From Flavobacteriales bacterium (GTDB lineage: Bacteria; Bacteroidota; Bacteroidia; Flavobacteriales_D; Crocinitomicaceae): a DNA stretch of 64,000 nucleotides. The notes under the pieces are model-generated. The model was not told the DNA's origin, did no database searches, and saw only the letters and a program-made list of their open reading frames with translations. The DNA is taken from NCBI GenBank assembly GCA_947488235.1, contig CANLAQ010000008.1, forward strand, positions 1 through 64,000. The letters are read 5' to 3'. This document shows, piece by piece, positions 1-64,000 of the stretch (positions are counted from its first letter, which is position 1; the number at the start of each line of letters is the position of its first letter). The position numbers were made by a program, and so were the translations under genes.

Positions 1-381
1 TTTTATACCGTAACCAGTCCTGGAATTTTCAGCGCTACAGTTACGAGCACATGCGGATTGGGGAGTGATCAGATAGTTGTTTTGCCTTGTGCGAATGAAG
101 ATCCAGCGGATAGTAACATAGTAGAATTTACCTTCCCCAATGTAATCACTCCAAATTCAGACGGAATTAATGATCTTTTCGAGGTGGCTAATCTGCCGGA
201 GAATACGGAGGTACTTATTCTCAACCGCTGGGGAAATGTGGTTTTTATTTCAACGGATTACCAAAACAATTGGGATGGTAAAGATACTTCAGGAAATAAT
301 CTGGCTGATGGGGTTTACACCTTTATATTCAAAACGGAAGCAGGTACAAGTGGTCATGGGTTTGTACATTTAATTCGATGA
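1..381 (+). CDS. C-terminal part of a T9SS-exported adhesin (CHU_C, gliding motility-associated C-terminal domain); 5' end outside window
   Basis: The frame is open from base 1 to the TGA at 379-381, so the TTG start in the ORF track is artificial and this is a 3' fragment of a longer gene. The visible 126 residues end in a CHU_C domain: FPNVITPNSDGINDLF, then LNRWGNVVF, NNWDGKD and ADGVYTF. This is the usual order of the domain (ITPNgDG-iND, NRWG, WdG, dGvY). Proteins with this C-terminus are type B cargo of the type IX secretion system and are usually large surface adhesins related to SprB. Upstream residues look like the end of a beta-sandwich repeat. Two other CHU_C proteins lie in this window. 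The domain call is firm; the function of the missing part is unknown. Confidence 0.9.
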   Translation, partial: FYTVTSPGIFSATVTSTCGLGSDQIVVLPCANEDPADSNIVEFTFPNVITPNSDGINDLFEVANLPENTEVLILNRWGNVVFISTDYQNNWDGKDTSGNNLADGVYTFIFKTEAGTSGHGFVHLIR

Positions 382-429
382 ATAATAGAATATGATGTTT
401 CTTGTATTTTTTGTCTTTCTCATTAGCTT

Positions 430-537
430 ATTTTAAAATTGGTGAGGGTTGTGATCGACCTTGGAGATTTTGCGTATGTTGAAATCACAAGTGCTGACCA
501 TTATGATTTGTATGGTGAATTGGTTGAGGAGGTTTAA
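430..537 (+). pseudogene. Probable 3' remnant of a rimO/miaB-type methylthiotransferase (TRAM domain end)
   Basis: A 35-codon frame with no usable ATG, preceded by an in-frame TAG at 424-426, reads VVIDLGDFAYVEITSADHYD and then LYGELVEEV before TAA at 535-537. The pattern GDFxxVxITxAxxYDLYGxxV is the C-terminal TRAM end of RimO, the radical-SAM enzyme that methylthiolates ribosomal protein S12. Nothing upstream encodes the radical-SAM or UPF0004 parts, so this is a decayed fragment or a recombination scar, not a working gene. It sits just before the repeat array and the partial tRNA duplication. The identification rests on pattern memory only; a chance match is possible over such a short stretch. 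Confidence 0.5.
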
Positions 538-539
538 TT

Positions 540-798
540 ATCATCGCTCTCGTTTTGTTTTAAAATAGAATGAGAAAGAGACCACGAAGTAGCATCGAAG
601 GTAATGAGTATGAAGTAAAAATAGCGTAAGAAATCATCGCTCTCGCTTTACACAATAATCAAAGGAGATAGAGTTAGAGGTTAGAGATCGAAGTAAAGAG
701 GGATTGAGTAATCATCGCTCTCGCTATCAAAAACATCAGAAAGAGAAGGAGAGTGAGTATGAAGTAAAAAGAGAGTAAGAAATCATCGCTCTCGCTTT
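540..798. repeat. Degenerate tandem array with core ATCATCGCTCTCG (four copies)
   Basis: The 13-mer atcatcgctctcg occurs at 540-552, 633-645, 711-723 and 782-794, with periods of 93, 78 and 71 bp. Copies 2-4 share the longer aatcatcgctctcgct. A 45-bp stretch at 605-649 recurs at 754-798 with only two mismatches, so copies 2 and 4 form a 149-bp higher-order unit. The sequence between cores is purine-rich on this strand (gagaaagaga-like). No protein domain is visible in any frame. The 71-aa minus ORF over it is explained by the repeat. Confidence 0.8.
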
Positions 799-816
799 GT
801 TTCTCACTCTCTTTTT
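766..816 (+). terminator. Long hairpin with T-tail at the end of the repeat array
   Basis: AAAAAGAGAGTAAGAAA (766-782) pairs with TTTCTCACTCTCTTTTT (800-816) over 17 bp with one mismatch. The loop of 17 nt contains the fourth repeat core. The right arm ends in five T, so it could end transcription coming from the left. It may equally be a by-product of inverted copies of the purine-rich repeat. Confidence 0.45.
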
Positions 817-831
817 GTGATCCCTCTGGGA
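812..831. repeat. 20-bp direct copy of the tRNA-Lys 3' end (second copy at 979-998)
   Basis: tttttgtgatccctctggga at 812-831 is identical to 979-998. The second copy covers the last 14 nt of tRNA-Lys plus the T-run of its terminator. The copies are 167 bp apart in direct orientation. A partial duplicate of a tRNA 3' end is the form left by tRNA-targeted integration or by local recombination. Confidence 0.75.
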
Positions 832-948
832 GTATTGCATGAACCCTTGTCTTTGGCTCAATCCAAGCATAAAGTCCACCTTGTTTCACAAGGCTCGTAC
901 TTTTTTATTTTCTTAGCTTATAGAAACAAGTTCCTAACGCTGTAAAAT

Positions 949-982
949 AAAAAAGTCCGATTCTTTCGAAGTGGACTTTTTT
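949..982 (-). terminator. Terminator of tRNA-Lys
   Basis: AAAAAAGTCC (949-958) and GGACTTTTTT (973-982) form a 10-bp stem with a 14-nt loop. It begins 2 nt after the tRNA 3' end and, read on the minus strand, ends in a T-run. It also blocks transcription from the left. Confidence 0.8.
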
Positions 983-984
983 TG

Positions 985-1057
985 TGATCCCTCTGGGATT
1001 CGAACCCAGGGCCCATACATTAAAAGTGTATTGCTCTACCAGCTGAGCTAAGGAATC
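985..1057 (-). tRNA. tRNA-Lys (anticodon TTT)
   Basis: The minus strand folds as a normal 73-nt cloverleaf. The acceptor is GATTCCT paired with AGGGATC (one G-T pair) with discriminator A. The D arm is AGCTCAGCTGGTAGAGC, the anticodon stem is ATACA/TGTAT around loop CTTTTAA (anticodon TTT, lysine), and the T arm is CTGGG-TTCGAAT-CCCAG. CCA is not encoded. A complete Bacteroidota promoter lies upstream and a hairpin terminator directly downstream, so it is a single-gene unit. Its 3' end is duplicated at 812-831. Confidence 0.95.
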
Positions 1058-1073
1058 ATTAAATTTAAGGGTG

Positions 1074-1103
1074 CAAATATACATCATTAATTTAGTTTAT
1101 CAA
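1074..1103 (-). promoter_or_regulatory. Promoter of tRNA-Lys
   Basis: On the minus strand TTG (1103-1101), a 19-nt spacer and TATATTTG (1081-1074) match the Bacteroidota consensus TTG-N19-TAnnTTTG exactly. The predicted start lies about 12 nt before the tRNA. Confidence 0.75.
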
Positions 1104-1177
1104 ATCATTAAATTGGTAAATTTGTTTTTTTTCTTAAAATAATCTTTAAAAGGTTGATTTTCAAATATAATTCTACC

Positions 1178-1693
1178 ATGGTTCACAGAAAAGTTTTTCT
1201 TATTGGTTATATGGCTTCTGGAAAGAGTACCCTAGGAATAAAGATTGCAGAGCATCTAAACCTTACTTTTTTAGATACGGATACCTTCATCGAAAAAAAA
1301 ACTGCTCTAAAAATCCATGAAATAGTTAATGAAAAATCTTGGGATTATTTTAGAGCATTAGAAGCTGATGTTTTAGAAACTGCTTGTGATCCCTTTCAAA
1401 TCATCTCAACTGGTGGTGGCATGCCTTGTAGTGATTCAGCTATTTCCAAAATGAAATCTATGGGTTTGGTGGTTTATTTGCGTTGTTCTGAAGCGACTTT
1501 GTTCGACAGGTTGTCGCAAACTACCCAAATTCGACCTTCTTTAATTGGATTATCTGAAACAGCATTAAAATCTCATATTTCGAAGCAATTAGAAGAGCGC
1601 TCCCATTACTATAACCAAGCGGATTGTATTCTTGACGCAGATCAAGATTCTGATTCACTTATGAAGCTAGTACTGAATGAATGGTCTCAGTAA
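1178..1693 (+). CDS. aroK: Shikimate kinase
   Basis: Phosphorylates shikimate at the 3-hydroxyl with ATP in the cytosol, fifth step of the chorismate pathway to aromatic amino acids. The 171-aa protein shows the P-loop GYMASGKSTLG near the N-terminus, the shikimate-binding FLDTD segment, the TGGG loop mid-protein and the lid region around RPSL; length is normal for AroK. I use the ATG at 1178 (MVHRKVFLIG), because the family starts just before the first beta strand; the track start at 1154 adds eight residues. A TAAATTTG box at 1117-1124 could be its promoter, though no TTG is correctly spaced upstream. The 3' end overlaps the convergent gene by 7 bp. Confidence 0.93.
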   Translation: MVHRKVFLIGYMASGKSTLGIKIAEHLNLTFLDTDTFIEKKTALKIHEIVNEKSWDYFRALEADVLETACDPFQIISTGGGMPCSDSAISKMKSMGLVVYLRCSEATLFDRLSQTTQIRPSLIGLSETALKSHISKQLEERSHYYNQADCILDADQDSDSLMKLVLNEWSQ

Positions 1694-2391
1694 AATTCTT
1701 TTCTGTACCCTACATTGAAGATCATGATGAAGGGAGAGTAAAGATTGGTGTTGGCTGCCGTATTGTTATTGGGTAATGCCAATAAGGAATAATTGGCAGT
1801 GATGTCTGCGAAAACACTTCCTTGTCCAGGGAATGTATATTTCATCCCACCTTCTACGCCAATTGCTAAACATACAATTCTACCAGAACTTGGTTCGTTA
1901 GCAGGCAAAGTATAGTTATATTTTTCCCATTCATAAGTTCCTGTATAATCTGTTTTTTCATATTTTCTTTTAACTGAATTCAAAATCAACATGAAGTCGC
2001 TGCCTCCATATAAAGCAAATCCATTATCATAATCATTTCCGATGTATCGACGAGTACCAAACTCAATAGTCCCATAATTGAAGGTAGTTTGATAATTGAT
2101 AGTTAAACTACTTGGAAGGTTCAAACTTGTTGTTTGAGATACATAGGTAGAACTAAAAGATGGACTGCCATCTGTAAGCGTTTCTGATTTTGGAAGGGAA
2201 AGTGTTCCTCGCAAATAAAATGTCATATCGCTAAAATTCGGAAGTTCAACACCTAAACTTAATCCTGGATAAGTCTTTCCAGATCCAAATCCTCTAACGG
2301 CAGCTAATCCACCACTAACACCTATCTGTGCTTTAGATTGGAAAGAAATACAGCTGATAATTGCGCAAATAAAAAATATTCTTCTTGACAT
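1687..2391 (-). CDS. Secreted protein, probably outer-membrane beta-barrel
   Basis: The 234-aa product starts best at the ATG at 2391 (MSRRIFFICAIISCISFQSKAQ), which gives a clean signal peptide ending in AQ, common in Bacteroidota; the track adds 15 residues. The mature part alternates hydrophobic and polar residues with many aromatic and Gly residues and ends in IMIFNVGYRKEFY, a terminal strand with a final aromatic residue as in outer-membrane barrels. I recognise no specific family. It stands alone, convergent with aroK, and its upstream gap of about 250 bp carries no clear promoter for it. Confidence 0.65.
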   Translation of the reverse strand: MSRRIFFICAIISCISFQSKAQIGVSGGLAAVRGFGSGKTYPGLSLGVELPNFSDMTFYLRGTLSLPKSETLTDGSPSFSSTYVSQTTSLNLPSSLTINYQTTFNYGTIEFGTRRYIGNDYDNGFALYGGSDFMLILNSVKRKYEKTDYTGTYEWEKYNYTLPANEPSSGRIVCLAIGVEGGMKYTFPGQGSVFADITANYSLLALPNNNTAANTNLYSPFIMIFNVGYRKEFY

Positions 2392-2611
2392 GAGTGATTT
2401 TTTTAATGATATTACCAATTCTTGTTGCTTTAACAAAGTTAAGGCTCTTTTATTATTTTCTTATTAAAAACAGATCTTTTTTTATTTTCCTTCTTCGAGT
2501 TCTTTATTTCTATTGCTTCCTTTTTTATTGAATACTTAAGGACTTGATTTAGATGCTTTTCATCACTTTAATTCTCCTTAAAAATTTAGCGATATTTTTT
2601 TAAATTTTCTC

Positions 2612-2641
2612 TTGTATACAATTGAAATTAGTTTACTTTTG
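2612..2641 (+). promoter_or_regulatory. Promoter TTG-N19-TACTTTTG
   Basis: TTG at 2612-2614, 19 nt, then TACTTTTG at 2634-2641: a full match to the Bacteroidota consensus. The ATG follows 11 nt after the box, giving a leader of only about 8 nt for the gene at 2653. Confidence 0.7.
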
Positions 2642-2652
2642 TTAAGAGTAAT

Positions 2653-3615
2653 ATGACTAAAAAACAATATTTATTTTCTTTTGTTCTAGCGACGCTATCG
2701 TTTATTGCCGCGCGTTCCCTAGAAAAAATTGGGGTTCAACGCTTCTATGTGGATAAAGCTTCACAATTTGTTAAAGAAGATGGTTACTTTGACTTAGAAC
2801 ATCCGAATAGTATCGTTCCTTTGCCTATGGGTAATCTGCCCCTAAGTGATTTGACACTGTTGGACAGTACGCAAATGTTTTGTATTCAGTCCTCAACAGG
2901 TGGAGTTGTCATTTATGATTTAGATTCCAATAAAATTAGCGCCAGCCTTTCTCTTGGAATTAAAGAGGTGATTAGAGATATCGTTGTTGTTGATTCTAGT
3001 TTGTTATTGTTTGATGAGAATATGTCTGTTTATCGTTCTTATGCGCCCTACGACTCTTTGCACACTACTCAATTAACCAAGGGAAATACAAGTTGGAAAT
3101 CAGCAAGTATCTGTCATCATGCCATGACACATCGTTTGTTTATCGTAGAAGCCGTAGATAATTTGGAACAAACAGAACGATTTGTTTATACTTATAATTT
3201 GAACAATACAAAATTTCAAGAGGAGCCACTTTTTCAATTTGATGTGAGTGCCCTAGAAACTTTTGCTCAGACGAATAATATTAAGATCAGCACTTATAAA
3301 GTGAATTCAATGCAGGATACCGTTCTTGGATTTAATTTTATTCCAACTGCAATTGCGGTGCATCCCAAAACAAATGATATCTATATCCTTTCTTCTATTG
3401 ATCGTACTTTAGCCGTTTTCAATCAGTTTGGTGAGTTGGTTAATTTGGCAGTATTAGAGCCGCGTCAATTTCCTGTTCCTTCCGGAATGGTCTTTAATGC
3501 GCAAGGAGATTTGTATATCTCAAACAATGACCTCATGAATAATTCAATGGTTAAAGTTATGTGGAACAAGTTATTTCAAAAGAAATCTGGACACGGACTT
3601 ATTTTTGGCCGTTAA
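2653..3615 (+). CDS. SdiA-regulated-like beta-propeller protein, exported
   Basis: The 320-aa protein starts with an N-terminal hydrophobic segment (YLFSFVLATLSFIAA) that is a signal peptide or anchor. The body has short repeated strand motifs such as GGVVIYDLDS, IPTAIAVHPKTNDIYILSS and SGMVFNAQGDLYISN. These resemble NHL/SdiA-regulated propellers, which sit in the periplasm or at the surface and often bind ligands. No catalytic residues are evident. A strong promoter lies directly upstream. Its 3' end overlaps the convergent wbqC-like gene by 17 bp. The fold is probable; the role is unknown. Confidence 0.65.
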   Translation: MTKKQYLFSFVLATLSFIAARSLEKIGVQRFYVDKASQFVKEDGYFDLEHPNSIVPLPMGNLPLSDLTLLDSTQMFCIQSSTGGVVIYDLDSNKISASLSLGIKEVIRDIVVVDSSLLLFDENMSVYRSYAPYDSLHTTQLTKGNTSWKSASICHHAMTHRLFIVEAVDNLEQTERFVYTYNLNNTKFQEEPLFQFDVSALETFAQTNNIKISTYKVNSMQDTVLGFNFIPTAIAVHPKTNDIYILSSIDRTLAVFNQFGELVNLAVLEPRQFPVPSGMVFNAQGDLYISNNDLMNNSMVKVMWNKLFQKKSGHGLIFGR

Positions 3616-4198
3616 GCAATAGCGTTCTTGCCATTGGTCCTTCATTAAAAAGCAAATCTAAACTACTTAAGTTGTCTGTAAAGGCTTGATCATATCCAAA
3701 AACTTGTTGGTACTTGATGGACAAAGATTCGCGCTGAAGAAAATCATATGATCTGAAATCATGAAGCTCATCTTCGACATAAGATTTACTGTAATGTATC
3801 TGTATAGGCAAGGCTAATAATTCAACAATCTTGGCTAAAATCGCTTGATTCTTTGAATAGAGAAAAGTATCTTCTTGTTCAATTAAGGTTTTAATCTCCA
3901 AAGCGTAATCATCAAAATAGGGGGAAGAGGCATAAGCTGAAGTTATTGCCCTCCAATGGATGGATTGCCATCGCTGACTGTAATCAATTTCTATTTCATG
4001 AGTACCTAACTTTTTTGTTTTGTCATGAACTATTGGAACACTCAATTTAAGTACGCCATTGGATGTTAAAATCTCACATCGATTCCGAATGGTTTGTTTG
4101 ATGTAATGTTCTCCTAAGTCAATTTGAATCTCCCCAAAATGAATTAATTTCTGAATGTAGCAAATAGACGGAAAATAAGCCGTCGGAAAAACAGGCAT
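3599..4198 (-). CDS. WbqC family protein
   Basis: The 199-aa protein begins MPVFPTAYFPSICYIQKLI and contains NRCEILTSNGVLKLSVPI and QRWQSIHWRAITSAYASSPYF. These match the WbqC-like family start (P.yFP.i.Y...l), the nucleotide/ligand strand (NR..i....g...LsvPv) and the W+..h.. AY..apyf segment. WbqC proteins occur in O-antigen or glycolipid loci elsewhere; in Bacteroidota the gene typically follows lepB, as here, with the start codon touching the lepB stop. Biochemical function is not established. It is third in a dapB-lepB-wbqC operon. Confidence 0.85.
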   Translation of the reverse strand: MPVFPTAYFPSICYIQKLIHFGEIQIDLGEHYIKQTIRNRCEILTSNGVLKLSVPIVHDKTKKLGTHEIEIDYSQRWQSIHWRAITSAYASSPYFDDYALEIKTLIEQEDTFLYSKNQAILAKIVELLALPIQIHYSKSYVEDELHDFRSYDFLQRESLSIKYQQVFGYDQAFTDNLSSLDLLFNEGPMARTLLLNGQK

Positions 4199-6090
4199 TA
4201 ATGAATCATTTTAAAGATTCTGTCATATCTAATTCCTTTGTAGGCACTTTTAGAAAACCAAACAATTGATGCTCTTCCTACGACATGATCTTCTGGAACA
4301 AAGCCCCAAATCCTCGAGTCTGCTGAATTATAACGATTATCACCCATCAACCAATAATAGTTCATTTTGAAGGTGTAAGTAGTCGCTAATTTTCCATCAA
4401 TAAAAATACCAGTCTTTTTTTCTTCCAAACGATGTCCTTCATACGCAGTAATGATACGACGGTACCAAGCGATATTATCTTTTGAAATTTTGATTTTTTG
4501 ACCAGCACTTGGGATTTGAAAGCGTTGAAAATCTGTGGTTGTATTGGTAATCTTAAAATCTTTCGGGAAAGTTCTCAAGTTTTCAATCATTTGTTGAGGC
4601 GTAAGTCCTGCTTTCTTTTTATTCAGAATCGCAACAGCATCCATACCTTCTTCGCTTGGAATATAAATTTCAAACTTTGCTGAAGGAAAATCTCGTTTTA
4701 TTTTTGCCTTTTCTTGTTTGGTCAAGGTGAGTAAGTAATACTCTAAATTATAATCTATAAAATCATTTCTTGTTTGGTCAGGAGCATTCTCAAGTCCATA
4801 ACGATCATCCATTTCTTGAGCTGATGGAAAAGTAACGGTTTGTTTGTTGACTTTATATTGCAAACATTGGAAAGGTGCTACCCAAGCTGGTTTGCCGTTT
4901 ACATATAAAACAGAACGCTTCACTTCCAAATAATCACCAGGAATTCCAACACATCGTTTGATGTAGTTTTCTCTTTTATCTACAGGTCTATAAATTAAAC
5001 CTTTATGCAATTCCATACTTCCATCTCCCGGGAATTCACCACGCGCTAATTTTTCACGCGCCAGTTGCTTCCATCGGTTATGGGTATTGATGAAAAATCC
5101 AAGTAAGTCTTGATTGGCACGCATCATTGCAATACTATCAGATAAACCTTTAGTTTTATAATTATTTAATAAATCTTGATTTTTCTCAGCCATTTCACTT
5201 GAATTTTGAAATTGGTAAAAAGCCTCTTCATTCAAAATTCCATGATAATCATGACCCATTAATCCGTCCGGAACTCTTGGATCATAGACCGCAGTATCTC
5301 CAGATGGGTAATTGAATACCACCACATCATTATTTTTTATTTTAATAAATCCGGGCAATCTGGTGTATGATCCTTTCTCAAGGGTTGTATAAGATGGAAT
5401 ATTGACCCACGGAACATTATTATGAACAAGTGGGTAGGAGAGCGGGGTAACCGGAACTTTAGGTCCATAAGCTAATTTATTCACGAATAAAAAATCACCG
5501 ACTAGAAGTGTTTTTTCCATCGAACCTGTTGGGATTTGAAAAGGTTCAAATACATAAGTTCGGATAATACTTGCTGCTACCAGAGCAAAGATGATAGAAT
5601 CTCCCCATTCTTTGGTTCTTGATTTGGCACCTGGTTTATCTCTAGATACTGCTCCAATCGCTAGGGCAACTGCATGACCTAGAACGGGTAAACTCAAAAA
5701 TAAGGCAATATGATCGCTCCATTTTCTTGTTTCAATTTCTTTTGAATTGGACCAATTGGTTTCTTTTCCAAAAACTGCATCTTCTTTACTGATCTTATAA
5801 CTTAAGAGGTAAGGGAAAAATATGGCTTGTAGTGTTTGTCCAAAGCTAAAGTAACCAAAGCGTCTCAGGTAACTAACATTGGCTACCGCCAACATTACCA
5901 AATGCACCCCAGGGAATATCATGAGCAGGGACCAAAAGGGTTTAGAACAAGTGATTTTAAAAACCACAAAATAATTATATCCTGGTATTAATGCTTCCCA
6001 TGATTTTCTTCCTGCCTTAGGAAACGAAATCCACCATAAGGATAAATATGGGTGTACTAGTATTAATAGATAAAAATATAAAAAGCTCAT
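4198..6090 (-). CDS. lepB: Signal peptidase I, long Bacteroidota form
   Basis: Cleaves signal peptides from exported preproteins on the outer face of the inner membrane. At 630 aa it is far longer than proteobacterial LepB (about 320). Residues 1-150 hold several membrane segments of the DUF5684 kind found at the N-terminus of Bacteroidota LepB. The catalytic part follows: PTGSMEKTL with nucleophile Ser190, YIKRCVGIPGD with general-base Lys378, and MGDNRYNSADSR near the C-terminus. Roughly 90-150 extra residues are inserted between Ser and Lys and again between Lys and the MGDNR box, so the beta-cap is greatly enlarged. Its 3' end touches wbqC and its start overlaps the dapB stop by 4 bp, indicating translational coupling. 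Confidence 0.95.
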   Translation of the reverse strand: MSFLYFYLLILVHPYLSLWWISFPKAGRKSWEALIPGYNYFVVFKITCSKPFWSLLMIFPGVHLVMLAVANVSYLRRFGYFSFGQTLQAIFFPYLLSYKISKEDAVFGKETNWSNSKEIETRKWSDHIALFLSLPVLGHAVALAIGAVSRDKPGAKSRTKEWGDSIIFALVAASIIRTYVFEPFQIPTGSMEKTLLVGDFLFVNKLAYGPKVPVTPLSYPLVHNNVPWVNIPSYTTLEKGSYTRLPGFIKIKNNDVVVFNYPSGDTAVYDPRVPDGLMGHDYHGILNEEAFYQFQNSSEMAEKNQDLLNNYKTKGLSDSIAMMRANQDLLGFFINTHNRWKQLAREKLARGEFPGDGSMELHKGLIYRPVDKRENYIKRCVGIPGDYLEVKRSVLYVNGKPAWVAPFQCLQYKVNKQTVTFPSAQEMDDRYGLENAPDQTRNDFIDYNLEYYLLTLTKQEKAKIKRDFPSAKFEIYIPSEEGMDAVAILNKKKAGLTPQQMIENLRTFPKDFKITNTTTDFQRFQIPSAGQKIKISKDNIAWYRRIITAYEGHRLEEKKTGIFIDGKLATTYTFKMNYYWLMGDNRYNSADSRIWGFVPEDHVVGRASIVWFSKSAYKGIRYDRIFKMIH

Positions 6091-6812
6091 AAGTTAATTT
6101 TTAAAACATCATGCATAGTAAATAATCCTTTTTTATTGCCAAGCCATTCAGCAGCAATCACAGCGCCAAGTGCAAATCCATCTCGATTGTGTGCGACATG
6201 TTCAAATGATATGGTATCGATATCGCTTGTGTATTTGACAATATGTGTACCTGGAACACTGTCTTCACGCTTGGCAGTAATGGCTAAATCTTTTTGATCA
6301 ATTGAGTTAGCGCCATTGTCCAATTCCCATTGGGTATAATTCTTATTTTCCTCAAGGATACCTTCCGCAATAGTAACGGCAGTTCCGCTTGGAGCATCAA
6401 TTTTTTGTGTGTGATGCGTTTCCTCAATGGATGCTTTGTACTCTTTGTAGGGAGCCATTAAACGCGCCAATTCCTTATTCATCGCAAAAAATAAATTTAC
6501 GCCGATGCTAAAATTACTAGCATATAAAACAGATCCTTTTTGTTGTGATACAGCAGTTTCTACTTCGCTTAATCTTTCTTTCCATGCAGTTGTTCCAACT
6601 ACAATAGGAATTCCAATAGAGATACAGTGAAGCATGTGATCCACTGCGAGTTCTGGTCGCGTAAATTCAATAGCAATATCGCATTGACTTAGGTCTGTAT
6701 TTTTTAATAAAGTACGACTGTCAATTTTCACCACAACTTCATGGCCACGCTGAACGGCATAACTTTCAATTGCTTTACCCATTTTCCCATACCCAATCAA
6801 CGCTATTTTCAT
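6087..6812 (-). CDS. dapB: 4-hydroxy-tetrahydrodipicolinate reductase
   Basis: Reduces the cyclic lysine/diaminopimelate precursor with NAD(P)H, supplying meso-DAP for peptidoglycan and lysine. The 241-aa protein has the Rossmann start IALIGYGKMGKA, GTTAW, and the family signature EETHHTQKIDAPSGTA with catalytic His133-His134 and Lys137. At 241 aa it is slightly shorter than E. coli DapB, as is usual in Bacteroidota. It heads dapB-lepB-wbqC. TACATTTG lies 4 nt before the ATG, so this operon probably starts with a leaderless mRNA rather than depending on parAB transcription. Confidence 0.95.
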   Translation of the reverse strand: MKIALIGYGKMGKAIESYAVQRGHEVVVKIDSRTLLKNTDLSQCDIAIEFTRPELAVDHMLHCISIGIPIVVGTTAWKERLSEVETAVSQQKGSVLYASNFSIGVNLFFAMNKELARLMAPYKEYKASIEETHHTQKIDAPSGTAVTIAEGILEENKNYTQWELDNGANSIDQKDLAITAKREDSVPGTHIVKYTSDIDTISFEHVAHNRDGFALGAVIAAEWLGNKKGLFTMHDVLKINL

Positions 6813-6816
6813 ATCA

Positions 6817-6824
6817 CAAATGTA
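6817..6824 (-). promoter_or_regulatory. -7 box TACATTTG directly before dapB
   Basis: On the minus strand the order is TACATTTG, TGAT, ATG. The expected transcription start falls on or next to the start codon. No well-spaced TTG was found upstream. Confidence 0.5.
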
Positions 6825-6836
6825 TGCAATCGTAAT

Positions 6837-7397
6837 TTAACGGAAGTTTATTTTAATGCTAAATCCAGGTGTTTTAAGATTCATTAACATCGGATCCACT
6901 GTCAAACTCAAGTTGTCACTTACATCAAAAGAAACAAAATGAGCCTCAACACCTGCGTCCAAGATTTGAATTAAATACACTGCACCAAAGGCTAAAATGG
7001 ATAAATCGCGAAAACTCAATGCTTGTTGATACAAGCTCAGCACTGCTGGATCATCATAAGCCGCCCATTCTGCAGTTTGCTGTCCAGTACCTCGAAGGAT
7101 ATATTCTTGTTTGAGATTGTTTTTTAATTTTTGATTGGAGATCAACAGATAGCCCGTAGCGCCCAATCCTGCATAAATTAAAGGAACTTTCCAATACGCT
7201 TTTTTAGGACCATTTTTCATGGCTAAACTGTTGTAGACTTGTCCAGCTCCGGGTAAACAAGCAGAAAAAATTATCGCTTTTTTAAAAGAATGTACCGTAT
7301 CTAACTCATTTTTAACCTTTAAACTGTCAAGATTTTTGGCCTCCTGTGCATAGAGGGCGGTCGAGAAAAACAAGCAAAAATAAAGGACTATTTTCAT
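6837..7397 (-). CDS. DUF5683 domain-containing membrane protein
   Basis: The 186-aa protein has a signal peptide (MKIVLYFCLFFSTALYAQ) and the conserved segment KAIIFSACLPGAGQVYN followed by KKAYWKVPLIYAGLGATGYL, which is the DUF5683 signature with two membrane helices. A second hydrophobic stretch (LSILAFGAVYLIQILDAGVEAHF) follows. The gene overlaps the parB stop by 4 bp, forming parA-parB-DUF5683, an arrangement seen across Bacteroidota. Its role is unknown; the coupling suggests a link to cell-envelope or chromosome segregation tasks, but this is inference. Confidence 0.85.
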   Translation of the reverse strand: MKIVLYFCLFFSTALYAQEAKNLDSLKVKNELDTVHSFKKAIIFSACLPGAGQVYNSLAMKNGPKKAYWKVPLIYAGLGATGYLLISNQKLKNNLKQEYILRGTGQQTAEWAAYDDPAVLSLYQQALSFRDLSILAFGAVYLIQILDAGVEAHFVSFDVSDNLSLTVDPMLMNLKTPGFSIKINFR

Positions 7398-8299
7398 TCA
7401 CCGTTCAGTAGTGCAATAATGCGATTGAAGTCTGCGTCTGATTTAAAAGGGATAACCAATTTACCCTTACCATCATTTCTTTTTTGTATTTCAATCACAG
7501 CACTTAATTTCGTTTCTAATTCACCTTTAAATACCATTTGAATAGCATTAAGCGGTGTAGTTGTTCTTGTACTCGTTGTTGGTGTTGAACTGAGCCCAGA
7601 TTTTCCAGCTTTTAATTTTTCTTCAATAGCTCTTACGGACCATTGACCTTGAATTATTTCTTGAAACAAAGCCAATTGTGCAGCGGTATCACCAGCATTA
7701 ACTAAAGCTCTAGCATGTCCCATAGAGATCTGATTGTCGCGAACACCTGCTTGTATTTCGGCAGGAAGTTTTAGTAAGCGCAAATGATTGGTAACATCTG
7801 ATCTAGATTTAGATATTTTCTGTCCCAATTGTTCTTGCGTTAGATTACATTCTTCAATTAATCGCTGGTAAGATAATCCTACTTCAATAGCATTTAAATC
7901 TTCTCGTTGAATATTTTCCACCAGTGCCATTTCCAACATGGCTTGATCATTTGCAACTCGGATGTAGGCAGGAACTTCAGTCAAACCAGCCAATTGTGCT
8001 GCGCGAAATCTTCTTTCACCAGAGATTAATTGGTAGTTGTCTCTTCCTAATTTACGAACAGTAAGCGGTTGAATGATTCCATGCGTAGCAATAGAAATAG
8101 CAAGTTCCTCAAGTGCATCATGATCAAAATTCGACCTTGGATTAAATGGATTTGCTTCGATTGAACTGATCGGAAGTAGGGCAATGGTACCTAAGTTGGC
8201 CCCTGAAAATGAAGTGATATCAGTATCTGCATTCGTCAGTAAAGCACCTAATCCTCTTCCTAATGCAGGTTGTTTTTTTGTGTTAGAGTTCATTGTCAA
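7394..8299 (-). CDS. parB: Chromosome-partitioning protein ParB
   Basis: CTP-dependent clamp that loads at parS and works with ParA to segregate the chromosome origin. The 301-aa protein has the ParB/Srx nucleotide domain (INPFNPRSNF-like start, then SGERRFRAAQLAGL, and ENIQREDLNAIE), the helix-turn-helix LTQEQLGQKISKSRSDVTNH and a C-terminal dimerisation region ending in DFNRIIALLNGE. It overlaps the parA stop by 17 bp and the next gene by 4 bp. I did not find a convincing palindromic parS site in the window. Confidence 0.95.
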   Translation of the reverse strand: MTMNSNTKKQPALGRGLGALLTNADTDITSFSGANLGTIALLPISSIEANPFNPRSNFDHDALEELAISIATHGIIQPLTVRKLGRDNYQLISGERRFRAAQLAGLTEVPAYIRVANDQAMLEMALVENIQREDLNAIEVGLSYQRLIEECNLTQEQLGQKISKSRSDVTNHLRLLKLPAEIQAGVRDNQISMGHARALVNAGDTAAQLALFQEIIQGQWSVRAIEEKLKAGKSGLSSTPTTSTRTTTPLNAIQMVFKGELETKLSAVIEIQKRNDGKGKLVIPFKSDADFNRIIALLNGE

Positions 8300-9095
8300 T
8301 TTCTATTATTTTATCTTCATTTCCAATTTTCGTAAGATTGTTTTTCTGAAGAAATTCTCTTGCGAAATTGAGGTAATTAACGGCTCCTCTAGAACTTGCA
8401 TCATGCATAATTACTGTTGCTCCATGACTAGAAGATTCCGTAAGGGTCGTGTTTCTATGAATAATGGTGTCAAATACAAGTTCTTGAAAATGAGTTTTCA
8501 CCTCATCTACTACTTGATTGGCAAGGCGTAAACGCGTGTCGTACATCGTTAAAAGCATCCCTTCAATTTCTAGGTCAGGATGCAATCTTCCTTGAACGAT
8601 TTTTATTGTATTTAATAATTTACTTAATCCTTCCAAGGCAAAATATTCACATTGAACAGGAATCATGATTGAATCTGCAGCGGTTAAGGCATTAATGGTA
8701 ATTAATCCAAGGGAAGGAGAGCAGTCAATTAAAATAAAGTCATATTCATCTTTGATTTTAGCAATGGCTTTACGCAACAAATATTCTCTTTCTGGAAGAT
8801 TAATCATTTCTAATTCCGCGCCAACAAGATCAATATGAGAAGGCAGAAGATCTAGATTAGGGCTCTCCGTTTTTAAAATAATCTCTTTAGGATCAACCCC
8901 GTTGACCAAACAATCATAAATGTTTTTATTTGATCTAGGGTCAAATCCAGTTCCTGAAGTTGAATTTGCTTGAGGATCCGCATCAATAATTAGTGTTTTA
9001 TACTCTAATACGCCAAGGCATCCACCGAGGTTGATAGCTGTAGTAGTCTTGCCTACACCACCTTTTTGATTTGCAATTGCGATAACCTTTCCCAT
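8283..9095 (-). CDS. parA: Chromosome-partitioning ATPase ParA (Soj-type)
   Basis: Deviant Walker-type ATPase that binds DNA nonspecifically and moves ParB-parS complexes. The 270-aa protein starts MGKVIAIANQKGGVGKTTTA with the deviant Walker A lysines, followed by LIDADPQANSTSG (switch I) and FILIDCSPSLGLITINAL (Walker B). Length and lack of an N-terminal HTH fit the chromosomal (type Ib/Soj) class. It is first in parA-parB-DUF5683. A near-consensus TAACTTTA lies about 20 nt before the ATG. Confidence 0.96.
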   Translation of the reverse strand: MGKVIAIANQKGGVGKTTTAINLGGCLGVLEYKTLIIDADPQANSTSGTGFDPRSNKNIYDCLVNGVDPKEIILKTESPNLDLLPSHIDLVGAELEMINLPEREYLLRKAIAKIKDEYDFILIDCSPSLGLITINALTAADSIMIPVQCEYFALEGLSKLLNTIKIVQGRLHPDLEIEGMLLTMYDTRLRLANQVVDEVKTHFQELVFDTIIHRNTTLTESSSHGATVIMHDASSRGAVNYLNFAREFLQKNNLTKIGNEDKIIEIDNEL

Positions 9096-9177
9096 GAGTA
9101 TTATTTAAAGTATAAAGTTAAGATTTGTTACGCACTAATATTAACATGATGCAAGGAATTTATTAACTGATTTTCAC

Positions 9178-9185
9178 TAATTTTG
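9178..9185 (+). promoter_or_regulatory. -7 box TAATTTTG upstream of the FHA gene
   Basis: Exact TAnnTTTG match 80 nt before the ATG at 9266. No clear TTG is correctly spaced, so this is a weak call. Confidence 0.35.
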
Positions 9186-9265
9186 TTTATAATCGTTTTC
9201 CAAGATGGAATCATTACTATTTCAAAATCTAGAAAACAATTAAAGAAATTAATTTTCTAAGCAAT

Positions 9266-9709
9266 ATGAGTGAAAAGCTCCTTCTTCGAATTGGCCGCGC
9301 ACCAGAGAACGACCTTGTAATCAATCAAGATGACATTGGGAATTTGCATTTAGAACTTTTTAGAGATGCAACAGGAAATGTTTTTATCACCGACATGGAA
9401 TCTCCTTTTGGTACCTATGTCAACAATAAGCGTTTAAAGGGTTATACTTTACTTGGAATGGGCGATGAGGTACGACTTGGAGAATCGTATATTTTGAAAT
9501 GGGAAAAATACACAATTGAACCCGTTTCAACTCCTCGGGTCAGTGCCCAAGAACGACCGAGTCAAAAGCAAACGGTACGGCCGACTCAGAGAACTGAGGC
9601 AAAGAAAAAAACTATTATTCCAAAAAGCGACGCCACCACCAACAAGCAATTAATTATTATTTATGGTGTTTTGTTGTTTTTGATCATTTTGATGTATTTG
9701 TTCAATTAA
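9266..9709 (+). CDS. FHA domain protein with C-terminal membrane anchor
   Basis: The 147-aa protein has one FHA domain at about residues 5-85: IGRAPENDLVI, then a strand pair, then FGTYVNNKRLKGYTLL and GDEVRLGES. A charged linker of about 45 residues (Lys/Thr/Arg/Gln rich) is followed by one membrane helix (LIIIYGVLLFLIILMYLF), so the domain faces the cytosol as a tail-anchored protein. FHA domains bind phosphothreonine peptides, but the usual SxxH loop reads GNLH here, so the phospho-contacting Ser is Gly and binding may be altered. No kinase is next to it. Confidence 0.85.
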   Translation: MSEKLLLRIGRAPENDLVINQDDIGNLHLELFRDATGNVFITDMESPFGTYVNNKRLKGYTLLGMGDEVRLGESYILKWEKYTIEPVSTPRVSAQERPSQKQTVRPTQRTEAKKKTIIPKSDATTNKQLIIIYGVLLFLIILMYLFN

Positions 9710-9752
9710 AAGTTGGCATTTATACTTTAGGATTCCTGTAGCCTATGCATTG

Positions 9753-9768
9753 AAAATGAGCTCATTTT
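9753..9768. repeat. Perfect 16-bp palindrome downstream of the FHA gene
   Basis: AAAATGAGCTCATTTT is fully self-complementary and has no loop, about 45 bp after the FHA stop. It could be a protein-binding site or a weak end-of-transcript structure. Nothing else in the 200-bp gap to rplS is recognisable apart from the rplS leader. Confidence 0.3.
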
Positions 9769-9910
9769 GTTGCCACTTACTCAAATCTAAAGCAGTAAAA
9801 ATGTCAATAAAATGAAATTCAGTAAAATTTTTCTAAAAATCATTCCTAGTTTCAAGAAATATTTTGTAATATTGCACCCCCATTAGGAATAAAGGGTTAA
9901 AATTATTGTC

Positions 9911-10270
9911 ATGAACTTTATCAGTGAAATTCAAAAAGAAATCGTAGCAGCAAATGACTTACCGAAGTTTGGTGCAGGAGACACGATTATAGTATCCTAT
10001 AAAATTAAGGAAGGAAACAAGGAGCGTATTCAGCAATTCCAAGGCGTTGTATTGCAACGAAGAGGTACTGGTTTAACAGAAACATTTACAGTTCGTAAAA
10101 TGTCTGGTAACATCGGAGTAGAGCGTATCTTCCCAATTTCATCTCCATTTTTGGATGCTGTTACAGTAGTTAAGCATGGTGCAGTAAGAAGAGCTAGAAT
10201 ATTCTACTTCAGAGAACGCACTGGAAAATCTGCTCGTATCCGTGAGAAGAAAAACTTTAATCGTGCTTAA
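9911..10270 (+). CDS. rplS: 50S ribosomal protein L19
   Basis: Ribosomal large-subunit protein at the interface with the 30S subunit. The 119-aa sequence shows the L19 core: FGAGDTIIVSYKIKEG, QFQGVVLQRRGTGLTETFTV, RKMSGNIGVERIFPISSP and VRRARIFYFRER. Length matches the family. It stands alone, without the rimM-trmD partners it has in Proteobacteria, and ends in a strong terminator 17 nt after the stop. An AT-rich leader with a short CCC/GGG pairing precedes it. Confidence 0.97.
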   Translation: MNFISEIQKEIVAANDLPKFGAGDTIIVSYKIKEGNKERIQQFQGVVLQRRGTGLTETFTVRKMSGNIGVERIFPISSPFLDAVTVVKHGAVRRARIFYFRERTGKSARIREKKNFNRA

Positions 10271-10286
10271 GAGCTAGAAATTATAT

Positions 10287-10312
10287 AAGGGACTTTAAGT
10301 CCCTTTTTTTTT
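10287..10312 (+). terminator. Terminator of rplS
   Basis: AAGGGACTTTAAGTCCCTT is a near-perfect hairpin followed by a run of nine T. It is a textbook intrinsic terminator. Confidence 0.92.
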
Positions 10313-10349
10313 GTCTAATATTTTCTTTAGTGGAAAAAAATAGTTTGAA

Positions 10350-12386
10350 TTAATTCTGAATCATGAATTCAGTTCTTCTATTTTTAGTTCTGTTTTCCTC
10401 GCTATTGTTGGGATATTTTGGTTTACTCTCGCCGTAACCTACAGCTTTCATTCTTTCTTCTGAAACTCCTTTTGAGATTAAGAGACTTCTCACCGCATCC
10501 GCTCTCTGTTGCGACAATATTTTGTTTTCATTATCAATTCCAAGATCGTCGGTATGTCCTTGAATGGTAATGTTCAGGCTTTCATTTTCTTTTAAATACG
10601 AAGCAAATCCAGAAAGGATTAATTGAGCCTTTGAGGTAAGCACATAGGAATCACTTGCAAATAAAATATCATTGATGTTATAGGCTTTTTCTGGACTAAT
10701 AGTTTCTAATTTAAAATTAGTTGGCGTTGGTTTGGACTCCGGATTTTTTAGCACCTCTGTTTCTATTAGCTTCGCGGTAAAGGCAAATCCTTCTTTTTTC
10801 ACCGTTAGTGCAAGGACATCAGCTTGGTCCACTTTGACAACGGCTGCATATTTACCATCATCTCCATTGACTTTGAAGGTTGTTTTTTCATCACTACCTT
10901 CATAAGTAACCTCAATCTCAGCATCAGTTATCACCACATTATTTTCATCCTTAAGTTCACCTTTGATAATTACCACTTCTTGTGGTCGTGCTTCTTTGTA
11001 CAAATCAAAAGAATAAATATTCCAATCTCCTTCTTTCATACTAGAATAATAGGCTGATTTACCATCTGTAGAAACAAATAGACCCAATTCATCTTCACTC
11101 GAGTTAATGGGATAACCAATGTTTTTCGGGCTTGTCCAGGTATCTTTTTCTTTTCTAATGTAGAAAATATCAAGACCTCCAACTCCCTTTCTAATGTCAT
11201 TGCTTTCAGAAACAAAATATAAGGTTTCACCATCTTGATGAAAAAATGGACTTTTATCCTTCCCAGCGGTATTCACTATGTCAAATGGTTTTCCGGCAGA
11301 CCAGGAACCATCGGGCATTCTTTCTGAGAAATAAATATCATTATCTCTTGAGCCTTTTCGAAGTGTGGTGTAGAAAAGTAATTTTCCATCTGCAGAAAGC
11401 GAAGGTTGTGCTTCCCAACCATCTTTGGTATTAATCCCTTCGCCCATATTTACCAAAGGCGCCCATTTAAAATCATTACCACCTTTTCCGCTTCGTTTAA
11501 AAGTAGTGGTGTATAAATCACAATTCAAGTAATTTTGATTATAAACTTTTTCCATTTTACAAGCGCAGATAATCATCTCTTTATTATCTACCGATAAGCT
11601 CGCCGTTCCATAATTATAAAAACTCCCATCATTGAAAGGATTGGGTAAGGGTTGTCCGGAAGAAAATTGATTATTAGAAGCATTTTTTGTTGCTACTGTA
11701 AATTCTTCTCTTACATTGGTTGCAATATCACCTAGATTGGTGCGATCTACCTTTCTAGTAAAAAACATCAAATCATTGTCTGGCGAAATCATTGGAAAAT
11801 ACTCGTCTAATGCAGAACTTACATTTACTACTATACTCGGGCTGAATGGCACAGGATTATCAAGTAATTTTTTCTCTTCTTCGTAATCCTTTAAAAATTT
11901 AATTACTTGCGTCTTTTTCGTTTCATAGTCGTTGGGTAATCTCGTAAAGTCATCTTGCGGAAAATCAAGAAATACTTGTAGACTTTTGGCTGCTTTTTCT
12001 TTATCTCCATTGGATAGCAAAATGGAACCTATATAATACGGACAATCTGCATGAATAGTCGGACATTTTTTAAGCGCAAGTTGAAAAAGCACAAATGATT
12101 TTTTAAGATTTTGTTCTCCTACACCAATCGTCGTTTCTTTGTCAAAACAACGCATAGCGTAAGTGTAGCATCTTTTTGCATATAGATATGGAGCTTCAGC
12201 GTTTTCAGGATATTTTTGTAGAATTGCAGTATAGAGAACGGAAGATTTTTCAAAATCGGGTTCCATTTTTGCTTCTTCGATAGATTTTTTTTGCTTTTTG
12301 TCGGTCGTAATACAAGGGTCATTTTGACCAAACGAGAGATTAAATAACAATAAAAAGTATACTATTGAGAGTAACTTTATTACCAT
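10350..12386 (-). CDS. PorE-like OmpA family protein (TPR, WD40/PD40 propeller, regulatory-like domain, OmpA)
   Basis: The 678-aa exported protein (signal peptide MVIKLLSIVYFLLLFNLSFGQ) has the domain order of PorE, a T9SS accessory protein of Porphyromonas. An N-terminal TPR-like helical region (about 30-150) is followed by PD40 propeller strands with repeats such as DEYFPMISPDNDLMFFT and EAQPSLSADGKLLFYTT (about 185-465). A carboxypeptidase-regulatory-like beta domain (IKGELKDENNVVITDAEIEV) comes next, and a C-terminal OmpA peptidoglycan-binding domain contains GHTDDLGIDNEN and NRRTEFMI. OmpA tethers it to peptidoglycan, possibly anchoring the secretion machine. Several paralogs of this layout exist in most Bacteroidota, so orthology to PorE itself is not certain. 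Confidence 0.82.
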   Translation of the reverse strand: MVIKLLSIVYFLLLFNLSFGQNDPCITTDKKQKKSIEEAKMEPDFEKSSVLYTAILQKYPENAEAPYLYAKRCYTYAMRCFDKETTIGVGEQNLKKSFVLFQLALKKCPTIHADCPYYIGSILLSNGDKEKAAKSLQVFLDFPQDDFTRLPNDYETKKTQVIKFLKDYEEEKKLLDNPVPFSPSIVVNVSSALDEYFPMISPDNDLMFFTRKVDRTNLGDIATNVREEFTVATKNASNNQFSSGQPLPNPFNDGSFYNYGTASLSVDNKEMIICACKMEKVYNQNYLNCDLYTTTFKRSGKGGNDFKWAPLVNMGEGINTKDGWEAQPSLSADGKLLFYTTLRKGSRDNDIYFSERMPDGSWSAGKPFDIVNTAGKDKSPFFHQDGETLYFVSESNDIRKGVGGLDIFYIRKEKDTWTSPKNIGYPINSSEDELGLFVSTDGKSAYYSSMKEGDWNIYSFDLYKEARPQEVVIIKGELKDENNVVITDAEIEVTYEGSDEKTTFKVNGDDGKYAAVVKVDQADVLALTVKKEGFAFTAKLIETEVLKNPESKPTPTNFKLETISPEKAYNINDILFASDSYVLTSKAQLILSGFASYLKENESLNITIQGHTDDLGIDNENKILSQQRADAVRSLLISKGVSEERMKAVGYGESKPKYPNNSEENRTKNRRTEFMIQN

Positions 12387-12447
12387 AATACTATGTTTTT
12401 TATTCTGCAGTAAATTATAGTACTAAAAGCAACAAAAGGTTACATAT

Positions 12448-13467
12448 TTATCGTAAAGATTTCAAGGTTTCACAGACCATTGAAATTTGATCTTCGCTAA
12501 CATCAAGATGGGTCACCATTCTAATCATGCCGATTCCAAATGCCATAGTCTTAATACCATTATTCGAAAGACTTTCGATATAAAAGTCTCTTTTATCCGC
12601 GTCCATAAGTTGCATTACCACGATGTTGGTTTGAACAGGCAACACACTTTCAACCCAGGGACAATTATTCAAGCATGCTTCTAATTGTTTTGCATGGAAA
12701 TGATCCACATCAAGACGGGTAACATTTTCTTTTAGCGCGTACAATCCTCCTGCTGCGATGATTCCAGCTTGTCTCATTCCGCCGCCAAAAACTTTTCTGA
12801 CTCTTCTAGATTTGGTTATAAAATCTTTAGTGCCCAACAATACTGATCCAATGGGTGCTCCTAAACCTTTAGATAAACATAAGGAGATGCTATCGAATTC
12901 ATTGGCATATTCTATTGGATTGATTTTATTTACAACAAGTGCATTCATTAATCTTGCACCATCTAAATGAAGTGGCAAGCCTTCTGATTGACATAATTTT
13001 TTAATGGTTTTTATTTCATTGAAATCATAAATAGCACCACCACCTCGATTGGCTGTATCTTCCAAGGAAACCAATGCTGTCAATGGAAAATGAACATCGT
13101 GTTTAGGGTTAAGATATTTTGATATTTCACTTGCTTTAATTCGACCTCGATCTCCATGGAGTAGTCGAACAGATGCTCCTGAGTTCTTAGCAATTCCGCC
13201 ACCTTCGTATTTATAGATATGACTTTCTTCATGGCAAATCACCTCTCCACCCGGCCGCACATGGACATTAATCGCTATCTGATTGGTTTGTGTACCAGAG
13301 GAACAAAACAATGCAGCTTCTTTTCCAAAATAACCGGCCGCATATGATTCTAATGCATTAACAGTAGGGTCTTCACCAAAAACATCATCTCCGACTTTTG
13401 CTTGGAACATAGCGTCCAACATTTCTTTACTTGGTTGGGTTACGGTATCACTTCTTAAGTCAATCAT
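12448..13467 (-). CDS. Low-specificity threonine aldolase / GntG-like PLP-dependent aldolase
   Basis: PLP enzyme of fold type I that cleaves L-threonine or L-allo-threonine to glycine and acetaldehyde. The 339-aa protein starts MIDLRSDTVTQPS, the family hallmark, and shows GDDVFGEDPTVNALE, ALFCSSGTQTNQIA (cofactor phosphate and ring stacking), ESHIYKYEGG and SLCLSKGLGAPIGSVL with the Schiff-base lysine. It is a stand-alone minus gene divergent from the TSUP gene; the two promoters must overlap in the short intergenic region. Cytosolic. LtaE versus GntG subtype cannot be fixed by eye. Confidence 0.9.
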   Translation of the reverse strand: MIDLRSDTVTQPSKEMLDAMFQAKVGDDVFGEDPTVNALESYAAGYFGKEAALFCSSGTQTNQIAINVHVRPGGEVICHEESHIYKYEGGGIAKNSGASVRLLHGDRGRIKASEISKYLNPKHDVHFPLTALVSLEDTANRGGGAIYDFNEIKTIKKLCQSEGLPLHLDGARLMNALVVNKINPIEYANEFDSISLCLSKGLGAPIGSVLLGTKDFITKSRRVRKVFGGGMRQAGIIAAGGLYALKENVTRLDVDHFHAKQLEACLNNCPWVESVLPVQTNIVVMQLMDADKRDFYIESLSNNGIKTMAFGIGMIRMVTHLDVSEDQISMVCETLKSLR

Positions 13468-13473
13468 CTTGTG

Positions 13474-13481
13474 TATTTTTG
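13474..13481 (+). promoter_or_regulatory. -7 box TATTTTTG before the TSUP gene
   Basis: Exact TAnnTTTG match overlapping the GTG start proposed by the track. It argues that translation starts at 13492 or 13498, with a leader of about 7-13 nt. Confidence 0.55.
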
Positions 13482-13491
13482 TGTAAAGTTA

Positions 13492-14268
13492 ATGACAATG
13501 AACGAATACCTTCCTCTTCTAATTATCCTTTTTGTTTCCTTCATTGCTTCTACCCTTACTTTTTTTTCAGGTTTTGGTTTAGGAACCCTTTTGCTACCCG
13601 CATTTGCTTTATTTGTTCCCTTAGAAATTGCGATTGCAATGACAGCATTGGTCCACTTCGCTAATAATATTTTAAAAGTTTTCTTGGTATATGCAACAAT
13701 TGATCGGAAATTACTCTTAAGATTTGGAGGTGCAGCATTAATTGGTTCCGCTCTTGGCGCATTATTATTGAGACTTATTGATGGTTTTGGAGTATGTTAT
13801 CACTTGACTTTCTTCGATAGAACACATGAAGTAAGTTACATTGGACTGATAGTTGGTATTTTGATGCTCTTGTTTGCAGTAGTTGAATATATTCCCAAAT
13901 TATCACTGAAGTCCATTAGTTTAACGCTTGGTGGATTAATTTCTGGTTTTTTTGGTGGTTTGTCAGGTCATCAAGGAGCGCTTAGAGCTGCTTTTTTAAG
14001 TGGTAAAGTGGATAAGAAAGAGGTTTTTATAGCTACAGCCATTGCCGTTTCGTTACTGGTAGATTTAACACGATTGAGTATTTACAGTGAAGGTCTTATG
14101 AGAAATGATCTTCCTTTAACTTTAGTAGTTGGTGGCATTTTGGCTGCTTTCTTGGGATCTTTTATAGGAAAAAGATTGTTTAAAAAAACCAGTTATGCTG
14201 CAGTAAAAAATATTGTTGCTATTGGCTTAATATTGATGGGTGTTAGTTTGCTACTAGGATTGATTTAG
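13492..14268 (+). CDS. TSUP (TauE/SafE) family membrane exporter
   Basis: The polytopic protein of about 258 aa has eight or so hydrophobic segments and the two TSUP repeats. Each repeat begins with a small-residue-rich motif: SFIASTLTFFSGFGLGTLL near the N-terminus and LGGLISGFFGGLSGHQGALR in the middle. TSUP proteins move organosulfur compounds, sulfite or similar anions across the inner membrane; the substrate here cannot be named. I use the ATG at 13492 (13498 also possible) instead of GTG 13471, which lies inside the promoter box. It ends with a 4-bp convergent overlap with the MORN gene. Confidence 0.85.
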   Translation: MTMNEYLPLLIILFVSFIASTLTFFSGFGLGTLLLPAFALFVPLEIAIAMTALVHFANNILKVFLVYATIDRKLLLRFGGAALIGSALGALLLRLIDGFGVCYHLTFFDRTHEVSYIGLIVGILMLLFAVVEYIPKLSLKSISLTLGGLISGFFGGLSGHQGALRAAFLSGKVDKKEVFIATAIAVSLLVDLTRLSIYSEGLMRNDLPLTLVVGGILAAFLGSFIGKRLFKKTSYAAVKNIVAIGLILMGVSLLLGLI

Positions 14269-15278
14269 TTCTTTTTCTTCTTCTTTTTATTTTTCTCATC
14301 AATTACATCCTGAATTTCATCGTCTTCCCCTTCCTTTTTATCTGTTGCTTTTTGCTTGTCCGCTTTAGCCTTAGCTTTTTGTTCTGCTAGATCAAATTTA
14401 TATACTTGAACGCCGTAATCATCAATTTTTATTTCATTAATAATGACTCCGTCCTTGTAGATGGTTTGATGCTTCATTTTTCCAGTAGCATAGTTTTCTA
14501 GAAAAGTACCATCTGGAACATCTTTTTTATAGCTTTCTTTTTTTACCAATTGCCCTTGGTCATCACTAAAAATAAAAAGACCGTTTTTTAAACCATTGTC
14601 CCAATTTTCAGTTTTTGCTTCTTTTCCATTGAGGTGATAATAAGTCCATTTACCATTTTTTTTACCTGCCTTATAGCTTAAATCGATTTCAATTTTACCA
14701 TTTCTATCGAAAGTTCTATGAGCTCCATTAAGTAAACCGTTTTGATAGTTCACTATTTTGTATATTTTCCCTCCAGGATAATAATCTTTTTGTTCCCCAT
14801 GTTGAATATCATTTAAATATGATTTTAGCGCAATGGTATCTCCTGAGCGTTCATACCACAGAGATTTTCCATTTAATTTCCCCAACAAGTAACTTACCTC
14901 TCTTTCTATTCTACCCGTACTGTCAAAATAAACGGTATTCAGACCATTCATTTTACCCATCACATATGCTTGTACAGATTGAACGCATCCGGATTGAAAA
15001 AAAGAAGTGTCACTTCCATCTCGTTTCCCATTTTTTATAGTGACCCTTTCTTGTAAGACACCATTTCGATAACATGTTTCACATGTACCCTCAAAAGTCA
15101 TAGAAAAATCTCCTTTTGAATAATAAGTATCTCTATCCGTATCGTAGGAAACTTTATCGTAACAGTTCATATTATATTTTCTATCACACATTCTTTTCTT
15201 TTGGTAGCAAGGGTTTGTTTGCGACCAAATGTTTGAAAATGAAATAAAATAGATGGTAATAAGTAGGTTAATTTTCAT
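14265..15278 (-). CDS. MORN/YwqK-type repeat protein with lysine-rich tail, exported
   Basis: The 337-aa protein has a signal peptide (MKINLLITIYFISFSNIWSQ) and about eight YwqK-type antitoxin-like MORN repeats of 22-24 residues, for example GKMNGLNTVYFDSTGRIERE, GKKNGKWTYYHLNGKEAKTE and GLKNGLFIFSDDQGQ. The C-terminus is highly charged and ends in KNKKKKKKN. Such repeats are common in exported Bacteroidota proteins of unknown function and do not imply a toxin-antitoxin pair. The track start is a TTG; the ATG at 15278 starts the signal peptide and overlaps the thioesterase stop by 11 bp. Confidence 0.8.
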   Translation of the reverse strand: MKINLLITIYFISFSNIWSQTNPCYQKKRMCDRKYNMNCYDKVSYDTDRDTYYSKGDFSMTFEGTCETCYRNGVLQERVTIKNGKRDGSDTSFFQSGCVQSVQAYVMGKMNGLNTVYFDSTGRIEREVSYLLGKLNGKSLWYERSGDTIALKSYLNDIQHGEQKDYYPGGKIYKIVNYQNGLLNGAHRTFDRNGKIEIDLSYKAGKKNGKWTYYHLNGKEAKTENWDNGLKNGLFIFSDDQGQLVKKESYKKDVPDGTFLENYATGKMKHQTIYKDGVIINEIKIDDYGVQVYKFDLAEQKAKAKADKQKATDKKEGEDDEIQDVIDEKNKKKKKKN

Positions 15279-15672
15279 CTTTATCAATTTTATTAAAGGC
15301 GTCTCTCATTTCGATTGGAATCTCGATAGAACTTTGTGTTGTACTATCAAAACAAACTAAAGTAGAAGATCCTGTTGTATAAATTTTACCTTTAACTTCA
15401 ATTTTATAACTCAAAGTAAAACTTTTGTTACCTAAGTTTCTCATGTAAAGAGTAATTGATGGCTCATCATAAAGTAAGATAGGAATATGATATTCTACTT
15501 CATTCTTTACAAGTACTACTCCTTTTCTTTGCCAATCCCATTTTGTACCTACTAATTCTTTAAAATAATAAACGCGTGCCATTTCGAAGTAACTTAAATA
15601 AGTCACATTGTTGACATGGCCAAGGATGTCAAGATCTGAAAATCTAACTTGTATTTTAAGTGGTGCGATCAT
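15268..15672 (-). CDS. Acyl-CoA thioesterase, 4HBT hotdog family (YbgC/FadM-like)
   Basis: Hydrolyses acyl-CoA thioesters in the cytosol. The 134-aa single-domain hotdog protein shows VRFSDLDILGHVNNVTYLSYFEMARVYYF; the usual catalytic Asp (RxxDxDxxGHvNN) is present in this loop. It is the second gene of the run from the CapD-like dehydratase, whose stop it overlaps by 4 bp, and is followed by the MORN gene with an 11-bp overlap. The acyl substrate cannot be told from the sequence. Confidence 0.9.
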   Translation of the reverse strand: MIAPLKIQVRFSDLDILGHVNNVTYLSYFEMARVYYFKELVGTKWDWQRKGVVLVKNEVEYHIPILLYDEPSITLYMRNLGNKSFTLSYKIEVKGKIYTTGSSTLVCFDSTTQSSIEIPIEMRDAFNKIDKDEN

Positions 15673-17546
15673 GGTTCATCTAATTTTTCAAATGCTGAAT
15701 TATTACTAATAAATTCAGGGACTAATAATTTCATTTGCTTTACCATTTCATCATTGTCTTGCAAATCAAATAGGGGAGCTAAAGCATTAATTTTTTGAAT
15801 AACATCAATTTCATTCTCTCTCGAATGTGCGATTAATATTTTTGGATGATGCGTTTTTTGGGTATTCTCCTCATTGGCCAATAATTCTTCATATAACTTT
15901 TCACCAGGCCGAAGTCCTGTAAATTGAATACTGATGTCTTTATCTAGTGTGAGTCCACTCAATTGAATCATTTTTTTGGCAAGATCAATTATTTTAACGG
16001 AGTCACCCATGTCAAAAACAAAAATCTCACCTCCTTTACCCATCACAAATGCTTCCAATACCAATTGGCAAGCTTCTGGAATGGTCATAAAAAACCTTGT
16101 TATTCTTTCGTCGGTAACGGTAACAGGGCCTCCTTGATCAATTTGTTTTTGAAAAAGAGGAATTACCGAACCGTTAGAACCCAGTACATTCCCAAATCTT
16201 GTGGTAATAAATTGGCATGTATTATTAGCATTAGATTGTTGCGCATACATTTCAGCAATTCTTTTACTTGCTCCCATCACATTGGATGGGTTTACCGCTT
16301 TATCGGTTGAGATAAAAATAAATTTCTCTGAATTATATTGTAGCGCTAGATCCACCAAGTTTTTAGTACCCATTACATTCGTTTGGATCGCTTCTGATGG
16401 ATTTGTTTCCATTAAGGGCACATGTTTGTATGCGGCGGCATGAAAGATTATTTGAGGATGGAAAGTATTGAATATTTTATCCATTCTTGACTTCTCACAA
16501 ACATCACCAATAACAAATTCTAAGTCAAATGTACTTGCTTGTTTAATTTCATTTTCAAAATCATATAATGGTGATTCTGCTTGGTCTAATAGTATTAATT
16601 TTTTCAAATCATACTTTAATAATTCTCGAACTAAACCACTTCCAATGGAACCTGCAGCACCTGTAACTAAAACAACCTTTCCCTTAAGAGAGGAGGTGAG
16701 TTGTTCCTGATTGAGTTGAATAGGGGTTCTTCCTAAAAGAGCATCAATAGGCACTTTCGAAAGTTGCTTGGTGCTAAATTCACCATTTACCCATGATTTT
16801 GGATCAGGAACTTTTTGAACACCAACATTAAGGTTTAAGCATTCCTCGATTAAAAATTGTTGCTTTAATAGGTTGGTGTTCCGGATTGCGATAATCACTT
16901 TACCAATCGTCATTTGTTCCTGTAGACTTTTCAACTGATTGGGGGAATAAACAGGTAATCCATCTATTCGATTGCCAACTAATTTCATGTTGTCGTCTAT
17001 AAATCCAACCACTACTTGGTTATTTCGCGTGTCATTTCCAATCGTATTTTTAGTAATCATTCCCATGGTGCCTGCTCCATAGATTAAGACACGCTCCACG
17101 GTTTCCTTGGATTTTATGGATTCTAAGTAGAGCAGTTTGATGACAAATCGGCTTCCGCTAACAAAGCAAAGGCTAAAAATAAATTCCATTATCAAAATAG
17201 ACATTGGAAATAAATAAAATTTATCTAGAAATATTTTGCGGCTCATTCCAGCTACTAAAAAAATGAGAGTGCAACTCAAGGTAGCCAATAAAATCCGTCT
17301 TAAATCCTGTGTAGAGGTATAGCGAACAAGTCCTTTATGAATTTTAAATAAATAGAATACTACAAATTTAACAAGGAAATAGAACACGATTGATTTTGAT
17401 AGTATTTCCCATTCCTTAGTTAAGGTAACCAAGTCGGTATTTAAATCAAATCGAATCAGATAAGAAAGCGCAAGAGAAAAAGCTGCAATGGCTAAATCAA
17501 TTACAACTATTATCCAACGCGGTGTTCGTGCCCTAAATTGAATCAT
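15669..17546 (-). CDS. Membrane-bound nucleoside-diphosphate-sugar 4,6-dehydratase (CapD/WbpM/FlaA1 family)
   Basis: Makes 4-keto-6-deoxy UDP-sugars (UDP-GlcNAc in characterised relatives) for capsule or O-glycan synthesis at the inner face of the membrane. The 625-aa protein has four N-terminal membrane helices, a first Rossmann-like domain (VLIYGAGTMGMI) and the catalytic SDR domain with VLVTGAAGSIGSGLV. It also has FHAAAYKHVPLMETNPSEA and FISTDKAVNPSNVMGASKR, where the SDR Tyr is Met, as in WbpM-type enzymes. GLRPGEKLYEEL lies near the C-terminus. I take the ATG at 17546; the track TTG lies in the promoter box. No glycosyltransferase cluster is next to it. Confidence 0.9.
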   Translation of the reverse strand: MIQFRARTPRWIIVVIDLAIAAFSLALSYLIRFDLNTDLVTLTKEWEILSKSIVFYFLVKFVVFYLFKIHKGLVRYTSTQDLRRILLATLSCTLIFLVAGMSRKIFLDKFYLFPMSILIMEFIFSLCFVSGSRFVIKLLYLESIKSKETVERVLIYGAGTMGMITKNTIGNDTRNNQVVVGFIDDNMKLVGNRIDGLPVYSPNQLKSLQEQMTIGKVIIAIRNTNLLKQQFLIEECLNLNVGVQKVPDPKSWVNGEFSTKQLSKVPIDALLGRTPIQLNQEQLTSSLKGKVVLVTGAAGSIGSGLVRELLKYDLKKLILLDQAESPLYDFENEIKQASTFDLEFVIGDVCEKSRMDKIFNTFHPQIIFHAAAYKHVPLMETNPSEAIQTNVMGTKNLVDLALQYNSEKFIFISTDKAVNPSNVMGASKRIAEMYAQQSNANNTCQFITTRFGNVLGSNGSVIPLFQKQIDQGGPVTVTDERITRFFMTIPEACQLVLEAFVMGKGGEIFVFDMGDSVKIIDLAKKMIQLSGLTLDKDISIQFTGLRPGEKLYEELLANEENTQKTHHPKILIAHSRENEIDVIQKINALAPLFDLQDNDEMVKQMKLLVPEFISNNSAFEKLDEP

Positions 17547-17549
17547 ATA

Positions 17550-17557
17550 CAAATTTA
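17550..17557 (-). promoter_or_regulatory. -7 box TAAATTTG directly before the dehydratase ATG
   Basis: Minus-strand order TAAATTTG, TAT, ATG. The predicted mRNA begins at the start codon. Confidence 0.5.
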
Positions 17558-17592
17558 GTAAATACTTTTAGGGATCTTATTTTATTTAAAAC

Positions 17593-17622
17593 AGAAAAGG
17601 CATGAAATTTCATGCCTTTTCT
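17593..17622 (-). terminator. Perfect 30-bp palindromic terminator
   Basis: AGAAAAGGCATGAAA is followed at once by its exact reverse complement. It lies 20 bp after the stop of the 144-aa secreted protein gene and is followed by T-rich sequence on the minus strand. Confidence 0.75.
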
Positions 17623-17641
17623 AATATTTGAAATTGAATTC

Positions 17642-18076
17642 TTATAACTGAACAACTTGAAACTGAGCATCAGTCAAGATTTGTTTGATATGACCATTAT
17701 TCATATGGTGAAAAATTACAAAATCAGGATTAGATGCTGCATCACATGCTCCTTCTGATTTTTCTTTAGCGTCTAATTGGTACTTGAAATTATATTCTTC
17801 GTTGTCACAAGTTACACAATTACCATCATAATATAATTGATGTTTAATTTTTAAATTTACCGGATTGTTGTTTTGATTTTCAATGATTAAAACCAAATTA
17901 TTAATACTTTCGTTTTTCGACTTATTAATACAATTTACTTCTTTGGTTGAAATTTTAACACCACCTTCGTTGTAAATCACCTTAGGAGCGGAAACATTAG
18001 TTGAGATTGATTTTTGTGCTGACAATGAAAAATTCAAAGCGATAATGGCTACACAAAATAAAAGAAGTTTAAACAT
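17642..18076 (-). CDS. Small secreted protein of unknown function
   Basis: The 144-aa protein has a clear signal peptide (MFKLLLFCVAIIALNFSLSAQ) and a mature part with five cysteines, two of them in GNCVTCDNE, and beta-strand-like segments (ESINNLVLIIENQNNNPVNL). It looks like a small Ig-like or OB-type extracytoplasmic domain, but I recognise no family. It is a single-gene unit closed by a palindromic terminator and divergent from the CYTH gene. Confidence 0.65.
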   Translation of the reverse strand: MFKLLLFCVAIIALNFSLSAQKSISTNVSAPKVIYNEGGVKISTKEVNCINKSKNESINNLVLIIENQNNNPVNLKIKHQLYYDGNCVTCDNEEYNFKYQLDAKEKSEGACDAASNPDFVIFHHMNNGHIKQILTDAQFQVVQL

Positions 18077-18104
18077 AATAGAATTGTTAAATTAATAGTT
18101 TTTA

Positions 18105-18133
18105 GACGCACAGATAAAAAAATCAGTTGCGTC
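18105..18133. repeat. Inverted repeat GACGCA/TGCGTC before the CYTH gene
   Basis: Six-bp arms at 18105-18110 and 18128-18133 around a 17-nt AT-rich spacer, in the divergent region between the small secreted protein gene and the CYTH gene. It may be an operator or a leader hairpin. Confidence 0.3.
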
Positions 18134-18174
18134 GAGGCATAAATTTATTGAATAAAATTGAAACAAAAGAACTA

Positions 18175-18627
18175 TTGAAGGAAATTGAACGAAAATTTAA
18201 GGTTAACGCTTCCGTTAGCGCGATTATTGCAAAGATTAATCCAATCGAAATTCAACAAGCCTATTTATTGAATTCTGAAGGTTTAAGTGTTAGAATTCGA
18301 ATGAAGGACGATAAGGCTTACCTGACGATAAAAGGCGGCACCAATCCACTTGTCAGGGATGAGTTTGAATATGAAATTCCAACATTGGAGGCTAATGAAA
18401 TGCTAGAAAATTATTGTAAGCAACGCCTTATTAAAAAGAGATATTGCTTAAAACAAGGTGAGTTGACTTGGGAGATAGATGTTTTTGAAGGAAATCTCTC
18501 AGGATTAATCATTGCTGAAATTGAATTGCCATCCATTGAAGCAACTTTTGAATTGCCCCAGTGGATTGAGGAAGAAGTTACCATGGATCCAAACTATTTG
18601 AATGCCAATTTAATCTTAAGATGTTAA
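18175..18627 (+). CDS. CYTH domain protein (triphosphate tunnel metalloenzyme)
   Basis: CYTH proteins bind and hydrolyse inorganic triphosphate or related triphosphates in a metal-dependent beta-tunnel. The sequence has the diagnostic N-terminal EIERKF, then LSVRIRMKDDKAYLTIKGG, RDEFEYEIP, LTWEIDVFEGNLSGLIIAEIEL, all in family order. The reading frame contains no ATG before residue 43 of the mature domain, so translation must start at a TTG. TTG at 18175 gives MKEIERKF, the normal family start; upstream TTGs at 18127 and 18148 are alternatives. It is convergent with the next gene, sharing 4 bp. Confidence 0.85.
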   Translation: MKEIERKFKVNASVSAIIAKINPIEIQQAYLLNSEGLSVRIRMKDDKAYLTIKGGTNPLVRDEFEYEIPTLEANEMLENYCKQRLIKKRYCLKQGELTWEIDVFEGNLSGLIIAEIELPSIEATFELPQWIEEEVTMDPNYLNANLILRC

Positions 18628-18953
18628 TCTAGTGTACTGGTAATATTTTCTTTTAATAAATCAAAAACCATATTGCCTGAATTGAATTTGAAGTACGCAT
18701 GGAAATCTTCTATTGAGTTTACTTCAGGCCATATTTCAGTATTTGGATTCACTGTTTCGAATTCATTTTTAAAAATCTTCTTGTAGTATTTTTCAATTAT
18801 TGAGTCTTCTTCCCAAAAATCCTCTTCTATTAAATAGATGCTTGGCTCGCCATTCTCGAATACGATATTGTCTTCTGCACAATTGGTGGTTGCCCATGTC
18901 CAAAATTTCTTGTTTGGAAAAATACTAATAAATCCACGGTTTACTAATTTCAT
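18624..18953 (-). CDS. Conserved-looking hypothetical protein, 109 aa
   Basis: The acidic, soluble protein begins MKLVNRGFISIFPNKKFWTW and is rich in Glu and aromatic residues, without signal peptide or membrane helix. The start resembles small Bacteroidota hypothetical proteins beginning VNRxyIxIxPkxpFxxW, a family I cannot name. Its ATG overlaps the stop of the preceding lipoprotein by 4 bp, so the two are co-translated. No catalytic motif is visible. Confidence 0.6.
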   Translation of the reverse strand: MKLVNRGFISIFPNKKFWTWATTNCAEDNIVFENGEPSIYLIEEDFWEEDSIIEKYYKKIFKNEFETVNPNTEIWPEVNSIEDFHAYFKFNSGNMVFDLLKENITSTLD

Positions 18954-19570
18954 TTTTTTATTATTTTAAATTCATTTTTAGTATATTGATACCAAACAGC
19001 TTTTTTATTTTTACTCAGTATTAAAAGCGTTTTTAGAGAATCTTTAGGGTGATATAATTTTTCATACTTTGTCCAAATTTCTTTATCAAGCACCTGATTT
19101 GAACTGATATACGAAATAGATTTTTGACTGAAATAAATTAATGCATCAGATGATCCTGATTTGAAGGGTTCAAATAATTTGACGGAGGTACAATGGGTTC
19201 CAAAACAATCTAGCCAATTGTAAAATGCGTTTTTTGTTTCTGTTGAATCCTTGAAAGTCCAACGATTGTGATTGATGCTGTCTCCATTTTTAAAAATTAC
19301 ATTTTTGAAATAGGACTTTGCATTAAAGCGATCTACGAAATGTTTTGAAAAGGAGGGGTGCAAACTATCTAATGATAATTTGAGCGTATCACCAGTATAA
19401 AGTGCCCGCCAATAATAATTTGTGTCGGATGTTTCTTTTTTAACTTTGTGAATGGTATCGTTGGAATGCGGTTGAATTTTGTCAAAATCTTTAATACTTT
19501 CTTTGTTGTCCGAACAGGCTGAAAAGAATAACATTAAAGGAAGAAATAACAAGCTAATTTGAAATCGCAT
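18950..19570 (-). CDS. Lipoprotein of unknown function, 206 aa
   Basis: The N-terminus MRFQISLLFLPLMLFFSACSDNKES is a lipoprotein signal with lipobox FSAC. The rest is Lys/Asp/Ser rich with no family I recognise; it holds CFGTHC, possibly a disulfide. The ATG at 19570 is preferred over the track TTG, which lies in a TAAATTTG promoter box. It forms a two-gene unit with the 109-aa protein downstream. Confidence 0.65.
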   Translation of the reverse strand: MRFQISLLFLPLMLFFSACSDNKESIKDFDKIQPHSNDTIHKVKKETSDTNYYWRALYTGDTLKLSLDSLHPSFSKHFVDRFNAKSYFKNVIFKNGDSINHNRWTFKDSTETKNAFYNWLDCFGTHCTSVKLFEPFKSGSSDALIYFSQKSISYISSNQVLDKEIWTKYEKLYHPKDSLKTLLILSKNKKAVWYQYTKNEFKIIKK

Positions 19571-19573
19571 AAA

Positions 19574-19581
19574 CAAATTTA
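19574..19581 (-). promoter_or_regulatory. -7 box TAAATTTG directly before the lipoprotein ATG
   Basis: Minus-strand order TAAATTTG, TTT, ATG, so the mRNA is predicted leaderless. A plus-strand TAAATTTG at 19623-19630 serves the divergent gene. Confidence 0.5.
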
Positions 19582-19622
19582 GTGATTCGTTTAATTCAAT
19601 AGAAAAAAACCAAGACTTTTAT

Positions 19623-19630
19623 TAAATTTG
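19623..19630 (+). promoter_or_regulatory. -7 box TAAATTTG upstream of the 180-aa lipoprotein
   Basis: Exact TAnnTTTG match 18 nt before the ATG at 19649. The ORF-track TTG start at 19628 is part of this box. Confidence 0.55.
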
Positions 19631-19648
19631 TATGCAAAATACTTCTTT

Positions 19649-20191
19649 ATGAAAATAATATTAAAGTTCACCTTATTGCTTGTTATCCTTTCCGCTTGTG
19701 GAATGAAAGTTCCTTACACCAACTTGGTACGAGATGAATTTGGTTTAGATTCGGATGTAAAATTAAGAAAAGTTCAATTTTATACTTCGCATACCATTAT
19801 TATGGATCAAATTATAAAAGCTGACAATCAAGTTACCACCCAAAATGGAACTTTAATTTCAAGTTCAAGTTCTGAAAAAGAAACGATAATTATTCCAGCA
19901 GGAACAAAATGTGTTTTTGAAGATTTTGGCCAAAATGGAGAGATGTTTGTCCGATTTGAAACTGGAGAAGGTAAAGTAATCAAATTCACGGCTAAAAGTG
20001 ATGGTGTGAAGCGTTATTATTTTGATGCAGATTGGTCTGCAGCAGGAGGCGCTAAAATTAAGTATGGATCAGAAATGTATAAAATTGATTTACTAAGAGG
20101 TGAACCTCGTTCGGCACATTTGACGGTAGCAAGAAAAAAATTACAAAAAGTTAAACGCAAGGATCGAGTAGTAAGAGGTCTGAAAGTATAA
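19649..20191 (+). CDS. Lipoprotein of unknown function, 180 aa
   Basis: The ATG at 19649 gives MKIILKFTLLLVILSACGMKV, a clear lipoprotein signal with lipobox LSAC. The mature part begins VPYTNLVRDEFGLDSDVKLRKVQFYTS and is predicted beta-rich, ending in a basic segment (RKKLQKVKRKDRVVRGLKV). I do not recognise the family. The gene is a single unit between a TAAATTTG promoter and a strong terminator. Confidence 0.7.
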   Translation: MKIILKFTLLLVILSACGMKVPYTNLVRDEFGLDSDVKLRKVQFYTSHTIIMDQIIKADNQVTTQNGTLISSSSSEKETIIIPAGTKCVFEDFGQNGEMFVRFETGEGKVIKFTAKSDGVKRYYFDADWSAAGGAKIKYGSEMYKIDLLRGEPRSAHLTVARKKLQKVKRKDRVVRGLKV

Positions 20192-20202
20192 TATCAATCG
20201 GT

Positions 20203-20244
20203 TTAAAATAAAAAAGCAAGGGATTCCTTGCTTTTTTATTTTAA
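20203..20244. terminator. Very strong terminator after the 180-aa lipoprotein
   Basis: A 19-bp perfect stem (core AAAAAAGCAAGG/CCTTGCTTTTTT) closes a GATT loop, with a T-run on the right arm. It also separates the lipoprotein from the BNR protein gene. Confidence 0.92.
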
Positions 20245-20261
20245 CATTAATCCAAATCATT

Positions 20262-23200
20262 ATGAAAACAACATTATTATTTTTATTACTCATTACTAAT
20301 TTTTGTTTCGCTCAGAAAGCCAATACCAATAAAAAAGAAGTTGCTAAACTTCCATACGATTCAGGTATGTTAGGTGCTTTATCCTTCCGAATGGTTGGTC
20401 CGGCCCTTACTTCTGGTCGTGTAGCTGACATTGCAGTGCATCCCAATAATAAAGATCAATGGTATTTGGCGGCAGCTTCTGGAGGAGTTTGGCTTACTTT
20501 AAATCATGGAATCACCTTTGCACCAATTTTTGAGAATTATGGTTCTTATTCTATCGCTTGTGTTGAATTAGCACCTTCTAATCCCAATACTGTTTGGGTG
20601 GGAACAGGAGAGAATAATAATCAAAGATCAATTGCTTATGGCGATGGAGTTTATAAATCATTGGATGGTGGAAAATCTTTTGTGAATATGGGTTTGAAGA
20701 ATAGCGAGCACATTGGAAATATTATCATTCATCCTACCAATGAAAACATAATTTGGGTAGCAGCCTACGGTCCATTATGGAGCAAAGGAGGAGAGCGAGG
20801 CGTTTATAAATCTGAAGATGGTGGAAAGACTTGGAACAGAACTTTATTTGTTTCTGATTTTACTGGTATTTCTGAAATATCAATTGACCCTAAAAATCCA
20901 GATATTCTTTATGCAGCCTCTCATCAGAGAATGCGTCAGGAATGGACTTATGTTGGTGGTGGACCAGAATCAAGATTGTATAAATCTACCAATGGTGGTG
21001 TAACTTGGAAAGAAATTAATGAAGGCTTACCCAAAGAAAATATGGGAAGGGTTGGAATTGCTGTTTCACCTGCAGACCCCAATTATGTGTATGCTATTGT
21101 TGAGGCGCGTTATGAAAAAGGTGGGGTTTATCTTTCCACGAATAAAGGCGAAAGTTGGTCCAAGCAAGGATCCTTTAATACAAGTGGTAACTATTACCAA
21201 GAAATTATGTGTGATCCATTCGATAAGCAGAAAGTTTTTGCGATGGACACTTATTTACATCATAGTATTGATGGTGGAAAAACATTTAAATCAACTGGAG
21301 AAACCAATAAGCATGTCGATAATCATTGTATTTGGGTTGATTCAGATAATACCAACCATTGGTTAGTAGGTTGCGACGGTGGTTTATATGAAACTTACAC
21401 GCATGCAAGCGAATGGAAATATTATGCCAACTTGCCAATCATTCAATTTTATAAAGCAACAACAGATAATGCAAGTCCTTTCTATAATATTTTTGGTGGG
21501 ACACAAGATAACAATTCCATGGGAGGTCCAGCAGCGACGAATAACGCAGCAGGGATTCTGAATTCTGATTGGTATATAACCAATGGTGGAGATGGATTTG
21601 AATCGGCAACAGATTGGTCGAATGTAAACATTACTTATGCTCAAGCTCAATATGGTTGGTTGGTGCGTTATGATAAAGCGTCTGGAGAAAAAGTACCTAT
21701 TCAGCCAATGCCAGGCAAAGGAGAAAGTGCTTATCGATGGAATTGGGATGCTCCCTTATTGGTTTCAAGTCATGATGCTTCGACCTTGTATTTTGCTGCG
21801 AATAAATTATTTAAATCTACCAATAGGGGTGATGATTGGACGACTATTTCTCCAGATTTAACGGCGCAAATAGATCGCAATAAATTACCGATTATGGATC
21901 AAGTTTGGTCCATTGATGCGGTTATGAAAAATGCTTCTACTACTATTTATGGTAACATCATTGCTTTAGACGAATCCCCTAAGAAAAAAGGCTTGCTTTA
22001 TGTTGGAACAGACGATGGGAATGTTCAAGTGTCAGAAGATGATGGAACCACATGGACTAAACATGATGTATTTGAAGGCATTCCAAAAAATACTAGAGTT
22101 AATATGTTGACGGCATCAATGCACGATGAAAAAGTTGTTTTCGCTGCTTTCAATGCGCAACGACAAGGAGATTTTAAACCTTATTTAATGAAGTCGGCCG
22201 ACAAAGGAAAAACTTGGGTTTCGATTGCAAGTGATTTACCGATTAGAGGAACGGTTTATTGTATTAAACAAGATCATGTAGATCCCAACCTATTATTTGT
22301 AGGAACTGAATTTGGAGCTTACTTTTCTAATAATGGTGGATTGAATTGGACTAAACTTGGTGGTCTTCCAACAATTGCTGTTTACGATTTAGATATTCAA
22401 AAGCGTGAAAATGATTTGGTTGCAGCAACCTTTGGAAGAGGTTTTTATGTTCTGGATAATTATTCCTTATTGAGAGATCTTTCAAAAACTAATCTCGATT
22501 CAAAAGCGCATTTATTTCCTGTAAAAACTGCCTTGCTTTATGTTCCTGCTGACCCGCTTGGATTGGAGGGAACTGGATTTCAAGGTCACAATATGTGGGC
22601 TGCGGAAAATCCTAGTTTTGGTGCTAATTTTTATTTACATGTGAAAGACGAGTATAAAACTTTGAAAGCAGCAAGACAGGAGAAAGAAAAAGCTTTAGAG
22701 AAGAAAGGTGCTGAAGTTCTTTATCCTAGTTTTGATGCATTGCGTAAAGAAGATGCTGAAGTTAAGGCACAATTGGTTTGGACCATATCTGATGCTAATG
22801 GCAAACAAATCCGTCGGATGACTTCTTCTCCTGAAAAAGGATTGAATAAGATGACATGGGATTTAAGAGCTAATTCAACGAATCCAATTGGTAAAGGAGG
22901 AAATGGGTTCTTAGTTACACCCGGAACTTATACTGTTTCGATTGATTTAATCAAAAATGATTCCGTTGAAGTATTGATTTCAAAACAGTCGTTTGAAGTT
23001 AAGGGCTTAAACAATCAAACATTGATTGCTAAAGATCCACAAGCATTAGCGGAGTTTAGAGTAGCCTTGGCCGAATTAAACAGACAAGTAAGTGGAGTCT
23101 CTTCTCAGTTGGAAGAAGTGAAAGAGCAAATTGATTTATTTGAAAATGCCATCATCAATTATCCTACAACCGATCTTACGCTAATTAGTCAGATTCGTCA

Positions 23201-23507
23201 AGTTAAAAAGATAATCGCTTCTTGTGAATTACAATTATGGGGTGATCAGCTCAAAAAATCTAAGGAATTTGAAACCAATCCAAGTATTTCGGAACGATTA
23301 GGCATGGTGGAGTATCAACTTTATGATAACACTAGTGGTGTTACTAATACCCATAGAGCCAATAAACTAATTGTAGAAGAAGAATTTAAAAATGTAAGAT
23401 TAGAATTGTCTCAAGTGTATGAAATTGCTGAATCCATTGAGCTTAAATTACAAAACTTAAATATTCCTTACTTGAAAAATAAAGGTCAATCTTGGAAGCA
23501 TGATTAA
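20262..23507 (+). CDS. Secreted BNR/sortilin-like double beta-propeller protein ('glycosyl hydrolase' BNR family)
   Basis: The 1081-aa exported protein (signal peptide MKTTLLFLLLITNFCFAQ) is dominated by BNR/Asp-box motifs: KSLDGGKSF, KSEDGGKTWN, KSTNGGVTWKE, STNKGESWSK, HSIDGGKTFKS, KSTNRGDDWTT, VSEDDGTTWTK and SADKGKTWVS. Their number and spacing imply two large propellers of the VPS10/sortilin or xyloglucanase type. A C-terminal part (from about 840) has an Ig-like strand region (SDANGKQIRRM, LRANSTNPIGKGGNG) and a helical tail. Databases often label this family glycosyl hydrolase, but no catalytic acid is evident. No T9SS sorting domain is seen. It may be cotranscribed with the acyltransferase 17 bp downstream. 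Confidence 0.85.
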   Translation: MKTTLLFLLLITNFCFAQKANTNKKEVAKLPYDSGMLGALSFRMVGPALTSGRVADIAVHPNNKDQWYLAAASGGVWLTLNHGITFAPIFENYGSYSIACVELAPSNPNTVWVGTGENNNQRSIAYGDGVYKSLDGGKSFVNMGLKNSEHIGNIIIHPTNENIIWVAAYGPLWSKGGERGVYKSEDGGKTWNRTLFVSDFTGISEISIDPKNPDILYAASHQRMRQEWTYVGGGPESRLYKSTNGGVTWKEINEGLPKENMGRVGIAVSPADPNYVYAIVEARYEKGGVYLSTNKGESWSKQGSFNTSGNYYQEIMCDPFDKQKVFAMDTYLHHSIDGGKTFKSTGETNKHVDNHCIWVDSDNTNHWLVGCDGGLYETYTHASEWKYYANLPIIQFYKATTDNASPFYNIFGGTQDNNSMGGPAATNNAAGILNSDWYITNGGDGFESATDWSNVNITYAQAQYGWLVRYDKASGEKVPIQPMPGKGESAYRWNWDAPLLVSSHDASTLYFAANKLFKSTNRGDDWTTISPDLTAQIDRNKLPIMDQVWSIDAVMKNASTTIYGNIIALDESPKKKGLLYVGTDDGNVQVSEDDGTTWTKHDVFEGIPKNTRVNMLTASMHDEKVVFAAFNAQRQGDFKPYLMKSADKGKTWVSIASDLPIRGTVYCIKQDHVDPNLLFVGTEFGAYFSNNGGLNWTKLGGLPTIAVYDLDIQKRENDLVAATFGRGFYVLDNYSLLRDLSKTNLDSKAHLFPVKTALLYVPADPLGLEGTGFQGHNMWAAENPSFGANFYLHVKDEYKTLKAARQEKEKALEKKGAEVLYPSFDALRKEDAEVKAQLVWTISDANGKQIRRMTSSPEKGLNKMTWDLRANSTNPIGKGGNGFLVTPGTYTVSIDLIKNDSVEVLISKQSFEVKGLNNQTLIAKDPQALAEFRVALAELNRQVSGVSSQLEEVKEQIDLFENAIINYPTTDLTLISQIRQVKKIIASCELQLWGDQLKKSKEFETNPSISERLGMVEYQLYDNTSGVTNTHRANKLIVEEEFKNVRLELSQVYEIAESIELKLQNLNIPYLKNKGQSWKHD

Positions 23508-23524
23508 AAAATGCTCTCAATAAG

Positions 23525-24667
23525 ATGGCAAATCAACAAGATGTAGATTTCAAGTCTATTAAGTTTTTCAATAATTTTGATGGATTACGATTTATTGCGG
23601 CCCTTTTAGTACTTTTTCATCATGCGGCATCTATGATGTCGAAAAATGGTGAGACATTCATTACGCGACTTGATTTATTTAAAAATGGAGCCAATGCCGT
23701 TTCCTTCTTCTTTGTTTTAAGTGGGTTTTTGATTACTTATTTATTACTTCAAGAGCAGGATAAAAAGCGACATGTTTCCATTCGAAATTTTTATATCAAA
23801 CGGATATTAAGGATCTGGCCTCTTTATTTTTTGATGATCATTATTGCCTTGTTTATTCAACCGGTACTTATTGATTTATTGCACATTCCTTATGTAATGA
23901 CCTATGATTTAAAAGAAACATGGATGTATTTCGTGTTTTTTTTACCTGGAATGGTGACCTTTTATTTTGGCGGAAGTCATTTGTTAGAGCCCTTGTGGTC
24001 GATTGGTGTAGAAGAATTGTTTTATCTGTTTTGGGCACCTGTTTTCAAATATGTACATAGGTTTATTTTTCCAATTCTCTTCTTTGTCTTAGTGGCAAAG
24101 TTGGTGTTATTACAACTATCTCATCTTGGCTATTTTCCTCCAGCGATGGCTTATTTAATTAGAATTTTACAGTTTGAATCTATGGCCTACGGTGGAATAG
24201 GGGCTTACTTACTTTTTAATTATGGCAAACAGCTTCTCCACTATACACGCTTAATTCAGATCATGAAGCTCGCGTTTGGACTCTCTATTCTTGGATTGAT
24301 ATTTTTTAGCAGTGCTATCCATATCATATTATTTAAGTCTAATAGTCATTCTGATTTCGAAGTCTTTGTTAAAAGTTTTCTTTTTGCAGGATTCCTATTT
24401 TCAATGGCTTTAACCAATAAAAAGATACTATTCCTTTCTTCAAAACCTATGGTTTATCTTGGAGAAATCTCCTATGGGATTTATATGTACCATCTATTAA
24501 TCTTAACGGTTCTGATTTTACCGATTTATAATCTTCATTTAAATCCAATTATTAAGAACAGTTTATTCCTTGGCGCATCAATGCTTCTAACAATTCTAAT
24601 TGCAGGATTGTCAAAAAGATTTTTCGAATCTTATTTTTTAAATTTCAGAAAAAAACTTTTAAGATAA
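23525..24667 (+). CDS. Acyltransferase 3 family membrane protein (OafA/YrhL type)
   Basis: Inner-membrane O-acyltransferase that moves acetyl or other acyl groups to surface sugars. The 380-aa protein has about ten membrane helices, the N-terminal NNFDGLRFIAALLVLFHHAA with the conserved Arg and His, and LWSIGVEELFYLFWAP with the SxExxFY box. No SGNH domain is attached. It follows the BNR protein closely and ends 1 bp from the convergent 53-aa membrane protein gene. The acceptor is unknown. Confidence 0.9.
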   Translation: MANQQDVDFKSIKFFNNFDGLRFIAALLVLFHHAASMMSKNGETFITRLDLFKNGANAVSFFFVLSGFLITYLLLQEQDKKRHVSIRNFYIKRILRIWPLYFLMIIIALFIQPVLIDLLHIPYVMTYDLKETWMYFVFFLPGMVTFYFGGSHLLEPLWSIGVEELFYLFWAPVFKYVHRFIFPILFFVLVAKLVLLQLSHLGYFPPAMAYLIRILQFESMAYGGIGAYLLFNYGKQLLHYTRLIQIMKLAFGLSILGLIFFSSAIHIILFKSNSHSDFEVFVKSFLFAGFLFSMALTNKKILFLSSKPMVYLGEISYGIYMYHLLILTVLILPIYNLHLNPIIKNSLFLGASMLLTILIAGLSKRFFESYFLNFRKKLLR

Positions 24668-24668
24668 C

Positions 24669-24830
24669 TTAGTATAACCACCAATAAATTGAGGTCCAAA
24701 TGACCATGAATATAAGGCCGATAATTAAAGTGGATTGATGTTTCTTTAAATCTTTTAGGATCAATAAATGATAAACAATCCATCCAATGAAGATTAAAAA
24801 CATGACAATTGGTAGGTAAATTCTTAACAT
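24669..24830 (-). CDS. Small two-helix membrane protein, 53 aa (absent from the ORF track)
   Basis: An ATG at 24830 on the minus strand opens a 53-codon frame: MLRIYLPIVMFLIFIGWIVY, a short Lys/His loop (LKDLKKHQS), then TLIIGLIFMVIWTSIYWWLY and stop. Two membrane helices joined by a basic loop are obvious. It starts 2 bp after the crcB stop and therefore ends the hpt-adk-obg-PAP2-crcB run. Tight spacing and strong helix pattern argue that it is real, although no family is recognised. Confidence 0.65.
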   Translation of the reverse strand: MLRIYLPIVMFLIFIGWIVYHLLILKDLKKHQSTLIIGLIFMVIWTSIYWWLY

Positions 24831-24832
24831 GC

Positions 24833-25189
24833 TTAGACTTTAGAAATAAATAAATACACACCAAAAAATCCAACGGCAACGGACAATACAACATTAAGCA
24901 ATAAGAGTCCAAATTGTCCTTGTTGCATCAGGACTACATTTTCATAGGAGAAAGTACTAAAAGTGCTGAATCCACCACAGATACCAACCAGTAGAAGTGG
25001 ACTTATCCAATCATGCTTGGGATATTTTTGAAGGAGCATAAAAAATAAACCAAAAAGAAGACAGGCAATAATATTAGTGATAAAACTAGCCAATGGAAAA
25101 TTAAGTAATTTAAGTAAGCTTATTTTGCCGATGCCAAATCGCAGCAAACTACCCAAACCTCCACCAATAAATACGAGTAAGTAATTCAT
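24833..25189 (-). CDS. crcB: Fluoride channel Fluc/CrcB
   Basis: Dual-topology dimeric channel that lets fluoride leave the cell. The 118-aa protein has four membrane helices, GGGLGSLLRFGIG near the N-terminus, the Asn helix (FITNIIACLLFGLF) and the signature GICGGFSTFSTFSYE with the pore phenylalanines. Its start overlaps the PAP2 stop by 4 bp, so no fluoride riboswitch can sit directly upstream, and I see none in the operon leader. Confidence 0.95.
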   Translation of the reverse strand: MNYLLVFIGGGLGSLLRFGIGKISLLKLLNFPLASFITNIIACLLFGLFFMLLQKYPKHDWISPLLLVGICGGFSTFSTFSYENVVLMQQGQFGLLLLNVVLSVAVGFFGVYLFISKV

Positions 25190-25773
25190 CTGACTTGTTT
25201 TAAAAAGTATTTACTGACTATAAACCAACATAATTTTCCAATAAGTAGTCCGAGTAAAGCCCCAACAATTACATCGCTTAAATAATGCACGCCTAAATAA
25301 ATTCTGCTCCAACAAATCAGCATTCCAACCAGCAGCAGCAAGGTGAAAAACCATTTTTTCTCTCTTATGAAACTAGCGGATACAAAGGCTAAAAAACCAA
25401 AATAGTTAGCAGCATGAGAAGATACAAAGCCATATTGTCCACCCCTATAGAATTCTCCCGGTTTTGTCTCATGAAAATATAGAAGCGGTCTTAAATATAG
25501 ATTATGGGAAGGTCGGTAGCGTTGAAAAACCTCTTTAAATAGATGTACTGAAATTTGATCTGTAAGTAAAACGCAAAGGGCTATTCCAAGGGCAATGATA
25601 CCAAACTGACTCCAATTATATTTGCGCCATAAAAAGTAAGCACACAAGAGATAAAGCGGAATTAGGGTCCATTTTCCAGACAACACCCACATGATTGGAT
25701 CTGCAAAAGAATTGTGGTATCCATTTATGAATAAAACGATTTGTTGGTCTATATTTTTAAGCCAATCAATCAT
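25186..25773 (-). CDS. PAP2 family membrane phosphatase
   Basis: Type-2 phosphatidic-acid phosphatase fold acting on lipid phosphates or undecaprenyl pyrophosphate at the periplasmic face of the inner membrane. The 195-aa protein has about five helices and the three phosphatase boxes: [19 protein letters not shown] (Ser instead of Gly in the usual SGH) and [13 protein letters not shown]. It overlaps obgE by 8 bp and crcB by 4 bp in the same operon. UppP-type (BacA-independent) or lipid A phosphatase activity are both possible. Confidence 0.88.
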
Positions 25774-26758
25774 TATTCAGATGCTTCCATATCATATCTT
25801 TCAATTCAACCAATCCTTGTTGGGCAACAGAAGAGATAAACAAATAAGGAATATCTGGAATTTCAGATTTCATTTGCTCCATCATTTCTTCGTCTAGCAT
25901 ATCTGATTTTGTAATTGCGAGAATCCGTTCTTTATCCAAAAGTTCTGGATTGAACATAGACAACTCATTCAGCAATACTTTGTATTCATCTTGTATCGAT
26001 GGACTGTCTGCTGGAATCATAAAGAGCAAAAGCGAATTCCTTTCAATATGCCTCAAAAAACGCAAGCCTAATCCTTTACCAGTATGCGCTCCTTCAATAA
26101 TTCCTGGAATATCCGCCATGATAAACGAACGGAAGTCTCGGTAAAATACCATACCTAAATTAGGCCTTACCGTTGTAAATGCATAATCTCCAATTTCGGG
26201 TTTTGCAGATGAAATAACCGATAGCAAAGTGCTTTTCCCAGCATTTGGAAAGCCAACTAGACCAACATCGGCCAATAATTTAAGTTCTAGAATCCTCCAA
26301 CTTTCCAATCCTTCTTCACCAGGCTGAGCATATCTAGGAGTTCGGTTGGTGGGTGATTTGAATTGATTATTCCCTAATCCACCACGGCCACCTCGTTGAA
26401 TAATTTGTTCTTCTCCGTCGGCTGTGATTTCAAATAAAACCTCACCCGTTTCAGCATCTTTAGCAATAGTTCCTAAGGGAACATCAATGTAAACATCATT
26501 GCCTTGTGAACCTGTTTTTAAATTTCCGGCACCATGAGTACCGTGACTTGCTTTGATGTGTTTGTGAAATTTCAGGTGCAGTAAAGTCCACAATTGCTTA
26601 TTTCCTTTTACGATTACATGTCCTCCACGGCCTCCATCTCCACCGTCTGGTCCACCTAGAGGGATGTATTTTTCTCTACGAAAGTGAGTCGAACCACCAC
26701 CACCTGTACCGGAAGTACAATGGATTTTAACATAATCTACAAAATTATCTGAGGCCAT
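25766..26758 (-). CDS. obgE: GTPase ObgE/CgtA
   Basis: Ribosome-associated GTPase for 50S assembly and stress control. The 330-aa protein has the glycine-rich Obg fold ([20 protein letters not shown], about 1-158) and the G domain with [12 protein letters not shown] (G1), [16 protein letters not shown] (G3) and TKSD (G4). The C-terminal OCT domain is absent, as in many Bacteroidota. It lies between adk and the PAP2 gene in a tight operon. Confidence 0.96.
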
Positions 26759-26766
26759 ATTTAGGC

Positions 26767-27339
26767 TTAAAGTGCATCAATAGCGGTAAATAATCGATGG
26801 GTTATTTCATCAATTGTTCCTGTACCTTGAATTGCGGTTAATTTATTTTGTGCCTGATAAAAAGCTTTAACGGGCGCTGTATCCTTATTGTAAATACTGA
26901 TCCTTCTTTCAATGATGACAGGATCTGCATCATCAGTTCTTCCACTTACTTCAGCACGACCGAGTAAGCGTTTTTTTAATTCCTCTTCTTCCACTTCTAA
27001 GGACAACATAATTGATATTTCAGTAGATAAACTTTGAAGTAATTCATCTAATGCTTCCGCTTGCGCATTCGTTCTTGGAAATCCATCAAAAATAAAACCT
27101 TTTGCATTGGAGTGAAGCACGACTTCAGCCTTTAGCATTTCAATGGTTACTTCGTCTGGAACTAATTTTCCAACATCCATAAAAGTTCTGGCCAGAATTC
27201 CTAAGGGAGTGTTTTCTTTTAAATGTGTTCTAAAAATATCTCCTGTGGAAAGGTGAATTAAATCATATTTCTCAATAAGTCGCTCAGATTGAGTTCCTTT
27301 TCCTGCTCCTGGAGGTCCGAATAATACAATGTTTAACAT
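26767..27339 (-). CDS. adk: Adenylate kinase
   Basis: Interconverts ATP + AMP and 2 ADP. The 190-aa short form has [15 protein letters not shown] (P-loop), [26 protein letters not shown] and [20 protein letters not shown] in family order. The long zinc-binding LID is missing, typical of Bacteroidota. Second gene of hpt-adk-obg-PAP2-crcB. Confidence 0.96.
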
Positions 27340-27346
27340 AATTAAT

Positions 27347-27883
27347 CTATTTCTTTAATTGGTATATTGAACTCAAATTCCTTCCTAATTGATCATAATC
27401 TAAACCGTAACCAACCACAAAATCATCAGGAATTTCAAAACCAACATAATTCGGTTTTTGCTTCCCTTTGAAGGCACTTGGTTTATAAAGTAAACTGCAG
27501 ACAGCAATCGAATTGGGTTGCGATGATTTTAAAAGAGTCATCACTTTATCAATTGTAATGCCTGTATCAACAATATCTTCTAAAATAATAATATCCCGTC
27601 CTTTAATTGGGGAATTAAGTCCAATTAATTCATCAACTCTCCCACTTGTATTGGTTCCATGATAAGAGCTAACTTTAATAAAAGATATTTCCACATTACT
27701 GCGCATGGCCTTCATTAAATCACTCGAAAACATAAAGGCACCATTTAATATCGATAAGAAAAGAATGTTTTTTCCTTGATAATCTTTTTCTATAGACGCG
27801 GCTAGGGCAGCCACTTTTTCAAGAATGTCTGTCGATGGAATAAAAACCTCAAAATGTTTGTCGTGAAGTTGAATCTCGTTCAT
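27347..27883 (-). CDS. hpt: Hypoxanthine-guanine phosphoribosyltransferase
   Basis: Salvages hypoxanthine and guanine with PRPP to IMP and GMP. The 178-aa protein shows LFLSILNGAFMFSSDLMKAM, the PRPP motif IIILEDIVDTGITIDKV, and the C-terminal DFVVGYGLDYDQLGRNL. It heads the purine/GTPase operon; a TACCTTTG box lies 14 nt before its ATG. Together with divergent purK it makes a small purine neighbourhood. Confidence 0.95.
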   Translation of the reverse strand: MNEIQLHDKHFEVFIPSTDILEKVAALAASIEKDYQGKNILFLSILNGAFMFSSDLMKAMRSNVEISFIKVSSYHGTNTSGRVDELIGLNSPIKGRDIIILEDIVDTGITIDKVMTLLKSSQPNSIAVCSLLYKPSAFKGKQKPNYVGFEIPDDFVVGYGLDYDQLGRNLSSIYQLKK

Positions 27884-27897
27884 ACAAAAGTTAAAAT

Positions 27898-27905
27898 CAA
27901 AGGTA
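27898..27905 (-). promoter_or_regulatory. -7 box TACCTTTG of the hpt operon
   Basis: Exact TAnnTTTG match on the minus strand, 14 nt before the hpt ATG. No spaced TTG was seen. Confidence 0.5.
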
Positions 27906-27976
27906 GCTATTTATTGGGACATGAAGATACAAATGCAATATTTTGACAAGGATTCTCTATTTTTCCGTGGCTTCCT

Positions 27977-27984
27977 TATCTTTG
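27977..27984 (+). promoter_or_regulatory. -7 box TATCTTTG directly before purK
   Basis: Order TATCTTTG, TTGCC, ATG. It places transcription start at or next to the ATG at 27990 and makes the track start at 27921 unlikely. Confidence 0.5.
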
Positions 27985-27989
27985 TTGCC

Positions 27990-29138
27990 ATGAAACCACA
28001 AAATATAGGTGAACATACTCCTGTTGGAATTTTAGGGGGAGGTCAATTGGGCAAAATGCTCATCCAAGCCGCGAGTGATCTAAATATTCACATGCATTGT
28101 CTAGATGAAGATCCAAATGCTCCTTGTGCAGCGCTTGCGCATTCCTACACCATTGGATCGATAAGAGATTTCGATACAGTTCTGAATTTTGGTCGCAGTA
28201 AAAAAATTGTTACCGTAGAAATTGAGAATGTAAATATAGAAGCGCTGGAACTTCTTGAAAAAGAAGGTGTTTTGGTGTATCCACAACCTGCTGTTTTGAG
28301 ATTGATCAAAGATAAAGGAATTCAAAAATCATTTTATACGCAACAAAATATTCCAACTGCACCATTTCAGTTGTATGAGAATAAGCAAGGAATACTGAAT
28401 GCAGGAATCAAATTTCCCTTCGTTCAAAAATTATGCACAGGTGGTTACGACGGAAAAGGAGTTCAGGTAATTAATACGATCGAAGATTATTCCAAATTAT
28501 TTGACGCACCTTCAATTGTTGAAGACAAGATTGAATTTTCAAAAGAAATATCAATAATTGTGTCCCGCAATGCTAAAGGGGAAACTTCAACTTTTCCTGC
28601 TGTTGAATGTGAATTCAATCCGCAAGCAAATTTGGTAGAATTTCAATTTTCACCAGCAGCAATTTCACCAGCAGTAGAAAAAGAAGCCGCATTGATAGCG
28701 ACGAAAATAATCACTGAAATGAATATGGTGGGTCTTTTAGCGGTAGAATTTTTCCTAGATCATGAAGAGCGATTAATGGTGAATGAAATGGCACCCAGAC
28801 CTCACAACAGTGGACATCATACGATCGAATGCTGCGAAACTTCACAATTTGCTCAACATCTTAGGGCAATTCTTAATTTACCTCTTGGTAACACAAGTTT
28901 GCGTTGCCCAGGAGCCATGCTGAATTTACTGGGTGAACCAGGTTTTGAAGGAGCGGTGTATTATGATGGTCTCGAAGAAGTGTTAACGCATAAAGGAACT
29001 TTTGTGCATTTGTACGGAAAAGAACATACCAAACCATTTCGCAAAATGGGACATATTACACTTATTGGAGCAACAGTAGAAGAAGTGAAGGAGCGTTCTT
29101 CTCAAGTTAAAGGCATGTTAAAAGTTATTGCTAGATAA
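27990..29138 (+). CDS. purK: 5-(carboxyamino)imidazole ribonucleotide synthase
   Basis: ATP-grasp enzyme that makes N5-CAIR from AIR, bicarbonate and ATP in purine synthesis. With the ATG at 27990 the protein is 382 aa: PVGILGGGQLGKMLIQAASD at the N-terminus, the ATP-grasp core (FPFVQKLCTGGYDGKGVQV), and LMVNEMAPRPHNSGHHTIE, the PurK signature. The 23 extra residues of the track start lie over the promoter and are not family-like. PurE is not in the window. Confidence 0.93.
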   Translation: MKPQNIGEHTPVGILGGGQLGKMLIQAASDLNIHMHCLDEDPNAPCAALAHSYTIGSIRDFDTVLNFGRSKKIVTVEIENVNIEALELLEKEGVLVYPQPAVLRLIKDKGIQKSFYTQQNIPTAPFQLYENKQGILNAGIKFPFVQKLCTGGYDGKGVQVINTIEDYSKLFDAPSIVEDKIEFSKEISIIVSRNAKGETSTFPAVECEFNPQANLVEFQFSPAAISPAVEKEAALIATKIITEMNMVGLLAVEFFLDHEERLMVNEMAPRPHNSGHHTIECCETSQFAQHLRAILNLPLGNTSLRCPGAMLNLLGEPGFEGAVYYDGLEEVLTHKGTFVHLYGKEHTKPFRKMGHITLIGATVEEVKERSSQVKGMLKVIAR

Positions 29139-29190
29139 TAATCAATAAGAATTATTGATATATTTATACAACAAATTAAACTTGCGCCTT

Positions 29191-29931
29191 ATGGAATTCT
29201 TTAAAAGAAACTTTTCGATTATTTTAATAAGTTTTGCTGTTATTATAACAGGCATTATACTTGGAAATTCCTATTTATCTAAAGGCAAGCCAGATCCTGT
29301 AATTAGCGTAACGGGATTGGGTGAAAAAACTTTTGATAGTGATCTAATTGTATGGCGCGCCAATTTTTCAAGAAATAATTTAGATTTAAAACAGGCTTAT
29401 GCTGATTTGAATGCTGACATGAAAAAAGTTAAGTCTTACTTAATTTCGAAGGGCATTAAAGAAAATGATGTTGTCTTTGAAGCAGCGGACATTCAAAAAC
29501 AATATGAAACTGAATATGATGAAAATGGAAATGAGAGATCCACTTATTTTTCTGGTTACCTATTAAATCAAAGTTTAAAGGTGCAATCTAAGCAGGTAGA
29601 TTTAATTGAAAGAACCTCCCGAGAAGTTTCACAATTGATAGATGCTGGGATTGAATTAAATTCAAATGCACCCGAGTATTATTACACTCAATTGGCTCAA
29701 TTAAAAATTAAAATGATTGAACAAGCAACTAAGGATGCATATAACAGAGCGGAAAAAATTGCTGAAAACGGGGGAGGAAGTCTAGGGAATATGCTTTCAG
29801 CTGAAATGGGTGTTTTTCAGATTACTGCTGAAAATTCTTCTGAAGCTTATGATTGGGGAGGTAGTTTTAACACAACGGCCCGCAGGAAAACTGCCAACAT
29901 TACGATTCGACTAAAATACGAGATTGATTAA
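29191..29931 (+). CDS. SIMPL domain (DUF541) protein, membrane-anchored periplasmic
   Basis: The 246-aa protein starts at ATG 29191 with one membrane helix (SIILISFAVIITGIILGNSYL) and then a SIMPL domain: VISVTGLGEKTFDSDLIVWRA, SYLISKGIKENDVVFEA, YFSGYLLNQSLKVQSKQVD and the C-terminal RRKTANITIRLKYEI. SIMPL/YggE proteins face the periplasm and are linked to oxidative-stress tolerance in E. coli, with unclear mechanism. The 12 extra track residues lie over a near-consensus box (TAAACTTG). A small membrane protein follows 24 bp later. Confidence 0.88.
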   Translation: MEFFKRNFSIILISFAVIITGIILGNSYLSKGKPDPVISVTGLGEKTFDSDLIVWRANFSRNNLDLKQAYADLNADMKKVKSYLISKGIKENDVVFEAADIQKQYETEYDENGNERSTYFSGYLLNQSLKVQSKQVDLIERTSREVSQLIDAGIELNSNAPEYYYTQLAQLKIKMIEQATKDAYNRAEKIAENGGGSLGNMLSAEMGVFQITAENSSEAYDWGGSFNTTARRKTANITIRLKYEID

Positions 29932-29955
29932 ATTCTTAGTCTATTTTGTCTCATA

Positions 29956-30384
29956 GTGTCAAAAACAAATATTAAGCGAATCAAAACTAAATTCACTTTG
30001 ACAAAAATCTATCGCTTCACTTCAATTATTTTTAGAGTATTAAATGCCATTGCTGCTGTACTCATATTATTTTTAAATCTTGTTTTTTCACGACTGGCAG
30101 AAGAAGACGAAATGTCACTCCTTCCGCCTTTATTGTTTTGTGTGTTTAGTGTTATTGTAATTACTTTTTTTCATAAAACTTCAGCTGAAAGTCTATTATC
30201 GAAAGTCTTACAAGTAATTTCTGTTGCATTCATTGCCTCAACAATCGCTGTCTCATTTTATTTAATATTAGGAATAATCGGAAATTTCGGAAGTTACTTA
30301 GCGCTGATTTTTCTGAGTGTTTTGTTGGTGATAAGTATTCCGCTCTTATACTTTGTTATTAGAGATAGAAAGTATGCTGGCTAG
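29956..30384 (+). CDS. Four-helix membrane protein of unknown function, GTG start
   Basis: The 142-aa protein begins at GTG 29956 with a basic N-terminus (MSKTNIKRIKTKFTLTKIYR) and has four hydrophobic segments, among them VLNAIAAVLILFLNLVF and FGSYLALIFLSVLLVISIPLL. No family is recognised. No ATG is available near the start. It may be cotranscribed with the SIMPL gene. Confidence 0.6.
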   Translation: MSKTNIKRIKTKFTLTKIYRFTSIIFRVLNAIAAVLILFLNLVFSRLAEEDEMSLLPPLLFCVFSVIVITFFHKTSAESLLSKVLQVISVAFIASTIAVSFYLILGIIGNFGSYLALIFLSVLLVISIPLLYFVIRDRKYAG

Positions 30385-30462
30385 AGTCAGTTAGAAAAAA
30401 AAGTCTTAGTCAAAAGTAAACCAGGTGGTCGCAGTACCAATTACGAATTATCGGCAGATTAA

Positions 30463-31788
30463 TTACAATAGATCATTTGCCAAATTAGCCAATTCTGATC
30501 GTTCGCCTTTTTCTAGTTTAACATTCGTAAAAAGTTCTTGATTCTTTAAACGATCGATGAGGTAAGCTAGGCCATTACTGTTTTCATCCAGATACGGTGA
30601 GTCTATTTGGTGCACATCTCCAGTAAAAATAATTTTCGTATTCTCACCAGCTCTTGTGATGATGGTTTTAACTTCGTGAGGGGTTAGATTTTGAGCTTCA
30701 TCAACGATAAATAAAATATTGGATAGGCTCCTTCCACGAATGAAGGCTAGTGGAGTAATAATAATTTTACCATTGTCCTGCATTTCCTGAATAGCCCTAT
30801 TCTTTTTCTCGTTTTCGCCAAATTGTGACTTGATAAACTTCAGATTATCCCACAATGGTTCCATATAAGGTCCTATTTTATCGTTAGCATCACCCGGAAG
30901 AAAACCAATTTCACGATTTGAAAGTGGAACAATAGGTCGTGCTAGAATAATTTGATTGTAGTTTTTATGTTGTTCCAAAGCAGCAGCAAGCGCAAGTAAG
31001 GTCTTTCCTGTTCCTGCGACACCTTGTAGCGCTACTAATTTGACATCATCGTTTAAAAGAGCGTGAAAAGCAAAGGTCTGTTCGGCATTTTTAGGTTTGA
31101 TACCATAAATAAATTCTTTTTCAATGCGCTCCAACTTATCGCTTACATGATTGTAAAAAGCTAGGGTAGAGGTTTTACCATTTTTTAAAATGTAGTAGCC
31201 ATTTACTTCCTTTTGATCTCCCAAAATACCATTTTCATCGATTTCTCCTTTGATGAAAATATCTCTCATGATATCTGAATCCACATTTTCTATTCCATAA
31301 GAGCTGGCTTTTTTTAAATCGTCACTGCTCACTTTTCCTGTTTCGTAATCTTCAGACATCAGTCCTAAAGCCTTTGCTTTGATTCGAAGATTGATGTCTT
31401 TGGTAACAAGTACCACTAAATGATTAAGTTCTTGCTCTTTTAAATATAAAGCAGCATTAATTATTTTATGATCATTTTTAGCTGATGAATATACTTGTTC
31501 TGCATTTACCAATGTCGGTTGATTTTCCATTACTATTTTAAATTTCCCTAGAGATTTGCCTAATGAAATCCATTCTTGTAAAGAGCCTTTAACAGAAAGT
31601 TTGTCTATAAATCGGATCACCTCACGAGCACAAAAGTTTTTTGTGTCATTCCCAACTTTAAACTTGTCAAGTTCCTCTAAAACCGTAATTGGAATGGTAA
31701 CATTGTTATTTTTAAAATTAGTAATGGATTGATGGTCGTGTAATAGTACAGAGGTGTCAAGCACAAATATTTTTTCTTTCTTCATCAT
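30463..31788 (-). CDS. PhoH family protein with N-terminal PIN domain (PhoH2 type)
   Basis: Fusion of a PIN ribonuclease domain (about 1-150: FVLDTSVLLHDHQSI, LVVLVTKDINLRIKA with conserved acids) to a PhoH ATPase/helicase domain (about 235-441). The latter has ALQGVAGTGKTLLALAAALE (Walker A) and LFIVDEAQNLTPHEVKTIIT (Walker B) followed by FTGDVHQID. PhoH2 proteins in mycobacteria unwind and cleave RNA, so an RNA-decay role is likely. Length 441 aa is normal for the family. Stand-alone gene. Confidence 0.94.
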   Translation of the reverse strand: MMKKEKIFVLDTSVLLHDHQSITNFKNNNVTIPITVLEELDKFKVGNDTKNFCAREVIRFIDKLSVKGSLQEWISLGKSLGKFKIVMENQPTLVNAEQVYSSAKNDHKIINAALYLKEQELNHLVVLVTKDINLRIKAKALGLMSEDYETGKVSSDDLKKASSYGIENVDSDIMRDIFIKGEIDENGILGDQKEVNGYYILKNGKTSTLAFYNHVSDKLERIEKEFIYGIKPKNAEQTFAFHALLNDDVKLVALQGVAGTGKTLLALAAALEQHKNYNQIILARPIVPLSNREIGFLPGDANDKIGPYMEPLWDNLKFIKSQFGENEKKNRAIQEMQDNGKIIITPLAFIRGRSLSNILFIVDEAQNLTPHEVKTIITRAGENTKIIFTGDVHQIDSPYLDENSNGLAYLIDRLKNQELFTNVKLEKGERSELANLANDLL

Positions 31789-31963
31789 CTTTTTTAGTAA
31801 AATTAAAAAATATTGAACATCTCAATCGGACAAAATAAAGGAATATTTACAATGGATTGTTCATATTAACAGTTGCTTAATAATTACCTTACATTGGAGT
31901 GGAAGTTTCTTGAGTTATCTTTTGGAGATCTATTGGGAACTTTCGTATTTATGTTGGAACCTA

Positions 31964-32641
31964 CTATATTTTCTTCAAGCTGGTAAAAACCAAATCATTT
32001 AAGAATTCAATTATTTCACTTTCTTCTTTTTTGTTACCAAAATCAGTGAGTGATGGCAAATTATTCATGAAGAAATTCTGAAAATGTGCCATTTCAATTA
32101 TTGTGGAAGCTAAGGATTTAGGATATTTATATTTTGGAGAACATTCTAATATAATAGTTCCAATGACAGCACATAGGTCTTTGTAGGGTTTGAAAAAATG
32201 CTTTTTATTGTCTTCTTCCACCTGTTTTGTCAAATATGCCTTTGATCCTTCTGAGATAATAATCTGATGTAATAAACTTTCGTTTAAATAGCTTGTTTTT
32301 TCATCATCTTCAACTGCTGTAGCCAAAAGTTTAATTATTCTTTTTAGTTTTTCAGTTGGTTTTTTTATGTTATTGGTATGAAAACTTATCTGGAATTCGA
32401 GCCAACCCCAATACCAAGCGGTAAGGTAAATCAATAACTTATGTTTGTTTTCAAAGTATCGGTAAATACCAGCTTCTGTCGTACCAATATCTTCAGCAAG
32501 TTTCTTGAAAGTAAACGACTCAAAACCGGATTTGTAAATTAACTGAACACTATGCTTTAGAATTTTCTTTCCTAATTCCGAACTTTCCGGGTTACGGATG
32601 AAAAGTGCTTCATTCATTTTTATTTGCAATTGTAATTTCAT
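31964..32641 (-). CDS. TetR family transcriptional regulator
   Basis: The 225-aa protein has an N-terminal HTH of the TetR type: ILKHSVQLIYKSGFESFTFK, then KLAEDIGTTEAGIYRYFENK with the GxYxYF core. The C-terminal helical ligand domain is not recognisable. It is divergent from the bestrophin-carbonic anhydrase pair. A palindrome lies in the shared intergenic region, so it most likely represses or controls that pair and itself. ATG 32641 agrees with related proteins that carry about ten residues before NExLxxRNP; 32617 is an alternative. Confidence 0.92.
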   Translation of the reverse strand: MKLQLQIKMNEALFIRNPESSELGKKILKHSVQLIYKSGFESFTFKKLAEDIGTTEAGIYRYFENKHKLLIYLTAWYWGWLEFQISFHTNNIKKPTEKLKRIIKLLATAVEDDEKTSYLNESLLHQIIISEGSKAYLTKQVEEDNKKHFFKPYKDLCAVIGTIILECSPKYKYPKSLASTIIEMAHFQNFFMNNLPSLTDFGNKKEESEIIEFLNDLVFTSLKKI

Positions 32642-32674
32642 GATAATGATTTATTCCTTTTTTAGAGGAAGTGA

Positions 32675-32682
32675 CAAAGCTA
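32675..32682 (-). promoter_or_regulatory. -7 box TAGCTTTG of the tetR gene
   Basis: Exact TAnnTTTG on the minus strand, 33 nt before the tetR ATG. Confidence 0.55.
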
Positions 32683-32706
32683 CGAAAAATATTTTTACAA
32701 TTATTT

Positions 32707-32725
32707 ATGATAGTAATGCTATCAT
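32707..32725. promoter_or_regulatory. Candidate TetR operator ATGATAG-N5-CTATCAT
   Basis: A perfect inverted repeat with 7-bp arms and a 5-nt spacer lies between the divergent tetR and bestrophin promoters. Its right half covers the place where the -33 element of the bestrophin promoter should be (box TATCTTTG at 32741). Size, symmetry and position fit a TetR-dimer operator that blocks RNA polymerase. Confidence 0.65.
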
Positions 32726-32740
32726 TTTATATTTAATATA

Positions 32741-32748
32741 TATCTTTG
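32741..32748 (+). promoter_or_regulatory. -7 box TATCTTTG of the bestrophin operon
   Basis: Exact TAnnTTTG, 20 nt before the ATG at 32769. It shows that the long N-terminal extension in the ORF track is not translated. Confidence 0.6.
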
Positions 32749-32768
32749 CTGAAATATTAGATCAAATT

Positions 32769-33659
32769 ATGCTACTAAATAAACGGATACCTATTTACTA
32801 TATCTTAAACAAGGTCAAATATGATTTAATAATTGTATTACTTGTTTCTTTATCCGTTCTATTTATTACAGACAGGTACAAAGCAATATTACCTGAAATG
32901 CCTTTGACGATTCCAGCTTTCATCGGAACTGCCATATCGATTTTACTTTCATTTAAACTGAGTCAATCTTACGATAGATGGTGGGAAGCTCGAAAAGTAT
33001 GGGGCGCAATCGTTAACGACTCGCGAAGTTTAGTAATTCAATTACAAACCTTGACTGCCGAAGGAAATGACGAAACAATTAAAAAAATTGCATTTAGACA
33101 AATTGCTTGGTGTCATTCATTGGGTCAATCTCTAAGAGGATTGAACGCCACGCATAATTTAGAAAGTTTTATCTCTGAACAAGACTTGAAAGAAATAAAA
33201 CTTCATAACAACAAGCCCTTGGCGCTTCTTCAATTGAACGCGAAAGATATAAAGCAACTTAAAGATTTACATCAATTAGATGTTTTTTCACAAGTTCAAT
33301 TAGATAATACCTTAGTGCGACTTTGTGATGCTCAAGGAAAATGTGAACGCATTAAAACAACTATATTTCCTGTTACCTATCGTCTTTTTCTTCAGGGTTT
33401 AATTTATCTTTTTGTTATTACACTTGCTATTTCTTTAAGAGTAGACGGATTGTTCGAAACGCCACTTTTAATAGCTATTTCAACATCATTTTTCTTATTA
33501 GAAAAGTCAGCTAAACATATGCAAGATCCTTTTGAAAATAGACCTACAGATACAGCAATGACTGCTATTGCTAGAACGATAGAAATAAATATTAAGCAGC
33601 TACTAAAGGAATCCGAAATCCCTGATGTGCATCAAGCAGAAGGATTTTTCTTAAAATAA
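32769..33659 (+). CDS. Bestrophin family anion channel
   Basis: Inner-membrane pentameric channel family (RFP-TM); eukaryotic members conduct chloride and bicarbonate. With ATG 32769 the protein is 296 aa: MLLNKRIPIYYILNKVKYDL, two membrane helices, then FKLSQSYDRWWEARKVWGAI, the family signature after the pore. Two more helices (GLIYLFVITLAISLRV, PLLIAISTSFFLL) and the C-terminal HMQDPFENRPTDTAMTAIAR follow. The track start 57 codons upstream covers the operator and promoter and is wrong. Directly downstream lies a beta-carbonic anhydrase, suggesting bicarbonate as substrate. Confidence 0.92.
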   Translation: MLLNKRIPIYYILNKVKYDLIIVLLVSLSVLFITDRYKAILPEMPLTIPAFIGTAISILLSFKLSQSYDRWWEARKVWGAIVNDSRSLVIQLQTLTAEGNDETIKKIAFRQIAWCHSLGQSLRGLNATHNLESFISEQDLKEIKLHNNKPLALLQLNAKDIKQLKDLHQLDVFSQVQLDNTLVRLCDAQGKCERIKTTIFPVTYRLFLQGLIYLFVITLAISLRVDGLFETPLLIAISTSFFLLEKSAKHMQDPFENRPTDTAMTAIARTIEINIKQLLKESEIPDVHQAEGFFLK

Positions 33660-33680
33660 TCAATTAAAAATCAAAAAAAC

Positions 33681-34328
33681 ATGAAAACATTAACAAAAGA
33701 AATGCAAGAGGCTATAACACCATCAATGGCACTAAATTTACTTAAAGAAGGTAATCAGAGATTTGTAAATAATCTTAAAATTAACCGAAATCTTTTACAA
33801 CAGGCAAACGAAACTACAGATGGTCAGCATCCTTTTGCTGTAATTCTAAGTTGTATTGATAGTCGGACTTCTGCCGAATTAATTTTTGACCAAGGACTTG
33901 GAGATATTTTTAGCGTTCGTATTGCTGGAAATATTATCAATGAGGACATTTTAGGGAGTATGGAGTTTGGGTGTAAAGTTGCAGGTTCAAAAATTATTGT
34001 TGTTTTGGGTCATACAAAATGTGGAGCGATTAAAGGTGCTTGTGATCATGTTGAAATGGGCAACTTAACGGCATTGTTGACCAAAATAAGACCTGCAGTT
34101 GATGATGAAATACAGACAAAGGAAAATCGAAATTCTAGCAATTCAGTTTTCGTAGAGAATGTTGCTGCCATAAATGTAAATCGATCAGTTAAATCAATAA
34201 TGGAGCGCAGTCCTATCCTTAAAGAAATGATTGAAAGTGGACAAATCGGAATCGTAGGAGGTACTCATGACATATCAACAGGTGAAGTAACTTTTTATAC
34301 TGAAACAATGAATTCGGTTTCACATTAA
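33681..34328 (+). CDS. Beta-class carbonic anhydrase
   Basis: Zinc enzyme interconverting CO2 and bicarbonate. The 215-aa protein has the beta-CA zinc ligands Cys58 in ILSCIDSRTS, His111 and Cys114 in LGHTKCGAI, and the Asp60-Arg62 dyad. GDIFSVRIAGNI and SMEFGCKVAGSKIIVVLGH are family core strands. No signal peptide is visible, so it is cytosolic. It is 21 bp after the bestrophin gene and in the same predicted TetR-controlled operon. Confidence 0.95.
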   Translation: MKTLTKEMQEAITPSMALNLLKEGNQRFVNNLKINRNLLQQANETTDGQHPFAVILSCIDSRTSAELIFDQGLGDIFSVRIAGNIINEDILGSMEFGCKVAGSKIIVVLGHTKCGAIKGACDHVEMGNLTALLTKIRPAVDDEIQTKENRNSSNSVFVENVAAINVNRSVKSIMERSPILKEMIESGQIGIVGGTHDISTGEVTFYTETMNSVSH

Positions 34329-34378
34329 GTATATGAATGACTTTTTGTAAAAGCATACAAAAACAAATCAATTAAAGT

Positions 34379-34417
34379 TATCTAATCCAAATTCGTCGAA
34401 AGATTTTGGATTAGATA
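34379..34417. terminator. Hairpin between the carbonic anhydrase and ACMSD genes
   Basis: TATCTAATCCAAA (34379-34391) and TTTGGATTAGATA (34405-34417) form a perfect 13-bp stem with a 13-nt loop. It overlaps the ACMSD stop codon. It is AT-rich without a long T-run, probably a bidirectional transcription end for the convergent genes. Confidence 0.6.
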
Positions 34418-35418
34418 AAATTCTTTTTATCCAATTGCAGCCATTCTAAAGTAGCATTGTGAAATATATTTTCTTTGTCCGCAGCATTTAGTCCACTTTC
34501 TTCGATGAATTTTCCAATTTCTAAATCGCCCAGTGGAAAAGGATAGTCAGACCCTAGGCAAACGCGATTGGATCCTTGCATTTTTAGAATATATTCTAAG
34601 GCATCAATATCATGTGTAATGGAATCTACCCAAAATTTGCCTAAATAATTTCTTGGATTTACTGGGTTGTCAATAGCAACTAAGTCCGGTCGACAATTAA
34701 ACCCATGTTCTATTCTACCAATCGTTGGTAAAAATGATCCGCCAGCATGTGAAAAACAAACCCTTAATTCAGGAAGTCTTTCCAATACGCCGCCAAAAAT
34801 CATGGAACAAGCGGCACGAGAAGTCTCAGCAGGCATTCCGACCAACCAAGGCAACCAATATTTCTTCATGCTATCAAATCCCATCATCTGCCATGGATGA
34901 ATCATTACCGCTAATCCTAATCGTTGACAAGTTTCAAAGATGGGAAAGAATTTATCTTCACTTAAATTTTCATCGTTAATATTGGAACCAATTTGAATCC
35001 CGACAAGTCCAATTTTTTTTATGCGCTCTAATTCATCTACCGCCGCCTGTGTATCTTGCATAGGAATTGTCCCCAAACCAATATAGTTTTTGGGATATCT
35101 TTGGACTAATTCGGCTATGTGATCATTCAAAAATTGAGAAAGAGCAACACAATCATTAGTTTTGGCCCAATAGGAGAACATTACAGGAATAGTGCAGACA
35201 ACCTGCACTTGAGTTTCATATTTTTTATATTCTTCAATTCTTAGATTCTCATCCCAACAATTTTCTTCAATGGTTCTAAAAAATTGTCCACCCTGAATCA
35301 TATCAGCAGTGCCATTGTCATTGTGGATCAATTCTATAAACTTACCATACCCAAATTTCTCTGTCCAATTGGGCATTGACTTCGGAAGAATATGGGTATG
35401 CATATCTATTTTTAACAT
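34411..35418 (-). CDS. 2-amino-3-carboxymuconate-6-semialdehyde decarboxylase (ACMSD)
   Basis: Zinc amidohydrolase-fold decarboxylase that diverts the kynurenine pathway from quinolinate. The 335-aa sequence follows ACMSD closely: MHTHILPKSMP, FFRTIEENCWDENLRI, PVMFSYWAKTND, KNYIGLGTIPMQ, KYWLPWLVGMPAETSRA, CFSHAGGSFLPTIGRIEHGF and LGSDYPFPLGD. Metal ligands HTH, His in IHPWQ, His in SHAGG and Asp in GSDYPFP are all present. No other kynurenine-pathway gene is in the window; it follows a GNAT gene by 15 bp. Confidence 0.92.
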   Translation of the reverse strand: MLKIDMHTHILPKSMPNWTEKFGYGKFIELIHNDNGTADMIQGGQFFRTIEENCWDENLRIEEYKKYETQVQVVCTIPVMFSYWAKTNDCVALSQFLNDHIAELVQRYPKNYIGLGTIPMQDTQAAVDELERIKKIGLVGIQIGSNINDENLSEDKFFPIFETCQRLGLAVMIHPWQMMGFDSMKKYWLPWLVGMPAETSRAACSMIFGGVLERLPELRVCFSHAGGSFLPTIGRIEHGFNCRPDLVAIDNPVNPRNYLGKFWVDSITHDIDALEYILKMQGSNRVCLGSDYPFPLGDLEIGKFIEESGLNAADKENIFHNATLEWLQLDKKNFI

Positions 35419-35433
35419 AGTTTTATTTTTAAA

Positions 35434-35925
35434 TTAGATGGAAAGCGACATAAGGTAATCATCCATTACAAAGCCTCCTCCAATATCTAATACCTCTGAT
35501 TTTGTTATTTCAAATCCAAGTTTCGTGTAAAAATCAACTGCTGGATTTCCTTTATTTACGCGTAAAACTATAGCTGTTTGTTGCTTTTCTTTTGCGATAC
35601 TTTTAGCTCTTTCCATAAATGCTCGTCCAATTCCCCTATGATGCGCTTCCGCTTGAACATATAATTTATGAAGTTTCATTTCATTTGGAGTATGATTCAA
35701 TTGAATTATCATGAATCCAAGTGCTTCAGCATTTTCTTTATAAAGGTAAAATTGATGCCCATTATTGATGTTATCCTGCAAGGTTTCTATTGAGTACATC
35801 CAATTCAACATGTATTCAATTTGTTCAGCAGAAATCATGTCACTGTAAACCTTTGGCCAAATCTCATAAGCGAGCGCTTTAATTATGGCTACATCTTGGG
35901 TAGGAAAAATGCTATCGGAATTCAA
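35434..35925 (-). CDS. GNAT family N-acetyltransferase
   Basis: The 163-aa protein has the GNAT core: ALGFMIIQLN (beta 4), LHKLYVQAEAHHRGIGRAFM with the acetyl-CoA loop (R/QxxGxG/A as HRGIGR), and AVDFYTKLGFEIT. The acceptor is unknown. It lies between the subtilase (6 bp upstream) and ACMSD (15 bp downstream) and is probably cotranscribed with them. Confidence 0.9.
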   Translation of the reverse strand: MNSDSIFPTQDVAIIKALAYEIWPKVYSDMISAEQIEYMLNWMYSIETLQDNINNGHQFYLYKENAEALGFMIIQLNHTPNEMKLHKLYVQAEAHHRGIGRAFMERAKSIAKEKQQTAIVLRVNKGNPAVDFYTKLGFEITKSEVLDIGGGFVMDDYLMSLSI

Positions 35926-35931
35926 ATGAGA

Positions 35932-38094
35932 TTAATTTTTTATAAAAAGGTCTTGCTCAATTCGATCATTGTAGCGCAGGCGAATCCAATATTTCCCAGG
36001 TGCTAGATCAGCAACATTTACCGTTCCTAAATTAATTTGTTTTGGGATTACTGTTCCGTTCTCTGTTATTAGATCACAAGAATTAGGTAATTCATCTAAA
36101 AGGGTAAAATGCAATTCTTTAGAAACAGGATTTGGATATACGGACCAGGTAAGATCTGTGTGAATTTCATTCGTTCCAACCAAGCTTAAGGCTAATTTTA
36201 CCGCTGCATAAGCATTAATTTTTCCTGCTCCCCAAATAGGATTTGCTCCAACGATAACGCCGGTAAAATTATCTTGTCGTGCAGTTGTTTTGATAATTTC
36301 TTTTACTTGACTTGCAGACAAATAGGGATTAGCTTGCAAAATTAATGCAGCAACTCCGGCAACCATTGGGGAAGACATGGAGGTACCTGAAAACTTAGCG
36401 AAATGATAGGTAGTGTTGTTAAAGGAAACATTGGCAACGGAAGTAAATGCGGAATTGGTAAAGGATGAAATCGCAGAGGCAATCGATACCCCTGGCGCTG
36501 CAATATCCGGTTTCATAACGCCATCATATCTTGGGCCATGACTTGAAAAAGAAGCAATAGCACCTCCAACTAAACTTCCTCCTGCTGTCGCATATTGGGT
36601 AGCATAGGCAGCAACACTTATGACATCATCCGAACAGGAAGGTTCACTTATTCCATTATTTGCATCTCCACTGACTGTTCCAGATCCTGAGAAGGAGAAA
36701 GGCATTCCCCAATTTCCAACATCGTTGGTAAGTTCAGTTACATTCCAATAATGAACAATCCCAGTATCCGCTTGAGATTTTAGTAAAACCTTTAAACCTG
36801 TATTGGTGTTTTTGACCCGCAAACGCATTTGAGGCTTATTGTTTAAAGGATGCGCTTGATCGGCACTGATATTATACCAGATCGTATCTGAATTGGTCAC
36901 CAAGAAAGAATCAATATAGTTAGGAGTGCTTGCTGTGGAATAATATGGACTTTCCACCAAGACGGCATTAGCGCTATTGGTAACAATGATTCCATTAGAG
37001 AAAGAATTTCCAACTTCTCCCCAAGCATGAATACTTTGTCCCCACATATTAGCATTGGATCCATAAGAATAGAAATCAACCTTAGATTTTAGTACATCAT
37101 TGTTAAATACTTTTTTCAAGTGAAAGTTTACATTTCCATTATTACCTCCTGAATTTGCAAAAACAACACCGAGATTTGAATATGCAGTGATGGCTTGCGA
37201 CAACATTGAATTTCCATCAAGTGTTCCAAAGTGATACAATCCCCAACTCATATTTATGACCAATCGTTTTCCATCTGCTTGCGCTTTTTGATACATCCAT
37301 TCCCAAGCATCTAGCACTGCGGATTCATCAACAAGGAAAGTCACAAAAAGAAAATTAGCTTCGTAGGCTACACCTCGATAAATCGTCCCAGCTCCAGCTC
37401 CACCTGCGATAGAAGCCACATGTGTTCCGTGAGTTCCATAAGAATAAATATTCGAGGTATCTGAACCTGCAGCAAGTAAAGCGCTAATGGTATTGTATTC
37501 AGTTCCATAAGGAAATGCACTAGGGTGGGGACCACTGAGTTTAAACTGATCCCATGCTGCTACAATGCGTGATTGCGCCATTAATGTATCGTAGAAAACT
37601 GGTGAGGTATAATCAAAACCCCAGTCGGTTACTCCGATATAAACATTTTTTCCGGTATATCCTTGTGGTAAACCAATGCCTTGTTGAACACTGTCAGCAT
37701 GCATATCTTTAACAGCTTTGTCAAGTTGATTGTTGATTTTTGATGCAATTGATAGATAGGAAATTCCTTGAATTTGGTCAATTGAGGCCAAATCATCTAG
37801 TTTGATTTTAACACTTACAATAGAAGAAATAGGCTTTCCAACAATAATTGATTTGTTTTGAAAGTATCCTTTGTTAAAATCATTATTAATCTTACCCAAA
37901 AAAGAAAGATAAAAATCGTCCCCAATTTTATTGATCGGATATTGCTTAAGAACCTCTGATTTTTGATCCAGTTGATTGAAACTGTAAATGATGTTTTTTA
38001 AATCATCGCGATCACTTGCACTTATCTTAACTTGTCCAAAAACGGCAGCGAAAACACTTAGATAAAAAACACAAGAAAAGACAAATAACTTCAT
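35932..38094 (-). CDS. Subtilisin-like (S8) serine protease with T9SS type A sorting domain
   Basis: Secreted protease of 720 aa. A signal peptide (MKLFVFSCVFYLSVFAAVFG) is followed by a short pro-region and the S8 domain. The triad is Asp in IGVTDWGFDYTSP, His in YGTHGTHVASIAGGAG and Ser in FSGTSMSSPMVAGVAAL; the oxyanion Asn is in VVFANSGGNNGN. A propeptide/inserted beta region lies between His and Ser. The last 80 residues start WSVYPNPVSKELHF and end KYWIRLRYNDRIEQDLFIKN, a type A C-terminal sorting domain that directs export by T9SS and surface attachment. A TATTTTTG box is 7 nt before the ATG. Confidence 0.93.
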   Translation of the reverse strand: MKLFVFSCVFYLSVFAAVFGQVKISASDRDDLKNIIYSFNQLDQKSEVLKQYPINKIGDDFYLSFLGKINNDFNKGYFQNKSIIVGKPISSIVSVKIKLDDLASIDQIQGISYLSIASKINNQLDKAVKDMHADSVQQGIGLPQGYTGKNVYIGVTDWGFDYTSPVFYDTLMAQSRIVAAWDQFKLSGPHPSAFPYGTEYNTISALLAAGSDTSNIYSYGTHGTHVASIAGGAGAGTIYRGVAYEANFLFVTFLVDESAVLDAWEWMYQKAQADGKRLVINMSWGLYHFGTLDGNSMLSQAITAYSNLGVVFANSGGNNGNVNFHLKKVFNNDVLKSKVDFYSYGSNANMWGQSIHAWGEVGNSFSNGIIVTNSANAVLVESPYYSTASTPNYIDSFLVTNSDTIWYNISADQAHPLNNKPQMRLRVKNTNTGLKVLLKSQADTGIVHYWNVTELTNDVGNWGMPFSFSGSGTVSGDANNGISEPSCSDDVISVAAYATQYATAGGSLVGGAIASFSSHGPRYDGVMKPDIAAPGVSIASAISSFTNSAFTSVANVSFNNTTYHFAKFSGTSMSSPMVAGVAALILQANPYLSASQVKEIIKTTARQDNFTGVIVGANPIWGAGKINAYAAVKLALSLVGTNEIHTDLTWSVYPNPVSKELHFTLLDELPNSCDLITENGTVIPKQINLGTVNVADLAPGKYWIRLRYNDRIEQDLFIKN

Positions 38095-38101
38095 ATATGC
38101 T

Positions 38102-38109
38102 CAAAAATA
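38102..38109 (-). promoter_or_regulatory. -7 box TATTTTTG of the subtilase gene
   Basis: Minus-strand order TATTTTTG, 7 nt, ATG; predicted leader of about 3 nt. Confidence 0.5.
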
Positions 38110-38190
38110 GCCATTTTATGCTGATTTTCATAAAGAAATTCGTTAAAAAAGCTCAAATTATGCACATCGAAAAGTGTATAAGAAATAGAA

Positions 38191-38826
38191 TTATCTTATT
38201 TCAAATAAAGCGTTCATCGACTTTCTTGCTTTTTTTATTTTGCTATACGCATCATCTTCCGATCGATATCCTATTGGACAAGCCAGTACACTGTGTAAAT
38301 TTTGATCTTTTAGATTCAGTATTCTGTCGAACTCTGATTTGCTAAACCCTTCCATTGGAGTAGCGTCTATATGTAATACTGCACAAGTATGTAGCAATTG
38401 CCCTAAGGCGATATAAGCTTGCTTATCATTCCAGATCTGCATATTTTCCTCTGACATTTTTTCAATTGACCCTTTGATTTGAGTTCCAAATCCAACCAGT
38501 TTTTCAACTTCTATTTCACGCGTATCCGCAAGTAATTTTACATGATCATCAACATCGTTGTTACTAATAGAATCTAAAGCGCAAAGCACAATTAAATGAG
38601 AGGCTTCACTGATTTGGGCCTGACCGAAAGCTGCTTTTTGAAGTTCTAAACGAATAGATTCCGTTTTTACAATAATAAATTTAACGGGTTGTAAGCCGTA
38701 AGAACTTGGGAATAATCTTAGTGCTTCACAAATCAATTGAAAGTCAGCATCGCTTACTTTTTTTGTGGAATCAAATTTCTTGGTTGCGTATCGATTGTTT
38801 AAATCGTGTAATAATTTCTCTCTCAT
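38191..38826 (-). CDS. NAD(P)H nitroreductase family flavoprotein
   Basis: FMN-dependent oxidoreductase of the NfsB/FRP group. The 211-aa protein shows NRYATKKFDSTKKVSDADF, LRLFPSSYGLQPVKFIIVKT and the C-terminal VLACPIGYRSEDDAYSKIKK with the Arg-Ser segment near FMN. The physiological acceptor is unknown. It follows the pirin gene by 2 bp and is in one operon with it; both families are linked to redox stress or quinone-type compounds. Confidence 0.9.
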   Translation of the reverse strand: MREKLLHDLNNRYATKKFDSTKKVSDADFQLICEALRLFPSSYGLQPVKFIIVKTESIRLELQKAAFGQAQISEASHLIVLCALDSISNNDVDDHVKLLADTREIEVEKLVGFGTQIKGSIEKMSEENMQIWNDKQAYIALGQLLHTCAVLHIDATPMEGFSKSEFDRILNLKDQNLHSVLACPIGYRSEDDAYSKIKKARKSMNALFEIR

Positions 38827-38828
38827 AT

Positions 38829-39542
38829 TTAAAATTCCATTGGGACTTCTATTACTAATAGTCTTCCTGATTTTATTGACTCTATGGTTACTTTATTTGT
38901 TTTAGAAACACCAACAGCATCTCTTTGTTTTAGGATTTCATCATTTATTTTTTGCTCCCCTTCAATATTCATGATATAAACACCATTTAGCTCACTTTTT
39001 AGGGAATAATTGATTTCTTTTTTTTCTTCCAAATCAATAATCGAAATCCATGCGTCTTGATGAATCCAAGTTCCTTGGTCTTCTTTTGATGGAGATACTA
39101 ATTGAAGGAATTGATTTTTAGCCTCCTTGATATCGTACTGGATTTGATCATACCTAGGTTCGACTTGTTGTTTGTTTGGGAAAATCCAAATTTGAAAAAG
39201 GTTAATTTCTGCTGTCAACGAGTCATTAACTTCGCTGTGATAGATTCCTTTTCCTGCACTCATTACTTGAACTTCTCCAGCGTTTATAACTTCAGTATGG
39301 CCCATACTGTCCTCGTGTCTTAGGGCGCCTCTTAATGGAATCGTGATGATTTCCATATTGTCATGAGGATGTTTTCCGAAACCTTGTCCTCCAGTTACGA
39401 TATCATCGTTGAGTACTCTCAGTGCTCCGAAGTGCATGCGGTGGCGATTCTGCCAAGAGGCAAAACTAAAAGAATGTTTCGCTTTTAACCAACCATGGTT
39501 GGCATAACCTCGAGTGTTTTCTGCGTGAAATTCTGTTATCAT
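38829..39542 (-). CDS. Pirin family protein (YhhW-like bicupin)
   Basis: The 237-aa cupin protein has the N-terminal pirin strand pattern: NHGWLKAKHSFSFASWQNRH, VLNDDIVTGGQGFGKHPHDN with the metal-binding HPH, and RGALRHEDSMGHTEVINAGE followed by VQVMSAGKGIYHSEVN with the later His and Glu ligands. Relatives act as quercetin 2,3-dioxygenases in vitro; the true role is unclear. A TAGCTTTG box lies 13 nt upstream. First gene of the pirin-nitroreductase pair. Confidence 0.93.
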   Translation of the reverse strand: MITEFHAENTRGYANHGWLKAKHSFSFASWQNRHRMHFGALRVLNDDIVTGGQGFGKHPHDNMEIITIPLRGALRHEDSMGHTEVINAGEVQVMSAGKGIYHSEVNDSLTAEINLFQIWIFPNKQQVEPRYDQIQYDIKEAKNQFLQLVSPSKEDQGTWIHQDAWISIIDLEEKKEINYSLKSELNGVYIMNIEGEQKINDEILKQRDAVGVSKTNKVTIESIKSGRLLVIEVPMEF

Positions 39543-39555
39543 TTTAATTTTTTTT

Positions 39556-39563
39556 CAAAGCTA
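39556..39563 (-). promoter_or_regulatory. -7 box TAGCTTTG of the pirin-nitroreductase operon
   Basis: Exact TAnnTTTG on the minus strand, 13 nt before the ATG. Confidence 0.5.
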
Positions 39564-39680
39564 TCTCCTTTATTTGTTTTAAAACTAATTTGTTTCAAAA
39601 ATTATTTAATTCAATAACTTATGTTAATACATTTTCAAGCGCAAGGCATCGCATGTTAAATAAATTGCGAAATTCGTTTT

Positions 39681-41120
39681 ATGGTACTAAGTAGATTTTG
39701 GCTCGTAATTTTTATTTCCTCTATTCTTTTTATAGTAATAGGGATGTTCACTTCACAGCATTATTCAGTAGATTTTGTTCTTAATGGGGAGAAAGAAGAT
39801 CCAGTACTTATTGGTGAACGCTATCTAAATTCGTTTCCAAAAGATCTTCAAGACAGTATCAAGGCTGCTCCCGAGCAATCGTTTATTGTGAACAAATGCA
39901 CTACAGATGCGGATACTACTTATCAGTATAAAAATAAAAGTATTCAAATTTTTAGTGGGGTCCAAAAATCTGATGGATTATTACCCACTTGTAAGAATAG
40001 TTTATTGGATTTAATCATTCCATTGATTGCTTATCTGGCCTTTTTCTGTGGAATTATGCAATTGCTAATTGACTCAGGTGCTGCAGAAAAGCTTGCTAAA
40101 TTTTTGAGTCCAGTTTTTGTGAAAGTATTCCCAAGTATTCCCAAAAACCATGAGTCTATTTCCTACATGACGCTCAATTTTGCCGCGAATTTCCTAGGTT
40201 TAGATTCTGCGGCCACTCCATTTGGATTAAAGGCAATGCAGAGTTTACAAGAATTAAATCCTGACAAAGAAAAAGCAAGTGATGCGCAAATCATGTTTAT
40301 GTGTTTGCACGCTGCAGGTTTAACCTTAATTCCAACCTCCATTATTGGATACCGTGCCGCTGAAAATGCAAGCAATCCAGCAGATGTAATGTTGCCTTGT
40401 ATCATCACTTCTTTCGTGGGAACCATTGCAGCTTTTGTAATCGTGGGGATTCGTCAAAAAGTTAATTTTAAAAGTGCAGCGCTCATTGCTACTTTAATGG
40501 CTTTAGTTGCAGGAATTGTTGGCCTGTTGTTTTATGTCAATCATTTAGATTTGATTTCTAAGAATTATTTTACGGGTAATTTATCTGGTCTGTTACTGAT
40601 CGCTATTATTGGTTTCACCTTGATTTTTTCCTTTGCTAAGGAGAAGAAATTTCAAGAAAAGGAAACCACTATTTTTGATGCTTTTGTTTCAGGTGCACAG
40701 AATGGACTGAAGACAGGGGTTACCATTTTCCCTTATGTTTTGGGCATGTTGGTCGCCATTTCATTGTTTAGAAATAGTGGATTATTTGAAATTATTAGCG
40801 CATGGATTTCTCAAGGATTTGGATGGCTTGGCGTAACAAAACAAGTAACTGATTCACTTCCTGTTGCTATGCTAAGACCTTTTAGTTCCGGTGGATCTCG
40901 TGGATTTATGATTGATGCCATGAGAAATTACGGTCCTGATTCCTTTACCGGACGATTGAGTTGTATTTTTCAATGCAGCGCTGAAACAACCTTTTATGTA
41001 ATTGCAGTTTATTTCGGTTCTATTAATGTGAAGAATACCCGTTATACGCTTGGTTCTATGCTACTGGTTGATTTGATTTGTGTCATTACAGCAATTCTAG
41101 TAGCTACCTGGTTTTTTTAA
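39681..41120 (+). CDS. Fused SpmA-SpmB nucleoside-recognition (Gate) domain membrane protein
   Basis: The 479-aa inner-membrane protein joins what in Bacillus are two spore maturation proteins. An N-terminal half has LLDLIIPLIAYLAFFCGIMQ, the motif YMTLNFAANFLGLDSAATPFG and KAMQSLQELNP (SpmA-type Gate domain). A C-terminal half has FDAFVSGAQNGLKTGVTIFP, LPVAMLRPFSSGGSRGFMID and CIFQCSAETTFYVIAVYFGS (SpmB type). About ten helices are visible. An extra periplasmic stretch (about 25-105) follows the first helix. Gate-domain proteins relate to nucleoside transporters; the role in non-sporulating bacteria is unknown. A 158-aa gene follows after 14 bp. Confidence 0.9.
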   Translation: MVLSRFWLVIFISSILFIVIGMFTSQHYSVDFVLNGEKEDPVLIGERYLNSFPKDLQDSIKAAPEQSFIVNKCTTDADTTYQYKNKSIQIFSGVQKSDGLLPTCKNSLLDLIIPLIAYLAFFCGIMQLLIDSGAAEKLAKFLSPVFVKVFPSIPKNHESISYMTLNFAANFLGLDSAATPFGLKAMQSLQELNPDKEKASDAQIMFMCLHAAGLTLIPTSIIGYRAAENASNPADVMLPCIITSFVGTIAAFVIVGIRQKVNFKSAALIATLMALVAGIVGLLFYVNHLDLISKNYFTGNLSGLLLIAIIGFTLIFSFAKEKKFQEKETTIFDAFVSGAQNGLKTGVTIFPYVLGMLVAISLFRNSGLFEIISAWISQGFGWLGVTKQVTDSLPVAMLRPFSSGGSRGFMIDAMRNYGPDSFTGRLSCIFQCSAETTFYVIAVYFGSINVKNTRYTLGSMLLVDLICVITAILVATWFF

Positions 41121-41134
41121 TTTAATCGATTAGT

Positions 41135-41611
41135 ATGTTTGGATTTTTTAAAAAATCATCACCCAAAAAGGAAGCTAAAAAAACTATTGAATTGAAGTCC
41201 ATTCAATACGAGGCTAAAATTGTATTGGCTTGGGCAAAAGCAATTGAGGGAGATCAAGTAATTCAATTGGGTTTGAAAGAAATTGGATATCCTGAACTTT
41301 TTCATGCTACTGAAGCGATTTATTTAAGACAAAATTCTCGGGATTGGTTGATAGAAAATGGATTCGCTCATTTGATGGCTATGATTAATGCTGCGGAAGG
41401 AATAGTTCCGGCTCAGAAATGGCTGATTGAAAATAAATTCGATCTGCTTTATCATATAGGAAGAGCAGTTGATCATGAAGAAGATTCTTTGGCTTGGTTG
41501 GCGAAAAATGCAAGTCCGGATTTATTTATTTTAGCGAAGAGTATTCAATTCATTAAAGATAAAATTGAGGAGAATCACAATGATATTCATTCCTTTGGTC
41601 GAGATTCTTAA
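41135..41611 (+). CDS. Helical hypothetical protein, 158 aa, downstream of the SpmA-SpmB fusion
   Basis: The soluble protein begins MFGFFKKSSPKKEAKKTIEL and continues with repeated amphipathic helices; a short motif recurs (RDWLIENGFAHLM, QKWLIENKFDLLYH, LAWLAKNASPDLF), suggesting three helical repeats of about 35 residues. No known family is recognised. It probably shares the transcript of the upstream membrane protein and ends at a terminator. Confidence 0.6.
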   Translation: MFGFFKKSSPKKEAKKTIELKSIQYEAKIVLAWAKAIEGDQVIQLGLKEIGYPELFHATEAIYLRQNSRDWLIENGFAHLMAMINAAEGIVPAQKWLIENKFDLLYHIGRAVDHEEDSLAWLAKNASPDLFILAKSIQFIKDKIEENHNDIHSFGRDS

Positions 41612-41612
41612 T

Positions 41613-41644
41613 CTTTAGAAGGCTCCATAGGAAGCCCTCTAAAG
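41613..41644. terminator. Bidirectional terminator
   Basis: CTTTAGAAGGCT pairs with AGCCCTCTAAAG with one mismatch around an 8-nt loop, between the convergent 158-aa protein and lipoprotein genes. Confidence 0.7.
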
Positions 41645-41652
41645 AATTATTT

Positions 41653-42249
41653 TTATTGAAATACTAAGTCAATGTAGGGCAAGGCACAATTTTCGTGAGA
41701 CCCACTAATTCCGCCCACAAAATCAGTACTTAAAATGGTTATTCCATTATTGTTAATAGGAAAACTTAATTGATTGGCTACTTGAAATCCAATTAGGGCT
41801 AATCTTCCTGTAAGATTGGCTGGATTACCAATGTCATTTGGTTGTATTCTTGAAATAGTGTATTTATGCCCGGCAATTAAATTTACAGGAACAATTGGAA
41901 CATAAGTTGTAGTCAAAGAGGAGAGTAGGTGATTTCCACTATAAACAAGACTATTGGTAGTACTATCAAATAATTCAAAGGTATACGGTAGGGTATCCAT
42001 ACCAGGATAAGCTTGATATCCGATTTGGCACAAAACTTCATCATTAGATACCTTAAAAGTATATTGATGTGTGTAGGAATCAATCGTAATACTATCGTTC
42101 ATTAAAGGCAATGACAATTGCAAATTGAATAATTGATTGAATTTGGTATTAGTCGAATCGCAGGTTGGATCCGGTTTTTTGTTGTGTTCTTTCTTACACG
42201 CAGTAAGGGTTGATGCAATACATAAAAGCAGTGCTAATTTAATTTTCAT
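41653..42249 (-). CDS. Lipoprotein of unknown function, 198 aa
   Basis: MKIKLALLLCIASTLTACKKEHNKK is a lipoprotein signal with lipobox LTAC. The mature part is Thr/Asn/Ser rich and beta-strand-like, with phrases such as YTFELFDSTTNSLVYSG and LIAGHKYTISRI, reminiscent of an Ig-like or DUF4397-type fold, without firm assignment. It stands downstream of the PorP-OmpA gene but is separated by 111 bp. Confidence 0.65.
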   Translation of the reverse strand: MKIKLALLLCIASTLTACKKEHNKKPDPTCDSTNTKFNQLFNLQLSLPLMNDSITIDSYTHQYTFKVSNDEVLCQIGYQAYPGMDTLPYTFELFDSTTNSLVYSGNHLLSSLTTTYVPIVPVNLIAGHKYTISRIQPNDIGNPANLTGRLALIGFQVANQLSFPINNNGITILSTDFVGGISGSHENCALPYIDLVFQ

Positions 42250-42360
42250 AGAAAAGTTTTAAGAGTGTAAAGTAAAGATTAATGATTTGATAATCAGAAT
42301 CATAAATACTAAGCGAAGTATTTTTACTTTTATTTTACACCCTTAAAATTTTAACATTTA

Positions 42361-43734
42361 CTATTCTAGAGTTAAACGCATATCGACCCTGCGATTGGCA
42401 GCTCTTCCTACTTGATCGGTGTTGTTTGCCTTAGGTTTGCTTTCGCCATGATAGTTGCACTTAATTCTATTCGCCGCTATACCATTCATGAGCAATAAAT
42501 CTTTTAATGCGTCAACACGATCTTTAGAAAGTTTCTCATTATAAGTTATGTCCCCAATAGCATCGGTATGTCCATCCAAGTATATATTGATTTTTTGATT
42601 TTGAAGTAAGATATTAATAAGTCCTTCAATAGCACCCATAGATTCTTTTTCAATAAGCGCTCGATCAAATTCAAAATAAATTGTTTTTTCGATGGAGCTG
42701 GAAAGAATCTCTTCTTTGTTTTCGTTTGTTTCTTTAATATAAATGGTATCTACTGTACTAACATTCAAAGTGTCCACATGGTAAATATCTTGATATACAA
42801 TTTTTACTATGGTATCGTGAATTGGATTGCGGCTCATTTTTTCTTGTCTTTCTCTTGGGTTCTTACAAAATCTTAAACTCATGATTAATTCATGTGATCC
42901 TGCACTATAGGACGCAATATTAGCCATAGGCGCTTCATAGGCATAAGCAAATAAAAATCTATCTTTCAATTGTATCCCAATGCGTCCAATAAGCCCAACT
43001 TGTGTGCGGTAGGAAAGTCCTAAATGCAAGTTCTTTTTATAAATGAAGGAACTATTTATATCCACCTGCATTACATTGTTAATTCCTTTCATGAGTAAGG
43101 AAGGCTGAACATCCCATGTTTTTGATAAGGGAATAGTATATGCAGCATATCCAACGGCATGGCGTTTGAGACCATAACCTGGTAAATTGGTATATCCAAA
43201 ATTCGAAAAACTGTGAATCAATTGTTTCGTTGAAATTCCCAATTCAAATTGTTCGAATCGATATGTGACTCCAATATCCGTATTGATCACCCCCGAGGAT
43301 TGATTCCCTCCATTTACAATAGGATCTAAAGGGTCAAATACTATTGCGCTGGAAGGATTGAGTCTATATTGGTTATATCCAATGGAGGCTCCAATTCTAA
43401 TTTCATGTCTAGTTTGAATATTGAATCCATAAGAAACTGTTCCCATTCCAGAGAATTGTTGTAACATGCCTATTTTATCAATTAAAAGTTGTCCGCCTGC
43501 CCCAAAATGTTTTCCAATACTTGTACTTGCATTGAATAAACTTGTGGCGGGGGCGCCTTCAATGCGCAACCATTGATTTAGATGAGAAGCAGAAATCTGC
43601 GTGCATTTTTCCATGCCAACATAGGCTGGATTGAAACTGTATTTATTAAATAAATAAGTATTTGATTGTGGTACTTGTTGTCCGTGTAGTACAGTAAAAC
43701 AGGACATGAAAAGTAGGATAAAATAGTTCTTCAT
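42361..43734 (-). CDS. PorP/SprF family outer-membrane protein fused to a C-terminal OmpA domain
   Basis: The 457-aa exported protein (signal peptide MKNYFILLFMSCFTVLHGQQ) has a PorP/SprF barrel over about residues 20-290: PQSNTYLFNKYSFNPAYVG, NQWLRIEGAPATSLFNAST, GAGGQLLIDKIGMLQQ and GLSYRTQVGLIGRIGIQLKD, ending with HELIMSLRFC. After a linker comes an OmpA peptidoglycan-binding domain (about 345-457): FEFDRALIEKESMGAIEGL, LDGHTDAIGDITYNEKLS and GRAANRRVDMRLT. SprF-like proteins are needed for export and anchoring of type B T9SS adhesins; here the adhesin gene is 6 bp upstream. The OmpA part would tie this pair to the cell wall. Confidence 0.92.
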   Translation of the reverse strand: MKNYFILLFMSCFTVLHGQQVPQSNTYLFNKYSFNPAYVGMEKCTQISASHLNQWLRIEGAPATSLFNASTSIGKHFGAGGQLLIDKIGMLQQFSGMGTVSYGFNIQTRHEIRIGASIGYNQYRLNPSSAIVFDPLDPIVNGGNQSSGVINTDIGVTYRFEQFELGISTKQLIHSFSNFGYTNLPGYGLKRHAVGYAAYTIPLSKTWDVQPSLLMKGINNVMQVDINSSFIYKKNLHLGLSYRTQVGLIGRIGIQLKDRFLFAYAYEAPMANIASYSAGSHELIMSLRFCKNPRERQEKMSRNPIHDTIVKIVYQDIYHVDTLNVSTVDTIYIKETNENKEEILSSSIEKTIYFEFDRALIEKESMGAIEGLINILLQNQKINIYLDGHTDAIGDITYNEKLSKDRVDALKDLLLMNGIAANRIKCNYHGESKPKANNTDQVGRAANRRVDMRLTLE

Positions 43735-43740
43735 ATTCCT

Positions 43741-46700
43741 TTATTTTTTAAGTCGTAATAAATTTAATGAGCCCTTCCATTCTTGTTCCTTGCATTGGAT
43801 AGAGTAGAAGTAAACCCCGTCAGGCAAGGGGTCGCCATTTTTGGTTCCGTCCCATTCATTGTTATAATCATTTGTTTCGTAAAGTACTTGTCCCCAACGG
43901 TTGTAAATTTTAACATCACAACCTTTAATTAAATTGGGTTGATCAATTTTCCAAGTATCATTTTGGTTGTCCCCATTAGGAGTGAGTAAATTACTTATTT
44001 GTAGATCACCTATGCAACTCACAACTGAAAGTTCTAAAACGCATACGGAATCACAACCAGTACTATTTGTTATGGTGTCCTTAAATTGTCCACTTTGGGT
44101 AATGGATTGACCATTAAAATTATAAGTTTCACCTTCACAAATGGTAGCATTGGTAAAGCTACTTAAGGGAGGGTTCACCATTAAGGAAAGTAAAATTAAA
44201 GAATCGCAATTTCCTGTCGAAATAAGGGTGTCACTATAAAATCCTGTTGTAGATAATATTTGCCCATTAAAATTATAAGTGCTTCCTGCGCAAATGGTTT
44301 GATTTATAGCATTAAGTATCATCGGACTAAAATTCAAACTAGTGATGACGATGCTATCACAGTTTGTGATGGAGCTTAAAGTGTCAGTATACAATCCACT
44401 TGTTGAATAATTATTACCTCCAATGGAATAAGTTCCTCCAGTACAAATTGTAATTTGCTGTAAAGTAGGATCAATAATCGGATGGAAAGAAAGTTGTGTG
44501 ATGACAATACTATCGCAACCTTGGGTGGAAGTGAAGTAATCGGTATAAGTACCCGCTTGGTTCTGTTGTATTCCTCCTAATAATACACTTTCTCCTGGAC
44601 AAAGTACGAGTGTTGCGTTGCTCGTGGTAGGTGTGCAAGGATTATTACATCCACTTGCATCGAAGGTGAATATTTGTGGGCAAGCTCCATCATTGACCGT
44701 CATGGTGTAGATACCTGATATGGCAGCAAGATAAGTGAAGTTTGTATTAGGTAATAAATTACCATTGGCAACGACCGTTCCTAGAGGATTTGTTATTGCA
44801 TAAGTGTAAGGTGCTCCATTAAATGAATTTAATCCACCGCTAGCGGTTAGACTTAAAGTACAAGTAGAAGTATTATAGTTGAAATTTGTATTTAAATCCT
44901 GCAGATAAACCACTGGAATTCCATTTTCAACGGTCGCACTAGAACAATTAAAAGTACCCCAATTGCTTGGGCTATCTCCCGTTGGAGATAAATAATACAG
45001 CGTATTAAACAAAGGGTTTCCGAATACGCCACTTCCATTGCCATTATTAATTAAGTTACCGTTAAGTCCTTGAATAGAATCTATAAATGAGAATCCTGAA
45101 TTGGCTATTGGATTTGCAGGGGATGGAAATTGATGTAAGACATATCCAGGAGTCAAACAAGAGGGAAGTGAGGCGGTTGATTGTCCAATTCCATCTAATA
45201 AAATTCCAGGCGTTAGCGTATCACCAAAACATACAAATGCGGTATCTAAATTTAAAATACTTGCATTATTTCCATTTGAAATTGTTGCATAAATATCACC
45301 AGCATCACTTTCTAATTCTTTAATATATTCAATGATATACTGTCCTTCATCTCCTGCGGATCCACCATCAATTTGAATAGCATACATTTTACCGATTTCC
45401 ATACAACAAATGGTTTCTTGATGACCGTTGTAGGTTGCTGATCCAGAAATAATTGGAGTAATTGCAGGAGTATATCGCGTTCCATCCAGTGTATAGGTTG
45501 CAGGTTGCAAACCACCATAACAATTCGTTCCATTGAGTAATTCAAAAACATTAAAACGCAATAAATTCATTCCGATGTAGGCTCTAATACTTAATTCAAC
45601 AGCACCAGAAGGAGGAGCTGTAAAATAATGCCAAACCGTTTGATTGGCGCAGTTGCTTGGAAGTTGATCAATTGCAGGTTCACCGGCTAAATATTCGCGA
45701 CACGCCAGTACATTTGATCCCGCTACAGCTTGAAAAGTAGGATTTGTATTCGCAGGAATTACGGGAACTTCATATAAAGTATCTTGCAGTGCCAGACAAA
45801 GTATGTCATTTCCAGGAGGATTTAAAGATGGGTCTGAAATACTTGGATCATAAATCCATGCAGAAATATCTTGTCCGCTTAGTGCTGTTATATTATCAGA
45901 GGGATCCATCATTCCGAAATATTTATAACCTGGTTCAAGGCATCTTAGATCCATCTTCGCACTTGGGTCTCCTCCTAAAAAGCTATTGGTGCCGCCTTCA
46001 TCTGAACTTAAAAATTTTAAATTAGAGCATAAAAAATCAGTAGGAACACCTGGTCCAAATTGCTTGTCAAAACCAAATAAAGCTTCACTTTCACCATAAA
46101 GAGCGCTTAAATAATCAGTTTCAAAATGAATTCTTCCTTTTTGAGGCGCAATAAAGGAAAGCCAAATACTTTCATTCATCACCGCATTTCCAACTGCTAT
46201 ATGCTGATAATCATAGGCATGGTATTGATTGGGATTAGCACTCGTGTTTGCCTCACCAGTTTCACCAGCACTATTTCCCCCGTCAAAGGCACATGCAAAT
46301 GTCATTGTAGTGGTAGGAGTACTGTTTTGTGCAGGCGTAATCACAGTTGTATTATAATTAATAGGTGCAGCCAAACAAGGAATGTCTTCCATAGTCGGTG
46401 CAGTACCACTGAAACTGTTTACGCGCAATTGATAGTATCCATTAGTTGTGACATTGTCTGCCGTCATTTGAACATAATAAGTTTCTCCAGGAATTAGTTT
46501 TTGATAAGAAATCAAAGGTGTAGGATTACAAGCATCAAAAGTGATGTCACTTTCTGGATCAAAACCTAGTAAATCAATACCATCTGAATAATCTACATGC
46601 GAAAGATATTCAAATTTATTTTTTATAGGTGTTCCACTAACAGGATGTAAACCTGCTGTGCAGCTTGCCCCATCTGCTGCATGGTAGATTTCAATATAGG

Positions 46701-47478
46701 TACCAATATCAGTCCCAGGTAAATCTGTAAGTACTTGTACAGAACCGCTAGCTGGCGCAATGAATTTTCCCCAGGCAGACCCAGAAGCTTGAACATCATT
46801 TGCTGCTGGTTCGTTGGTTTCTAAAGTGGAACTGCACCAACCAAAGGCATAGGTGGTATTTAAAGCAAGTGCATTGGCAGCACAAATATTGTCATCAAGA
46901 TAACTCACTACAATTGGTAGGCGCTCAACGGATAGATTAATCACATAGTTTTGATTGCAAGATCCATCGGTACTAGAGGCATTGAAGGAATAATTTAAAG
47001 TCCCAACTGCAATAGGAACAGGGAGTACAACATTTTGAATACCCGTTTCACCATCAGTAAATCCGATGATGTCATAATTTCCTGCATCATCATTTTCATA
47101 AGCTTCCCACGCGAGATTAATGACACTTGGAACATCTGTTGGACAAATATAATCGTGTTCGAAAAATTTTCCATTACTTGGATTGAAATTACCATTTGGG
47201 GCAACTAAAGAATAGGGACCATTGTCATTATTCTTATAGCCATAATTGAAATTATAAATCCCAAATAGGGCAGGGTTATTATTGGTAAATCCCAAAGAAT
47301 TATCTGTGGCCGTAAATTCCCAAACGAAGTCACTATTTCCAAGAAAAAGTCCATCACAGTCCACATTGTTTAATGTTTGAACAGAGAGTACGGTGACCCT
47401 TAAGGTAGCTTGGGCATTAATGATTATGGGGAAAAGTAAAATCCAGATCAGGATTTTAAATCTAAATAAAATATTCAT
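43741..47478 (-). CDS. Large T9SS type B (CHU_C) surface adhesin, SprB-like
   Basis: The 1245-aa secreted protein (signal peptide MNILFRFKILIWILLFPIIINAQ) has a series of beta-sandwich domains with PPC-like blocks (SGSAWGKFIAPASGSVQVLT; ANQTVWHYFTAPPSGAVELS). A run of about 50-residue repeats follows near residues 950-1150, each with IC.G.tY.f.G....sG.y.DT....CDSi. The C-terminal CHU_C domain reads SNLLTPNGDNQNDTWKI, YNRWGQVLYETNDYNNEWDG and LPDGVYFYSIQC. It is upstream of and tightly linked to the PorP/SprF-OmpA fusion, its likely export partner. Probable role: surface adhesion or gliding; direct evidence is lacking. Confidence 0.92.
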   Translation of the reverse strand: MNILFRFKILIWILLFPIIINAQATLRVTVLSVQTLNNVDCDGLFLGNSDFVWEFTATDNSLGFTNNNPALFGIYNFNYGYKNNDNGPYSLVAPNGNFNPSNGKFFEHDYICPTDVPSVINLAWEAYENDDAGNYDIIGFTDGETGIQNVVLPVPIAVGTLNYSFNASSTDGSCNQNYVINLSVERLPIVVSYLDDNICAANALALNTTYAFGWCSSTLETNEPAANDVQASGSAWGKFIAPASGSVQVLTDLPGTDIGTYIEIYHAADGASCTAGLHPVSGTPIKNKFEYLSHVDYSDGIDLLGFDPESDITFDACNPTPLISYQKLIPGETYYVQMTADNVTTNGYYQLRVNSFSGTAPTMEDIPCLAAPINYNTTVITPAQNSTPTTTMTFACAFDGGNSAGETGEANTSANPNQYHAYDYQHIAVGNAVMNESIWLSFIAPQKGRIHFETDYLSALYGESEALFGFDKQFGPGVPTDFLCSNLKFLSSDEGGTNSFLGGDPSAKMDLRCLEPGYKYFGMMDPSDNITALSGQDISAWIYDPSISDPSLNPPGNDILCLALQDTLYEVPVIPANTNPTFQAVAGSNVLACREYLAGEPAIDQLPSNCANQTVWHYFTAPPSGAVELSIRAYIGMNLLRFNVFELLNGTNCYGGLQPATYTLDGTRYTPAITPIISGSATYNGHQETICCMEIGKMYAIQIDGGSAGDEGQYIIEYIKELESDAGDIYATISNGNNASILNLDTAFVCFGDTLTPGILLDGIGQSTASLPSCLTPGYVLHQFPSPANPIANSGFSFIDSIQGLNGNLINNGNGSGVFGNPLFNTLYYLSPTGDSPSNWGTFNCSSATVENGIPVVYLQDLNTNFNYNTSTCTLSLTASGGLNSFNGAPYTYAITNPLGTVVANGNLLPNTNFTYLAAISGIYTMTVNDGACPQIFTFDASGCNNPCTPTTSNATLVLCPGESVLLGGIQQNQAGTYTDYFTSTQGCDSIVITQLSFHPIIDPTLQQITICTGGTYSIGGNNYSTSGLYTDTLSSITNCDSIVITSLNFSPMILNAINQTICAGSTYNFNGQILSTTGFYSDTLISTGNCDSLILLSLMVNPPLSSFTNATICEGETYNFNGQSITQSGQFKDTITNSTGCDSVCVLELSVVSCIGDLQISNLLTPNGDNQNDTWKIDQPNLIKGCDVKIYNRWGQVLYETNDYNNEWDGTKNGDPLPDGVYFYSIQCKEQEWKGSLNLLRLKK
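44010..44640 (-). repeat. In-gene tandem repeats of the adhesin (about 150 bp per unit)
   Basis: Four copies of a protein repeat of about 50 residues are encoded here. Three carry a CxGxTYxxxG-type motif; the first is divergent (CPGESVLLGG). Each ends in a CDSI/CDSL/CDSV segment. Boundaries are approximate. Confidence 0.75.
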
Positions 47479-47537
47479 AGTTGAAGTTAAGATAAGCTAA
47501 TATAAGCAAAAAATTAACGACAATAACACATACATAT

Positions 47538-47600
47538 TTGAGAAGTCACTTCTCGAAACAGTAGTTTAACATATTAATCTTGAGAAACTTAAGATTAATA
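47538..47600 (-). terminator. Two hairpins between pdhC and the adhesin gene
   Basis: TATTAATCTT/AAGATTAATA (47572-47600, 10-bp stem) and GAGAAG-TCA-CTTCTC (47540-47554) lie just downstream of pdhC. Neither has a T-run, so they may be an end-of-operon structure or a leader of the adhesin mRNA. Confidence 0.4.
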
Positions 47601-47615
47601 AGGCAATTGAAATGA

Positions 47616-48881
47616 TTAGAGTAGCATGGAGACTGGGTTTTCCATATAGCCTTTGAATGTTTGTAAAAATGCAGCGCCTGTTGCACCATCAACTACACGA
47701 TGATCACAAGATAGTGTTACTTTCATTACATTTCCTGGAACAACTTGTCCATTTTTCACTACAGGAACTTCTTTAATACCTCCAATGGCTAAGATGCAAC
47801 TATCGGGTGGATTAACGATTGCGGTAAAAGACTCAATCCCGAACATTCCTAAGTTAGATATGGTAAAAGTATTTCCTTCCCAATCAGAAGGTTGTAATTT
47901 TTTATCCTTAGCACGACCTGCAAGATCTTTAACTTCTGCAGAAATTTGAGAAAGTCCTTTGGTGTCAGCAAATCTAATGACTGGAACCAACAAACCATCT
48001 TCAACCGCTACAGCGACTCCAACATGAACATGTTGATTGCGTCTAATTACATCACCCAACCATGAGCTATTTACATTTGGATTTTTCTTCAGCGCCATTG
48101 CAACGGCTTTTACGACAAAGTCATTGAAGGACACTTTAACACCTTCTTGCGCATTAAGTGATTTTCTAGATTGTATGGCCTTATCCATGTCAATATCTAG
48201 CGTCAAATAAAAATGAGGAGCAGTGAATTTACTTTCTGCCAAACGACGCGCAATAGTTTTACGCATTTGACTAATTGGTTCATCTATAAAAGATTCTACA
48301 CCAGCTGGAGCAGCAGCATAACTTGGAGTATTTGCAGCGGTGTAAGGAACATAATGATCTACATCTCTTTTCACAATTCTGCCATTCTCTCCTGTACCTC
48401 CAACCAAATTGATGTCAATACCTTTTTCTTCTGCTAATTTTTTAGCAAGAGGAGAGGCATGCAATCGATCAGAATTATTATTATGAGCAGGCGCAGGGCT
48501 TGCTTTTACTGCGGGAGCAGCAACTGGAGCAGCAACTGGAGCAGCAACTGGAGCTTCAGCGATTGGTGCAGGACTTGGAATTACTTCTTCTACAGGTTTT
48601 GCAGCAACTGGACTTCCAGCAATTAAGGCACTAATATCCTCTCCAGGTTGACCAATAATGGCTAAAATTGAGTTTACAGGTGCAGCTTGACCGGTTTCTA
48701 CTCCAATATGAAGCAAGACGCCATCATAAAAAGATTCGAATTCCATTGTCGCTTTATCCGTTTCGATTTCAGCAAGAATTTCACCTTCCTTTACGGTATC
48801 TCCAATTTTCTTTGTCCAAGAAGCAACAACACCTTCTAACATGGTGTCACTTAATTTCGGCATGTAAACAACTTCAGCCAT
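47616..48881 (-). CDS. Dihydrolipoamide acetyltransferase, E2 of pyruvate dehydrogenase
   Basis: Transfers the acetyl group from lipoyl-E2 to CoA in the PDH core. The 421-aa protein has one lipoyl domain (EIETDKATMEFES with the lipoylated Lys, about 1-78), a Pro/Ala linker with three PVAA repeats, the E1/E3-binding domain (ASPLAKKLAEEKGIDINLVG, about 140-175) and the catalytic domain with VSFNDFVVKAVAMALKKNPN and SCDHRVVDGATGAAFL (His/Asp active site). It has a single lipoyl domain, where some Flavobacteria have two. It follows the E1 alpha gene by 12 bp. Confidence 0.93.
   Translation of the reverse strand: MAEVVYMPKLSDTMLEGVVASWTKKIGDTVKEGEILAEIETDKATMEFESFYDGVLLHIGVETGQAAPVNSILAIIGQPGEDISALIAGSPVAAKPVEEVIPSPAPIAEAPVAAPVAAPVAAPAVKASPAPAHNNNSDRLHASPLAKKLAEEKGIDINLVGGTGENGRIVKRDVDHYVPYTAANTPSYAAAPAGVESFIDEPISQMRKTIARRLAESKFTAPHFYLTLDIDMDKAIQSRKSLNAQEGVKVSFNDFVVKAVAMALKKNPNVNSSWLGDVIRRNQHVHVGVAVAVEDGLLVPVIRFADTKGLSQISAEVKDLAGRAKDKKLQPSDWEGNTFTISNLGMFGIESFTAIVNPPDSCILAIGGIKEVPVVKNGQVVPGNVMKVTLSCDHRVVDGATGAAFLQTFKGYMENPVSMLL
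48514..48549 (-). repeat. Three perfect 12-bp tandem repeats in the E2 linker
   Basis: GGAGCAGCAACT is repeated three times without change, encoding PVAA units of the flexible linker. Copy number could vary by slippage without frameshift. Confidence 0.8.
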
Positions 48882-48893
48882 GTATTATAATTT

Positions 48894-49946
48894 TTAGTAT
48901 TCTTTAATATAAGGGTAGTCTGTCTGAACATATATGTCTTCATACAGTTCATGTGCTTCTGGATAAGGAGAATTTTCTGCAAAAGTCACAGATTCTTCAA
49001 CCTCTTTTTTTACCCATAAGCTGATATCTTCAATTTCTTTTTCATTCAGCCATTTGTTCGACTTAATTACTTCCAGAACATGATCAATTGGATCTTTTTC
49101 CATCCACTCATTCAATTCTTCTTTTGTTCTATATTTTTGTGGATCAGACATGGAATGTCCTTTAAATCGATAAGTGCGAATATCAAGTAATGTAGGTCCA
49201 TCTCCTCTTCTTGCTCTATTACAAGCTTCCTCCATCGCATCATGAACATCTTCTGGACGCATACCATTCACAATCTTCGAAGGCATTTCGTATGATAATC
49301 CAATTTTTGACAAATCTGTTACATTGGTAGTTCTTTCAACCGATGTTCCCATCGCGTAATTGTTATTTTCAATGATATAAATAACAGGCAACTTCCAATT
49401 CATAGCCATGTTGAAGGTTTCATGCAAAGCACCTTGGCGCACCGCACCGTCACCCATAGAAACTACGGCAACATTATCAGTGTTGTTGTATTGTTCAGCA
49501 AAAGCAACACCTGTACCCATTGGTATTTGAGCACCTACAATTCCGTGTCCCCCCATAAAGTTTTTCTCTTTATCAAAAAAGTGCATAGAACCACCTTTAC
49601 CTTTCGAGCAACCTGTACTTCTACCATATAATTCAGCCATAAGTACACGCGGATCAGTTCCTAAAGCTAAAGGATGCGCATGGTCACGATAGGCAGTCAT
49701 GTGTTTGTCATTTGGGCGACAAGCGCTTGCTGTTCCTGCTACAATTGCTTCTTGACCAATATATAAGTGACAAAATCCACCAAATTTTTGTTGAATATAT
49801 AACTGTCCAGTTTTTTCTTCAAAACGACGAATTAATAGCATGTCTTTGTACCATTTCACATAAGTTTCTTTTGGAAACTTTGTTTTCTGAGCAGCAGTAG
49901 TTTTCGTTGCTATTGATTTGTTTGCAGTTGTTGATTTAACAGCCAT
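48894..49946 (-). CDS. pdhA: Pyruvate dehydrogenase E1 component, alpha subunit
   Basis: TPP-dependent decarboxylase subunit of the PDH complex. The 350-aa protein has FGGFCHLYIGQEAIVAGTA, GGSMHFFDKEKNFMGGHGIV, the TPP motif MGDGAVRQGALHETFNMAMN ending in IIENN, and RYKGHSM-type phosphorylation-loop RFKGHSMSDPQKYRTKEEL. A 25-residue Ala/Thr/Lys-rich N-terminal extension precedes the domain. The beta subunit is not adjacent, so it must be encoded elsewhere. A TTG-N18-TATATTTG promoter lies 25 nt upstream. Confidence 0.93.
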   Translation of the reverse strand: MAVKSTTANKSIATKTTAAQKTKFPKETYVKWYKDMLLIRRFEEKTGQLYIQQKFGGFCHLYIGQEAIVAGTASACRPNDKHMTAYRDHAHPLALGTDPRVLMAELYGRSTGCSKGKGGSMHFFDKEKNFMGGHGIVGAQIPMGTGVAFAEQYNNTDNVAVVSMGDGAVRQGALHETFNMAMNWKLPVIYIIENNNYAMGTSVERTTNVTDLSKIGLSYEMPSKIVNGMRPEDVHDAMEEACNRARRGDGPTLLDIRTYRFKGHSMSDPQKYRTKEELNEWMEKDPIDHVLEVIKSNKWLNEKEIEDISLWVKKEVEESVTFAENSPYPEAHELYEDIYVQTDYPYIKEY

Positions 49947-49971
49947 TTAATGAAGTATTAAAATTGAAAAG

Positions 49972-50000
49972 CAAATATAAGAAGGAAATTCATATTTCAA
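49972..50000 (-). promoter_or_regulatory. Promoter of the pdhA-pdhC operon
   Basis: Minus strand: TTG (50000-49998), 18 nt, TATATTTG (49979-49972). Near-perfect Bacteroidota consensus, leader of about 22 nt. Confidence 0.65.
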
Positions 50001-50058
50001 ACAAATTGTCATGATTACACTAAGTAATTTTCAAAGCAATTTATAGATTTTAGAACCT

Positions 50059-50922
50059 TTAGCTATTTTGAGGTTCATTTGCCTTCCATGCTTTATAGAC
50101 AAGAAATATTCCAGCAATTACAAATGGGATGCTGAGCATTTGACCTGTATTGATAAAATATTCGAAATCTCTAGCAGTTTGACCTTCCTTAAGAAATTCG
50201 ATAAAAAATCTTGTTCCGAATACTAGCACTAGAAATACGCCAAAAATAAATCCTTTTTTTCGCCATAAGTCTTTTTTCCAAAAGAGAAAAAGTAGCAATC
50301 CAAAAACAAATAAATAGCAAAGTGCTTCATAGAGTTGCGTTGGATGTCTCACTGGAATCATAGACCAATCACACTGGTATGGATAGCCACAATCATGATG
50401 TAAAAACTTAAATCCCCAAGGAACAGTGGTCACATGTCCAACCATTTCATGATTGACTAGATTACCAAAGCGAATAAATGCAGCTCCAATGGCGATAGGG
50501 GCAGCCATTCGATCAAGTGTCCAAAGAAACGATTTTTTGACAACTTTTTTAGAGAAAATATAAAGTGAAATAAGAATTGCTAGTGCCGCGCCATGACTGG
50601 CCAATCCACCTTCCCAAATTTTAATGATATCTCCAGGATGGGAAAAATAACCTCTTTCCAAAATAACGCCATTTGAAATGGTATCATAATAAGGACCATA
50701 AAACAGCACATGTCCAAGTCGTGCACCAATGATTGTGGCAAGCACCATATACATGACTAATTTGTCTAATGTGTCATTGCCAATTTGCTCTTTTTGGAAC
50801 ATTTTTTTAACTACAAAATAGCCAAGAATTAATCCTGTAACGAAGAGTAAACCGTATAAATTTGGTGTGCGATACCCATCAATAATCTCAGAATTTACCG
50901 CCCAATTAATTGTTAAAAGCAC
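50059..50922 (-). CDS. lgt: Prolipoprotein diacylglyceryl transferase
   Basis: Adds diacylglycerol from phosphatidylglycerol to the lipobox cysteine of prolipoproteins in the inner membrane. The 287-aa protein has about seven helices, ATIIGARLGHVLFYGP, WEGGLASHGAALAIL, the Lgt signature GAAFIRFGNLVNHEMVG and HPTQLYEALCYLFVF. At least three lipoproteins in this window would be its substrates. It follows trhO with a 1-bp gap and is probably in the same operon. Confidence 0.96.
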   Translation of the reverse strand: MLLTINWAVNSEIIDGYRTPNLYGLLFVTGLILGYFVVKKMFQKEQIGNDTLDKLVMYMVLATIIGARLGHVLFYGPYYDTISNGVILERGYFSHPGDIIKIWEGGLASHGAALAILISLYIFSKKVVKKSFLWTLDRMAAPIAIGAAFIRFGNLVNHEMVGHVTTVPWGFKFLHHDCGYPYQCDWSMIPVRHPTQLYEALCYLFVFGLLLFLFWKKDLWRKKGFIFGVFLVLVFGTRFFIEFLKEGQTARDFEYFINTGQMLSIPFVIAGIFLVYKAWKANEPQNS

Positions 50923-50923
50923 C

Positions 50924-52006
50924 TTATTTTTTTATTGAATGTTCAATCAAAGATAATGGTTTTTCTGTATTGAGCTTAAAGGGTAATTTATTTGATCTGC
51001 CTTTCTTGAAAATCTTATTACTATTGTCTTTTCCTTGCCTCATTTCTTTCTGTAATTCGACTGGTAATTTTATTGTATCCAAACAATCGTCAGAGCAACA
51101 ATTTTTCTTTGTTTCCTTGCAGGAGTCGCATTGAATGAAGAGTAAATGACAAGCATCATTGACACAATTGGTATGTGTGTCAGCAGGAGCGCCACATTGA
51201 TGACAAACGGCAATTATATCATCAGAGATTCTTTCGCCCCTTCTTTCATCGAAGACAAAATTCTTACCAATAAATTTATTCTCTATGCCTAATTCTTTTG
51301 CGTCGTTGGCGTATTTAATAATTCCTCCTTCCAGCTGATGGATATTCGCAAATCCTTTGTGTTTGAACCAAGCAGATGCTTTTTCACAGCGAATTCCACC
51401 TGTGCAATACATCACTATATTTTTATCTTCATTGCCTTTGAGAATTGTTTCTTCAATATAAGGCAAGGATTCTCTAAAAGTATCCACATCGGGAAGATGT
51501 GCTCCTTTGAAATGACCAACCTCGTGTTCGTAATGATTTCTAAAATCAATTAAAATCGTATCAGGATCGTTGGTTAGTTCATTGAATTCTGCAGCTTTTA
51601 GATGTTTTCCAATTTTAGTAACATCGAAATTTTCATCTTCTAGTCCATCTGCTAGAATTTTATCTCGGACCTTTATTTTTAGTTTTAAAAAAGGAAATTC
51701 CGCTTCCGCATCATCCACGGCAAAGTTCAGACGCACATTATTTAGAAATTCAATTCCGTATAAAGCTTCTCTAAATGCAACTAAGAATTCTGTAGGAACA
51801 GCAATTTGAGCATTAATTCCTTCGTGTGCAATGTAGGTGCGACCGACTACATCAAATTGCGACCACATTTGAAAAAGGTGATCTCTAAAGAGTTGAGGAT
51901 TTACAATTTTAGCATATTTATAAAAAGATATGGTGACAAATTTATGGCCAATCTCTCTTAAATGTTTCTCTAAATCCTCCTTGTTTAATTTATTCCACAG
52001 TTGCAT
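50924..52006 (-). CDS. trhO: tRNA uridine(34) hydroxylase, rhodanese family (TrhO/YceA)
   Basis: Oxygen-dependent 5-hydroxylation of U34 in tRNA. The 360-aa protein (ATG 52006, MQLWNKLNKEDLEKHLREIG) has the N-terminal domain with ISFYKYAKIVNPQLFRDHLF and GRTYIAHEGINAQIAVP, a rhodanese domain with IVMYCTGGIRCEKASAWF (active Cys), and a cysteine-rich C-terminus (CHQCGAPADTHTNC, CDSCKETKKNCCSDDC) that probably binds zinc. The track start at 52036 is a TTG inside the promoter box TATCTTTG. Neighbours include two more rhodaneses. Confidence 0.93.
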   Translation of the reverse strand: MQLWNKLNKEDLEKHLREIGHKFVTISFYKYAKIVNPQLFRDHLFQMWSQFDVVGRTYIAHEGINAQIAVPTEFLVAFREALYGIEFLNNVRLNFAVDDAEAEFPFLKLKIKVRDKILADGLEDENFDVTKIGKHLKAAEFNELTNDPDTILIDFRNHYEHEVGHFKGAHLPDVDTFRESLPYIEETILKGNEDKNIVMYCTGGIRCEKASAWFKHKGFANIHQLEGGIIKYANDAKELGIENKFIGKNFVFDERRGERISDDIIAVCHQCGAPADTHTNCVNDACHLLFIQCDSCKETKKNCCSDDCLDTIKLPVELQKEMRQGKDNSNKIFKKGRSNKLPFKLNTEKPLSLIEHSIKK

Positions 52007-52033
52007 GCTATGTTTTTTTAAATTTTGGAACAA

Positions 52034-52041
52034 CAAAGATA
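52034..52041 (-). promoter_or_regulatory. -7 box TATCTTTG of trhO-lgt
   Basis: Exact TAnnTTTG on the minus strand, 27 nt before the trhO ATG. It supports the shorter start. Confidence 0.55.
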
Positions 52042-52082
52042 AGTGAAAAGCAGTGCCTAAAAAATGATTCTAATCATCTTTT

Positions 52083-52388
52083 TTAAAGTTTATTTTTAAG
52101 ACTCATCCAGCCACCACCATTATGAACTTCAGTAAATCCATTTTGTAAAAGTATTGATTTGGCTGAAGCACTCCTCATACCAGAAGCACAGCATGTAATA
52201 ATCACTTTATCTTTTGGAATCTTATTAAGATGATTTTTTAATTGTTGTAATTCAATATTTTTCGATCCTTTTATGTGTCCACTTGCAAATTCAGAACTGG
52301 TTCTTACATCAATAATTATTGCTCCTGCTTGGCTTAATGATTTATAATCTACAGATTTAAAACCAAAAATAGTATTTAAAAACCCCAT
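52083..52388 (-). CDS. Single-domain rhodanese-like protein, 101 aa
   Basis: Sulfur-transfer domain with ASGHIKGSKNIELQQLKNHL and the active-site loop VIITCCASGMRSASA, where a second Cys precedes the catalytic one. The N-terminus (MGFLNTIFGFKSVDYKSL) is a short amphipathic segment, not a signal peptide. It follows another rhodanese gene by 2 bp in the DUF6132-rhodanese-rhodanese operon. Confidence 0.9.
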   Translation of the reverse strand: MGFLNTIFGFKSVDYKSLSQAGAIIIDVRTSSEFASGHIKGSKNIELQQLKNHLNKIPKDKVIITCCASGMRSASAKSILLQNGFTEVHNGGGWMSLKNKL

Positions 52389-52390
52389 GA

Positions 52391-52651
52391 TTAACTATTT
52401 AATTTAAAGTTCACTTCCATCCAACCACCGCCATTCTCGCAGATCAATCCTTTACTTTGAAAATAATGGGCTGCCTGACCACTTCTTCCGCCACTTGCAC
52501 AACAGAAAATCACGGGGCTTTCCATTTCAAATAAAGCAGTTTCGTGCTCCAAGATTTCTTGCAATGGGATATTAATTGAGTTGGGGACATGTCCACCACT
52601 AAATTCTGCTCGAGTTCTTACATCGACAATAGTTCCTTTAATTTCGCTCAT
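52391..52651 (-). CDS. Single-domain rhodanese-like protein, 86 aa
   Basis: Minimal rhodanese: IVDVRTRAEFSGGHVPNSIN, then VIFCCASGGRSGQAAHYF with the same Cys-Cys-Ala-Ser-Gly loop as its neighbour. It ends with ENGGGWMEV, almost identical to the HNGGGWMSL end of the 101-aa protein, so the two are probably a tandem duplication. Cytosolic. Its ATG overlaps the DUF6132 stop by 4 bp. Confidence 0.9.
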   Translation of the reverse strand: MSEIKGTIVDVRTRAEFSGGHVPNSINIPLQEILEHETALFEMESPVIFCCASGGRSGQAAHYFQSKGLICENGGGWMEVNFKLNS

Positions 52652-52854
52652 TTTATTTCTTTTTTATGTGTTAATGAAAGTACTAGATTAGAAAACAAAC
52701 CGAACATTAATCCTCCGTATAAAGTTGATAAAATAGGGGAGGAGCTTATGGCGCATCCTTCTTTACAACCAAAATTCAAATTATATAAATAGCCCAAAAC
52801 TCCACCTAGTACTACTGCAATAATGGTTATTATTCTTGTGTTTTTCTTTGTCAT
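52648..52854 (-). CDS. DUF6132 family small membrane protein
   Basis: The 68-aa protein (ATG 52854, MTKKNTRIITIIAVVLGGVL) has two membrane helices and the conserved cysteine segment GCKEGCAISSSPILSTLYGG between them, the DUF6132 pattern. It starts a three-gene operon with two rhodaneses, so a role in handling sulfur or sulfane sulfur at the membrane is a reasonable guess. The track start 18 codons upstream overlies the promoter TACATTTG. Confidence 0.85.
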   Translation of the reverse strand: MTKKNTRIITIIAVVLGGVLGYLYNLNFGCKEGCAISSSPILSTLYGGLMFGLFSNLVLSLTHKKEIK

Positions 52855-52871
52855 TAGTTCAAATATTTTCA

Positions 52872-52879
52872 CAAATGTA
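52872..52879 (-). promoter_or_regulatory. -7 box TACATTTG of the DUF6132-rhodanese operon
   Basis: Exact TAnnTTTG on the minus strand, 17 nt before the ATG at 52854. Confidence 0.5.
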
Positions 52880-52949
52880 CAGCTATCATTGTAGTTGAAT
52901 TGTATCAATTGTTACATAACTATTTTTTTATTTCTAGAAATAGGTTTAC

Positions 52950-52957
52950 TACCTTTG
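52950..52957 (+). promoter_or_regulatory. -7 box TACCTTTG of the acidic protein gene
   Basis: Exact TAnnTTTG, 14 nt before ATG 52972; it lies inside the longer ORF of the track and decides the start. Confidence 0.55.
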
Positions 52958-52971
52958 TCAAAATTCATTAT

Positions 52972-53451
52972 ATGAAACATGTTAGTTTAAAAAGTATTGA
53001 AGAAGCGATTGCTATAGTAGATAATCTTGATGATGATGCATTAGAAGCTTTATCTGAGAAATATGCATTGGCGCAACAAGAATTATTGGACTATGTAATG
53101 TCAGCTCCTCAAGAATATGAAAATGATTCTTTGGAAGGTCTATTAATCTATTATTTCTGTTTGATATTGGCTGCATTTGAAGCGGAAGGAATTTCACTTC
53201 GTGAAGTAACTGATGCTGAAATTGATGAAATGCAAGAGCCTTTCTTTGAAATGTTGGACAGTTATTTTGAAGAAGAGGATGAAGAAGAATTAGAGTCATT
53301 TTGTGATCAACCACAACTCGCTCAATTCATGGCGATGGAGGTATCTACTGATGATGAAGATGGCTCTAGCATGGATGAAGAAACTGCAACCCAACTTTTT
53401 ATTGTAACGCTGGCAATGATTTCCCTTTTGAATAAGGCTATCGTAACTTAA
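52972..53451 (+). CDS. Very acidic helical hypothetical protein, 159 aa
   Basis: The protein from ATG 52972 begins MKHVSLKSIEEAIAIVDNLD and is dominated by Glu and Asp (for example FEEEDEEELESF) with long helices and a hydrophobic C-terminal helix (ATQLFIVTLAMISLLNKAIV). No signal peptide. It resembles small acidic proteins of unknown function in Flavobacteria. The 24 extra track residues are rejected because of the promoter box within them. Confidence 0.65.
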   Translation: MKHVSLKSIEEAIAIVDNLDDDALEALSEKYALAQQELLDYVMSAPQEYENDSLEGLLIYYFCLILAAFEAEGISLREVTDAEIDEMQEPFFEMLDSYFEEEDEEELESFCDQPQLAQFMAMEVSTDDEDGSSMDEETATQLFIVTLAMISLLNKAIVT

Positions 53452-53453
53452 GA

Positions 53454-56400
53454 TTATATTTTCACGAAAGGCAAGGTAATGGAGCGATTGCTCTGACTTA
53501 CTTTTACAAAATACATTCCATGTAGATAAGAGCTAATGTCAATATTTAATTGCATTACGGACTCTTGTACTTTTTCCATTGTTTGTCTCAATATCAAGCG
53601 ACCACTTAAATCATATAGCATGATATAGGTTTCTCCAGCACCTGATACCGTATTGTCAACAGTAACAGTTATGGAACTCGCACTTGGATTGGGATATAAA
53701 TACGCCAATCCTTCAGGAAGTACTGGACAAGGTGCGAATTTTTCCCCTGGAGATCCACCTTCACAACCAACAAACCACGATAAGCCATTATTAGGATCTA
53801 AAAAACTTCCGTTAAAGGCACTTTCAAAAGTATAATCTTGCGTGGCTGGGATATTTGACCAGGGTGCAATAGTATCATAAAGAAAACTATTAATTAATAC
53901 CCCATTAGAATTGTATATTCTAATACCATCTTTGGCTGATAGACCAAAATCAAAAACACCAATTACATTTTCAACATGTGGATGTCTTTGCGTAAATGCA
54001 TTTAAGTCATTGCCAATTACAAGATAAGCATTGGGCTGTAAGGATACATCAGGCATAATGAATTGATGACTTGACTTTCCATCTTTAAAAATCATTCCGC
54101 CAAGTGCTATGCTATTAGAACTAGTATTTAAAATTTCTATCCAATCGCCAGAATTGTATTGTTGATCAATATTATTAAAATTAAACTCACTTATATTGAT
54201 GGGTTCTTCACATGGGGTATAGGCTTTGCCGGGAGATCCGCTGATACAGCCACAAAACCAAGTGTTTTCGTCTAGAATTGAATTATCAGCATGTTTATTC
54301 TCTAATGTTCTTCCCCAACCATCTGCACATTTAGGGTAGGGGGCTTCATCAGAATAAACAGCGACTAAGGCCATGCTGTCAAAAGGATTAAAAATTCGAA
54401 TGGAATCGTATTTATTGCTCCAAACAAAGCCCGTTCCTCCAACTACATTTTGAACTTGGGGGTACATGGAATTAAAAAGTGCTAAGTTTTCACAAACTAC
54501 CAAATATCCATTTGGTGGAATAATGGTATGATCCTCAAAACTAAATTTATCGTAATGATTTTTCGACTTAATATGCCATGCTGTTAAGTCCATGGCAGTA
54601 AAGCCAAAATTGTGTAACTCAATCCAATTTCCGCCATCTACAGTTGGGTCAGGATTGTAATTAATCTCTGAAATGGTCAAAGATGGTTCTTCAGGTGAAC
54701 CGATAAATACTGCCTTGAATAGATCGTTTTGATCAATATTCTGGGTAATACTTGCCTGCAACAAGCTGCCTGCTGGAAGTGTTATATTTTGAACCCAATT
54801 TTGGAAGGTATAGCCTGGATTGGCTACGGCTGTTATTTTAACGGGGACACCATCAAAATAAACACCTGTCCATGGAAGAGTTTCCGGTACAATAGTTGAT
54901 ATTTTGATATATCCTGCCCCTGCTGGATATACATCTAAACTAACATTTACTTTTTTTACTAAATTAAATTCAGTAACCATCTGATTTCGCACGACAGTAT
55001 TTCTATTGTTAAACTGTCCAATGTGAACATTTCTCCAATAGGCATAATTGGCCATTCCACCTGCTACATCGCCTGTCCATAATTGCAAATGTCTAGGTAG
55101 TTCTGGAAGTAATTCGTTATACATGCTGTCAATAATAGGGGTGTATTTAGCACTTTGAAAAGTGAAATTCATAAGATCTGCGTATCGATTCACAAAATAA
55201 TTTTTAAATTCTGTGTTTTGAACCAAGGCATCATAGATTTGCCAAAATGGATTTGGTTGTTGGTTGTACCTAAACCAATCAAACATATTGGTATTATAAT
55301 CGGTCCAACCACCAAGACCCCATTCTAAATCTTGCAAAAAGAACCGCCATTTATTATCGGTGGTGCGTGTCCTTGCCATTTTCATGTTATTGTAGATCCA
55401 ATCGGCATTTGCAAACCAGTTTTCTCCGGCGATGTAATCTGTGTAATTGTATAAGTCTAGTTTTTTATTACTTTCATTAAAATAGTTAGGACTTGAAGCA
55501 TCTGCTGTAGTGATGTAATCGCGCATGGAGAAAAACGAAGTGTCTGAACCTTTGACCGTTCTAATTACCCCAGCGCCATAAAAATAACTTACTGATAATA
55601 AGTCTAGGCTATCTCTATCATTTCCATAATTATTTTCAAAGTAACCTTCATTCGCCTTTTCGCGCAATTCATAAATACCAAAGTATTGACCATTCAAGTA
55701 AACTACTGCCGGGGTATAACCCTGCGAATTAACATTAGTCTTTGCCATTATTCTACAAAAGGTAGCGTCTCTTTGTGGGTATTGGTTCCAAAAGTTACTA
55801 CCATTTCGAATATATAAAGCATAATAATCTTCAATATATGGTTTTTGCGGAATTATTGGATAGTGTACAGGTTCGCCTTCTCCATAAAGACTGTTTGCTG
55901 GTTCAATGGTAACACTATGCTGAGGGTTGGAACGACTTCCACCGGCTCCTCCATCTGGTTTTACTGAGGCCCTTGTCTCAAACTTTTTTATTCCATTTTT
56001 ATCAAAATATTCTACTACGCAGGGTTTTTTCCAGTCCGTCCACCAATTGTCGAATATCCCATTTCCACCATAAAGATCTGCTGAATCGATGGTAAGGGAA
56101 ACGATTGGCAGGGTAAAATCTTCCTGAAACAAAAAGGTTTCTGTTGCAATCAAACTAGGCAGGAGGTTAGAACCTCCAGAAGGGAAGCAACGAACTTTTA
56201 AAACACAATTAGTCGAAAGCAAGATAGGTCCAACTACCAACGGTGAATTTGCGCTAGGATTAACTCCTGTTGTTGTGTACCTAAGTTCTCCATTTGCAAC
56301 TGAATTATTTACGATATTAGCAAGAATAGGTCCTTGAAATACACCGCCATTGTTTATGATTGTTGCTTGATTTTCATAACCATCATAACCAATTGAGGTA

Positions 56401-57449
56401 TTGTTAGAAGCATTTGGTGTAGGAATAGTAAAAGTGGCAGTTGCGATTCCACCATCCGTAAGTTTACCATTTGACATGTTTGGTTCAAGATCACTTAGGA
56501 GCAATGAATCAATAAAAACACCAGCTGGATTAGAAAGGTAAAGCATTTCACCGCCTGAAGCTAAACCAAAATTGGTCTCTAGAGTTCCTCCTATTGTTGG
56601 TGAGAAATAGGGGTGGCTTGTTCCGCTTGCAAATGTACCTGGGGTGTCATATCCAAAGGTTAAATAAGGTTTTCCTGTTAAATCAGATGAATTCGGATCT
56701 GTATTATGAATTTCAATGGCGAGCACATTATTCCCAAGTGTAAGGGCAGCTTGAATAATTGTAGTATCAATTTCAAAAGATGAAATAGCGCCTCCTTGTG
56801 GGATTGTTGCTTCATGGTCACTCGACAATTCATTCCATGTTGGTGGAGTACCTGTTAGACCTGCGCGGGCGATTTCAATACCGTTCAAGTAGGCCACAAA
56901 TCCATCGTCATAATCTATGTCTAGAATTGCCTTTTTTATTGCGTTAATGTTCGTGCATTGAAAGTTGATTCTGTAATAAACACTAATGTGTGGTCCGATG
57001 ATGTCAGTAGCATCATCTCCATCACCGTAGCCAATACTTGCAGGTCCGCTTAGCCAAGCTCCGCTGTTAAAAATGCTACTATTCCATTGTGGAATATCTG
57101 CTGTAGGAATAATGTAATCCCAAATTGAGTCTGCAAAAACGCTTGTTTCATAGTGATCAATAAAATTTACGGTATTTTTATTTACTGCATGCACCACTAA
57201 AAATCCAGATGGGCTAATCATGGTGGAAGGAAAAGTCCATTTCATGGGCAAGTTCCGATTATCGCTCAGGCCATATCCACCAATATTAGCAGGTATTGCT
57301 GCACCATTATAAATTTCAATCCAATCTGGTGTGCTTCCACTTGGTAAAACAATGGTGTTGCCGTTAGCATTACTTGCTTCATTTAATCTAAGCTGTCCTA
57401 AAGCAATAAGTGGAAATAAGGTTAATAGAAGTACTAGTTTATTCATCAT
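53454..57449 (-). CDS. Secreted LTD-CotH kinase-like protein with T9SS type A sorting domain
   Basis: The 1331-aa protein has a signal peptide (MNKLVLLLTLFPLIALGQ) and three lamin-tail domains, each with the WIEIyN/LhN core: SGSTPDWIEIYNGAAI near the start, DGGNWIELHNFGF near 935 and NSGDWIEILNTSS near 1110. A CotH kinase-like domain spans about 480-800, with RASVKPDGGAGGSRSNPQHS, LYIRNGSNFW, VYLNGQYFGIYELREKAN and FFLQDLEWGLGG (catalytic Asp region). A chitobiase-like strand domain lies around 330-440. The C-terminus (AYLYPNPSASSITVTVDN, MYFVKVSQSNRS) is a type A sorting domain. CotH domains phosphorylate proteins in Bacillus spores; the target here is unknown. ATG at 57449 or 57446. Confidence 0.9.
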   Translation of the reverse strand: MMNKLVLLLTLFPLIALGQLRLNEASNANGNTIVLPSGSTPDWIEIYNGAAIPANIGGYGLSDNRNLPMKWTFPSTMISPSGFLVVHAVNKNTVNFIDHYETSVFADSIWDYIIPTADIPQWNSSIFNSGAWLSGPASIGYGDGDDATDIIGPHISVYYRINFQCTNINAIKKAILDIDYDDGFVAYLNGIEIARAGLTGTPPTWNELSSDHEATIPQGGAISSFEIDTTIIQAALTLGNNVLAIEIHNTDPNSSDLTGKPYLTFGYDTPGTFASGTSHPYFSPTIGGTLETNFGLASGGEMLYLSNPAGVFIDSLLLSDLEPNMSNGKLTDGGIATATFTIPTPNASNNTSIGYDGYENQATIINNGGVFQGPILANIVNNSVANGELRYTTTGVNPSANSPLVVGPILLSTNCVLKVRCFPSGGSNLLPSLIATETFLFQEDFTLPIVSLTIDSADLYGGNGIFDNWWTDWKKPCVVEYFDKNGIKKFETRASVKPDGGAGGSRSNPQHSVTIEPANSLYGEGEPVHYPIIPQKPYIEDYYALYIRNGSNFWNQYPQRDATFCRIMAKTNVNSQGYTPAVVYLNGQYFGIYELREKANEGYFENNYGNDRDSLDLLSVSYFYGAGVIRTVKGSDTSFFSMRDYITTADASSPNYFNESNKKLDLYNYTDYIAGENWFANADWIYNNMKMARTRTTDNKWRFFLQDLEWGLGGWTDYNTNMFDWFRYNQQPNPFWQIYDALVQNTEFKNYFVNRYADLMNFTFQSAKYTPIIDSMYNELLPELPRHLQLWTGDVAGGMANYAYWRNVHIGQFNNRNTVVRNQMVTEFNLVKKVNVSLDVYPAGAGYIKISTIVPETLPWTGVYFDGVPVKITAVANPGYTFQNWVQNITLPAGSLLQASITQNIDQNDLFKAVFIGSPEEPSLTISEINYNPDPTVDGGNWIELHNFGFTAMDLTAWHIKSKNHYDKFSFEDHTIIPPNGYLVVCENLALFNSMYPQVQNVVGGTGFVWSNKYDSIRIFNPFDSMALVAVYSDEAPYPKCADGWGRTLENKHADNSILDENTWFCGCISGSPGKAYTPCEEPINISEFNFNNIDQQYNSGDWIEILNTSSNSIALGGMIFKDGKSSHQFIMPDVSLQPNAYLVIGNDLNAFTQRHPHVENVIGVFDFGLSAKDGIRIYNSNGVLINSFLYDTIAPWSNIPATQDYTFESAFNGSFLDPNNGLSWFVGCEGGSPGEKFAPCPVLPEGLAYLYPNPSASSITVTVDNTVSGAGETYIMLYDLSGRLILRQTMEKVQESVMQLNIDISSYLHGMYFVKVSQSNRSITLPFVKI

Positions 57450-57451
57450 AC

Positions 57452-57459
57452 CAAATTTA
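57452..57459 (-). promoter_or_regulatory. -7 box TAAATTTG directly before the LTD-CotH gene
   Basis: Minus-strand order TAAATTTG, GT, ATG, ATG; predicted leaderless mRNA starting near the second ATG. Confidence 0.5.
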
Positions 57460-57483
57460 AGGAGTATTTGGGTTTCTTGTATA

Positions 57484-58350
57484 CTAAGTGGCTAAATATA
57501 ATAGCATTATGGCCAAAATTGAAAACATTAATCCAAAGCCTTTTTTAAGACTTAATTTTTCTTGAAATAGAAGTAGACCTATAAAACTTGCAATTAACAC
57601 AATAGAAACATTCAATATGGCCAGTACGGTTGAATCATTCCAATCACTTGTTTGATAGGTATTGATCAGTAGATAAATTGAAAAATAGTTGGGAACTCCT
57701 AGAATGAATCCTGCAATAACATTTTTGAAGGCAAATGTCATTTTCTTTTTAATGATCTGTACAATGATGATGCACAAGCCAATTAATCCTGCAAGAAAAA
57801 ACCCTAGCCCTGAAAAAAGTCCAGCATGCCAATCGTTTAACTCATATTTTTGAGTATAATTCAGTAAAAAATCTAACAATCCACTTCCGAAGAATAGCAC
57901 TACCAGCATCCAAACGGAACTTTTAGAATCACTTTTTTCTTTTTTCTGAATCGAGACTAAAAGTACGCCCAGAAAAGCACAGGCAATCCCAGATATTTTT
58001 AAAATAGACAAGGGTTCCTTATAAGCAATAATCATTGCGATAAGGGATACTGCCATTGACATTTTTACGGCAACGGAGGTTATTGCTAATCCATTTTTTT
58101 GAGAACTAAATCCCATTAATGAAAAAAGAGAGATAAAGAGCAAAGCACATGCAATCGCTGCTATTAGGATCACATTAATATTGCTTGGAATTTGATTCAA
58201 CTCCTTTCCGAAAAACAAGAGTGCACATGCAGTAGCAGCAAAATAATTAAAAACTATTGCTTGAAAAGTATCAATATTATATTTCGGAAAAACTTTAAAA
58301 AGAACGAAGATGAAACTCGAGCAAACAATACAACCTATTAATGCAATCAT
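57484..58350 (-). CDS. EamA/DMT family transporter
   Basis: The 288-aa protein has about ten membrane helices in two EamA-like halves, with AYKEPLSILKISGIACAFLG and VLLVSIQ closing the first half and LFQEKLSLKKGFGLMFSILA closing the second, the usual position of the conserved Glu. The ATG overlaps the ribD stop as ATGA, so it is translationally coupled to riboflavin synthesis. EamA proteins move many metabolites; RibN-type members move riboflavin, which makes a flavin-related substrate an attractive guess. Confidence 0.88.
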   Translation of the reverse strand: MIALIGCIVCSSFIFVLFKVFPKYNIDTFQAIVFNYFAATACALLFFGKELNQIPSNINVILIAAIACALLFISLFSLMGFSSQKNGLAITSVAVKMSMAVSLIAMIIAYKEPLSILKISGIACAFLGVLLVSIQKKEKSDSKSSVWMLVVLFFGSGLLDFLLNYTQKYELNDWHAGLFSGLGFFLAGLIGLCIIIVQIIKKKMTFAFKNVIAGFILGVPNYFSIYLLINTYQTSDWNDSTVLAILNVSIVLIASFIGLLLFQEKLSLKKGFGLMFSILAIMLLYLAT

Positions 58351-59384
58351 CTTCTAGAATAATAATAGATTGTATCCTTGTCACCAAATGGGTGTGAAGA
58401 AACAGGTACTCGATTTATAACTGGAGCCTTAACTCCTTCGTGGAATTTTACATTTCCAACAATCACTCTTGCTTCATCCCAAACATTGTCTATGATGAAA
58501 TATTGTAGTGTTCTGCTTCCGCCTTCCACCAAAACAGATTGTATGTTGCGCTTGTACAATTCATCTAAAATTGCTTTTGTCGATGTTTCATGAATTTTGA
58601 TCCATTCTACATTTCCTTTGGTTTCATTTTTAATCCTATTAAAAACTAGGGTAGGTGAGTCATCTGAAAAAATAGCTACATTTTTACTCAATTGCAGTTG
58701 ACTATCAATGACGATTCTTAGAGGATTGGTTCCACTTACTTCTCGGACAGTTAATGATGGGTTATCGTTTGCAATAGTATTTCGTCCAACAAGAATACTT
58801 TGTTCTTCACTGCGCCATTTATGAACGAGCACTTTGGTTTCAGGAGAGGAAATCCAATTGATACCCACTTCTTTCATGGTTCGATCTTTATCTAAAAAAC
58901 CATCTAATGTTTGTGCCCATTTTAAAATAACATAAGGGCGTCTTTTTTCGTGAAAAGTAAAAAACCTTTTATTTAAGTTGCGACATTCTTCAGGAAGTAC
59001 CTCTTCGATTACTGTAATTCCGGCCCGCGCTAATCTTTCAATACCTTTTCCACCAACAATTGGATTGGTATCTCGTGTACCAATAACGACCGTAGCTACC
59101 TTGTTTTCAATTAAGGCATCGACGCAAGGAGGAGTTTTTCCATGGTGAACGCAGGGTTCAAGGGAAATATAAACGGTTGCACCAAGCAATTTACTTTTAT
59201 CTTCCACAGCATTAATTGCTTGTATTTCAGCATGTAATCCCCCAAAAACTTCGTGATACCCTTCTCCAATGATTTCGGAATCCTTTACGATTACGCATCC
59301 AACCATCGGGTTGGGACGCACATTTCCTTGGCCTAAATAAGCTAGATCAATACATCGTTGCATGAAAATTTCATGATTTTCCAT
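58347..59384 (-). CDS. ribD: Bifunctional riboflavin biosynthesis deaminase/reductase
   Basis: Deaminates and then reduces the pyrimidine intermediate of riboflavin synthesis. The 345-aa protein has the zinc deaminase domain (GGLHAEIQAI, then ISLEPCVHHGKTPPCVDALI with the zinc Cys residues) and the reductase domain (AQTLDGFLD, SILVGRNTIANDNPSLTVR, VLVEGGSRTLQYF). The family start MxxxxFMxRCIDLA agrees with ATG 59384; the track TTG at 59390 is part of TAACTTTG. First gene of ribD-eamA. Confidence 0.95.
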   Translation of the reverse strand: MENHEIFMQRCIDLAYLGQGNVRPNPMVGCVIVKDSEIIGEGYHEVFGGLHAEIQAINAVEDKSKLLGATVYISLEPCVHHGKTPPCVDALIENKVATVVIGTRDTNPIVGGKGIERLARAGITVIEEVLPEECRNLNKRFFTFHEKRRPYVILKWAQTLDGFLDKDRTMKEVGINWISSPETKVLVHKWRSEEQSILVGRNTIANDNPSLTVREVSGTNPLRIVIDSQLQLSKNVAIFSDDSPTLVFNRIKNETKGNVEWIKIHETSTKAILDELYKRNIQSVLVEGGSRTLQYFIIDNVWDEARVIVGNVKFHEGVKAPVINRVPVSSHPFGDKDTIYYYSRR

Positions 59385-59387
59385 TTT

Positions 59388-59395
59388 CAAAGTTA
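59388..59395 (-). promoter_or_regulatory. -7 box TAACTTTG directly before ribD
   Basis: Minus-strand order TAACTTTG, AAA, ATG; predicted leaderless. No FMN riboswitch fits between promoter and gene. Confidence 0.5.
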
Positions 59396-59494
59396 ATAAT
59401 ATTCGCGAGAGATTTTTTCATTCCAGATCAATTTGATTTATTTGTAAAAGGTATATAAACACTGAATTAGCATAAAAGTCCTTATTTAATTCCC

Positions 59495-59502
59495 TACCTT
59501 TG
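59495..59502 (+). promoter_or_regulatory. -7 box TACCTTTG of era-der
   Basis: Exact TAnnTTTG, 16 nt before the era ATG. Confidence 0.55.
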
Positions 59503-59518
59503 CACTTTGTAAATAAGC

Positions 59519-60394
59519 ATGGCACATAAATCAGGTTTTGTAAATATTGTTGGGAGTCCAAATGTTGGTAAATCAACACTCATGAATCAATTAATGGGTG
59601 AGAAATTATCAATTGTTTCCGCCAAAGCACAAACCACACGACATCGTATTTTAGGTATCGTAAATGAGGAAGATTATCAAGTAGTTTTTTCTGATACACC
59701 AGGAGTTGTAAATGCCGCCTATAAGTTGCACGAAAACATGATGGAGTATGTCAATGCTTCCATTTATGACGCTGATGTCCTCTTATTCATAACGGATACC
59801 CAAGAGAATGAAATGAATCATCAGCAAACTTTAGAAAAAATAAAAAAGTTAAAAGTCCCTGTGATTTGTTTGATTAATAAAATTGATTTATCTGATCAAG
59901 CTGCGGTTACTGAAAGAGTTGAGTATTGGGAAGAACAATTACCAACAGCTATAATTTATCCAATTTCGGCGCTCCATAAATTTAACATTCAATTGGTTTG
60001 GGAAAAAATTCTAGAATTGATTCCGGAAAATCCCCCATATTATGGAAAGGAAGAAATTTCTGACCGACCAATGCGCTTTTTTGTATCAGAGATCATCCGT
60101 GAAAAAATATTCTTTTTATGTCAAAAGGAAGTGCCTTACAGCTGTCAAATTGAAATAGAAGATTACATTGTTGAAGAAGGTTTGACCCGGATTAGGGCAA
60201 TAATTATTGTGGAAAGAGACTCTCAAAAAGGAATTATCATTGGTAAAGGTGGTGAAATGCTGAAGAAAATTGGCAGTACATCAAGATATGAAATCCAGAA
60301 ATTTCTTGACACGAAGGTATTCCTTCAAACCTTTGTTAAAGTTGATAAAGATTGGCGCTCAACCGAAGCCAAATTAAAAAAATACGGTTACTAA
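59519..60394 (+). CDS. era: GTPase Era
   Basis: Binds 16S rRNA 3' end and supports 30S assembly. The 291-aa protein has [20 protein letters not shown] (G1), the QTTRHRILGIV switch, FSDTPGVVN (G3), LINKIDL (G4) and a C-terminal KH domain with GIIIGKGGEMLKKIGS. Length is normal. The gene is 21 bp before der and shares its promoter and terminator. Confidence 0.97.
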   Translation: MAHKSGFVNIVGSPNVGKSTLMNQLMGEKLSIVSAKAQTTRHRILGIVNEEDYQVVFSDTPGVVNAAYKLHENMMEYVNASIYDADVLLFITDTQENEMNHQQTLEKIKKLKVPVICLINKIDLSDQAAVTERVEYWEEQLPTAIIYPISALHKFNIQLVWEKILELIPENPPYYGKEEISDRPMRFFVSEIIREKIFFLCQKEVPYSCQIEIEDYIVEEGLTRIRAIIIVERDSQKGIIIGKGGEMLKKIGSTSRYEIQKFLDTKVFLQTFVKVDKDWRSTEAKLKKYGY

Positions 60395-60415
60395 TTCAAT
60401 TAGGAAATAATTAAA

Positions 60416-61726
60416 ATGAGTAATATAGTAGCAATTGTTGGTCGTCCAAATGTTGGTAAATCAACACTTTTCAATCGTTTAACCGAATCTCGTGATGCTA
60501 TCGTTAAAGAAATTAGTGGTGTAACAAGAGACCGTCTATACGGAAAAGGAGAATGGAATGGTTATCAGTTTTCAGTGATCGATACTGGAGGTTATGCCAC
60601 TACGAAAGAAGATATTTTTGAAGCTGAAATCCGAAAGCAAGTTGAATTGGCTGTCGAGGAAGCAACCGTAATTATCTTTATGGTAGATGCCACCACTGGG
60701 ATCGTAGAAATGGATCAAATTGTTGCCCAACTACTGCGCAAAAGCAAGAAGAAGATTCTTGTTGTTGCCAATAAAGTGGACAGTAATGATCGCGTTGGAA
60801 TGTCTGCTGAGTTTTATTCTTTTGGTTTAGGAGAAGTCTTCGATTTGTCTGCAACTAACGGTAGTGGAACTGGTGAAATATTAGATACATTAGTCCCATT
60901 TTTTGATAAAGAAAATGAATCAATACGAGAGGAAGACAACCTGCCTCGTTTGGCAATTGTTGGTCGTCCTAATGTGGGGAAATCATCTTTAATTAATGCA
61001 TTTACCGGAGAAGAAAGAAATATTGTTACAGATATTTCCGGCACTACGCGGGATTCAATTCACACGCGATATAATTCATTTGGATTTGACTTTTTGCTCA
61101 TTGATACTGCTGGAATTCGTAAAAAAGCTAAAGTAACTGAGGATATTGAGTATTATTCTGTTTTACGATCTATTCGAACTATAGAAAATGCTGATGTTTG
61201 TTTATTCTTAATTGATGCTTCAGTAGGATTACAAAAACAAGATTTAAGTATCTATTATATGATAGAGAAAAATTCTAAGGGTGTGGTAGTCTTGGTTAAT
61301 AAATGGGATTTAGTAGAAAAGGATCACAAAACCATGTTAGAATATGAAGCGTCACTTCGCGAACAACTGGCACCTTACAATGATGTTCCTATTATCTTTA
61401 CTTCTACTATTACCAAACAAAGAATTCATAAGGCATTAGAAACTGCTATGGAGGTTTTTGCGAACAGAACGAAAAAAATTCCAACCTCTAAGTTGAACGA
61501 TGTAATGCTTGAAATTATTCAACATACGCCGCCACCAGCGAATAAAGGGAAGTACATTAAAATTAAATTCGTACAGCAATTGCCTACACATGCACCTGCT
61601 TTTGCTTTTTTCTGTAATCTACCACAATATTTAACGGAATCTTATAGGCGTTTTTTAGAGAACAAGATTCGTGATATTTTTAATTTTCAAGGGGTTCCTA
61701 TTAAGATCTTCTTTAGAAAAAAGTAA
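60416..61726 (+). CDS. der: GTPase Der (EngA)
   Basis: Double-GTPase for 50S ribosome assembly. The 436-aa protein has two G domains in tandem, each with GRPNVGKS (near residues 8 and 179), GVTRDR and GTTRDS switches, DTGGY and DTAGI, NKVD and NKWD, and a C-terminal KH-like domain ([40 protein letters not shown]). It closes the era-der operon before a palindromic terminator. Confidence 0.97.
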
Positions 61727-61749
61727 GTTCCTTCGTGATAATTTAGCAT

Positions 61750-61783
61750 AAAAAAACCTCGATGTTAACATCGAGGTTTTTTT
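61750..61783. terminator. Bidirectional terminator after der
   Basis: AAAAAAACCTCGATG-TTAA-CATCGAGGTTTTTTT is a perfect 15-bp stem with A- and T-runs on both sides, serving der and the convergent adhesin gene. Confidence 0.95.
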
Positions 61784-61802
61784 ATATCAAGTAATCTTGT
61801 GC

Positions 61803-64000
61803 TTATCTTATCAGATTGATTTGTCCCGTAACCACGGTCTTGCTATCCGTATCCTTTGCAGCATATTGGATCTTCCAATTGTAAATTCCGGCAGGCACAT
61901 CTAAGGCATCAGGTCCATAAGTTCCATCCCATTCTCCTTTGGCATCATGACTTTCCCAAATCATTTCTCCCCATCTGTTGTAGATGTACAGATTAAATTT
62001 GAAAGGATCAAATCCAGTAGTGAAGATTGGGAACCAAGTTTGATTGTGTTCATCTTGGTCAGGTGTAAAGGTATTAGGAACATAGAAAATAGGATCATCC
62101 ATAAGTACTAAAGTCAACTCAAATAGGTTAGGACAACCTAGCGGTGAATAAGCAGTCAATGAAACCAATTGATTTTCCATTATCCCAATATATGGATGTG
62201 AAGGCGAAAATTCTGTACCGCTTGTTCCATCTCCAAAGTTCCATAAATAGGTAGTTCCTCCCACAGTAGTATTGGTGAATTCAACGGTTTCGTTGGTTGA
62301 AGAAAGTACATTTGGATTGGAAGTAAAAGAAGCTGCAGGGTAATTTTCCATACAGATGTATCCATTATAAGTAGTTGATTCAATACATCCTTGTAGGTTA
62401 TATTCTAAGGTGATGTCATGACAACCAGCAGAAGTAAACATATAGGTTAAGTTACTTCCTGAACCAATTGGCGTTCCGTTCCATAACCAAGTATAAGTTG
62501 CGTTGACCACCGGCACTGTGCTTAATGTAGCTGTCAATGGATTACATCCTGTTAAGGAGTCAGATAAAAAAGACGGAGGAACAGATGCAATTACCGTAAT
62601 ATCCATCGTGCTTGTATCTGCACATTGACCTGGAGTAGGCGTGAAGGTATGTGTCGTTACACCTACAGCAACACTATCAATAAGTGGTGCAGACCAGGTA
62701 CCAGTAATTCCAGGGACATTGTTTGAAATTAATGGAAATACCGGAGGTACATCACCTTCGCAAACTTGCGCTATTTGCGCAAATTGAGGAATGATCAGTG
62801 GATTAATAACAATCGTCATAGATGCTTGAGCAGCACACTGAAACGGATTTGGTATAAAGGTAAAATTAAAAGTACCCGGTACATTCGTAGGTACATTTGG
62901 TGTATTCCAGTTTCCTGTTATTGCAGGTGTATTGGTAGATGCATTTGGTAAAACGATACCAGGAGTATATTGACATATAGGTCCAACTTGAACAAATGTT
63001 GGATTGGTATAATTAAGTACAACAATATCCATAGTGGTTTGAACAGCACATTGTCCAACTGTTGGGGTAAATAAATAAGAAGCTGTTCCCGCTGTAACTG
63101 TTGAAATCAATGCAGGTGTCCATGTTCCTGTATATTGTGTTGGAGCATTAGTAGATGGGTTAGGTAATGCAGGTGCAACACTATTGATACACATTGGATT
63201 TATTTGAGTGAATGTAGGCGTCTCATTAAATAAGATCGTCACATTAAATAAAGCTGTATCAGCACAAATACCTGGTGTAGGTGTAAAGATATACCCTTGT
63301 GTTCCCACAACAGCACTAGAAATCACTGCAGGTGACCATGTTCCTGTTATCGTAGGCGTATTGGTTGATGAAGCAGCTAATGCAGGTACAGCACCATTTT
63401 GACAAATGGGTGGAATTGCATTAAAAGTTGGGTTGGTTGGTGTATTTACAATTACTGTTGTGGTAGTAGTTGAAGTACATTGAGGTGTAGCAAATGTCAA
63501 GGTATAAACCCCGCCCATTGCTACAGTTGCAGTTGGGATTGTTGGATTTTGCAAAGTAGAAGCAAAATTATTTGGACCTGCCCATGAATAGGTTGCGCCA
63601 GTTGTTGCGTTCAATTGAATATTATCACCTATACAATAAGGTCCGGTATTGGTTGCAAGAATGGCATTTCCACCACCTGAATAAGTTATGGTTACGACCC
63701 CTGCTGCATTATTATTGTTGGCAACCGATGTTCCACCGGCAGGCATTAAGCTTGATCCGCCACCTCCAGCACCTCCACCGTTGGCTCCTGTGCAACAATT
63801 GTCTCCGCCGCCGCCGCCGCCGCCGTAAAATCCGCCGCCGCCACCGCCGCCTGAAGCTCCGTGAGCTGGGTTGTTCCCACCATTGCCGCCAAGTCCTAAT
63901 GAACCGGCAACTCCTGGTTGACCAGCTCCCCAAGGTGGGCCACCTGCACCCCCCATAGTTTGTAAGCCACCACCACCGCCAGTGCCTGTAAATATAGATC
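61803..64000 (-). CDS. T9SS type B (CHU_C) adhesin with ALK/LTK-like glycine-rich region and tandem repeats; 5' end outside window
   Basis: The frame is open through 64000, so the track ATG at 63956 is internal. Visible parts in order are: a glycine-rich block (GFYGGGGGGGDNC, then GGGAGGGGSS, closing with GVVTITYSGGG) of the type in Pfam Gly_rich (ALK/LTK extracellular domain); one Ig-like domain (ATYSWAGPNNFAS); four tandem beta-repeats of about 70 residues (NPTFnqi.piC.n...LP..StN.p.iTGtWsp..is...vGt..y.FTPtpgqCA); a PKD domain (TYLWNFGDGTSG); and CHU_C (YVPNTFTPDQDEHNQTWFP, YNRWGEMIW, AKGEWDGTYG). It is exported by T9SS to the cell surface. No SprF-like gene is seen next to it within the window. 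Confidence 0.9.
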   Translation of the reverse strand, partial: SIFTGTGGGGGLQTMGGAGGPPWGAGQPGVAGSLGLGGNGGNNPAHGASGGGGGGGFYGGGGGGGDNCCTGANGGGAGGGGSSLMPAGGTSVANNNNAAGVVTITYSGGGNAILATNTGPYCIGDNIQLNATTGATYSWAGPNNFASTLQNPTIPTATVAMGGVYTLTFATPQCTSTTTTTVIVNTPTNPTFNAIPPICQNGAVPALAASSTNTPTITGTWSPAVISSAVVGTQGYIFTPTPGICADTALFNVTILFNETPTFTQINPMCINSVAPALPNPSTNAPTQYTGTWTPALISTVTAGTASYLFTPTVGQCAVQTTMDIVVLNYTNPTFVQVGPICQYTPGIVLPNASTNTPAITGNWNTPNVPTNVPGTFNFTFIPNPFQCAAQASMTIVINPLIIPQFAQIAQVCEGDVPPVFPLISNNVPGITGTWSAPLIDSVAVGVTTHTFTPTPGQCADTSTMDITVIASVPPSFLSDSLTGCNPLTATLSTVPVVNATYTWLWNGTPIGSGSNLTYMFTSAGCHDITLEYNLQGCIESTTYNGYICMENYPAASFTSNPNVLSSTNETVEFTNTTVGGTTYLWNFGDGTSGTEFSPSHPYIGIMENQLVSLTAYSPLGCPNLFELTLVLMDDPIFYVPNTFTPDQDEHNQTWFPIFTTGFDPFKFNLYIYNRWGEMIWESHDAKGEWDGTYGPDALDVPAGIYNWKIQYAAKDTDSKTVVTGQINLIR
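62583..63431 (-). repeat. Four tandem repeats of about 210 bp in the adhesin gene
   Basis: The encoded repeats share C-x(n)-STN-P-x-TGTW-FTPT-QCA. DNA identity is partial, but the period is regular. Confidence 0.8.
63800..63860 (-). repeat. GCC/GCCGCC trinucleotide tract coding polyglycine
   Basis: Runs of ccgccgccgccgccg and ccgccgccgccaccgccgcc (plus strand) encode polyglycine. They are far more GC-rich than the surroundings and of a type prone to slippage by whole codons. Confidence 0.75.

Follow-up and report, generated by a model that had tools for sequence, protein, structure and literature searches.

Two kinds of gene partnership centred on carbonic anhydrase are already known and bear on the locus described here. 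Pairs and fusions of SulP (BicA-like) carriers with carbonic anhydrase (CA) are attributed in PMC10219603 to Felce and Saier 2004 and Price et al. 2004, while for the algal bestrophin-CA pathways it has been proposed that the bestrophins BST1-3 act as bicarbonate channels of the thylakoid and supply a carbonic anhydrase (PMC6708349). Likewise known are the MpsAB/DAB systems for dissolved inorganic carbon, which occur in both heterotrophs and autotrophs (PMC8567241). A stated physiological role for prokaryotic bestrophins was not found in the literature searched, and neither a bacterial bestrophin-CA-TetR operon nor an exchange of bestrophin for SulP was found described in the open-access literature, subscription papers being outside the scope of the search.

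The locus lies in a 64,000-nucleotide stretch of a Flavobacteriales bacterium genome (contig CANLAQ010000008.1, positions 1 to 64,000), referred to as the window, and comprises the following features:

31964 to 32641, minus strand: tetR, TetR-family regulator of 225 aa (PF00440, TetR_N, E 1e-9)
32675 to 32682, minus strand: TAnnTTTG -7 element (TAGCTTTG) for tetR, assigned by sequence match only
32707 to 32725, no strand: candidate operator palindrome ATGATAGTAATGCTATCAT, family core ATAGTA-N-TACTAT
32741 to 32748, plus strand: TAnnTTTG -7 element (TATCTTTG) for bestrophin-CA, assigned by sequence match, with the operator-to-TATCTTTG spacing kept
32769 to 33659, plus strand: Bestrophin_2 channel of 296 aa with the neck T-I-F and its ATG at 32769 (PF25539, E 3e-55)
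33681 to 34328, plus strand: beta-carbonic anhydrase of 215 aa (Pro_CA, PF00484, E 6e-40)

The gene content follows the original prediction closely. Coordinates, Pfam matches and residues agree on a bestrophin gene followed by a beta-CA with complete zinc ligands, with 21 bp between the bestrophin stop (33659) and the CA start (33681), and the predicted divergent TetR regulator is present across an intergenic gap of 127 bp, its TetR_N helix-turn-helix scoring 38.4 bits against a Pfam profile cut-off of 24. The zinc ligands of the CA are C58, D60, H111 and C114; the motifs C58-x-D60-x-R62, which contains the catalytic D-R dyad, and H111-xx-C114 identify it as a beta-CA (PF00484), and it falls into the PRK15219 subfamily (NF011765 of NCBIfam, 254 bits, cut-off 221). 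The flanking genes identified with Pfam, a PhoH-type PIN-ATPase upstream and an amidohydrolase and an acetyltransferase downstream, look unrelated to the operon.

The arrangement resembles the SulP-CA pairs in that an anion carrier gene stands beside a beta-CA, and within this class the CA subfamily, the TetR clade and the operator are also the same, whereas the place of the SulP carrier is taken in the window by a member of the pentameric bestrophin channel family; a SulP-CA pair is found elsewhere in the genome. With algal BST1-3 the locus shares the combination of a bestrophin and a carbonic anhydrase and a proposed bicarbonate channel (PMC6708349), but the algal proteins belong to a eukaryotic organelle, are linked to Rubisco and are not encoded in an operon, and Pfam places the Bestrophin_2 proteins of bacteria in another family. 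The MpsAB/DAB systems (PMC8567241) are similar in supplying inorganic carbon in non-photosynthetic bacteria, and DabA-like genes do occur in some sister operons, but the window operon contains neither a DabA nor a DabB gene.

The window bestrophin matches PF25539 over nearly its full length (188 bits, cut-off 27; profile positions 20-287 of 288), and this is the fitting model; the eukaryote-centred bestrophin profile PF01062, which was rejected, has no match in the window's own genome. Its nearest solved structures are KpBest variants from Klebsiella (PDB 4wd8 and 6jlf, E about 4e-33). Anion-selective bestrophins have the neck I-F-F, the middle phenylalanine being linked to anion selectivity, whereas KpBest with its I-I-F neck conducts Na+ and is moved towards Cl- by the substitution I66F (PMC8496536). 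By alignment, the window protein has T-I-F in place of I-F-F, and its CA-linked relatives all have T-I-F or T-V-F and never a middle phenylalanine. Since the neck is thus KpBest-like, anion permeation is not predicted from the sequence, and anion selectivity was dropped as an argument from the neck residues. The same resemblance to the Na+-conducting KpBest leaves room for a cation or a general pH/ion role, with the locus acting as a module against ion/pH or membrane-potential stress in which the bestrophin moves Na+/Cl-, the CA handles protons and TetR answers membrane or pH stress, a reading which we consider rather unlikely.

The association of the two structural genes was followed in 80 related bestrophin loci from a genome collection, 25 with a divergent TetR and 55 without. 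No CA lies directly downstream of 48 of the 80 bestrophins, while all 25 TetR-linked copies are directly followed by one, so that free separation of the genes in relatives, named at the outset as grounds for refutation, is partly borne out, in the sample at large but not among its TetR-linked members. Among linked relatives the bestrophin-CA gap is 12-48 bp, and most of the loci nearest to that of the window have a TetR copy 82-90% identical adjoining bestrophin-CA. CA linkage changes 15 times on the bestrophin tree, and at least seven of the changes are forced by well-supported branches, which suggests that the pairing recurs. It would then be very improbable that bestrophin and CA are mere chance neighbours, moved together by horizontal transfer without a joint function: the trees are mixed and identity is high even between families, which does show transfer or frequent exchange, and many bestrophins have no CA neighbour, but the many separate gains or losses of the pairing, the short gaps and the constancy of the CA in TetR-linked loci all argue against it. 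A Flavobacterium copy of the bestrophin is found, for example, in F. saccharophilum (L190).

The regulatory elements of the original prediction were located as well. The perfect 7-bp-arm palindrome ATGATAG-N5-CTATCAT occupies exactly 32707-32725 and covers the -33 region of the bestrophin-CA promoter, and the two TAnnTTTG promoters are found at 32741-32748 (+) and 32682-32675 (-), where about 0.08 such elements per strand would be expected in the 127-bp gap. In one genome alone the palindrome is weak evidence, because 31% of mononucleotide shuffles of the gap hold a perfect 7-bp-arm palindrome as good, and it was therefore rejected as stand-alone evidence. The comparison among relatives is decisive. 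ATAGTA-N-TACTAT is present at 12-13 of 13 positions in all 25 TetR-bestrophin-CA loci, which are related by descent (TetR identities 48% to 90%) and do not amount to 25 independent trials, and at this level in none of the 55 related bestrophin loci without TetR. In the aligned intergenic gaps of relatives, the operator and the downstream TATCTTTG are conspicuous, and the distance between them varies little. The concern that the palindrome might not be conserved is thus dispelled, and, conserved together with TetR, it is a candidate TetR operator. The same operator is also found at SulP-CA, CA-only and exporter loci of this TetR family. The window copy is the only perfect GATAGNANTNCTATC match in the 2.45-Mb assembly, which is about 89% complete, and a genome-wide regulon acting through the operator is accordingly unsupported. 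In two Flavobacterium strains (L186 and L187), the tetR-bestrophin gap holds two operator copies.

The most informative comparison concerns the membrane partner of the CA. From 295 genomes belonging to the class, CAs sharing 60-90% identity with the window CA were collected together with their surroundings. Three of these loci (L032, L033 and L057) have the window-like TetR-bestrophin-CA arrangement. At L036, L037, L039 and L046, the same TetR type diverges from a SulP gene (PF00916) ahead of the same CA; L077 and L031, two contigs of one genome, were counted with the SulP-type loci, L043 and L051 have the order SulP-CA and then TetR, and L049 has TetR and CA only. The same operator stands beside both the bestrophin and the SulP genes. 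Four further pairs (L044, L047, L050 and L055) show the gene order SulP-CA-DabA (PF10070), with no TetR match nearby. On the TetR tree, for which groups were named by neighbour gene before tree building, bestrophin- and SulP-linked regulators interleave: the window TetR clade includes the SulP-linked L077 and L039, and the TetR of the bestrophin-linked L175 groups with those of the SulP-linked L036 and L037. The AU test rejects a tree in which all bestrophin-linked TetRs form a single clade (p = 2e-49), and a minimum of four bestrophin/SulP changes is needed, so the membrane partners have been exchanged repeatedly. The CA tree similarly mixes bestrophin- and SulP-linked copies, with 5 changes and weak branch support. 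In several SulP-CA operons a DUF2490 protein is encoded directly 3′ of the CA (L036 5653-6366, L031, L035, L037 and L042).

At the level of sequence, then, it is established what the genes are, that the operator is conserved and that bestrophin and SulP replace each other next to one regulator clade and one CA family. That SulP can take the place of bestrophin while TetR clade, operator and CA stay the same supports a role in bicarbonate handling, with the reservation that the SulP family includes sulfate and other anion transporters and that its bicarbonate role here is deduced from the company of CA and DabA. The same exchange, together with DabA in sister operons, points to inorganic carbon and away from the stress module considered above, and a further TetR relative that faces SbtA (PF05982) also speaks for inorganic carbon. 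On this evidence, the locus is probably a TetR-controlled inorganic-carbon module in which the bestrophin would pass bicarbonate or a balance-setting anion and the CA would interconvert bicarbonate and CO2. The CO2/bicarbonate reading of the original prediction gains from the regulated operon, the conserved operator and the link to inorganic carbon, which rests on the SulP replacement in sister operons and not on the algal analogy alone; it is weakened by the channel neck, which resembles that of the Na+-conducting KpBest, and by the regulator, whose family mostly controls ABC/HlyD exporters.

This became apparent from the neighbours of 88 related TetRs. In more than half of them the next gene downstream is an exporter gene of the ABC/HlyD type (checked with Pfam in one example), most of L107-L164 being TetR-ABC-HlyD export operons whose operator lies near the start of tetR; fewer of the 88 face SulP, bestrophin or CA. 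As most relatives precede exporters, the label of a dedicated bicarbonate regulator was rejected for the family. The operator is present at 12-13 of 13 positions in 70 of the 88, and since the exporter operons share it, it does not reveal the TetR ligand. TetR might sense a small toxic compound, which is probably what its exporter-linked relatives respond to, and bestrophin-CA would then be a side target within a stress regulon. The prevalence of exporters with mostly the same operator favours such a role, but the clade adjoining bestrophin- or SulP-CA is usually without an exporter, none is present in the window and no second perfect operator exists in the own genome, so we regard it as improbable. 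One or a few relatives each face SbtA (PF05982), TerC, VTT/DedA, MscS or isocitrate dehydrogenase; the TerC, DedA/VTT and MscS-type membrane genes, facing the same TetR family and operator, are consistent with the stress module. These relatives include L080, L081, L087, L088, L089, L091, L096 and L102, and the same palindrome is found in all of them except L096. One regulator-operator pair may thus serve many membrane or CO2-related genes, and the DNA recognition of the TetR family appears to be old and shared, its target genes having been exchanged many times.

For the inorganic-carbon module, which remains the preferred reading, the following mechanism can be proposed. TetR would bind the palindrome that covers position -33 of the promoter for bestrophin-CA, most likely as a repressor, and would probably repress its own gene too, until an inducing signal releases it and the operon is expressed. 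The bestrophin would then let an anion cross the inner membrane, presumably bicarbonate or otherwise one setting the bicarbonate/pH balance, and the cytoplasmic CA would interconvert bicarbonate and CO2 inside the cell; which way the anion flows and what induces the operon likewise belong to the proposal. The bestrophin/SulP exchange gives bacterial bestrophins a concrete, testable role in inorganic-carbon handling and suggests that they can handle bicarbonate, and the paired bestrophin/SulP operons, some of which occur in named strains of Flavobacterium, Mucilaginibacter and Sediminibacterium, form a natural set for testing it. The broader notion that such bestrophins work as regulated channels for bicarbonate, can stand in for SulP within one operator-defined module and are a prokaryotic counterpart of the algal bestrophin-CA pathway has in our estimate an even chance of being correct; if true, the idea of bicarbonate-passing bestrophins, developed for algae, would apply to bacteria as well.

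The rest of the host genome provides a possible setting. A second CA gene lies 12 bp after a SulP gene (G000:C4, L250 3106-5648), without the operator, and given this separate pair the bestrophin-CA operon would represent a second, regulated set, which alongside it might supply bicarbonate for carboxylations or buffer the cytoplasmic pH. The genome also has a second, lone bestrophin (L251) and a rhodopsin (G000:C2, L249 1483-2199) with the pattern D-T-E in helix C, which we take to be a proton-pump motif; this makes the host a probable heterotroph with proteorhodopsin. For proteorhodopsin-bearing Bacteroidetes, bicarbonate uptake for anaplerosis has been suggested (PMC4148732). The host SulP-CA pair is preceded by a small protein of 109 aa ending in YSPPDNRI, and similar small proteins precede SulP in L037, L040, L047 and L055.
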